34,616 nt of DNA, taken from positions 1-34,616 of the forward strand of contig JAIXKR010000077.1 of NCBI GenBank assembly GCA_026932235.1, read 5' to 3'. The stretch is from Burkholderiales bacterium. GTDB lineage: Bacteria; Pseudomonadota; Gammaproteobacteria; Burkholderiales; Burkholderiaceae_C. The notes beneath the pieces were generated by a model. That model saw only the letters and a list, made by a program, of their open reading frames with translations, was not told where the DNA came from and did no database searches. This document shows positions 1 to 34,616 of this stretch, in pieces; the first letter of the stretch is position 1, and every line of letters starts with the position of its first letter. The position numbers were made by a program, and so were the translations under genes.

Positions 1-1218
1 ATAGTCGGCGTTGATGCTGACGTAGTCGTGCGAGAGGTCGCAGGTCCAGACCTCGCTCGCCGCGGCGCCGCGGTTCAGCAGCACGCGCACGGTGATCTCG
101 CGGCCTTTCATGACGCGCTGGCCGTCGGCTTCCTCGTACGCGGGATGGCGGCCGCCTTGCGTCGCCACGTGCACGTCGTCGAGGTAGAGGTCGATGAGGC
201 CCTGGTCGAGGTCGTCGATGCCGGCGTAGCCGACGGCGGCCAGGATGCGGCCGAGGTTGGGGTCGCTGGCGAAGAAGGCGGTCTTCACCAGCGGCGAGTG
301 CGCGATCGCGTAGGCGACCCGGCGGCACTCGGCCTCGCTGCGCCCGCCTTCGACACGCACGGTGATGAACTTGGTTGCGCCCTCGCCGTCGCGCACGATG
401 GCCTGCGCGAGTTCCCGCGAGACCTCGATCACCGCCTCGGCCAGCGTGCGGCCGGCGGGCGAATCGAGGCTCGTGATCGGCGCGTGGCCGGCGCGGTTCG
501 TCGCCACGAGGACGAAGGAGTCGTTGGTCGAGGTGTCGCCGTCGATGGTGATGCGGTTGAAGCTCGCGTCCGCCGCCTGAGCGACCAGCGTCTGCAGCAG
601 CGCGGCGTCGACGACGGCGTCGGTGGCGAGGAAGCCGAGCATGGTCGCCATGTTCGGGCGGATCATGCCGGCGCCCTTGGCGATGCCGGTGAGGGTGACC
701 TCGCAGCCGTCGATGCGGATCCGGCGTGACGCCGCCTTGGGCACGGTGTCGGTGGTCATGATGCCTTCGGCGGCCTGCGCCCAGTGGCCGGGCGCGAGAT
801 CGGCCACGGCCGCCGGCAAGCCGGCTTCGATGCGATCGACCGGCAGCGTCTCCATGATGACGCCGGTGGAGAACGGCAGCACCGACTGCGCCGGCACGCC
901 GAGCTGGGCGGCGACGGCGTCGCAGGTACGCCGCGCACGCGCCAGGCCGTCGGCCCCGGTGCCGGCGTTGGCGTTGCCGGTGTTGACGATGAGCGCGCGC
1001 ATCGCGCCGCCGGCTGCAAGATGCTCCCGGCAGACCTGCACCGGCGCGGCGCAGAAGCGGTTCTGCGTGAACACGCCGGCCACCGCCGCGCCTTCGTCGA
1101 GCGCGAACAGCACGAGGTCGCGCCGCCCGGGCTTGCGGATGCCGGCCATCGCGGTGCCGATGCGCAGGCCGGGGACGGCAGGAAGAACGGGTTCTGCAGG
1201 GCTCGAACTGGAAGACAT
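1..1218 (-). CDS. argJ: Bifunctional glutamate N-acetyltransferase / N-acetylglutamate synthase ArgJ (3' end cut by window)
   Basis: ArgJ moves the acetyl group from N-acetylornithine to glutamate in the cyclic arginine pathway and, in bifunctional forms, also makes N-acetylglutamate from acetyl-CoA; it is cytoplasmic. The reading frame gives 406 residues and leaves the window at SINADY, so only the last few residues and the stop are missing. The self-cleavage site [14 protein letters not shown] is present, with the break expected between Ala191 and Thr192, Thr192 becoming the nucleophile. An upstream [10 protein letters not shown] segment near residue 152 is also typical. The start at 1218 was chosen because family similarity begins soon after it. 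In many Burkholderiales argJ directly follows secA on the same strand; here 4.7 kb of other genes separate them. Confidence 0.97.
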
Positions 1219-1286
1219 GGTCCGGGTTCCGAAGTGGGCGCGGACGGCAACGATAAGCGAGCCGCCGCGCTGCCGCGCTTCGGCGG

Positions 1287-1754
1287 TCAGCGCGACGGCT
1301 CGGGCGGCGGGCGCTGCACGTGGCGCACCGGGCTCACGCCGCAAACGCCTTCGAGCGCGCGCAGCGCGTTCAGCTGCCGCGCCGGAACTTCGACCGCGAT
1401 CGCCTGGCGCACGAGGCGAACGCGCCCGATCTCGACCGCGCCCAGCGGCCGCATGCGCTGCATCAGCTCGTCCTGCCGCTGCGTCACCTGCGACGCGTCC
1501 GGGCGCGCCTGCGGCGTCGACGCGCCGAGCGCAGGCGGCAGCGGGCAGAGATCGACCCACACCTGCACCGGCGCGTCGGGCAATGCCGGCAAGGCGTGCA
1601 GGGGCGTGCAGGCGCCCGATGGCTTCACCCCCTCGCGGTCCACACCGGGTGCAGGCGTGGCCACCAGGAGCAAGCCCAAAGCCGTCACGCCGGCCGCACT
1701 GCCTCGCAGTGCGGTGCGACTGCGCAGCCTCGGCTTGATCCGGCACAGCGTCAT
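1287..1754 (-). CDS. Small secreted protein resembling a stand-alone subtilase propeptide (inhibitor I9-like)
   Basis: This 155-residue protein begins with an Arg-rich n-region and a hydrophobic stretch (about residues 19-33, [13 protein letters not shown]), so it is probably exported. I do not recognise it as a named family. Its second half matches the prodomain of the S8 protease at 2633-5818. PVQVWVDL parallels PVDVWVTL, and residues 100-148 align without gaps to protease residues 131-179 with 19 identities in 49 (shared AIAV, QL, GV, PV and H). The helical spacer in the protease prodomain (about residues 80-130) is mostly absent, and so is any catalytic domain. S8 propeptides act as folding chaperones and tight inhibitors, and free-standing I9 inhibitors are known. 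Function as inhibitor or chaperone is inferred. The gene lies 68 bases upstream of argJ on the same strand and diverges from the PEP-CTERM gene. There is no strong ribosome binding site at the chosen ATG. Confidence 0.72.
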
Positions 1755-1897
1755 CGTTCGTCAATGAAGCCGTTGCGGGCCGCATCCACAAGCGAGGTTT
1801 CCCCGTGTCGGCGGCCCTTACAAGGGGTCGCCCACTGGCGCGAGGCCGTGCCCGACCGGCGAGCCAAGTTCGTGTCCCATTTCACGTTTCATGACAA

Positions 1898-1913
1898 CGG
1901 CACGGATTTTGCA
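1898..1913 (+). promoter_or_regulatory. Sigma-54 (RpoN) -24/-12 promoter of the PEP-CTERM gene
   Basis: The 16 bases CGGCACGGATTTTGCA match the RpoN consensus TGGCACG-N4-TTGCA at every defined position but the first. GG lies at 1899-1900 and GC at 1911-1912, with the required 10 bases between them. Transcription should start near 1924, giving a leader of about 30 bases that contains the GAGGAGA ribosome binding site (1944-1950) before the ATG at 1955. PEP-CTERM genes in betaproteobacteria are known to be controlled by RpoN with the PrsK/PrsR sensor-regulator pair. Neither regulator is in this window. Confidence 0.8.
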
Positions 1914-1954
1914 TGCAACGTGCGAATGCGTTCCCAACAGGAAGAGGAGACTCC

Positions 1955-2521
1955 ATGAAATCCCTATGGCCAGCCTTCGTGGCGGCGTCGAGCCTGCTTT
2001 GCGCGACGGCGCAGGCGGCCCCCGTGATTGGATTCACAGGAGACTTTGCCCCGGCCAACTGGACGTCCGCGGTCGGCACCAACGGAGCAACACCCAGTGC
2101 GGATGCGTCGTTCCTGAGCATCACGAGCCCGAGACCCGATGGTTTCGACTCGAGTTGGACCGACTTCAGCATCGTCGTCGGCGCAGCGGCCAAGATCAGC
2201 TTCGATTGGTCCTACGTCACGTCGGATCTGGACAACGACCCCTTCTACGATCCCTTCGGCATCCTGTCGGTGAACGGCTTCACGCCGCTGAGCGACGACG
2301 ACGGCGACGCGAGCCAGAGCGGGTCGTACTCGGTCGTCGTCGACGCTGGCGAGGTCTTCGGCTTCCGTGCCTGGGCCATCGACGGCGACTTCGGCACCGC
2401 CACCACACGCGTGGGCAACTTCCGCGTCGACTTCATCCCCGAGCCGACCACGCTGCTGCTCCTGGCCGCGGCGCTGGCTGCAGCCTCGGCCGCCAAGCGG
2501 CGCGGGACAAGCCGCGTTTGA
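1955..2521 (+). CDS. PEP-CTERM sorting domain protein (exosortase substrate)
   Basis: This 188-residue exported protein has a signal peptide (residues 1-21, ending TAQAA), a beta-rich Asp/Ser/Gly-rich body and a classic PEP-CTERM tail. The tail is Pro-Glu-Pro at 162-164, a hydrophobic segment at about 166-180 and the basic cluster KRR at 181-183. Exosortase (EpsH/XrtA type) cuts such tails after export, and the proteins are typically part of the extracellular matrix or floc polymer. No exosortase gene lies in the window. I do not recognise the central domain; it has acidic runs (DLDNDPFYD, SDDDGD) that could bind calcium. The start at 1955 is favoured over the in-frame ATG at 1913 because it has a strong GAGGAGA site, and 1913 falls inside the sigma-54 promoter. 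A terminator follows the gene. Confidence 0.9.
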   Translation: MKSLWPAFVAASSLLCATAQAAPVIGFTGDFAPANWTSAVGTNGATPSADASFLSITSPRPDGFDSSWTDFSIVVGAAAKISFDWSYVTSDLDNDPFYDPFGILSVNGFTPLSDDDGDASQSGSYSVVVDAGEVFGFRAWAIDGDFGTATTRVGNFRVDFIPEPTTLLLLAAALAAASAAKRRGTSRV

Positions 2522-2580
2522 GTCCCAGCCCAGAGACAAGCATGGAGCCCGTGCCTTCCGGCCGGGTTTGACGATTCGGC

Positions 2581-2605
2581 GGCCGGCGCAACAGCCCGGC
2601 CTTTT
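2581..2605 (+). terminator. Rho-independent terminator after the PEP-CTERM gene
   Basis: A perfect 6-base-pair stem GGCCGG (2581-2586) / CCGGCC (2596-2601) with a 9-base loop is followed directly by TTTT. It lies 60 bases after the PEP-CTERM stop and about 20 bases before the ribosome binding site of the S8 protease gene. It therefore separates the two genes or acts as a leaky attenuator between them. Confidence 0.6.
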
Positions 2606-2632
2606 CGGCTTTCTCGTCAGGATGGAGAAGTC

Positions 2633-5600
2633 ATGAAAAGAATCTCCCGGTCGGGTCTGGCGCTTGCCGGTGCGGCCTTTCTGGTCGCCTGCGGCGGCGC
2701 CAACGAAACGATCAGCACGCAGAGCACAGCCACCCAAGAACGCGCGCTTTCGGCGCGCACCCCACCCACGCTGGACGCGGTCGTCCATGCGGCCAAGATC
2801 GACCGCCGGCTTCGTCACACCAGCGGCCCGGTCGATGTCTGGGTCACGCTGGACCAGAACTCGCTCGCGCGCACGCGCGCGGTCCTGGCCGAGCGGATGC
2901 CGGTTCATCGCATGCGCGCCCAGTCGGCCGACGGCAGCGTGCGCCGCGAAGCGGCCGCCGTGGCCGCCGCGATGTCGGCCCAGCGCGCCGCGGTGCTCGC
3001 GCAACAGGCGGCGGTGAGCAGCCGTCTTTCGGCCATGGGGGCCAGGGTTCTCGGCCAGGTGACGGTGGCGCACAACGCGATCGCCGTCACCATCGACGCC
3101 GGCCAGCTGCGCACCATCGGCACCCTGCCCGGCGTCGCACGCGTGCGCCCGGTCATCCATTACGAGAAGCATTTGAGCGACACCGTCCCCTACATCGGCG
3201 CCCTGGCCGTGCAGAGCGGCGGCGTCGATGGCAGTGGCGTGAAGGTCGCAGTCCTCGACTCCGGCATCGACTACACGCACCGCAACCTGGGCGGCTCGGG
3301 CACGGCCGCCGACTACGCCGCGGCCAGCGCCGACCCGACGACGATCCCGAACGGCCTCTTCCCCACCGCCAAGGTGGTCGGCGGCTACGACTTCGTCGGC
3401 TCGACCTGGTCCCCCGGCGCCGGCACCCGCACGGAAGATGCCAACCCCATCGACGACGGACCCGAGGGTGGTCACGGCACGCACGTGGCCGACATCATCG
3501 CCGGCAAGAGTCTGGACGGCAGCCACAAGGGCGTCGCGCCGGGCGCGCAACTGCTGGCGATCAAGGTCTGCTCCAGCGTCTCGACCAGCTGCAACGGCGT
3601 GGCGCTGATGAAGGGCATGGATTACGCCCTCGATCCCGACGGCGACGGCGACCTGAGCGACGCGGCCGACGTCATCAACCTCTCGCTGGGCTCGAGCTAC
3701 GGCCAGATCGAGGACGACCTGAGCGCGGCCACGGCCAATGCCGTGGCCGCCGGCGTCGTCGTCGTCGCCTCCGCGGGCAACTCCGCCGACCGGCCCTACA
3801 TCACAGCCTCGCCGGCCGCGACTCCGGGCGTCATCAGCGTCGCTCAGACGCAGGTGCCCAGCGCCTCGGCGGTGCCATTGAAAGTGAACGCGCCGGCGGC
3901 GATCGCCGGGCTCTACGGCAACACGGCCCTGCTCGACTGGGCGCCGCTGGGCGCAGGCGTGAGCGGCGACGTGGTCTACGTCGGCCGCGGATGCATCGGC
4001 GATTCCTTCTTGGCCAACCCTGCAGGAAAGATCGCGCTCATCGACCGCGGAGTCTGCGCCGTCAGCGAGAAGGTCGACAAGGCCGCCAACGCCGGCGCCA
4101 TCGGCACCCTGATCGCCTTGATCGCCCCGGGTGACGCGGTCAGCTTCAGCCTCGGCGGCGGCTCGAACTTCGTGCCTTCGATGGTCATCCAGCAATCTCT
4201 GGGCGTTGCCATTCGAGGGCAACTGGCCGGAGGCAGCACGGTCAACGTCAGCCTTTCGCCGGCCAACAGCGTCGCCCTGGTCGGCAGCATGGCCGGGACC
4301 TCCTCGCGCGGACCGAACGTGAGCTTTGGCCACATCAAGCCCGAGATCGGAGCACCCGGCGCGTCGATGTCCGCCGAGTACGGCACCGGCAACGGTGAGA
4401 CCGCGTTCGGCGGCACGTCAGGCGCTGCACCCATGGTGTCCGGCGCCGCGGCGCTGCTGCTGAGCGCCTTCCCCGGCCGCACGCCGATGGAGATCAAGGC
4501 GATGCTGATGAACAGCGCCAACACGGCGGTGTACACCAACCCGGCCGTGCTGCCAGGCAGCCTGGCGCCGATCTCGCGCATCGGCGCCGGCGAGACGCGC
4601 GTCGATCGCGCCCTGGCCCTGCCTGCGATCGCCTGGGACGACAGCACGCTGTCGGCAGCGCTTTCCTACGGTGCGCTGGAAGTCGACAAGCAGACGACGG
4701 TGCAGCGCACGCTGACGCTGAAGAACTTCGGCGGCAGCGCGCTCAGCTTCAGCGTCGGCAAGAGCTTCCGCTACGCCTCCGATGCCGCCAGCGGCGCAGT
4801 GACGATCCAGGCGCCTGGCAGCGTCAGCGTGCCCGCGTACGGGACGGCCACGCTGACGGTGTCGCTGCTCATCAACCCGGCCAAGCTGCCCGACTGGACG
4901 CTCAATGGCGGCGCGCTCGGCGGCGATGGCGCGGCGCTGAACGGCCCCGAGTACGACGGCTACGTCACGCTGACCGCGGGCACGACGCAGTTGAGCATCC
5001 CCTGGCATGTGCTGCCGCGCAAGGCGGCGCTGCTCAACGGCACCCTGCCCACCGGCGCGCGCGCGCGCAGCGTGATCACGCTGAAGAACAGCGGCACCGG
5101 TGTCGGCGAGTGGGACAGCTTCTCGCTCATCGGCACGAGCGGCCAGTACCCGCCGGGCGCCATCCCCGGGATGGGGGACAACTACGCCTTGATCGACCTG
5201 AACGCGGTCGGCGTGCGCTTCCTGCCGGCGGCGGAGTATGGCTACAACATGCTCGAGTTCGCGATCAGCACCCACGGTCGGCGCGCCCACCCCAACTATC
5301 CCGCCGAGTTCGACATCTACATCGACACCGATGGCGATGGCAGCGCCGACTACGTCGTCTACAACGCCGAGTCGGGCGGTTTCGGGGCTTCGGGGCAGAA
5401 CCGGGTCTACCTCTACTCGATGGCCGACGGTACGTCGAGCTCGGTCTTCTACACCGACGCCGACCTGAATTCGGGCAACCTGATCTTCACGGTGCTGCTC
5501 AACACCGATGGCTTGCCTCCGAGCTATCCCAGCCTGAAGGTCGCCGCAGGCACGACGCTGGGTATCGACTTGTACGGTTTCGACAACTACTTCACCGGCG

Positions 5601-5818
5601 CGGCCACCGACGCGATCGAAGGCATGAGGTTCACGCCGGGTGCGCCGCGCTACAGCTTGAGCGGATGGCCCTTCGGGTCGCTGGCGAACGGGCAGAGCAG
5701 CAGCCTGCCGTTTGCGAAGAACACGGCGGTGAGCAACGCGCAGAGCAGCGAGACAGGGCTGCTTCTGATGTACCGCCGCAACGCCGGCGTGGAAAGCCGG
5801 GCCTTCGTCATCCCCTGA
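2633..5818 (+). CDS. Large S8 subtilisin-like serine protease, predicted lipoprotein with PA domain
   Basis: This 1061-residue protease starts at an ATG preceded by GGAGAAG. The N-terminus carries a lipobox (LVAC, Cys20), so the mature form is probably lipid-anchored; Gly at +2 favours the outer membrane. Residues 45-180 form an I9-type prodomain with an Ala-rich helical insert at about 80-130. The S8 domain shows Asp209 (VAVLDSG), His281 (GHGTHVA), oxyanion Asn383 (SAGN) and Ser596 (GGTSGAAP). A PA-type insertion lies between Asn and Ser, at about 415-540. After residue 670 come a beta-sandwich-like region (TLTLKNFGGSAL) and a second region with an Asp-rich DTDGDGSAD calcium-like motif. All catalytic residues are present. 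The function is extracytoplasmic proteolysis; the substrate is unknown. A small protein resembling its prodomain is encoded at 1287-1754. Confidence 0.95.
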   Translation: MKRISRSGLALAGAAFLVACGGANETISTQSTATQERALSARTPPTLDAVVHAAKIDRRLRHTSGPVDVWVTLDQNSLARTRAVLAERMPVHRMRAQSADGSVRREAAAVAAAMSAQRAAVLAQQAAVSSRLSAMGARVLGQVTVAHNAIAVTIDAGQLRTIGTLPGVARVRPVIHYEKHLSDTVPYIGALAVQSGGVDGSGVKVAVLDSGIDYTHRNLGGSGTAADYAAASADPTTIPNGLFPTAKVVGGYDFVGSTWSPGAGTRTEDANPIDDGPEGGHGTHVADIIAGKSLDGSHKGVAPGAQLLAIKVCSSVSTSCNGVALMKGMDYALDPDGDGDLSDAADVINLSLGSSYGQIEDDLSAATANAVAAGVVVVASAGNSADRPYITASPAATPGVISVAQTQVPSASAVPLKVNAPAAIAGLYGNTALLDWAPLGAGVSGDVVYVGRGCIGDSFLANPAGKIALIDRGVCAVSEKVDKAANAGAIGTLIALIAPGDAVSFSLGGGSNFVPSMVIQQSLGVAIRGQLAGGSTVNVSLSPANSVALVGSMAGTSSRGPNVSFGHIKPEIGAPGASMSAEYGTGNGETAFGGTSGAAPMVSGAAALLLSAFPGRTPMEIKAMLMNSANTAVYTNPAVLPGSLAPISRIGAGETRVDRALALPAIAWDDSTLSAALSYGALEVDKQTTVQRTLTLKNFGGSALSFSVGKSFRYASDAASGAVTIQAPGSVSVPAYGTATLTVSLLINPAKLPDWTLNGGALGGDGAALNGPEYDGYVTLTAGTTQLSIPWHVLPRKAALLNGTLPTGARARSVITLKNSGTGVGEWDSFSLIGTSGQYPPGAIPGMGDNYALIDLNAVGVRFLPAAEYGYNMLEFAISTHGRRAHPNYPAEFDIYIDTDGDGSADYVVYNAESGGFGASGQNRVYLYSMADGTSSSVFYTDADLNSGNLIFTVLLNTDGLPPSYPSLKVAAGTTLGIDLYGFDNYFTGAATDAIEGMRFTPGAPRYSLSGWPFGSLANGQSSSLPFAKNTAVSNAQSSETGLLLMYRRNAGVESRAFVIP

Positions 5819-5850
5819 GGCGGCTGCAGGCCATAGCCTGAGCTTGCATC

Positions 5851-5876
5851 GACGGGCCGCCCTCGGGCGGCCCGTC
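5851..5876. terminator. Strong hairpin between the convergent protease and secA genes, probable bidirectional terminator
   Basis: An 11-base-pair perfect stem GACGGGCCGCC (5851-5861) / GGCGGCCCGTC (5866-5876) closes a CTCG tetraloop. It sits in the 88-base gap between two convergent stop codons, where a shared terminator is expected. No T-tract follows on either strand, so termination is inferred from position and stem strength only. Confidence 0.5.
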
Positions 5877-5906
5877 CGCGTTCTGCGGCCGGCTGTGTCT
5901 TGCCTC

Positions 5907-8651
<2,745 letters not shown>

Positions 8652-8783
8652 GCGGGGAGGGCCCGTTGGCGCCTTGGGGGAACGGCGCGCGCAAAGCAGG
8701 TCAGTTTAGCACCCCACACCCCTGCGCCCCGCAGCTCACCGGGGGGCCGGCGCGACATGCGCACGCCTGCTGCAGCCTGCGCT

Positions 8784-9746
8784 TCAGCGGCGCCGCGGAT
8801 CCCGCACTGCGCTCGCGTGCGCCGCCACCAGCGGCGCCGGTGCGTTGGCCAGGAAACGGGCCGGATTCTGCGGCACGCCCTGCAGCAGCACCTCGAAGTG
8901 CAGATGCGGCCCGGTGGAGCGGCCGGTGGTGCCGACTTCGGCGATCTCCTGCCCGCGCTTGACGATCTCGCCGGCTTGCACGTGCAAGGCGCGGCCATGT
9001 GCGTAGCGCGTGATCAGCCCCTGGCCATGATCGAGCTCGACAAGCTTGCCGTACTCCGGATGCCAGCCGGCCGTCAGCACCACGCCCGCGGCCGCGGCGA
9101 GGATGGGGGTTCCCGGCTCGGCCGGGAAGTCCAGCCCGGTGTGCAAGGCGCTGTGGCCGGTGAAGGGATCACTGCGCAAGCCGAAGCCCGAGCCGACGAC
9201 GCCTGGAACCGGCGGCGAGCTCGGCACCCGCAGCGCGTCCAGCCGCGCCTGGAAGAGGCGCGACTCGCTGAAGGCGAAGAGTTCCCCCTGCCAGTCGGCG
9301 ACTTCGTCCAAGCCCGCCAGGGTCTGCTGCAGTTGCGGCAGCGAGGGTTCTCCTGCCGCGACGAAGGGCCCGCCGCTGCCGGCCCTGGGCCGATGCGTGC
9401 CCAGTTCCTCGGGCTTCACGCCGGCCAGGCCGCTGACGCGTTCGCTCATCGCCTCGAGGCGCACCAGCTTGGCCTGCATCTCGCCGACCTTTTGCGCGAT
9501 CGCGTCGAGGTTCTCGCGCATGAAGCGCTCGCGCTGGGCGACTTCGCCACGCACCACCCACTGCACCAGAGGCCCCACGACGGGCCAGCCCTCCTGAACC
9601 GCCTTCAGGAAGACGAAGTGGTAGATCGCCCCCGAGAGCGCCATCAGCCCCAGCACCAGCGTGGCCGCCGCCAGCAGGAGCTGCAGCGCACCGAACTGCA
9701 TCACGCGTGCGCGCGCCATGCGTCCGTGGGTGATGAGCACCTGCAT
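8784..9746 (-). CDS. M23 family metallopeptidase (LytM-like peptidoglycan endopeptidase)
   Basis: This 320-residue protein has one membrane-spanning segment (about 20-46), a periplasmic coiled-coil-like stretch (about 70-105) and a C-terminal M23 domain (about 180-300). The zinc ligands are visible: His202 and Asp206 in HTGLD, and His283 in HLHF, with His250 in YAHG as the likely catalytic partner. M23 enzymes cut peptide cross-links in peptidoglycan. All zinc ligands are present, so it should be an active enzyme rather than a NlpD/EnvC-type activator. The start at 9746 is chosen over a longer frame beginning at 10166 because it begins just before the membrane anchor, has AGGAG upstream, and avoids overlap with dciA. 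It is divergent from dciA with only 18 bases between the start codons. Confidence 0.93.
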   Translation of the reverse strand: MQVLITHGRMARARVMQFGALQLLLAAATLVLGLMALSGAIYHFVFLKAVQEGWPVVGPLVQWVVRGEVAQRERFMRENLDAIAQKVGEMQAKLVRLEAMSERVSGLAGVKPEELGTHRPRAGSGGPFVAAGEPSLPQLQQTLAGLDEVADWQGELFAFSESRLFQARLDALRVPSSPPVPGVVGSGFGLRSDPFTGHSALHTGLDFPAEPGTPILAAAAGVVLTAGWHPEYGKLVELDHGQGLITRYAHGRALHVQAGEIVKRGQEIAEVGTTGRSTGPHLHFEVLLQGVPQNPARFLANAPAPLVAAHASAVRDPRRR

Positions 9747-9764
9747 CGCCAATAAACTCCTGCC

Positions 9765-10130
9765 ATGTCCAGACGCACGCCCGCAGCGACCGCCGCCGCA
9801 CACGCGCGCCCCGAATCGACCCGTGGTCCAGGGCCGACCCTCGGCTTGTCCGAGGCGCTCGACCGCAGCGAACCGCTGGGAGCCCTGCTGCACCGCCTGC
9901 GGCAGGCACGCGCATTGTTCGAAACGATCGCTCCGCTGCTGCCGGCAAGCCTGCGCGCCGATGTGCGCCCGGGCCCCGTGGACGGCGGTACGTGGACCCT
10001 GCTCGCGGCCCACAACCCCGCTGCAGCCAAGCTGCGCCAACTGCTGCCCCTGCTGCTGCAACGCCTGCAGAACGGAGGGTGGGAGGGTAGCGCAATCAAG
10101 GTGCGCGTTCAACCGCCTTCGGCGCCCTGA
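9765..10130 (+). CDS. DciA-like protein (DUF721), putative replicative helicase loader
   Basis: This 121-residue basic protein carries the DUF721 signature in its first half: L-x-x-A-L-x-x-S-E-P-L-x-x-L followed by Arg-rich helices and LLPASLRADV. The remainder reads as a short beta strand and helix region (TWTLLAAHNPAAAKLRQLLP). DUF721 proteins include DciA, which helps load the DnaB helicase in bacteria lacking DnaC or DnaI. In Burkholderiales the gene usually lies beside the M23 peptidase and secA, as here. The first 30 residues are low complexity (Ala, Pro, Arg), so the exact start is uncertain; no good ribosome binding site precedes the ATG. Confidence 0.82.
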   Translation: MSRRTPAATAAAHARPESTRGPGPTLGLSEALDRSEPLGALLHRLRQARALFETIAPLLPASLRADVRPGPVDGGTWTLLAAHNPAAAKLRQLLPLLLQRLQNGGWEGSAIKVRVQPPSAP

Positions 10131-10143
10131 AACCCCTTGCAAC

Positions 10144-10164
10144 GATCGGCCCAGACCGCCGATC
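10144..10164 (+). terminator. Hairpin after dciA, possible terminator
   Basis: GATCGGC (10144-10150) and GCCGATC (10158-10164) form a perfect 7-base-pair stem with a 7-base loop, 13 bases after the dciA stop. The sequence after it is AAACCT rather than a T-run, so it may act only as a 3' stability hairpin. I see no gene or other clear signal in the rest of the gap up to the tRNA at 10312. Confidence 0.35.
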
Positions 10165-10311
10165 AAACCTCCGGGCGGGCCAGCACCGGTTCGCGCCGAA
10201 GCCGAGACCTTGGGCTACGCCTCCAAGATCCGCTCGCGCGCGCTCGAATTCCATCGTCGTCGTGCGACCGAAGACCTGTGGGCTGAGGGGCCTGTTCCGA
10301 AGGAAGGCGTC

Positions 10312-10387
10312 TGGTGCCGGCTGTCCGAGTCGAACGGACGACCTTCCGCTTACAAGGCGGGTGCTCTGCCAACTGAGCTAAGCCGGC
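10312..10387 (-). tRNA. tRNA-Thr (anticodon UGU) with encoded CCA
   Basis: Read on the minus strand, the 76 bases fold as a full cloverleaf. The acceptor stem is GCCGGCT/AGCCGGC, the D-arm begins TAGCTCAGTTGGCAGAGC, the anticodon loop is CTTGTAA (anticodon TGT, reading ACA) and the T-arm contains GTTCGACTC. The 3' CCA is encoded at 10312-10314. It lies downstream of sspB in the same direction. A TAGAAT sequence (minus strand, 10402-10407) about 15 bases upstream is a possible -10 of its own promoter; no matching -35 is evident. Confidence 0.97.
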
Positions 10388-10463
10388 CGCAGGGAGCTTG
10401 GATTCTAGGCCGCGCGCCCGGCGGGGACCTCTTCGCCCCGGTGCGACTCGAGGACGGACCGGC

Positions 10464-11012
10464 CTACTTGATGCGTTTGAGGGAGGGTCGAGGAGGACCT
10501 GCGGGCGGCGAAGGCTCCGGAGGCTCGGGCCCGGTGCCGGCGGCATCGGCACCGGCACCGCGGCCCGGCGGCGCGGCTTCCTGCCCCTCGACGCTCGCCA
10601 GGTGCAGCCCGCGTGCGGCACCCGCGGCGGGCTGCGCAGGGGTCTCGCCGCCCTGCGCGTCGTCGGGTGCGGCAGCGGTGGGAACGGGAAACGCCATGCC
10701 CTGCCCGTTCTCGCGCGCGTAGATGGCGACGACGTGATCGACGGGAACCACGATGTCGCGCGCCACGCCGCCGAAGCGCGCGCGAAACTCGATCACGTCG
10801 TTGCCGAGCTTCAATCCGCTCGTGGCCTCGAAGCCGACGTTGAGCACGATCTCGTTGTTCTTCACGTACTCCATCGGCACCCGCACCGAGCCGTCGACGT
10901 AGACGGCGATGTAGGGGGTGAAGCCGTTGTCGGTGCACCAGTCGTGCAGCGCGCGCAGCAGGTAGGGGCGCGTGGAGCTGCCCTGGCCGTCGCCGCCCAT
11001 GGCCTGGTTCAT
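10464..11012 (-). CDS. sspB: ClpXP protease specificity-enhancing factor SspB
   Basis: SspB binds ssrA-tagged peptides from stalled ribosomes and tethers them to ClpX for ClpXP degradation in the cytoplasm. The 182-residue protein shows the core TRPYLLRALHDWCTDNGF and the beta-rich SspB fold through about residue 105. A long Ala/Pro/Gly linker (about 110-170) follows. It ends with the ClpX-binding XB tail RPSLKRIK. The linker is longer than in E. coli, a common variation. It follows sspA by 56 bases on the same strand. Translation could instead start at the second Met (11000); neither site has a clear ribosome binding site. Confidence 0.95.
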   Translation of the reverse strand: MNQAMGGDGQGSSTRPYLLRALHDWCTDNGFTPYIAVYVDGSVRVPMEYVKNNEIVLNVGFEATSGLKLGNDVIEFRARFGGVARDIVVPVDHVVAIYARENGQGMAFPVPTAAAPDDAQGGETPAQPAAGAARGLHLASVEGQEAAPPGRGAGADAAGTGPEPPEPSPPAGPPRPSLKRIK

Positions 11013-11068
11013 GCGGCGGTCCGGCAGCGGTGGCGATCGTCGGACGTGCGGCGCTGCATCGCCTGGCC

Positions 11069-11680
11069 CTACTTGCGCATCACCTTTTCCGAGGGCGTGA
11101 GCGCCTCGATGTAGGCCGGGCGCGAGAAGATGCGCTCGGCGTACTTGAGCAGCGGCGCGGCGTTCTTGCTCAGCTCGATGCCGTAGTAGTCCAGGCGCCA
11201 GAGCAGCGGCGCGATCGCGACGTCGAGCATGCTGAAGTCGTCGCCCAGCATGTACTTGTTCTTCAGGAAGATCGGCGCGAGCTGCGTCAGGCGGTCGCGG
11301 ATCTGGCTGCGCGCCTTCTCGAGCTGGCGGTCGGTGGCCTTGACGCCGCGGTTCTCGAGCAGGTTGACGTGCGTGAACAGCTCCTTCTCGAAGTTGAAGA
11401 GGAAGAGCCGGACGCGGGCACGCGCCACCGGGTCACCGGGCATCAGCTGCGGGTGCGGGAAGCGCTCGTCGATGTACTCGTTGATGATGTGCGATTCGTA
11501 GAGGATCAGGTCGCGCTCGACGAGGATCGGCACCTCGTTGTACGGGTTCATCAGCGCGATGTCCTCGGGCTTGGCGAAGAGATCGACGTCGCGGATCTCG
11601 AAGTCCATGCCCTTCTCGAAGAGCACGAAGCGGCAGCGATGCGAATACGGGCAGGTGGTTCCGGAGTAAAGCACCATCAT
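11069..11680 (-). CDS. sspA: Stringent starvation protein A, RNA polymerase-associated GST-fold protein SspA
   Basis: SspA is a glutathione-transferase-fold protein without transferase activity that binds RNA polymerase and adjusts gene expression in stationary phase and acid stress. This 203-residue copy begins MMVLYSGTTCPYSHRCRF, has the thioredoxin-like N-terminal half with NEVPILV and ESHIINEYIDERFP, and a helical C-terminal half (FSMLDVAIAPLLWRLDYYG). The start at 11680 (or the next ATG at 11677) is preferred over a longer frame reaching 11764 because it matches the family N-terminus, has GAAGG upstream, and the longer version would run into the terminator. An intrinsic terminator separates it from petC, so sspA-sspB expression may be partly independent of the bc1 operon. 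Confidence 0.96.
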   Translation of the reverse strand: MMVLYSGTTCPYSHRCRFVLFEKGMDFEIRDVDLFAKPEDIALMNPYNEVPILVERDLILYESHIINEYIDERFPHPQLMPGDPVARARVRLFLFNFEKELFTHVNLLENRGVKATDRQLEKARSQIRDRLTQLAPIFLKNKYMLGDDFSMLDVAIAPLLWRLDYYGIELSKNAAPLLKYAERIFSRPAYIEALTPSEKVMRK

Positions 11681-11728
11681 GGCTTGGAGCCTTCGATCGG
11701 TTGGGGGGCCATCCAAGGTCGGGCCCCG

Positions 11729-11769
11729 AAAAAACCAAGCGCAGTGGACGCGATCTGCCCCCACTGCGC
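11729..11769 (-). terminator. Rho-independent terminator between petC and sspA
   Basis: On the minus strand, GCGCAGTGG (11769-11761) pairs perfectly with CCACTGCGC (11747-11739) over 9 base pairs with a 13-base loop, followed by TTGG and six T residues (11734-11729). This is the best canonical intrinsic terminator in the window. It lies 31 bases after the petC stop and about 50 bases before sspA, so it should end most petABC transcripts while allowing some readthrough. Confidence 0.85.
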
Positions 11770-11800
11770 CTTGCCCGGCTCTGGCGCCGGGACTGCGATG

Positions 11801-12571
11801 CTACTTGACGTCCTTCCAGAAGGCCGCGTTCAGGCGCCAGGCGATGACGGTGAAGATGGCCAGGAAGATCAGCACCCAGACGCCGAGGCGCACGCGCCCG
11901 GCCTGGTTGGGTTCGCCCATCCATTGCAGGAAGGCGACGAGATCGGCGACCGCCTCGTTGTACTCGTTCGCGTTCATCGTGCCGGCGGAGATCGGCTCGA
12001 AGCTCTTGAACACCTGCACCGTCAGGTTCGGATCGTGCGGGTCCTTCTCCTCGGCGAAGACGGCGCGCTGCTGGCCCTGCAGCTCCCACAAGGCATGCGG
12101 CATGCCCACGCTCGGGAAGGCCAGGTTGTTCCAGCCGGTGGCCTTGGTGTCGTCGCGATAGTAGGTACGCAGGTAGGTGTAGACGTAGTCGGCACCGCTG
12201 CCCTGGCCCGGCGCCGAGCGCGAGCGCGCGATCAGCGTCAGGTCGGGCGGCTCGGCACCGAACCACTCCTTGGCGTCCTTGGTCGCGAGCCAGACCTTCA
12301 TCGTGTCGCCGACCTTGTCGGTCGCGAACATCAGGTTGCTCTTGATCTGGTCTTCGGTCAGGCCGATGTCGCGCAGGCGGTTGTAGCGCATGAACGCCGC
12401 GGCGTGGCAGTTCAGGCAGTAGTTGACGAAGAGTTTGGCGCCTCGCTGCAGCGCGGCGACATCGTTGACGCGCTCGGCGGGGAACTTGTCCCAGGCCATG
12501 CCCCCTTCGGCTGCCTGCGCGCCCGTGACCAGCATGAGGCTGGCAAGCAGGCTGAGGATGAGTTTCTTCAT
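11801..12571 (-). CDS. petC: Cytochrome c1 of the bc1 complex
   Basis: Cytochrome c1 accepts electrons from the Rieske protein and passes them to a soluble cytochrome c at the periplasmic face. The 256-residue protein has a signal peptide (ending VTGAQA), the haem c site CLNCH (Cys52, Cys55, His56), the later GMPH segment expected to supply the Met ligand, and a C-terminal membrane anchor (VWVLIFLAIFTVIAWRL). The length is typical of betaproteobacteria. It is the third gene of petA-petB-petC, 31 bases after petB, with a GAGGG-like ribosome binding site. Confidence 0.97.
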   Translation of the reverse strand: MKKLILSLLASLMLVTGAQAAEGGMAWDKFPAERVNDVAALQRGAKLFVNYCLNCHAAAFMRYNRLRDIGLTEDQIKSNLMFATDKVGDTMKVWLATKDAKEWFGAEPPDLTLIARSRSAPGQGSGADYVYTYLRTYYRDDTKATGWNNLAFPSVGMPHALWELQGQQRAVFAEEKDPHDPNLTVQVFKSFEPISAGTMNANEYNEAVADLVAFLQWMGEPNQAGRVRLGVWVLIFLAIFTVIAWRLNAAFWKDVK

Positions 12572-12602
12572 GATGCGTTAACCCTCTCTTGCTGGCGGTT
12601 CG

Positions 12603-14009
12603 TCAGTGCGGACGGAAGGTCACGCGGTCGGGCACGGGCTTGAACTCGCCGATGCGGCTCCAGAACGGCATGAGCACGAAGAAGGCGAAGTAGAAGATGG
12701 TGCCGATCTGCGCAACCAGGGTACGCGCGTCGGAGACGGGCAGCACACCCAGGTAACCCAGGATGAAGAAGACGATGACGAAGACCGCGTAGAGCCACTT
12801 GTGCCAGCCCGGCCGATAGCGGATCGACTTGACCGGGCTGCGATCGAGCCAGGGCAGGAAGAACATGATGACGACCGCACCGCCCATGACCACCACGCCC
12901 CAGAACTTGGCGTCGAAGGTCTTGAGCAGCGCGATCACGATCAGACCGCCGACGACGATGCCGCCCTTGGCCATCGCGCTGAATCCACCCCTGAGCAGGG
13001 CGCCGACGACACCCAGCGCGACGATGACGACGAAGACGTTGATCATCGGGTCGGTGGTTGCGCGCAGCATCGAGTAGTAGGGCGTGAAGTACCACACCGG
13101 AGCGATGTGCGCCGGCGTCTTCAGCGGATCGGCGGGGATGAAGTTGTTGTATTCGAGGAAGAAGCCGCCGAGCTCCGGGGCGAAGAAGATCACCGCCGAG
13201 AACAGGATCAGGAACACCGCGACGCCGACGATGTCGTGCACCGTGTAGTAGGGGTGGAAGGGGATGCCGTCCAGCGGGATTCCGGTCTGCGGGTCCTTCT
13301 TGGCCTTGATCTCGATGCCGTCCGGGTTGTTCGAGCCGACGTCGTGCAGCGCCAGCAGGTGCGCCACGACCAGGCCCAGCAGCACCAGCGGGACGGCGAT
13401 CACGTGGAAGCTGAAGAAGCGGTTGAGCGTGGCGTCGCTGACGACGTAGTCGCCGCGGATCAGCAGCGCGAGGTCCGGGCCGACGAAGGGGATCGCGGCG
13501 AACAGGTTGACGATCACCTGCGCGCCCCAGTAGGACATCTGGCCCCAGGGCAGCAGGTAGCCGAAGAAGGCCTCGCCCATCAGGCACAGGAAGATCAGGC
13601 AGCCGAAGATCCACACCAGTTCGCGCGGCTTGCGGTAGCTGCCGTAGAGCATGCCGCGGAACATGTGCAGGTAGACGACGATGAAGAAGGCGCTCGCGCC
13701 CGTGCTGTGCATGTAGCGGATGAGCCAGCCCCAGGGCACGTCGCGCATGATGTACTCGACCGAGGCGAAGGCCAGGTTCGCGTCGGGCTTGTAGTGCATC
13801 ACCAGGAAGATGCCGGTGACGATCTGGATCACCAGCACCAGCAGCGCCAGCGAGCCGAAGAAGTACCAGGTGTTGAAGTTCTTCGGAGCGTAGTACTCCG
13901 ACATGTGCTTCTTGTACTCGGCGAACGCGGTCGGGAACCGGTTCTCGAACCAGACGGTGGTCTTCTCGGTCACCGAGGCGCCGGCCGGCGCTTCCTTGAA
14001 TTCAGCCAT
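12603..14009 (-). CDS. petB: Cytochrome b of the bc1 complex (single-chain, PVWY Qo motif)
   Basis: This is the quinol-oxidising membrane subunit of ubiquinol-cytochrome c reductase. The 468-residue protein has multiple hydrophobic helices and the four haem ligands His101/His115 and His202/His217. The Qo-site motif reads PVWY at residues 304-307 rather than PEWY. It is an undivided cytochrome b of the bc1 type, not a split b6/subunit IV pair. The start at 14009 is chosen because MAEFKEAP fits the family and GAGGT lies upstream; a longer frame from 14030 would overlap the petA stop. It lies 17 bases after petA. Confidence 0.98.
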   Translation of the reverse strand: MAEFKEAPAGASVTEKTTVWFENRFPTAFAEYKKHMSEYYAPKNFNTWYFFGSLALLVLVIQIVTGIFLVMHYKPDANLAFASVEYIMRDVPWGWLIRYMHSTGASAFFIVVYLHMFRGMLYGSYRKPRELVWIFGCLIFLCLMGEAFFGYLLPWGQMSYWGAQVIVNLFAAIPFVGPDLALLIRGDYVVSDATLNRFFSFHVIAVPLVLLGLVVAHLLALHDVGSNNPDGIEIKAKKDPQTGIPLDGIPFHPYYTVHDIVGVAVFLILFSAVIFFAPELGGFFLEYNNFIPADPLKTPAHIAPVWYFTPYYSMLRATTDPMINVFVVIVALGVVGALLRGGFSAMAKGGIVVGGLIVIALLKTFDAKFWGVVVMGGAVVIMFFLPWLDRSPVKSIRYRPGWHKWLYAVFVIVFFILGYLGVLPVSDARTLVAQIGTIFYFAFFVLMPFWSRIGEFKPVPDRVTFRPH

Positions 14010-14026
14010 GGGATGGACCTCGCTCC

Positions 14027-14647
14027 TCAAGCCTTCTTGTCTTCGCCGACCAGCAGCACGTTGTCGGACAGGAACATGTAGGGCGGCACCTCGAGGTTGT
14101 CGGGCGCGGGCTTGTTCTTGAACACGCGGCCGGCGAGGTCGAAGGTCGAGCCGTGGCAGGGGCAGAGGAAGCCGCCCATCCAGTCATCGGGCAGCGAGGG
14201 CTGGGCGCCGGGCTGGAACTTGTCCACCGGCGAGCAGCCCAGGTGCGAGCAGATGCCCACGACGACGAGCACGTCGGGCTTGATCGAGCGCCATTCGTTC
14301 TTCGCGTACTCGGGCGTCGGATAAGCCTTGCGATCCGAGTTCGGATCCGCCACCAGCGCATCGGTCTTCTTCAGCGTCTCGAGCTGCTCGGGCGTGCGAC
14401 GCATCACCCACACCGGCTTGCCGCGCCACTCGACGGTGAGCTTCTCGCCGGGCTTGAGGGCGCTGATGTCGACCTGCACCGGCGCGCCCGCGGCCTTGGC
14501 GCGCTCCGAAGGCGCGAAGCTGCTGACGAAGGGAACCGCGACCGCGACGCCACCCACGGCGCCGGCGCCGCAGGTGATCGCGATCCAGGTCCGACGGTCC
14601 TTGTCGACGTGGCCGGGGCCCGCCGGGGCGGTAGCGGAATCGCTCAT
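14027..14647 (-). CDS. petA: Rieske iron-sulfur subunit of the bc1 complex
   Basis: The Rieske protein carries the 2Fe-2S cluster that takes the first electron from quinol at the Qo site. The 206-residue protein has the twin-arginine motif KDRRTWIAI followed by a hydrophobic anchor (about 22-45), so it is a likely Tat substrate. It has the cluster motifs CSHLGC and CPCHGSTFD, with two Cys and two His as ligands and the remaining Cys pair forming the disulfide. It heads petABC. The leader has GAGGA before the ATG and a TAGAAT -10 about 47 bases upstream. The tatABC genes lie about 6 kb upstream on the same strand. Confidence 0.98.
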   Translation of the reverse strand: MSDSATAPAGPGHVDKDRRTWIAITCGAGAVGGVAVAVPFVSSFAPSERAKAAGAPVQVDISALKPGEKLTVEWRGKPVWVMRRTPEQLETLKKTDALVADPNSDRKAYPTPEYAKNEWRSIKPDVLVVVGICSHLGCSPVDKFQPGAQPSLPDDWMGGFLCPCHGSTFDLAGRVFKNKPAPDNLEVPPYMFLSDNVLLVGEDKKA

Positions 14648-14685
14648 GGAATCCTCGGGTGGTGGGTTCGAATGTCCTAACGGTC

Positions 14686-14700
14686 AACCGGGCATTCTAG
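14686..14700 (-). promoter_or_regulatory. Promoter core of the petABC operon (-10 TAGAAT)
   Basis: On the minus strand the 15 bases CTAGAATGCCCGGTT contain a -10-like TAGAAT (14699-14694), 47 bases before the petA ATG. The identical 15 bases occur in front of tatA. No convincing -35 is seen 16 to 18 bases upstream (GGGGAA-like), so an activator or an extended core may be needed. Assignment as a promoter rests on sequence recurrence and position. Confidence 0.5.
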
Positions 14701-14735
14701 CGGAGGCGGTTCGTGCTTCCCCCGACCCCGGCGGC

Positions 14736-14764
14736 TTGACGCGAGCCCGGGCTGCCCCTACCGT
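14736..14764 (+). promoter_or_regulatory. Possible sigma-70 promoter of mscL
   Basis: TTGACG (14736-14741) matches five of six -35 positions. It is followed after exactly 17 bases by TACCGT (14759-14764), a weak -10 matching three of six. The mscL start codon is 57 bases further on. The weak -10 keeps this tentative. Confidence 0.4.
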
Positions 14765-14820
14765 GCCGCCGCGGCGATGCCCGCCGCGCGGCAACAAGCC
14801 GATCAGGAGAACCCCCCAAC

Positions 14821-15255
14821 ATGAGTTTCGCATCGGAGTTCAAGGAGTTCGCGCTCAAGGGCAGCGTCATGGATCTGGCCGTCGGCGTCATCATCGGAGG
14901 CGCCTTCGGCAAGATCGTCGATTCGCTGGTGGCCGACGTCATCATGCCCGTCGTCGGCAAGATCTTCGGCGGGCTGGACTTCAGCAACTACTTCATTCCG
15001 CTGGCCGGACAGACCGCCACGGTGCTGGAAGAGGCGAAGAAGCAGGGCGCGGTTCTGGCCTACGGCAGCTTCATCACCGTGGCGCTGAACTTCGCCATCC
15101 TGGCCTTCATCATCTTCGTCATGGTGAAGCAGATCAACCGCCTCAAGCGCAGCGAACCGCCGCCACCGCCCGCCCCGCCGGCACCGCCCCCGGAGGACGT
15201 GCTGCTGCTGCGCGAAATCCGCGACGCGCTGTCGCGCAGCGGCAAGTCGGGCTGA
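14821..15255 (+). CDS. mscL: Large-conductance mechanosensitive channel MscL
   Basis: MscL is a homopentameric inner-membrane channel that opens under membrane tension to release solutes during osmotic downshock. The 144-residue protein has the conserved N-terminal amphipathic segment ([30 protein letters not shown], about 7-36), a first membrane helix, a periplasmic loop, a second helix (about 79-101) and a charged C-terminal helix after a proline-rich run ([13 protein letters not shown]). The proline run is an expanded linker before the C-terminal bundle. AGGAG lies 11 bases before the ATG. It diverges from petA across a 173-base gap. Confidence 0.98.
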
Positions 15256-15351
15256 CCCTGACGGCGGCGCGGTCGGCAGCGCGTGCCTGCGGCGCGCCCG
15301 CGCCCCGTTTCGGCGGGGCATGGCCCAGAATACGGGCTCGTGCCGCTAGCC

Positions 15352-17742
15352 ATGTCCTCCGCCCCGCCACCGCCGCTGCACCCCCTGCTCGACGCCGCCG
15401 CCCAGCGCGTGCGGTACGCGCTGCGCACGGCCGTCGAGCGCACCGTGCAAAGCCTGAACCTGGCGGCGATGACGGCCCTGGGCGCACAGCGCGACGCCTT
15501 GCTGGCGGCGCAGTTCGAACTCGGCCGCAAGCGCGTGCCCTTCGAACAGGCCTTCGACCGCGCCTTCGACGAGCAGATTCGCGGCACGGGCGCGACGCGC
15601 AGCGCAACGCAGCCGCAGGCCTGGGAGGCGCTGACGCTGGTCGAGGACCGCGAGCTCGAGATCAAGGTGCAGGCCGAGCGCTTCGCGCTCGAGATCACGC
15701 ACGGCCTGGAGTGGGAACTGCGCGAGCTCGAGGCCTACGTCGGCTCGCTGCTCGGCGACGCGCGCGCCGAGCGCGAGCGCAACCCGCTGCGGCCGGAGTC
15801 GATCGGCCACGGCGTGATCCGCGCCATCGATGCCATCGCCGATCGCCCGGAGGTGCGCAAGGTGCTGGAAGCCGAGCTCCACCGCTCGCTGGCCACCGTC
15901 CTGCGCGAGACTTACGCCGACATCGTCGCCGACCTGCGCAAGGCCGGCGTGCAGCCGGTTTCGCTGACCGTTCGCACGCAGGAAGCCGCGGGCGGCCACA
16001 GCCGCGCCGCGCCGCTGGACAGCCGTGCCGCGGGCCTGGGCGGCGGCGCCGGTAGCGACAGCCTGCGCGGCGGCCCGGGCGCAGGCCCCGGCGGCGGACT
16101 GGCCGGAGCGCGCGCCCATACCAGCTCGGGCATGGGCGGGCTGGGCTCGCGCAGCGGCCCGGGGACGCTGGGTGGCGGCGCCTTCGGCAGCGGCATGCGC
16201 GCGGGCGGCGGCACGCCGATCGGGCAGGTCGACCCCGGCATGATGGACTTGCTGCGCCGGCTGGCGCAGGTCGAGCCCGCGGGCTTCGACACCTCGGGCT
16301 GGAGCCACTCCGGCGACGACGGCGGCGCCGTCGCGCCCAACCTCATCCACGCCAACCGCGAGCAGTTGCGCCAGGCCTCGCGCGGCGCGCTCGATCACAT
16401 GGTGATCGACGTCATCGCCAGCCTCTTCGACCAGATCCTCTCCGACCCCAAGGTGCCGCCGCAGCTCGCGCGCCAGATCGCGCGGCTGCAGTTGCCGGTG
16501 CTGCGCGCGGCGCTGGGCGACCCGAGCTTCTTCTCCACGCGCAAGCACCCGGTGCGCCAGTTCGTGAACCGCATCGCGTCGCTGGGAAACGGCTTCGAGG
16601 ACTTCGGCGACGAGCAGGCGCAGACCTTTCTCGCCAAGGTGCGCGACCTGGTGCAGGAGATCGTGAAGGGCGACTTCGACCAGATCGAGACCTACTCCGT
16701 GCGCCTGGCCGCCCTCGAGGCCTTCGTCGCCGAGCAGGCGCGGCGCGCCGTCGATGCGCAGCACGCCGGTGCAACGGCGCTGCTGCAGCAGCGCGAGCAG
16801 TCGCTGCGCCTGTCGCAACACTACGAGCAGCGGCTGGACCAGGAACTGCAGCCGCTGGCGGCACCGGCCTTCGTGCGCGACTTCGTCTCGCGCGTCTGGA
16901 GCCGCGTCATCCTCAAGGCCGCCGAGCGCGAAGGCGTGACGAGCGAGCGCGTGCGCGCCTTGCGCCAGACCGGGCGCGAGCTCTTCATGAGCGTGCAGCC
17001 CAAGGCCACGCCGGCGCAGCGCCAGGCCTTCATGGCCGAGCTGCCGAAGATGGTGCAGCAGATCAACGAGGGCCTGAACATGATCGGCTGGCCCGAGGAG
17101 CGGCGGCGGCGCTTCTTCGGCGAGCTCATGCCCGCGCACGCCGAGGCGCTGAAGTCGATCGCCGGCAGCGTGCTCGACCACAACCTGCTCGCACGCCAGG
17201 TCGAGCAGGCGCTGGAGCGACTCATGCCCAGCGCCGCCGAACTGCCGCCGGCCTCGGCGGCGGCGCCGCTGGACGCGGCGCTCGCCGAATCGGCGTTCAG
17301 CAGCGACGAGGCAGCACAGATCGGCCTGGTGCAGGAGTCACGCTTCGACTGGGATGGCACGGTCGACATCGACCTCAGCGCCGAGCCCGAGGTGAAGGCC
17401 GCGGATCTCGCGCTGCCGGGACTGCCGGCACCGGTCGAGGCACCGGAGCCCGCCGGCGGACGCTCGCTTGCCGATCACGTGCAGATCGGCTTCAGCTACC
17501 AGATGCACATCGACGGGACGTGGCAGAAGGTGCGACTGGCTCACATCAGCCCGGCGCGCAGCTTCTTCGTCTTCACGCACGGTCATCGCCACCAGCGCAC
17601 GATCTCGCTCACCCAGCGCATGCTCGTGCGCCTGTGCGAGTCCGGCCGCATGCGCGCCTTCGAAAGCGCCGAACTGCTCGAGCGCGCGACGGCGCGCGCG
17701 CGCCGCCAGCTCGCCGTCCTGGGCAGCGGCAGCGCGCGCTGA
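15352..17742 (+). CDS. DUF1631 family protein with glycine-rich linker and PilZ-like C-terminal region
   Basis: This 796-residue cytoplasmic protein matches my recollection of DUF1631, a proteobacterial family of unknown function sometimes mislabelled thymidine phosphorylase. The N-terminal third is helical (AVERTVQSLNLAAM, then many Arg/Glu-rich helices). Residues about 222-290 are an extreme Gly/Ala/Ser-rich low-complexity linker. A long helical middle follows (ASLFDQILSDPKVPPQLARQIARLQLPVLR and later). The last about 100 residues (FSYQMHIDGTWQKVRLAHIS...FVFTHGHRHQRTIS) look like the PilZ-like barrel seen in this family. Classical cyclic-di-GMP binding residues (RxxxR and D/NxSxxG) are not evident. 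The start at 15352 gives MSSAPPPP; an upstream in-frame start at 15283 would add a poor 23-residue extension. It is 96 bases after mscL and converges on pdxA. Confidence 0.85.
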   Translation: MSSAPPPPLHPLLDAAAQRVRYALRTAVERTVQSLNLAAMTALGAQRDALLAAQFELGRKRVPFEQAFDRAFDEQIRGTGATRSATQPQAWEALTLVEDRELEIKVQAERFALEITHGLEWELRELEAYVGSLLGDARAERERNPLRPESIGHGVIRAIDAIADRPEVRKVLEAELHRSLATVLRETYADIVADLRKAGVQPVSLTVRTQEAAGGHSRAAPLDSRAAGLGGGAGSDSLRGGPGAGPGGGLAGARAHTSSGMGGLGSRSGPGTLGGGAFGSGMRAGGGTPIGQVDPGMMDLLRRLAQVEPAGFDTSGWSHSGDDGGAVAPNLIHANREQLRQASRGALDHMVIDVIASLFDQILSDPKVPPQLARQIARLQLPVLRAALGDPSFFSTRKHPVRQFVNRIASLGNGFEDFGDEQAQTFLAKVRDLVQEIVKGDFDQIETYSVRLAALEAFVAEQARRAVDAQHAGATALLQQREQSLRLSQHYEQRLDQELQPLAAPAFVRDFVSRVWSRVILKAAEREGVTSERVRALRQTGRELFMSVQPKATPAQRQAFMAELPKMVQQINEGLNMIGWPEERRRRFFGELMPAHAEALKSIAGSVLDHNLLARQVEQALERLMPSAAELPPASAAAPLDAALAESAFSSDEAAQIGLVQESRFDWDGTVDIDLSAEPEVKAADLALPGLPAPVEAPEPAGGRSLADHVQIGFSYQMHIDGTWQKVRLAHISPARSFFVFTHGHRHQRTISLTQRMLVRLCESGRMRAFESAELLERATARARRQLAVLGSGSAR

Positions 17743-17760
17743 AGTCCGGCCTTCGCGACC

Positions 17761-18783
17761 TCAGGCGCCGCGCATGCGCCGCGCGGTCTCGATCGCGGCG
17801 ATCAGGCTGGAGGCGTCGGCCACGCCTTGCCCGGCGATGTCGAAGGCCGTGCCGTGGTCCGGGCTCGTGCGCACGAAGGGCAACCCGAGCGTCACGTTCA
17901 CGCCGCGCTCCACGCCCAGGTACTTCACCGGGATGAGGCCGTGGTCATGCGTCATCGCCACCACCACGTCGAAGGGCTCGGCGTAGCCGCGGCGCCGGCG
18001 CGCGCGCATGAAGACGGTGTCGGGCGGAAACGGCCCCTCGGCGGCTATGCCTTCGGCGCACGCCTGGGCGATCGCCGGCGCGATGACGGTCTGCTCCTCG
18101 TCGCCGAAGAGTCCACCCTCGCCGGCGTGCGGATTGAGCCCGGCGACGGCGATGCGCGGCGCGCCGCCGTCCCAGGCCCGGACCGAGGCGTGCACGATGC
18201 GCAGCGTCTGCAGCACCGCCTCGCGCGTGACGAGCTCGATCGCCCGGCGCAGCGACACGTGGATCGTCACCAGCACGACGCGCAACTCGTCGTTGGCGAG
18301 CATCATGCGCACCGGCGGCAAGGCATCGGCGGCATCGACCGCCAGCGCCTGGAGCATCTCCGTGTGGCCGGGGAAGGGAACGCCGGCGGCGGCCAGCGCC
18401 TCCTTGTGGATGGGCGCGGTGACGAGGCCGGAAGCCTGGCCCGCGCGCACCTGCGCCACCGCGCTGCGGATGCAGGCGGCTGCGGCCGCACCGCAGCGCG
18501 CATCGACCTGCCCCCAGGGCAGCCCGGCCAGGCCGGCCGGCAAGCCCGGCGGGCGCAGCACCGGCAACGCTCGCGGGGGCACCTGGGACAGCGCCTGCGG
18601 CGACTCGATCAGCGCCAGGGGAACGCCCAGCGGCTGCAGCAGGTGCGCCGCACGCTGCAAGACCCCGGGCTCGCCGACGACGATGCAGCCCCCGGCGCCG
18701 CCCTGCAGGAAGGCGCGCACGACGATCTCCGGCCCGATGCCCACGGCATCGCCCATCGTGACGAGCAGCGGCAGGGTTCTCAC
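17761..18783 (-). CDS. pdxA: 4-hydroxythreonine-4-phosphate dehydrogenase PdxA
   Basis: PdxA oxidises 4-phosphohydroxy-L-threonine in DXP-dependent pyridoxal phosphate synthesis. The 340-residue protein starts VRTLPLLVTMGDAVGIGPEI and contains GLVTAPIHKEAL, the metal ligand region PFPGHTEML, NPHAGEGGLFG with the second metal His, and the late DHGLIPVKYLG. The start is the GTG at 18783, which overlaps the TGA of the Nif3-like gene by four bases (GTGA), so translation is probably coupled. A longer frame upstream has no family similarity. It is the last gene of the minus-strand run and converges on the DUF1631 gene with an 18-base gap. Confidence 0.96.
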   Translation of the reverse strand: MRTLPLLVTMGDAVGIGPEIVVRAFLQGGAGGCIVVGEPGVLQRAAHLLQPLGVPLALIESPQALSQVPPRALPVLRPPGLPAGLAGLPWGQVDARCGAAAAACIRSAVAQVRAGQASGLVTAPIHKEALAAAGVPFPGHTEMLQALAVDAADALPPVRMMLANDELRVVLVTIHVSLRRAIELVTREAVLQTLRIVHASVRAWDGGAPRIAVAGLNPHAGEGGLFGDEEQTVIAPAIAQACAEGIAAEGPFPPDTVFMRARRRRGYAEPFDVVVAMTHDHGLIPVKYLGVERGVNVTLGLPFVRTSPDHGTAFDIAGQGVADASSLIAAIETARRMRGA

Positions 18784-19529
18784 GCCGGGTTGTCGACATC
18801 GATGAAGCGGTGCTCGAGCCCGAAGCGCGCGGCCACGTGCGCCGCGACCGCCGGCGCGCCGAAGCGCTCGCTGGCGTGGTGGCCGCAGGCGAGGAAGGCG
18901 ACTCCGGTCTCGCGCGCAAGATGCGCCTGCGGCTCCGAGACCTCGCCGGTGAGGAAGGCGTCGGCACCGGCGGCGATCGCGGCCTCGAAGAAGCCCTGCG
19001 CGCCGCCGCTGCACCAGGCGATGCGGCGCAGCGGGCGGCCGTCTCCGGGCAGCACCAGCGGTTCGCGCGCGAGCACCAGCCGTACGCGCACCGCCAGCGC
19101 CTGGACGTCCTCGATCCCCGCGGCGGCCCCGATGAAGCCCAGTTCGTGCTCGCCGAAGCGCGCATCCGCACGCAGGCCCAGGCGCAGGCCCAGCTGCGCG
19201 TTGTTGCCGAGCTCGGCGTGCGCATCCAGCGGCAGGTGGTAGGCGAAGAGGTTGATCTCGTGCGCCAGCAGCCGCGCCACGCGCGCCTTCAGCCAGCCGA
19301 CGAGCCGCCCTTCCTGCCCGCGCCAGAACAGGCCGTGGTGCACCAGCAGCGTGTCGGCGCCGGCATCGATCGCGGCGTCGATGAAGGCCAGGCTGGCTGT
19401 CACGCCGCTGGCCAGGCGCCGCACCTCGCGCCTGCCCTCGACCTGCAGGCCGTTGGGTCCGTAGTCCTTGAAGCCCTCGGGCCGCAGCAGCTCGTCCAGG
19501 CCCTGCTGCAGCTGCTCGCGCGTGACCAT
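18780..19529 (-). CDS. Nif3-like dinuclear metal centre protein (YbgI family)
   Basis: Members of this family form hexameric toroids with a two-metal centre. The biochemical role is unsettled; some are annotated GTP cyclohydrolase I type 2. The 249-residue protein shows the metal-binding sequence LLVHHGLFW, then AYHLPLDAH, and the C-terminal TGEVSEPQAHLARE and ACGHHASERFG, which supplies the last metal ligands. It starts one base after the tatC stop and its TGA overlaps the GTG of pdxA, so it is firmly inside the tat-pdxA operon. No separate ribosome binding site is clear, which fits coupling. Confidence 0.93.
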   Translation of the reverse strand: MVTREQLQQGLDELLRPEGFKDYGPNGLQVEGRREVRRLASGVTASLAFIDAAIDAGADTLLVHHGLFWRGQEGRLVGWLKARVARLLAHEINLFAYHLPLDAHAELGNNAQLGLRLGLRADARFGEHELGFIGAAAGIEDVQALAVRVRLVLAREPLVLPGDGRPLRRIAWCSGGAQGFFEAAIAAGADAFLTGEVSEPQAHLARETGVAFLACGHHASERFGAPAVAAHVAARFGLEHRFIDVDNPA

Positions 19530-19530
19530 G

Positions 19531-20325
19531 TCAGGAGGCGCTGCCGCCGGCCTCGCCTTCGGGCAGCGTGGTGTGCCTGATGAACAGGCCCGCAGCCAGG
19601 ATGCCGAGCTCGTAGAGGATGCACATCGGCACCGCCAGCGCGAGCTGCGAGATCACGTCCGGCGGCGTCACGATCGCCGCGACGATGAACGAGCCGACGA
19701 TGAAGTAGCCGCGGAACTTCTTCAACTGCTCGATGCTGACGACGCCGATGCGCGCCAGCACGACGACCGCGATCGGCACCTCGAAGGCGATGCCGAAGAC
19801 GAGGAAGAGCGTGAGCACGAAGCCGAAGTACTGCTCGATGTCCGGCGCCGCAGTGATCGCGGTCGGGGCGAAAGCCTGGATGAACTTGGACATCGCCGGG
19901 ATGACCAGGAAGTAGCAGAAGGCCACGCCGATGAAAAAGAGGACGGTGCTGCTGACCACCAACGGCAGCACGAACTTCTTCTCGTGCGAGTAGAGGCCCG
20001 GCGCAACGAAGGCCCACACCTGGTAGAGCACGTAGGGCAGCACGACGAGGAAGGCCGCCATCAGCGTGATCTTCAGCGGCACCAGCACCGGCGAGATGAC
20101 GCTGGTGGCGATGAGCCGCGTCCCCTCGGGCAGGTGCGCCACCAGCGGCTGCGCCAGGAAGTCGTAGAGCGTTCCCATGCCCGGCCAGAAGGCGAGCACG
20201 CCGAAGGCGACCAGCACCGCGACGAGCGCGCGGATGATGCGGTCGCGCAGTTCGACCAGGTGCGAGACGAACGGCGCCTCGGTTCCCGCCAGCTCGTCCT
20301 CGGCGTCCTTGCGTTCCTCGCTCAC
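19531..20325 (-). CDS. tatC: Twin-arginine translocase subunit TatC
   Basis: TatC is the membrane receptor that recognises twin-arginine signal peptides. The 264-residue protein begins with a charged cytoplasmic head and the signature [16 protein letters not shown]. It then has six membrane helices, including [39 protein letters not shown] and the [18 protein letters not shown] segment with the conserved Phe/Glu pair. The start is a GTG at 20325 that overlaps the tatB TGA (GTGA). A longer frame to 20532 overlaps tatB and is not supported. Confidence 0.97.
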
Positions 20326-20813
20326 GAGCGGCCCTTGATGCCGGGCTTGACGGCCGGCGGACGAAAGCGCGCCACGCGCGCCGCGCCCGACTGCGCCTTG
20401 GTGCGGATGCCGTGCTGCCGCTTGTACCACTGCGGCACCGCGCCGCGCTTGAGGCGCCAGTTCTTCTTCGGGTGCCGGTACTCGGGCACGGGTTCGGCGA
20501 GGATGTCGCCCTCGTCGCTCCCGGACGACCACGGGTTGGAGATCTCGTCGAACCCGGCCCTGGCCTCGCTCACCTCGCGGTTGACCGTCCGCTCGACGTC
20601 GCGCGCGGCGTCCTCGAACTGGGTCTTCATCTTCTTGAGCTCGTCGAGCTCGATCGAGCGGTTGACCTCGGCCTTGACGTCGGCGACGTAGCGCTGCGCC
20701 TTGCCCAGCAGGTGGCCCATCGTGCGCGCCACGCGCGGCAGCTTCTCGGGGCCGATGACGATCAGCGCCACCGCCCCGATGAGCGCGAGCTTGTCGAAAC
20801 CGAAGTCGATCAT
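20322..20813 (-). CDS. tatB: Twin-arginine translocase subunit TatB
   Basis: TatB pairs with TatC in the substrate receptor complex. The 163-residue protein starts [31 protein letters not shown], the typical TatB membrane helix and hinge with the GPEKLP motif. An amphipathic helix and a long polar tail follow (about 70-163, including [18 protein letters not shown] and the basic end). The tail is longer than in some relatives. It lies 60 bases after tatA and overlaps tatC by four bases. Confidence 0.96.
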
Positions 20814-20873
20814 GCGTGTGCGCGCGGACGCGGGCGACCCCGCGAAGGCGCGCGGCCCTCGCGTCTCAGCGCA

Positions 20874-21122
20874 TCAACTCTTCTGTTTGGCCTCGACGTC
20901 GACGGTATTCGCGTCCGCCGAGCGCTGCGCCTGCGTCACCTGCTGCGGCGGAGCCGCCGGCGTCGCGTCGGCCTCGCCTTCGGCACCGCCCTTGACGCCT
21001 TCCTTGAAACCCTTGACGGCCTGGCCGAGGTCCGACCCGATGTTCTTGAGCTTCTTGGTGCCGAAGATCATCACCACCACCAGCAGCACGATCAGCCAAT
21101 GCCAGATGCTGAACGATCCCAT
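20874..21122 (-). CDS. tatA: Twin-arginine translocase subunit TatA
   Basis: TatA oligomerises to form the transport pathway for folded proteins. The 82-residue protein shows the family pattern: [29 protein letters not shown] (membrane helix and hinge with FGTKKL), the amphipathic helix [16 protein letters not shown], and a polar tail. An AGGAGAAG ribosome binding site precedes the ATG. It follows hinT by 70 bases and has its own -10-like element in that gap. Substrates probably include the Rieske protein encoded at 14027-14647. Confidence 0.97.
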
Positions 21123-21141
21123 GAATCTTCTCCTGCAGAGG

Positions 21142-21156
21142 AACCGGGCATTCTAG
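21142..21156 (-). promoter_or_regulatory. Probable internal promoter core of tatABC (-10 TAGAAT)
   Basis: The minus-strand sequence CTAGAATGCCCGGTT places TAGAAT (21155-21150) 28 bases before the tatA ATG, in the gap after hinT. All 15 bases are identical to the element in front of petA. No clear -35 is visible. It would let tatABC, the Nif3-like gene and pdxA be transcribed separately from the histidine genes upstream. Confidence 0.5.
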
Positions 21157-21192
21157 GTGAGGGCCTGGCTGCCGACGCCGGGACGCAGGGCA

Positions 21193-21540
21193 TCACCCCT
21201 TGAGCCAGGGCCTGGGGCCGCCCATCACGTGCACGTGCAGGTGGTCGACCTCCTGCCCGCCGTCGCGCCCGGTGTTGACGACGACGCGAAAGCCGTTGGT
21301 CACGCCCAGCTGCTGCATCAGCTTCGGTGCCAGCGTCAGCATGCGTCCGAGCAAGGCCTCGTGTTCGGGGCCGGTGGCCGCGAGCGAAGCCACGTGCACC
21401 CTGGGAACGATGAGCACGTGCACCGGCGCCCAGGGATTGATGTCGTGGAAGACGAGGAGTTCCTCGTCCTCGTGAACCTTCCTCGACGGGATCTGCCCGG
21501 CGACGATCTTGCAGAAGATGCAGTTCGGGTCGCTGCTCAT
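21193..21540 (-). CDS. hinT: HIT family protein, HinT-like purine nucleoside phosphoramidase
   Basis: HinT-type enzymes hydrolyse adenosine phosphoramidates and related aminoacyl adenylates in the cytoplasm. The 115-residue protein has the N-terminal CIFCKIVAGQIPS zinc-like segment, HVLIVPRVH, and the catalytic histidine triad HLHVHVMGG near the C-terminus. The length is typical. It lies four bases after hisE and upstream of tatA, the usual betaproteobacterial arrangement. Confidence 0.96.
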   Translation of the reverse strand: MSSDPNCIFCKIVAGQIPSRKVHEDEELLVFHDINPWAPVHVLIVPRVHVASLAATGPEHEALLGRMLTLAPKLMQQLGVTNGFRVVVNTGRDGGQEVDHLHVHVMGGPRPWLKG

Positions 21541-21544
21541 GAGT

Positions 21545-21895
21545 TCAGTTCCTGTGCTCCTGTTCGCGCGCCGCGGCCTTGCGCGCGGCGAACTCCTCGA
21601 GGCCGGAGATCCCCTCGCGCCGGCGCAACTCGGCCAGCACCGCCTCGGGGGGGATGTCGAAGTGTGCCAGCGCCACCAGGGTATGGAACCAGAGGTCCGC
21701 GACCTCGTGGACGATCTTCTCGCGCTGCCCGTCCTTGCCCGCCATCACGGTTTCGGTGGCCTCTTCGCCGATCTTCTTCAGGATGGCGTCGCTCCCCTTG
21801 GCGAAGAGGCGCGCGACGTAGCTGCGCTCGGGATCGCCGCCGCGGCGCGACGCGATCACCGCGGCCAGCCGCGCCAGCGTGTCGTCCGCGCTCAT
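21545..21895 (-). CDS. hisE: Phosphoribosyl-ATP pyrophosphatase HisE
   Basis: HisE removes pyrophosphate from phosphoribosyl-ATP, the second step of histidine synthesis. The 116-residue protein has the MazG-like helical fold with the signature [16 protein letters not shown] followed by [13 protein letters not shown], which supplies the Glu/Asp magnesium ligands. The start at 21895 overlaps the hisI stop by four bases (ATGA). A longer frame to 22114 runs antisense-like into hisI and is rejected. HisI and HisE are separate proteins here, unlike the fused form in enterobacteria. Confidence 0.96.
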
Positions 21896-22329
21896 GAGCC
21901 GTAGACCCGCTCGGGGTCGACGAGGACCGGCTCGACGCTGCGCCAGCGCCCTTGCTCCAGGCGCTCGAAGAAGCAGCTGTGGCGGCCGGTGTGGCAGGCG
22001 ACGCCGGGCTCGTGGCCGAGCTGCGTCACGCGAAGCAGGAGCACGTCGTGGTCGCAGTCCATGCGGATGTCGTGCACCTGCTGGAAGTGGCCCGATGCCT
22101 CGCCCTTGTGCCACAGGCGCGCGCGCGAACGGCTCCAGTACACGGCCTGCCCGAGACGCACGGTCTCGGCCAGCGCCTGCCGGTTCATCCAGGCGAACAT
22201 CAGCACGTCGCCGCTGCCCTGTTCCTGCGCGATCACGGGAACGAGGCCATCACGGTCCCAGTTCACCTGGTCGAGCCAGGCGGAGTCGGTCGGCGTGCCG
22301 ATCGCTGCGGCGGTCTGCTTCTCGGACAT
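21892..22329 (-). CDS. hisI: Phosphoribosyl-AMP cyclohydrolase HisI
   Basis: HisI opens the purine ring of phosphoribosyl-AMP, the third step of histidine synthesis. The 145-residue protein shows [33 protein letters not shown] and the metal-binding [11 protein letters not shown], then [13 protein letters not shown], which supplies the catalytic zinc Cys residues. It begins 10 bases after the mutT stop. In many relatives hisI follows hisF; here it follows a DUF815 ATPase and mutT, so the histidine cluster is split. Confidence 0.97.
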
Positions 22330-22339
22330 GCGCGACAGT

Positions 22340-22771
22340 CTACGTCCTGCGGTGCGTGGCGCCGGCGAAGCCGCGCTCGGCGGCGAGCCATCGCAGCACC
22401 GGCACCGTGCCCGGCAGCACCGGCTCGACGACCACCGGCAGCGTGCACCAGGCCATCTGCTGACCCTCGCGCATCTGGAAGTCCCCGGCCCATTCGTGCA
22501 CCTTGCAGAAGTGCAGCCGCACGCGGGCGTGCGGATAGTCGACGATCTCCCGCTGCCAGGGATGGACGGCGCCGACGGCGATTCCCAGCTCCTCGTGCAG
22601 CTCGCGCCGCAGGGCCTGCTCGACGGCCTCGCCGGGCTCGAACTTGCCGCCCGGGAACTCCCACCAGCCGGCGTAGACCTTGCCCTGCGGGCGGCTCGTC
22701 ATCAGGAAGCGGCCGTCGCCGTCCAGGAGCACGCCGACCGCCACGTCGACCGGCTCGCGCTCAGCGCTCAC
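22340..22771 (-). CDS. mutT: NUDIX hydrolase, MutT-like
   Basis: MutT-type enzymes clear 8-oxo-dGTP from the nucleotide pool. The 143-residue protein has a complete Nudix box, [24 protein letters not shown], in the standard G-x5-E-x7-REUxEExGU form, preceded by GWWEFP, which is characteristic of MutT. The start at 22771 lies inside the end of the ATPase gene (11-base overlap), so translation is likely coupled. In many Burkholderiales this pair lies near secA and argJ; here it is joined to hisI. The exact substrate is inferred from family similarity. Confidence 0.9.
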
Positions 22772-23630
22772 CGCGCCGCCCCGCGAAGTCCTTCGCGAAC
22801 TGGAAGGCGACGCGCCCGGAGCGGGAGCCGCGCTCGAGCGCCCACACCAGGCTTTCCTGCCGTGCCGCGGCGATCGCGTCCTCGGGCACGCCGAAGCTGC
22901 GCAGCCACTGCGCGACGATGGCCAGGTACTCGTCCTGGCTGAACGGATAGAAGCTCAACCACAGGCCGAAGCGCTCGGACAGCGAGATCTTCTCCTCCAC
23001 CACCTCTCCGGGATGCACCTCGCCGTCCTCGGTGTGGCGGTAGCTGAGGTTGTCCTTCATGTACTCGGGCAGCAGGTGGCGGCGGTTGCTGGTCGCGTAG
23101 ATCAGCACGTTGTCGCTGCTCTGCGCGACGCTGCCGTCGAGCATGCTCTTCAGCGCCTTGTAGCCGGCCTCGCCCTCGTCGAAGCTCAGGTCGTCGCAGA
23201 AGACGACGAAGCGCTCCGGTCGGTCGGCGACGAGATCGACGAGGTCCGGCAGGTCGACGAGGTCGCCCTTGTCGACCTCGATCAGGCGCAAGCCCCGCCC
23301 GGCGAACGCGTTCAGGCAGGCCTTGATGAGCGAACTCTTGCCCGTGCCGCGCGCGCCCGTGAGCAGCACGTTGTTGGCCGGGCGCCCGGCGACGAACTGC
23401 TCGGTGTTGCGCAGCAGCTTCTCCTTCTGCGCATCGACCTCCCTGAGGTCATCGAGCCCGATGCGCGCGACGTGGCGCACCGGCTCGAGCACGCCCGAGC
23501 CGCCGCGCTTGCGGTAGCGGAAGGCGACCGAGGCCGACCAGTCGGGAGCCTGCAGGGGATGGGGAAGGACGGCTTCGAGCCGCGCCAGCAGCGCCTCGGC
23601 GCGGCCGACGAGTTGATCGACGGAAGACAT
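22761..23630 (-). CDS. DUF815 family P-loop ATPase (AAA+ type)
   Basis: The 289-residue protein has a Walker A motif GARGTGKSS (92-100), a Walker B stretch FVVFCDDLSF and the later SNRRHLLPEYM, likely sensor 1. This matches the DUF815/IPR008533 ATPases found next to mutT in proteobacteria; their function is not established. The sequence between (DLVDLPDLVDLV) and the segment LSERFGLWLSFYPFSQDEYL are conserved in the family as I recall it. The start at 23630 has no obvious ribosome binding site; longer frames upstream have no support. It follows slmA by 74 bases. Confidence 0.88.
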   Translation of the reverse strand: MSSVDQLVGRAEALLARLEAVLPHPLQAPDWSASVAFRYRKRGGSGVLEPVRHVARIGLDDLREVDAQKEKLLRNTEQFVAGRPANNVLLTGARGTGKSSLIKACLNAFAGRGLRLIEVDKGDLVDLPDLVDLVADRPERFVVFCDDLSFDEGEAGYKALKSMLDGSVAQSSDNVLIYATSNRRHLLPEYMKDNLSYRHTEDGEVHPGEVVEEKISLSERFGLWLSFYPFSQDEYLAIVAQWLRSFGVPEDAIAAARQESLVWALERGSRSGRVAFQFAKDFAGRRGER

Positions 23631-23704
23631 GCCGGCGAGTTTAGGGCGCTGCCGCAGGTCGTGCGCCGGCGCGACACGCGCGGCCTGGCCCCAAGCGCGC
23701 GCGA

Positions 23705-24361
23705 TCAGCTCGTCAGCCGCTGCAGCGGCGTCTCGATCGCCTCGGTCGGCAACCGCCGGAAGCCCGAGCGCGCGTAGCGCTGCAGGCGGCCGACGAGGAG
23801 CGCGGTGAGCGCCGAGGCCATCGCGTGGGCGTCGGCGGTGGGCGTGGTCGAGCCCTGTTCCTGCGCGCCCTGGCGCAGGCACTGGCGCAATTGCGACTCG
23901 ACGCGGTCGAAGAACTGGTTCATGCGCGCGTTCAGGCGTTCGTGCTCGAAGACGAGGGCGTCGCCGACCATCACGCGCGTCATGCCGGGGTTCTTCTCGC
24001 CGAACTGCAGCAGCATGAGCGCGATGCGCTGCGCCTGCAGCGCGCCGGATTCGTCGCGCTCGACGATCTGGTTGACGAGCGCGAAGACGCTGGCCTCGAT
24101 GAACTCGATCAACCCCTCGAACATCTGCGCCTTGCTGGCGAAATGGCGATAGAGCGCGGCCTCGGAGACCTCCAGTCGGGCCGCCAGCGCGGCCGTCGTG
24201 ATGCGCTCGGCGCCGGGCTGCTCGAGCATGCCGGCCAGCGTCTGCAGGATCTGCACGCGGCGCTCGCCGGGCCGCGGGCGCTTGCGTGCCGGGGCGGCGG
24301 CGGCGGGCCCCGCAGCAGGCTCGGCTTCGGTGCCGACCGGTTCGGGCATCGTGTCGGACAT
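23705..24361 (-). CDS. slmA: TetR-family nucleoid occlusion factor SlmA
   Basis: SlmA binds chromosomal sites and blocks FtsZ ring assembly over the nucleoid. The 218-residue protein has a low-complexity N-terminal tail (about 1-32), then a TetR helix-turn-helix (ERITTAALAARLEVSEAALYRHFASKAQMFEGLI, about 52-85) and a helical dimerisation domain with LMLLQFGEKNPGMTRVMVGDALVFE, strongly SlmA-like. It is longer than the E. coli protein because of the Pro/Ala-rich tail. The start is taken at 24361 (MSDTMPEP); the Met at 24349 is an alternative. Neighbours argB and a pyrimidine nucleotidase match the usual order. Confidence 0.92.
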   Translation of the reverse strand: MSDTMPEPVGTEAEPAAGPAAAAPARKRPRPGERRVQILQTLAGMLEQPGAERITTAALAARLEVSEAALYRHFASKAQMFEGLIEFIEASVFALVNQIVERDESGALQAQRIALMLLQFGEKNPGMTRVMVGDALVFEHERLNARMNQFFDRVESQLRQCLRQGAQEQGSTTPTADAHAMASALTALLVGRLQRYARSGFRRLPTEAIETPLQRLTS

Positions 24362-24389
24362 CGCGTCGCGTGCTGCGCAGTCGGGTGGA

Positions 24390-24420
24390 CCGGATAGGGG
24401 AGCCGGATGAAGGGCCGGAT
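24390..24420. repeat. Three direct CCGGAT repeats upstream of slmA
   Basis: CCGGAT occurs at 24390-24395, 24403-24408 and 24415-24420, spaced 13 and 12 bases, 30 to 60 bases before the slmA start. On the slmA strand they read ATCCGG. The short length and GC-rich setting make chance possible; a regulator-binding role is only a suggestion. The rest of the 203-base gap between slmA and the nucleotidase gene shows no clear gene or terminator. Confidence 0.35.
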
Positions 24421-24564
24421 GGCGGGGGCTGGCAGGGTGGCGGCGATTCTGGCATAGGGCCGGCGGCTCTCCGGCGCAGGAAAATACTGAGCACCACGCG
24501 GCGCGGGAGCCCGCGAGGCGGCCAGGCGCCCGCGGGTTCGAGGGCGGCCCCGGGCGCCCCAGCC

Positions 24565-25284
24565 TCAGCGCGGCCGCCGCGCCGGGCCCGGCAGCCGCCG
24601 GCACAGCTCGCGAAGACCGTGCACGCGGCAGTGGACGTAGGCGGGCAGCCGCGCCGGGCGGCGCTCGGGCGGCATGCGCCGCCGCACCCAGCGCTTGAAC
24701 CACACCGTCGTCATGCCGATGCTCAGCGCCGACTTCTGGTGCGCGAGCGTGTCCTCGACCAGGATGCAGCGCGCCGGCGGCACCGACAGGCGCGCGGCGA
24801 CGTGGCGCAGCATGCGCGCATCGGGCTTGGGGCGCAGCTCGCCGAACATGCGCATGTCCTCGATCGCGATCACGCCGTCGAAGAGCCGCAACAGCCCGAG
24901 CGTGCCGAGCACGCGCAGCGCGTAGGCGCGCGGCGCGTTGGTGAGCACGTAGCGCCGCCCGGGAAGTGCGGCCAGCGCAGCGATGTCCGGCCGATGTCGC
25001 TGCAGCCGCGCCTCCAGCCCGGGCAGGCGGTGCGTGTGGTGCAGGAAGTGCGCCGCCTTCACGTCGTGGTGGCGCACGAGGCCGATCAGCGTCGCGCCGT
25101 AGCGCAGCCAGTAGCGGCGGCGCAGCGCGTCCGACGCGGCCTTACCTAGGCCCAGCTCATGCTCGATGTAGTGCCCCATCGCCCGCCCCAGATCGGGCAT
25201 CGCCGAGCGATGCGCGTCGTGCAGGGTGTCGTCGAGGTCGAAGAGCCAGACGAAATCGGAGCGGCGATCGGTCCCGCCGGCCAT
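24565..25284 (-). CDS. HAD-superfamily pyrimidine 5'-nucleotidase
   Basis: The 239-residue protein has HAD motif I as FDLDDTLHDA (near residue 15), motif II in YVLTNAPRAYA, and motifs III/IV in RPKPDARML and CILVEDTLAHQKSA. This set and the Asp-Asp-Thr-Leu variant fit the SDT1-like pyrimidine 5'-nucleotidase group, which dephosphorylates UMP/CMP-type nucleotides. A helical cap lies between motifs I and II. The C-terminus is unusually Arg/Pro-rich. It starts 17 bases after argB on the same strand, an arrangement common in Burkholderiales. The substrate is inferred from family. Confidence 0.9.
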   Translation of the reverse strand: MAGGTDRRSDFVWLFDLDDTLHDAHRSAMPDLGRAMGHYIEHELGLGKAASDALRRRYWLRYGATLIGLVRHHDVKAAHFLHHTHRLPGLEARLQRHRPDIAALAALPGRRYVLTNAPRAYALRVLGTLGLLRLFDGVIAIEDMRMFGELRPKPDARMLRHVAARLSVPPARCILVEDTLAHQKSALSIGMTTVWFKRWVRRRMPPERRPARLPAYVHCRVHGLRELCRRLPGPARRPR

Positions 25285-25301
25285 GGCGCCGCGCCTGCGC
25301 T

Positions 25302-26204
25302 TCAGGAGCGGATCATCGTGCCGTAGGCCTGGTCGGTGAGGACCTCGAGCAGCATCGCGTGCGGAACACGCCCGTCGACCACGTGCACCGCGCGGACGCC
25401 GCTCTTGGCCGCGTCGATCGCGCCGGCCAGCTTGGGCAGCATGCCGCCGCTGATGGTGCCGTCGGCGATGAGCGCGTCGATGCGCTGCGGCGAGAGCTCG
25501 GTGATCAGTTCGCCCGCCCTGTCGAGCACGCCGCGGATGTTGGTGAGCATGATCAGCTTCTCCGCCTTGAGCTCGGTGGCCAGGCGTGCGGCGACGAGGT
25601 CGGCGTTGATGTTGTAGCTCTCGTTCTGCTCGCCGAAGCCGATCGGGCTGACGACCGGGATGAACTGGTCGTCCTGCAGCGCCTTCACGACGCTCGGGTC
25701 GATCGCGGTGATCTCGCCGACCTGGCCGATGTCGTGCTGCTTGGCCGGGTCGTCCTTGTCGGCGAGCTTCAGCTTGCGCGCGCGCATGAGGCCGCCGTCG
25801 CGCCCGGTCAGGCCCACGGCCTTGCCGCCGCAGGCGTTGATGAGGCCGACGATGTCCTGCTGCACCTGCCCGGCGAGCACCCACTCCACGACTTCCATCG
25901 TCTCGTCGTCGGTGACGCGCATGCCCTGGATGAAGTTGCCCTTCTTGCCGATGCGCGCCAGCGCCTCGTCGATCTGCGGGCCGCCGCCGTGCACGACGAT
26001 GGGGTTCATTCCCACCAGCTTGAGCAGCACCACGTCCTCGGCGAAGTCCTGCTGCAACGCCGGATCGGTCATGGCGTTGCCGCCGTACTTGATGACCAGG
26101 GTCTTGCCGTGAAAGCGCCGGATGTAGGGCAGCGCCTGCGCCAGGATCTCCGCCTGGTCGCGCGCGGTGATGTGCTCCAGCGAGTGCTCGGCGGGTGCGT
26201 TCAT
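25302..26204 (-). CDS. argB: Acetylglutamate kinase ArgB
   Basis: ArgB phosphorylates N-acetylglutamate, the second step of arginine synthesis and usually the arginine feedback point. The 300-residue protein shows [23 protein letters not shown], the substrate segment [22 protein letters not shown], and [18 protein letters not shown], all typical of the amino-acid kinase fold. The N-terminal helix ([25 protein letters not shown]) is the one linked to arginine-sensitive hexamers. The start at 26204 is preferred; a longer frame to 26894 would cross the divergent CusF-like gene. Confidence 0.98.
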
Positions 26205-26238
26205 GGTGTGGGCGCTCGGGCTGTGGCGGGCGGCGGCG

Positions 26239-26244
26239 ATTGTA
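26239..26244 (-). promoter_or_regulatory. Possible -10 element of argB
   Basis: The minus-strand hexamer TACAAT matches five of six -10 positions and lies 35 bases before the argB ATG, in the gap shared with the divergent CusF-like gene. No good -35 stands 16 to 18 bases upstream. Confidence 0.4.
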
Positions 26245-26372
26245 GGAAAGGCGCCTGCGACGTCGCTTGCGTTCAAGACGCGGCCGGCGCGCGGGCTTCG
26301 GGCGCAAGGCATAGGCGATGCGCGCGCTGTCATGATCGCGCCCGCAGCCATCCACCGCACGGGAGATCGCCC

Positions 26373-26693
26373 ATGAAGCCGCCCCCGAAGTCGCCCCTGA
26401 AGGCGCCCCTGAAGGTGCTCCTGACCCTGCTCGCCGGGCTGGCCACCGCCAGCGTGCTGTGGGCGCAGACGCCCGACGCCGAAGGCGAGGTGACCAAGAT
26501 CGACGCCGCGGCCGGCCGCGTGACGCTGCGGCACACGGGCGTGAAGAGCCTGGACATGCCACCGATGACGATGGCGTTTCGCGTCAGCGACGCGCGTCTG
26601 CTGCAGGGCGTGGCGGTGGGCGATCACGTGCGCTTCGCGGCGCGCAAGATGGGCGGCAACTACACGGTGGTGGCGCTGGCGAAGGCGCCGTGA
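26373..26693 (+). CDS. CusF-like periplasmic copper-binding protein with Met in place of Trp
   Basis: The 106-residue protein has a signal peptide (hydrophobic core at about 14-29, cut likely near WAQT) followed by a single CusF-type small beta barrel (about 37-103). E. coli CusF binds Cu(I)/Ag(I) through a His, two Met and a Trp cation-pi contact in the pattern H...NWPEMTM. Here the equivalent is H54 with DMPPMTM, so Met62 replaces the Trp, with Met65 and Met67 as the other ligands. GGGAGA precedes the ATG. No CusA/CusB/CusC efflux genes are nearby, so it may act alone or with distant partners. It diverges from argB. Confidence 0.85.
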
Positions 26694-26763
26694 ATGCCGC
26701 GGAGGGCGCGCGGCGGCCGGGGCTCTCCCGGCTCGCGCCACCCACCTTTGGCCGCCGTCGACG

Positions 26764-26779
26764 TAGAGGCGCTCCTCTA
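26764..26779 (+). promoter_or_regulatory. Inverted repeat TAGAGG-N4-CCTCTA upstream of the phasin promoter
   Basis: A perfect 6-base inverted repeat, TAGAGG (26764-26769) and CCTCTA (26774-26779), lies about 45 bases before the putative transcription start of the phasin gene. The placement would suit a dimeric regulator, but the repeat is short and not linked to a known protein. It has no T-tract, so it is unlikely to be a terminator of the CusF-like gene. Confidence 0.35.
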
Positions 26780-26812
26780 GAGAAACTCGGCACGCACGAC
26801 GGCGCCTGCTCC

Positions 26813-26847
26813 TATATTCGTCGTTATGACGCGACCGCAGCGGTCGC
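26813..26847 (+). promoter_or_regulatory. Probable phasin promoter -10 and leader hairpin
   Basis: TATATT (26813-26818) matches five of six -10 positions; a transcript would start near 26825. The leader then holds a perfect 7-base-pair hairpin, GCGACCG (26831-26837) / CGGTCGC (26841-26847), with loop CAG, near the 5' end of the message. A consensus -35 is not visible. Such a 5' hairpin could stabilise the abundant phasin mRNA or bind a regulator. Confidence 0.45.
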
Positions 26848-26876
26848 CCCGAGTACTTCATCCAACCGAGGAAACC

Positions 26877-27425
26877 ATGATCAAGAAGGCGCAACGCAAC
26901 ACCCCGACGAAGTCCCGCCCCGCCGCCAAGCGCGGCCTGCTCGACGGCCAGCTCGCCCAGTCGGTGCGCGACTCCGCGCAGCAGATCTGGCTCGCGGGAA
27001 TGGGCGCCTTCGGCAAGGCGCAGGAGGAAGGCGGCCGCTTCTTCGAGACCCTCGTCAAGGAAGGCCTGAACCTGCAGCGCCGCACGCAGGGCCTGGCCGA
27101 GGACAAGCTCGGCGAAGTCACCGGCCGCATGAGCGCGATGGCCGGCAGCGTCACCGCCAAGGCGGGCCAGAACTGGGACAAGCTCGAGACCATCTTCGAG
27201 CAGCGCACGGCGCGCGCGATGGGCAAGCTGGGCGTTCCCAGCGCCAAGGACGTCGAAGTGCTGACGCAGCGCGTGGAGGAACTCGCTGCCGCGGTGGCGC
27301 GGCTGGCCAAGAGCGGCGGCGCGAAGACGGGCGCCAGGGCCGCAGCGAAGTCGGCGACCAAGGCGGCCGCGGCCCCGAGCAAGGCAGGCACGAAGCGCGC
27401 GCCCCGCAAGGCGGCGGCCGCCTGA
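26877..27425 (+). CDS. Polyhydroxyalkanoate granule-associated phasin with histone-like tail
   Basis: The 182-residue protein has the PHA granule-associated domain (TIGR01837-like): [36 protein letters not shown] near residues 33-68, followed by an amphipathic helical region ([40 protein letters not shown]) and a coiled coil with [10 protein letters not shown]. The tail from about residue 144 is Lys/Ala/Pro-rich ([17 protein letters not shown]), like PhaF-type phasins that also bind DNA and help partition granules at division. The start at 26877 with GAGG upstream is preferred; an earlier ATG at 26826 lies at the expected transcript start. It is followed after two bases by a patatin gene. Confidence 0.92.
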
Positions 27426-27427
27426 GC

Positions 27428-28666
27428 GTGGCGCGCAGTCGTCGCGGCGGGCGGCAGGGCAAGGCCGCCCCCCGCGTCGGTCTGGCCCTGGCCGGCGGCG
27501 GGCCGCTGGGCGCGATCTACGAGATCGGCGCGCTGTGCGCGCTGGACGAGTCGGTTCCCGGCCTGGACTTCAACGCTCTCGCCGGCTACGTCGGCGTCTC
27601 GGCGGGCGGCTTCCTCGCCGCCGGCCTGGCCAACGGGCTCTCGCCGCGCCGGCTCTGCACCTCGTTCATCGAGAACAGCGGCCCGCGTGTCGATATCGTC
27701 CATCCCTCGCTCTTCATCCGCCCCGCGCTCGCCGAGTACGCGTGCCGCGCGGCGATGCTGCCCGGGCTCGTCGGGCAGACGGTGCTGCAGTTCGCGTTCG
27801 AGCGCCATTCGGTGCTGGCCGCGGCCGAGCGCCTGGGGCGCGCGCTGCCCACCGGACTTTTCACGCACGCCGCGCTCGAGGCGAAGATGCGCCGCATGCT
27901 CTCGGAGCCCGGACGCAGCAACGACTTCCGCCGCCTGAAGCATCCGCTGGTGCTGGTCGCCACCGACCTCGACACCGGCACCGCCGCGCCCTTCGGCAAG
28001 CCGGGCTGGGACCACGTGCCGATCTCGCAGGCGGTGGCCGCCAGCGCGGCGCTGCCCGGGCTCTTCGCGCCGGTGCCGATCGACGGCCGCTGGTACGTCG
28101 ACGGCGCGCTGAAGAAGACGCTGCACGCGAGCGTGCTGCTCGACATGGGGCTGGACCTGGTGCTGTGCCTGAACCCGCTCGTGCCCTACACCAGCACCGA
28201 GGAGGGGCCGCACCGCGTCGCCGCGGCAAGGGACGGACGCATCCCGCACCTGGTGGACGGCGGGCTGCCTGTGGTGCTGGCGCAGACCTTCCGCTCCCTC
28301 ATCCACTCGCGCCTCGAACTCGGCCTCAAGGGCTACGAGCGCAGCCACCCGCACACCGACATCCTGCTCTTCGAGCCCGACCGCCGCGACCCGGAGATGT
28401 TCCTCGCCAACACCTTCGCCTACGCCGAGCGCCGGCTGCTGGCCGAGCACGCCTACCAGCAGACGCGCGCCGACCTGCGCTCGCGGCGCAGCCATGTCGC
28501 CGCCACGCTGGCCGCGCACGGGCTGGAACTCGACCATGCGGTGCTGGACGACCCCAAGCGCCGGCTGCTGGCGACGCGGCAGCCACGCGGAAGCGCCGCC
28601 GAGCGCACGCTGACGCGGCTGGACGAAGTGCTCGACGACCTCGAAGGCGCGCTCGCAGCGCGCTGA
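27428..28666 (+). CDS. Patatin-like phospholipase / acyl hydrolase
   Basis: The 412-residue protein starts at a GTG two bases after the phasin stop. It has the oxyanion-hole glycine run [12 protein letters not shown], the nucleophile motif GVSAG (Ser58) and the dyad Asp in YVDGAL (Asp225). Patatins are Ser-Asp acyl hydrolases acting on lipids. There is no signal peptide or membrane helix, so it is cytoplasmic, and it may act at granule surfaces or membranes. The tight coupling to a phasin suggests a role on PHA granules, such as lipid or polymer turnover; that is inference. A longer frame from 26459 is spurious. It converges on the yqaA-like gene with a 32-base gap. Confidence 0.9.
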
Positions 28667-28698
28667 TCAGCCGAGATGGCGCCGCCGCGGTGGTGTGC

Positions 28699-29184
28699 TC
28701 AGTGCGGCAGCGCGCCGGGGAAGGCCCAGAGCAAGGCCGCCGTCATCAGCACGTAGCGGCCGAACTTGCCGATGGCCATGTAGGCGACGCAAGGCCAGAA
28801 CGGCATGCGCAGCCATCCGGCGACCGCACACAGCGGGTCGCCCACGCCCGGCAGCCAGGAGAGCAGGCAGGCGCGCGGCCCCAGGCGCTGCAGCCAGCGC
28901 AGCGCGCTGCGGTGCGCGGGCTTGTGCCGCAGCAGGCGTTCATAGGCGCGTTCGGCACCCATGCCCATCCACCACGAGATCGCGCCGCCGAGGGTATTGC
29001 CGCAGGTGGCCACGATCACCGCCGGCCAGAAGAGCTGCGGATTGAGCTTGACGAGGCCGAACACCGCCGGCTCGCTGCCCAGCGGCAACAGCGTCGCCGA
29101 CACCAGGCTGACGACGAAGACCGTCGACAGCCCGAATTGCGGCAGCGCCAGGGCCAGCAGCAGCGAGTCGAGCCAAGCCTGCAT
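28699..29184 (-). CDS. yqaA: YqaA family VTT-domain membrane protein
   Basis: The 161-residue inner-membrane protein shows several hydrophobic segments and the YqaA/DedA-like VTT features: SATLLPLGSEPAVFGL, VATCGNTLGGAISWWMG and the re-entrant-like LLSWLPGVGDPLCAVAGWLRMPFWP. The DedA superfamily includes lipid carriers and scramblases; the YqaA group is not clearly characterised. GATAAT (minus, 29198-29193) lies nine bases before the ATG, too close for a usual leader. It is divergent from dusB. Confidence 0.9.
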   Translation of the reverse strand: MQAWLDSLLLALALPQFGLSTVFVVSLVSATLLPLGSEPAVFGLVKLNPQLFWPAVIVATCGNTLGGAISWWMGMGAERAYERLLRHKPAHRSALRWLQRLGPRACLLSWLPGVGDPLCAVAGWLRMPFWPCVAYMAIGKFGRYVLMTAALLWAFPGALPH

Positions 29185-29292
29185 CGCGCACGATTATCCG
29201 GGGCACCGCCCTCCCCCTCCAAAGAGGGAGTTGCGCTGCGCCGGGGTCTATACTCCTGCCTCCTTTTTGGGCAACCCCGCTTGCGCGTGCGC

Positions 29293-30330
29293 ATGAGAAT
29301 CGGCCGGTACACGCTGTCCAACCGCCTCGTCGTCGCCCCGATGGCCGGCGTCACCGACCGCCCCTTCCGGCAACTGTGCCGGCGCCTCGGCGCGGGCCAT
29401 GCGGTGAGCGAGATGATCAGCAGCCGACCCGAGTTGCAGCATTCGCCCAAGACCTCGCGGCGCGCCGACCACACCGGCGAACCCGGACCGGTGGCGGTGC
29501 AGATCGTCGGCGTCGATCCGGCCGAGATGGCCGACGCCGCGCGCCACAACATCGACCGCGGCGCGCACATCATCGACATCAACATGGGTTGCCCGGCGAA
29601 GAAGGTGTGCAACACCTGGGCCGGCTCGGCGCTGATGCGCAACGAGCCCCTGGCGCTGGCCATCGTCGAGGCCGTGGTCGCCGCCTGCGCGCCGCACGGC
29701 GTTCCGGTGACGCTGAAGATGCGCAGCGGCTGGTGCGCCGCCGAGCGCAATGCGCTCGTGCTGGCGCGCGCGGCCGAGGACGCCGGCGTGGCCGCGCTCG
29801 CCATCCACGGGCGCACGCGCGAACAGGGCTACAAGGGCGCGGCCGAATACGAGACCGTGGCCGCGGTGAAGGCGCGCGTGGGCATCCCGGTGATCGCCAA
29901 CGGCGACATCGACTCGCCGCGCAAGGCGCTCGCGGTGCTGCGCGCGACCGGTGCCGACGCGCTCATGATCGGCCGCGCGGCGCAGGGCCGGCCCTGGATC
30001 TTCCGCGAGATCGCGCATTTCCTGGAGACGGGCCGCGAAGCGCCGCCGCCGGTCACCGCCGAGGTCGCGGCCTGGCTGGGCGAGCACCTGCAGGACCACT
30101 ACGACCTGCACGGCGAGGCGCGCGGCGTGCGCAGCGCACGCAAGCACATCGGCTGGGCCGTGCGCGCGCTTCCCGGCGGCGAGGCGTTTCGTGCCGACAT
30201 GAACACGCTCGACAGTGCCGCGGCGCAGCTGCAGGCGCTGCGCGGCTTCTTCGACGCGTTGGCCGCGCACCACCCGCGGCTGCCGGAACAGCCTGCCGCC
30301 AACGACGCCAGAGCCCTGCGATGCGCCTGA
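29293..30330 (+). CDS. dusB: tRNA-dihydrouridine synthase DusB
   Basis: DusB is an FMN enzyme that reduces specific uridines in the tRNA D-loop. The 345-residue protein starts MRIGRYTLSNRLVVAPMAGVTDRPFR, with the FMN-binding PMAGVTD, the segment INMGCPAKKVCNTWAGSALM whose Cys106 is the catalytic acid, LKMRSGW, AIHGRTREQGYKG, and PVIANGDIDSP. The C-terminal helical domain is present and includes HHPRL near its end. The start at 29293 is preferred; a GTG at 29287 is two codons earlier. TATACT at 29249-29254 is a possible -10, but no -35 fits. It overlaps fis by 10 bases, the same pairing as in E. coli. Confidence 0.97.
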   Translation: MRIGRYTLSNRLVVAPMAGVTDRPFRQLCRRLGAGHAVSEMISSRPELQHSPKTSRRADHTGEPGPVAVQIVGVDPAEMADAARHNIDRGAHIIDINMGCPAKKVCNTWAGSALMRNEPLALAIVEAVVAACAPHGVPVTLKMRSGWCAAERNALVLARAAEDAGVAALAIHGRTREQGYKGAAEYETVAAVKARVGIPVIANGDIDSPRKALAVLRATGADALMIGRAAQGRPWIFREIAHFLETGREAPPPVTAEVAAWLGEHLQDHYDLHGEARGVRSARKHIGWAVRALPGGEAFRADMNTLDSAAAQLQALRGFFDALAAHHPRLPEQPAANDARALRCA

Positions 30331-30563
30331 GGCACAAGTCGATCGACGACAGCGTGCGCGCGGCGCTGGAGCAGTACTTCGAGGATCTCGGCGGCACCGA
30401 CCCGCATGCCGTGCACGAGATGATCCTCCACGCCGTGGAGCGGCCGCTGCTCGACGTCGTGATGAAGCGCGCCGAGGGCAACCAGAGCAAGGCTGCCGAG
30501 TGGCTGGGCATCAACCGCAACACGCTGCGACGCAAGCTGCTCGATCACAAGCTCCTGCCCTGA
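30321..30563 (+). CDS. fis: DNA-binding protein Fis
   Basis: Fis is a small nucleoid protein that bends DNA and controls growth-phase genes, including those for stable RNA. The 80-residue protein has the dimerisation helices ([40 protein letters not shown]) and the C-terminal helix-turn-helix [20 protein letters not shown]. It is shorter than the E. coli protein at the N-terminus, as in other betaproteobacteria. The ATG lies within the end of dusB (10-base overlap), so expression is linked to dusB. purH follows after seven bases. Confidence 0.97.
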
Positions 30564-30570
30564 TTCCGCC

Positions 30571-32157
<1,587 letters not shown>

Positions 32158-32243
32158 GTCGTCGTCCTGCGGGCGCACTGCCGCTCGCTCCGCCGCCCGT
32201 TCGTCCTCCCTCCGCGGCTGCGGTGGATCGGCGTCGCCATTCC

Positions 32244-32257
32244 TTGATTCGAATCAA
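32244..32257 (+). promoter_or_regulatory. Perfect FNR/ANR-type box upstream of the TonB-dependent receptor
   Basis: TTGATTCGAATCAA is a perfect 14-base palindrome and matches the FNR/ANR consensus TTGAT-N4-ATCAA at all ten defined positions. It is centred 78 bases before the receptor ATG and 94 bases after the purH stop, in the only AT-rich patch of the gap. It points to control by an oxygen-sensing CRP/FNR-type regulator, probably as activator. The exact promoter, and so the class of activation, cannot be fixed from sequence. Confidence 0.7.
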
Positions 32258-32294
32258 CCCGGGCATGGGCGGGCGAGTGCATTCCTCCTTAGAA

Positions 32295-32309
32295 TAAAAA
32301 TTAGTCTCA
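32295..32309 (-). promoter_or_regulatory. Fur-like box upstream of the TonB-dependent receptor
   Basis: The minus-strand sequence TGAGACTAATTTTTA matches 11 of 15 positions of the 7-1-7 Fur model TGATAATAATTATCA. It lies 20 bases before the receptor ATG and overlaps the likely transcription start region; a TAGAAT -10-like hexamer is at 32290-32295. Iron-dependent repression is typical for such receptors. The AT-rich context raises the chance of a random match. Confidence 0.45.
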
Positions 32310-32328
32310 TTTGTGTTTGGAGGATCGG

Positions 32329-34407
32329 ATGAACCAGGACGCAAGGCCGCGCGCGGCACGACGCCCTCGTCCCACGCGGCTTGGCCTGATGGTCGGACTG
32401 GCGCTGCCGGCGCTGGCCGCCGGACCCGCTCATGCCCAGGAGAGCGCGGCGCCCCAAACCGTGGTGATCAGTGCCAAGGGCTATGCGTCGACGGATGTCG
32501 ACACGCCGATGTCGCTCACCGTGATCGAGCGCGAGGCGCTCTTTCGCGGCGGTGCGCTGAACCCGGGCGAGGCGCTGCGCGGCCAGCCCGGCCTCGCGGT
32601 CATGGTCGACAGCGCGCAGGGCCTGAATCCGGTGATCCGCGGGCTGAAGAAGGAGAGCGTGGTGCTGCTCGTCGACGGCATGCGGCTGAACTCGGCGCAG
32701 CCGCAGGGCGCCGTGGCCTCCTTCATGTCGCTGGGCCTGGCGGACCGGCTCGAGGTCGTCAAGGGGCCGGCTTCCGTGCTCTACGGCACCGGCGCGCTCG
32801 GCGGCGTGGTCAACGTGCTGCTGCCGCAGGCGCGCTTCGACCCCGGCCTCACGGTGCGCGCGAGCCTGGGCGGCGAGAGCGCCAACGAGGCGCTGCGCGG
32901 CGCCGCGGTGATGAACCTGAGCCAGGGCGACCACGCCCTCATGCTCGGGCTGGCCGGCGCCCGCGTGCACGATTACGAGTCGCCACGGGGCCGCGTCGAC
33001 CGCACCGGCTACGACAGCGGCTCGGCGATCGCCCAGTACCGCATGCGCATCGACGCGCGGCAGCAGTTGCGCGCGTCCTACCAGCGCCATCGCGACGACG
33101 ACGTCTGGTATCCGGGATCGATCAAGCCGCTGCCCAACCCCGCGCTGGGCACGTCCATCGTCCACTCGCCCCGGCAGCAGCGCGAGCTCGGCGAGATCGG
33201 CTACAGCCGCGCGGGCAGCGACGATCTGCCGCTGAACGTCGACGTGCGCCTGTACCGGCAGGCGATGTCGCGCACGATCTGGTCGCGCGCCGTCCAGCTC
33301 AACCGCGAGACGGCGCAGACCACGGTCGAGTTCGAGACCTGGGGCGTCGACGCCAAGGCCGACTGGCTCGTCCATCCGCAGCACCTGCTGGCCCTGGGCG
33401 TGAGCGCCTGGCGCATGGAGGCCTCGCCCGAGCGCTTCCTCGCCAGCCCGACACCGCTGTCCCCGCTGGTGCGCAACGACCCCTTCGACGACGGTCGCCT
33501 CGAGGCGCTGGGCGCCTTCGTCCAGGACGACATGAAGTTCGGCAAGCTCGGCGTCCTCGCCGCCCTGCGGCTGGACCACGTCGCCGGCCGCGCGGCCTCG
33601 ATGGGCAACGGCGCCGTCACGCAGGGGCTCTCGCGCAGCGACAACGCCGCCTCCTGGAGCCTGGGAGCGAGCTACGAGGTGACGCCGATGCTGCGCCCCT
33701 ACGCGAGCCTGGCGCGCGCATTCCGCGCCGGCGAGATGCGCGAGCGCTTCGAGGCCTCGCCGCGCGGCGACGGCTATTTCTATCTCGGCAACCCGCAGAT
33801 CGCGCCCGAGAAGGCGACCCAGCTGGAGCTGGGCGTGAAGGGGGCCGACGCCAGCCTGTCCTGGTCCGCGGCGGTGTTCCACAACCGCATCACCGACTAC
33901 ATCACCGGCCGGCCCACGGGCACGGTCCAGAACGGCCTTCCGGTGAAGGCCACCGTCAACCTCGGCCGGGTCGAGATCAACGGCCTCGAAGCACAGGCGC
34001 GCTGGCGCGTGGCGTCCGGACAGTGGCTGCACGCCGGGCTGTCGGTGCTGCGCGGGGAGAACAAGGACCTCGACGAGCCGCTGTTCCAAATGCCGGCCGA
34101 CGAGCTCTCGCTCGGCTGGGACGGGCAGATCGCGCCCGGCTGGAGCGCCGATGCCACGCTGCGCTTCGTGCGCCGGCAGGACCGCGTGGCGAGCGTCTTC
34201 TCGCTCGGCAGCGAGAACGCCACGCCCGGCTTCGCCACCGCAGACCTGGGCCTGAACTGGCGCTTCGCGCGCGACCAGCAGCTGCGGCTGGCGGTCAGGA
34301 ACCTTGCCGACAAGACCTATCACGAGCACCTCACCGAAGGCATTTCCGGTCAGGAAATCCCGGCCTCGGGCCGCAGCATCCTCGTCGGCTGGCAGGGGAA
34401 GTTCTGA
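32329..34407 (+). CDS. TonB-dependent outer membrane receptor
   Basis: The 692-residue protein has a signal peptide (cut near AHA-QE, residue 37), a TonB-box-like PQTVVISAKG, and a plug domain (LRGQPGLAVMV, NPVIRGLKKESVVLLVDGMRLN, VEVVKGPASVLYGTGALGGVVNV as LEVVKGP). A beta-barrel rich in aromatic ends follows, finishing with GWQGKF, whose terminal Phe is the outer-membrane sorting signal. It imports a metal chelate using TonB energy. It has the FRAP/NPxL-type segments of haem receptors in altered form (FRAGEMRERF and GNPQIAPEKATQLELG), but no His lies between them, so haem as ligand is not supported. GGAGGA precedes the ATG; a TTG at 32311 is a weaker alternative start. FNR-type and Fur-like sites lie upstream. 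Confidence 0.95.
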   Translation: MNQDARPRAARRPRPTRLGLMVGLALPALAAGPAHAQESAAPQTVVISAKGYASTDVDTPMSLTVIEREALFRGGALNPGEALRGQPGLAVMVDSAQGLNPVIRGLKKESVVLLVDGMRLNSAQPQGAVASFMSLGLADRLEVVKGPASVLYGTGALGGVVNVLLPQARFDPGLTVRASLGGESANEALRGAAVMNLSQGDHALMLGLAGARVHDYESPRGRVDRTGYDSGSAIAQYRMRIDARQQLRASYQRHRDDDVWYPGSIKPLPNPALGTSIVHSPRQQRELGEIGYSRAGSDDLPLNVDVRLYRQAMSRTIWSRAVQLNRETAQTTVEFETWGVDAKADWLVHPQHLLALGVSAWRMEASPERFLASPTPLSPLVRNDPFDDGRLEALGAFVQDDMKFGKLGVLAALRLDHVAGRAASMGNGAVTQGLSRSDNAASWSLGASYEVTPMLRPYASLARAFRAGEMRERFEASPRGDGYFYLGNPQIAPEKATQLELGVKGADASLSWSAAVFHNRITDYITGRPTGTVQNGLPVKATVNLGRVEINGLEAQARWRVASGQWLHAGLSVLRGENKDLDEPLFQMPADELSLGWDGQIAPGWSADATLRFVRRQDRVASVFSLGSENATPGFATADLGLNWRFARDQQLRLAVRNLADKTYHEHLTEGISGQEIPASGRSILVGWQGKF

Positions 34408-34447
34408 CGCGGCGCCGGGCCTTCCGCAGACCCGGGGGCGGGCCGAA

Positions 34448-34475
34448 GAGGCTTACGCGATCACGCGTAAGCCTC
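34448..34475. terminator. 12-base-pair hairpin after the TonB receptor, terminator or operator
   Basis: GAGGCTTACGCG (34448-34459) and CGCGTAAGCCTC (34464-34475) form a perfect 12-base-pair stem with loop ATCA, 40 bases after the receptor stop and about 87 before the thiolase ATG. No T-tract follows. The inner TTACGCG...CGCGTAA half-sites also resemble a dimeric operator, so both roles are possible. Confidence 0.5.
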
Positions 34476-34561
34476 GTGCAGTCCGTCAGGCGTACCATGA
34501 TCGGCGGCGCCGGGTGTGGTCCGGCACTCGCGTTTCCTTTTCTGGCGTTTGGAGGGTTTCC

Positions 34562-34616
34562 ATGAGCAAGCGTGACGTGGTGGTCTTGAGTGCAGTGCGT
34601 TCGGCGATCGGCAGCT
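34562..34616 (+). CDS. Thiolase (acetyl-CoA acetyltransferase / beta-ketothiolase), 5' end only
   Basis: Only 18 codons are present: MSKRDVVVLSAVRSAIGS. The pattern VVVLSAVRSAIG is the standard thiolase N-terminus and in this group suggests a BktB/PhaA-type ketothiolase, which condenses acyl-CoA units for PHA or runs in fatty acid degradation. GGAGGG at 34551-34556 is a good ribosome binding site. The active-site Cys and the rest lie outside the window, so the exact thiolase type cannot be decided. Confidence 0.85.
   Translation, partial: MSKRDVVVLSAVRSAIGS

Follow-up and report, generated by a model that had tools for sequence, protein, structure and literature searches.

SUB1-ProM is encoded by a gene adjoining subtilase genes, adopts the subtilase propeptide fold and inhibits SUB1 (PMC6993865). 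In the available sections of that paper, its tail is said to copy the cleavage-site tail incompletely, and an acidic helix-capping pair is described for the docking of both the SUB1 prodomain and SUB1-ProM. The stand-alone I9-type inhibitors named in the same sections are those of Pleurotus ostreatus and yeast, an Arabidopsis inhibitor, and TgMIC5 (PMC6993865). An earlier note on the DNA analysed here had stated that free I9 proteins also occur in some bacteria; this was not borne out, the examples named there being fungal, plant, and apicomplexan. Among the papers listed by searches of the open PMC literature (at most 25 per search), none dealt with a stand-alone inhibitor of the subtilase propeptide kind from bacteria, which is weak evidence of absence given that subscription papers lie mostly outside it.

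Bacterial pairs of a protease and a small partner are known from other settings. In Streptococcus pyogenes, the SpeB gene is adjacent to that of Spi, an inhibitor analogous to the propeptide; as far as the available parts of the two sources go, SpeB is a C10 cysteine protease and Spi presumably acts in the cytoplasm (PMC2873492, PMC3462683). The same excerpts describe Bacteroides Bfp and Btp as predicted lipoprotein proteases with propeptides, whose small, predicted-exported inhibitors Bfi and Bti are encoded upstream or downstream (PMC3462683, PMC2873492). In Aeromonas sobria, orf2 lies just downstream of the gene for the serine protease ASP. According to the available text, ASP needs ORF2 to mature, and ORF2, whose C-terminal Gln-Pro-Lys lies near the active site, inhibits ASP (PMC5638518). 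A title within the reference list of that paper calls ASP propeptide-deficient (PMC5638518).

The locus considered here lies in a stretch of 34,616 nucleotides from a Burkholderiales bacterium, analysed as a whole and called the window below (Table 1). Its gene order is argJ (minus strand, Pfam E=7e-144), the gene of a small propeptide-like protein (minus), a PEP-CTERM gene (plus), an S8 protease gene (plus), and secA (minus). The protease has a lipobox, read by eye as LVAC with Cys-20, that closes its signal sequence, and it contains an fn3_5-like stretch that scores below the cut-off. Like SUB1-ProM, the small protein is a separate polypeptide with a propeptide fold (predicted here) whose gene sits beside a subtilase gene. 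Unlike the described eukaryotic kind, it is bacterial, neighbours an S8 protease of lipoprotein type with a prodomain of its own, belongs to a set with mostly Pro-rich tails, and is a putative rather than a described inhibitor. As in SpeB-Spi, the partner has its own gene next to that of the protease, and this adjacency is conserved across genomes (7/7 cases found through the small protein; at the window and three other loci a PEP-CTERM gene intervenes), but the protease is a subtilase rather than a C10 cysteine protease and the small protein looks exported, whereas Spi is presumed to act in the cytoplasm. With the Bacteroides pairs it has in common a lipoprotein-type protease with a propeptide and a small, putatively exported partner; those proteases, however, are of the C10 family, and Bfi and Bti are presented as staphostatin-like rather than propeptide-like. 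ASP-ORF2 likewise joins a serine protease and an adjacent small protein. It is set apart, by its description, in that the protease here has its own prodomain (12/12 loci) and the small gene lies ahead of the protease gene or diverges from it.

Table 1. Coordinates of the features discussed, numbered from the first nucleotide of the window
Feature	Position	Strand	Basis or remark
Stand-alone propeptide-like protein gene	1287..1754	minus	ORF, ATG start, 155 aa
Signal-like N-terminal region of the small protein, about residues 1-38	1641..1754	minus	Hydrophobic ALGLLLVA, read by eye
Propeptide-like core domain, residues 62-148	1311..1571	minus	AlphaFold2 model and Foldseek
Pro-rich C-terminal tail, residues 142-155, replacing the cleavage region of the prodomain	1290..1331	minus	Alignment
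Secreted PEP-CTERM protein gene between the pair	1955..2521	plus	Pfam PEP-CTERM E=7e-5
S8 protease, 1061 aa	2633..5818	plus	Peptidase_S8 E=5e-46; PA domain E=4e-10, inside the S8 domain
Prodomain of the protease	2690..3175	plus	Predicted autoprocessing after invariant Leu-181, KHL/SDTVPYIG (slash, cut)

Homology and predicted fold of the small protein

By sequence and profile comparison, the small protein is homologous to the subtilase prodomain. Residues 99-148 align without gaps to residues 130-179 of the neighbouring protease, with 19/50 identities and 28/50 positives (BLASTP, E=3e-7 as a single comparison), and the ungapped match reported in the earlier note is thereby confirmed. A search of the window's own genome at E up to 0.001, with 35/35 candidates scored, returned the prodomain as the sole other match (E=8.8e-5). 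Profile-profile comparison (hhalign) of 11 stand-alone proteins with 20 prodomains from proteases of this type gave a probability of 99.5 and E=2.2e-22 over 93 columns. The prodomain alignment (A5) holds 20 of 22 lipobox prodomains, and a contig-edge fragment (L086) stands outside the 11-sequence alignment, whose conserved core is 27-54% identical to the window's protein. The preceding strand, proposed earlier as a shared PVxVWVxL motif, is recognized by eye as APVQVWVDL in the small protein and GPVDVWVTL in the protease.

The fold is predicted to be of the propeptide type, in line with the earlier note's reading, from the order of core elements and the Foldseek ranking. In the AlphaFold2 model, in which 57 residues reach a pLDDT of 90 or more, the core comprises strand 62-69, helix 87-104, strands 107-112 and 118-124, helix 125-132, and strand 137-142, in the same order as in subtilase propeptides. 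Foldseek against the PDB placed Tk-subtilisin propeptide entries at ranks 1-9 (best E 0.0086, probability 1.00), with prodomains of PCSK9, subtilisin E, and furin-bound entries further down. None of these PDB matches fell below E=0.001, superpositions had an rmsd of about 6 in many rows, and the unrelated Mesd/Boca and MORF were also listed. The modelled prodomain of the protease arranges its core elements in the order seen in the small protein, with two extra helices ahead of its first helix, one ahead of its first strand, and a much longer helix after that strand (33 residues against 18 in the small protein). The helical spacer is therefore missing from the small protein, as is any catalytic domain, both as the earlier note had claimed. 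Pro-subtilisins were also the best Foldseek matches of the prodomain but weaker (best E 0.096), with adenylyl cyclases among other folds.

Family profiles do not recover this relationship. Pfam and NCBIfam searches with the small protein gave no useful match, and the Pfam Inhibitor_I9 profile (PF05922), a match to which had been anticipated, hit 0/11 stand-alone proteins at E up to 1; it weakly matched 11/20 related prodomains (best E 0.0022). In a PDB sequence search, the small protein drew only weak matches, topped by an unrelated one at E~0.5, with Tk-subtilisin propeptides following at E~1. When positions were set by alignment to the Tk-subtilisin propeptide, the acidic helix-capping pair that would follow the last strand, a docking feature outside the I9 family definition, occurred in 0/11 stand-alone proteins and 0/20 aligned prodomains. 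Hence, any docking would have to differ in detail from that of pairs with this feature.

The small protein looks exported, given a signal-like N terminus read by eye, a feature seen in its homologues as well and in keeping with the export first suggested for it. An RR pair falls within the first 35 residues of 9/11 stand-alone proteins, compared with 3/22 lipobox regions of the proteases, and hints at twin-arginine export; the window's protein has no RR in this segment. Cysteines stand at residues 4, 49, 70, and 138 of the window's protein. Those at 70 and 138 recur in its closest relative (L083, 4660-5070), which has a third just ahead of the first strand, and are missing from the remaining nine aligned members. 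A disulfide specific to this lineage is possible.

Occurrence and pairing with a lipoprotein-type subtilase

Searches proceeded from the small protein and from the protease. An initial scan of genome contigs with the small protein found no relative, and a plasmid search at E up to 0.01 found no match. A sequence search of 200 family genomes (up to 19 candidates scored in each) gave matches in at least 16, mostly protease prodomains. With a profile built from five stand-alone proteins, at least 27 of 399 family genomes matched, and at least seven, the window's included, carry a stand-alone copy (best 10 candidates each). Neither an order-wide search of 399 genomes (best 10 candidates each) nor a phylum-wide search of 299 (best 14) found a stand-alone copy beyond those of the window's genome and genome G091. 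Since only the best candidates per genome were scored, the stand-alone counts are lower bounds and the absences are weakened accordingly. Several matches were kept outside the counts: a weak partial one in the phylum-wide search (G829, 204-residue frame, E=2.8e-4); weak ones in G108 (C5), G153, and G026, 117-residue frames with stops read through, which disappeared in the profile search; and frames of 430 and 538 residues (G375, G322) in the profile search.

Of 128 related loci met in a scan anchored on the protease, the best 80 were kept; separate small ORFs were found at 10 of these, one being the contig-edge fragment. Five of the 10 belong to genomes already in the profile search, so that five loci are new, including the fragment (L086) and Povalibacter uvarum (L122). 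The 10, the window and G091 add up to 12 loci. Three more small ORFs with E 0.036-0.35 were treated as noise. The members comprise Rubrivivax pictus, Rivibacter subsaxonicus, Methylibium sp. NZG, a Piscinibacter sp., several Burkholderiales MAGs, and P. uvarum, a gammaproteobacterium whose pair suggests transfer between classes. In the family of Povalibacter, a stand-alone copy occurs in at least one of 150 genomes (best 28 candidates each), that of Povalibacter; in a further 21 genomes, every match falls in a frame at least 533 residues long. Two loci, L026 and L084, come from one genome. In a Rubrivivax MAG (G1069), pieces of the small gene lie at contig edges, on C80 (L086, 2-445) and C67 (8-277), and are possibly one gene split by assembly.

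Linkage to the protease is consistent. In the searches anchored on the small protein, 7/7 stand-alone copies (at least seven of 399 genomes) adjoin a prodomain-bearing S8 protease, and no copy was found away from one among the best 10-28 candidates scored per genome. The co-occurrence across genomes proposed as a check in the earlier note is thus upheld. Having been met via the protease, the five added loci lend linkage no independent support. For protease-anchored loci, the prodomain is also partly present by construction, its motif being one of two scan patterns; this does not apply to the genomes of the profile search. A lipobox is recognized, both by pattern and by eye, in 22 of 81 parsed proteases (pattern lipoboxes at L108 and L161 were dropped by eye, and L117 has no parsable protease). 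All 12 partnered proteases are among these 22, and 12/12 carry both the lipobox and a prodomain of their own. In the remaining 59, the available flank, short in some cases, contains no matching small ORF below E=0.03. Ten of the 22 lipobox proteases have no partner in the assembly, the protease itself being the sole match among the best 150 candidates, and the partner therefore seems dispensable.

Gene arrangement takes two forms. At 8/12 loci, the protease gene shares its strand with the small gene, which precedes it by about 75-175 bp (starts by eye). At the other four (window, L083, L084, and L086), the two genes are divergent with a PEP-CTERM homologue between them, and one shared transcript is impossible there. 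The PEP-CTERM homologues that fill this gap in L083, L084, and L086 are 42-68% identical by tblastn; with E up to 1e-3 as the limit, none turned up elsewhere in the 102 loci searched. A scan of window positions 1200-2700 for promoters and terminators found none. Flanking genes were scanned at 10/12 loci (all but L024 and L086): argJ and secA border the window's pair and that of L083, an SPFH gene lies on one side in L140 and L151, and the remaining flanks differ (recG/lysR, TonB receptor, phosphoesterase/polA, methyltransferase/sigma-54 activator, FAA hydrolase, and Tim44-like). On the protease tree, the partnered state requires seven changes, two of them forced by well-supported branches. This pattern fits repeated loss, transfer, or both.

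Origin, selection and the altered tail

The stand-alone proteins appear to form a lineage of their own. In a tree with 36 prodomains, the 11 proteins fall on one side of a branch with support 100/99; with 61 shared core columns and 22 prodomains, support is 88/90, which is under the strict level. Over the last ~75 residues, mean identity is 34.1% to the prodomain of the own neighbour (n=11), 34.5% to other prodomains (n=231), and 41.4% among the stand-alone proteins (n=55). This grouping, with the equal identities, makes recent duplication of the neighbour's prodomain unlikely, and the suggestion that the small gene was born from this protease finds no support. A single old duplication of a prodomain is possible on the same comparisons. 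Correlation of tree distances with the protease was apparent at first (Mantel r=0.42, p=0.005, n=11) and vanished once near-copies were removed (r=-0.17, p=0.79, n=9), so co-divergence is given no weight.

The small gene is under purifying selection. The dN/dS ratio is below 1 in 4/4 pairs (0.36/0.66, 0.09/0.33, 0.57/1.23, and 0.49/1.37), and homologues keep the frame open in 10 other loci, the 11th being cut at a contig edge. Conservation and dN/dS rule out a spurious ORF in GC-rich DNA; codon-position GC offers no clean argument for a gene, GC1 and GC3 being similar. A split or frameshifted protease is also ruled out, 12/12 partnered proteases having their own prodomain and the small gene lying on the opposite strand in 4/12 loci.

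The tails differ from those of the prodomains. We take the subtilisin junction to be HEY/AQSVPYG, with AQSVPY as the mature N terminus, and aligning KHL/SDTVPYIG with it is what places autoprocessing after Leu-181. The predicted P1 Leu is present in 69/69 parsed prodomains and 0/11 stand-alone tails, the other 12 of 81 prodomains being unparsed by the cleavage-site pattern. Proline occurs at P2, P1, or P1' in 9/11 stand-alone tails (exceptions L084 and L122) against 0/69 prodomains; these sequences are mutually related, and a Fisher value inflates the contrast. Proteases in general cut poorly next to proline, so a Pro-rich tail would be expected to resist them.

Proposed role and competing explanations

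We think it rather probable that the small protein, once exported, resists cleavage and inhibits the lipoprotein subtilase next door in trans, during the interval after autoprocessing and before the protease reaches its site of action. It would be a stand-alone mimic of the subtilase propeptide that works in trans on the lipoprotein S8 protease, docking on the catalytic domain in the manner of the prodomain. With a Pro-rich tail devoid of the P1 Leu, it would hardly be cut, and the uncut protein would keep the autoprocessed protease inactive in the periplasm until the place of action is reached. In its favour are the homology, the predicted fold, purifying selection, the linkage and the altered tail, with SUB1-ProM and SpeB-Spi as precedents. 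That the stand-alone proteins are no closer to the prodomain of their own neighbour counts against this reading, and the three S8 domains elsewhere in the genome could be the target. The missing helix-capping pair, the loss of the Mantel correlation once near-copies are removed, the ten lipobox proteases with no partner in the assembly and the poor Foldseek superpositions weigh against it too.

The small protein may instead be a foldase that acts in trans, helping the protease to fold or stay stable in the periplasm with inhibition as a by-product, as ORF2 does for Aeromonas ASP. The predicted fold is that of an intramolecular chaperone and the gene adjoins the protease, and in the available text of PMC5638518 ORF2 is both required for ASP maturation and inhibitory to ASP. 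We regard this as unlikely, given that 12/12 partnered proteases, unlike ASP, carry their own prodomain and that 10/22 related lipobox proteases manage without a partner. Because the protease retains its own prodomain for folding, a brake is more likely than a required foldase.

A different target appears still less probable. Here the small protein would inhibit another subtilase, in its own cell or outside in a competitor, and adjacency would reflect shared regulation. The signal-like N terminus and the lack of any closer resemblance to the neighbour's prodomain accord with this idea, as do the three further S8 domains in the genome (G000 C116, C29, and C142), which are possible alternative targets. 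It is opposed by the 7/7 cases anchored on the small protein that adjoin this very protease type, and by the finding of the pair in differing genomic surroundings. A functionless relic of an old gene duplication would agree with the patchy distribution (no stand-alone copy seen in 392/399 family genomes, best 10 candidates each) but is very improbable in view of dN/dS below 1 in 4/4 pairs, intact frames, and a core conserved at 27-54% identity in 11 sequences.

Beyond inhibition of the neighbouring subtilase, a wider proposal is put forward only tentatively. The stand-alone proteins may constitute a bacterial family of subtilase propeptide inhibitors of one origin, kept and moved as a two-gene module with the lipoprotein S8 protease. 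Its members would be exported, mostly with a twin-arginine-like N terminus and perhaps already folded, and their proline-blocked tail would make them a durable periplasmic brake on the autoprocessed enzyme.

The stand-alone subtilase propeptide-like inhibitors described in the available parts of the cited sources are eukaryotic, and the bacterial pair of protease and propeptide analogue, SpeB-Spi, involves a cysteine protease. From a conserved bacterial S8 pair one would learn how a Gram-negative cell could keep an envelope-bound subtilase in check once the enzyme has lost its prodomain. Such a pair would offer a natural comparison between a cleavable prodomain and a less cleavable relative on the same enzyme, and the small protein itself would be a small and possibly selective protein inhibitor.
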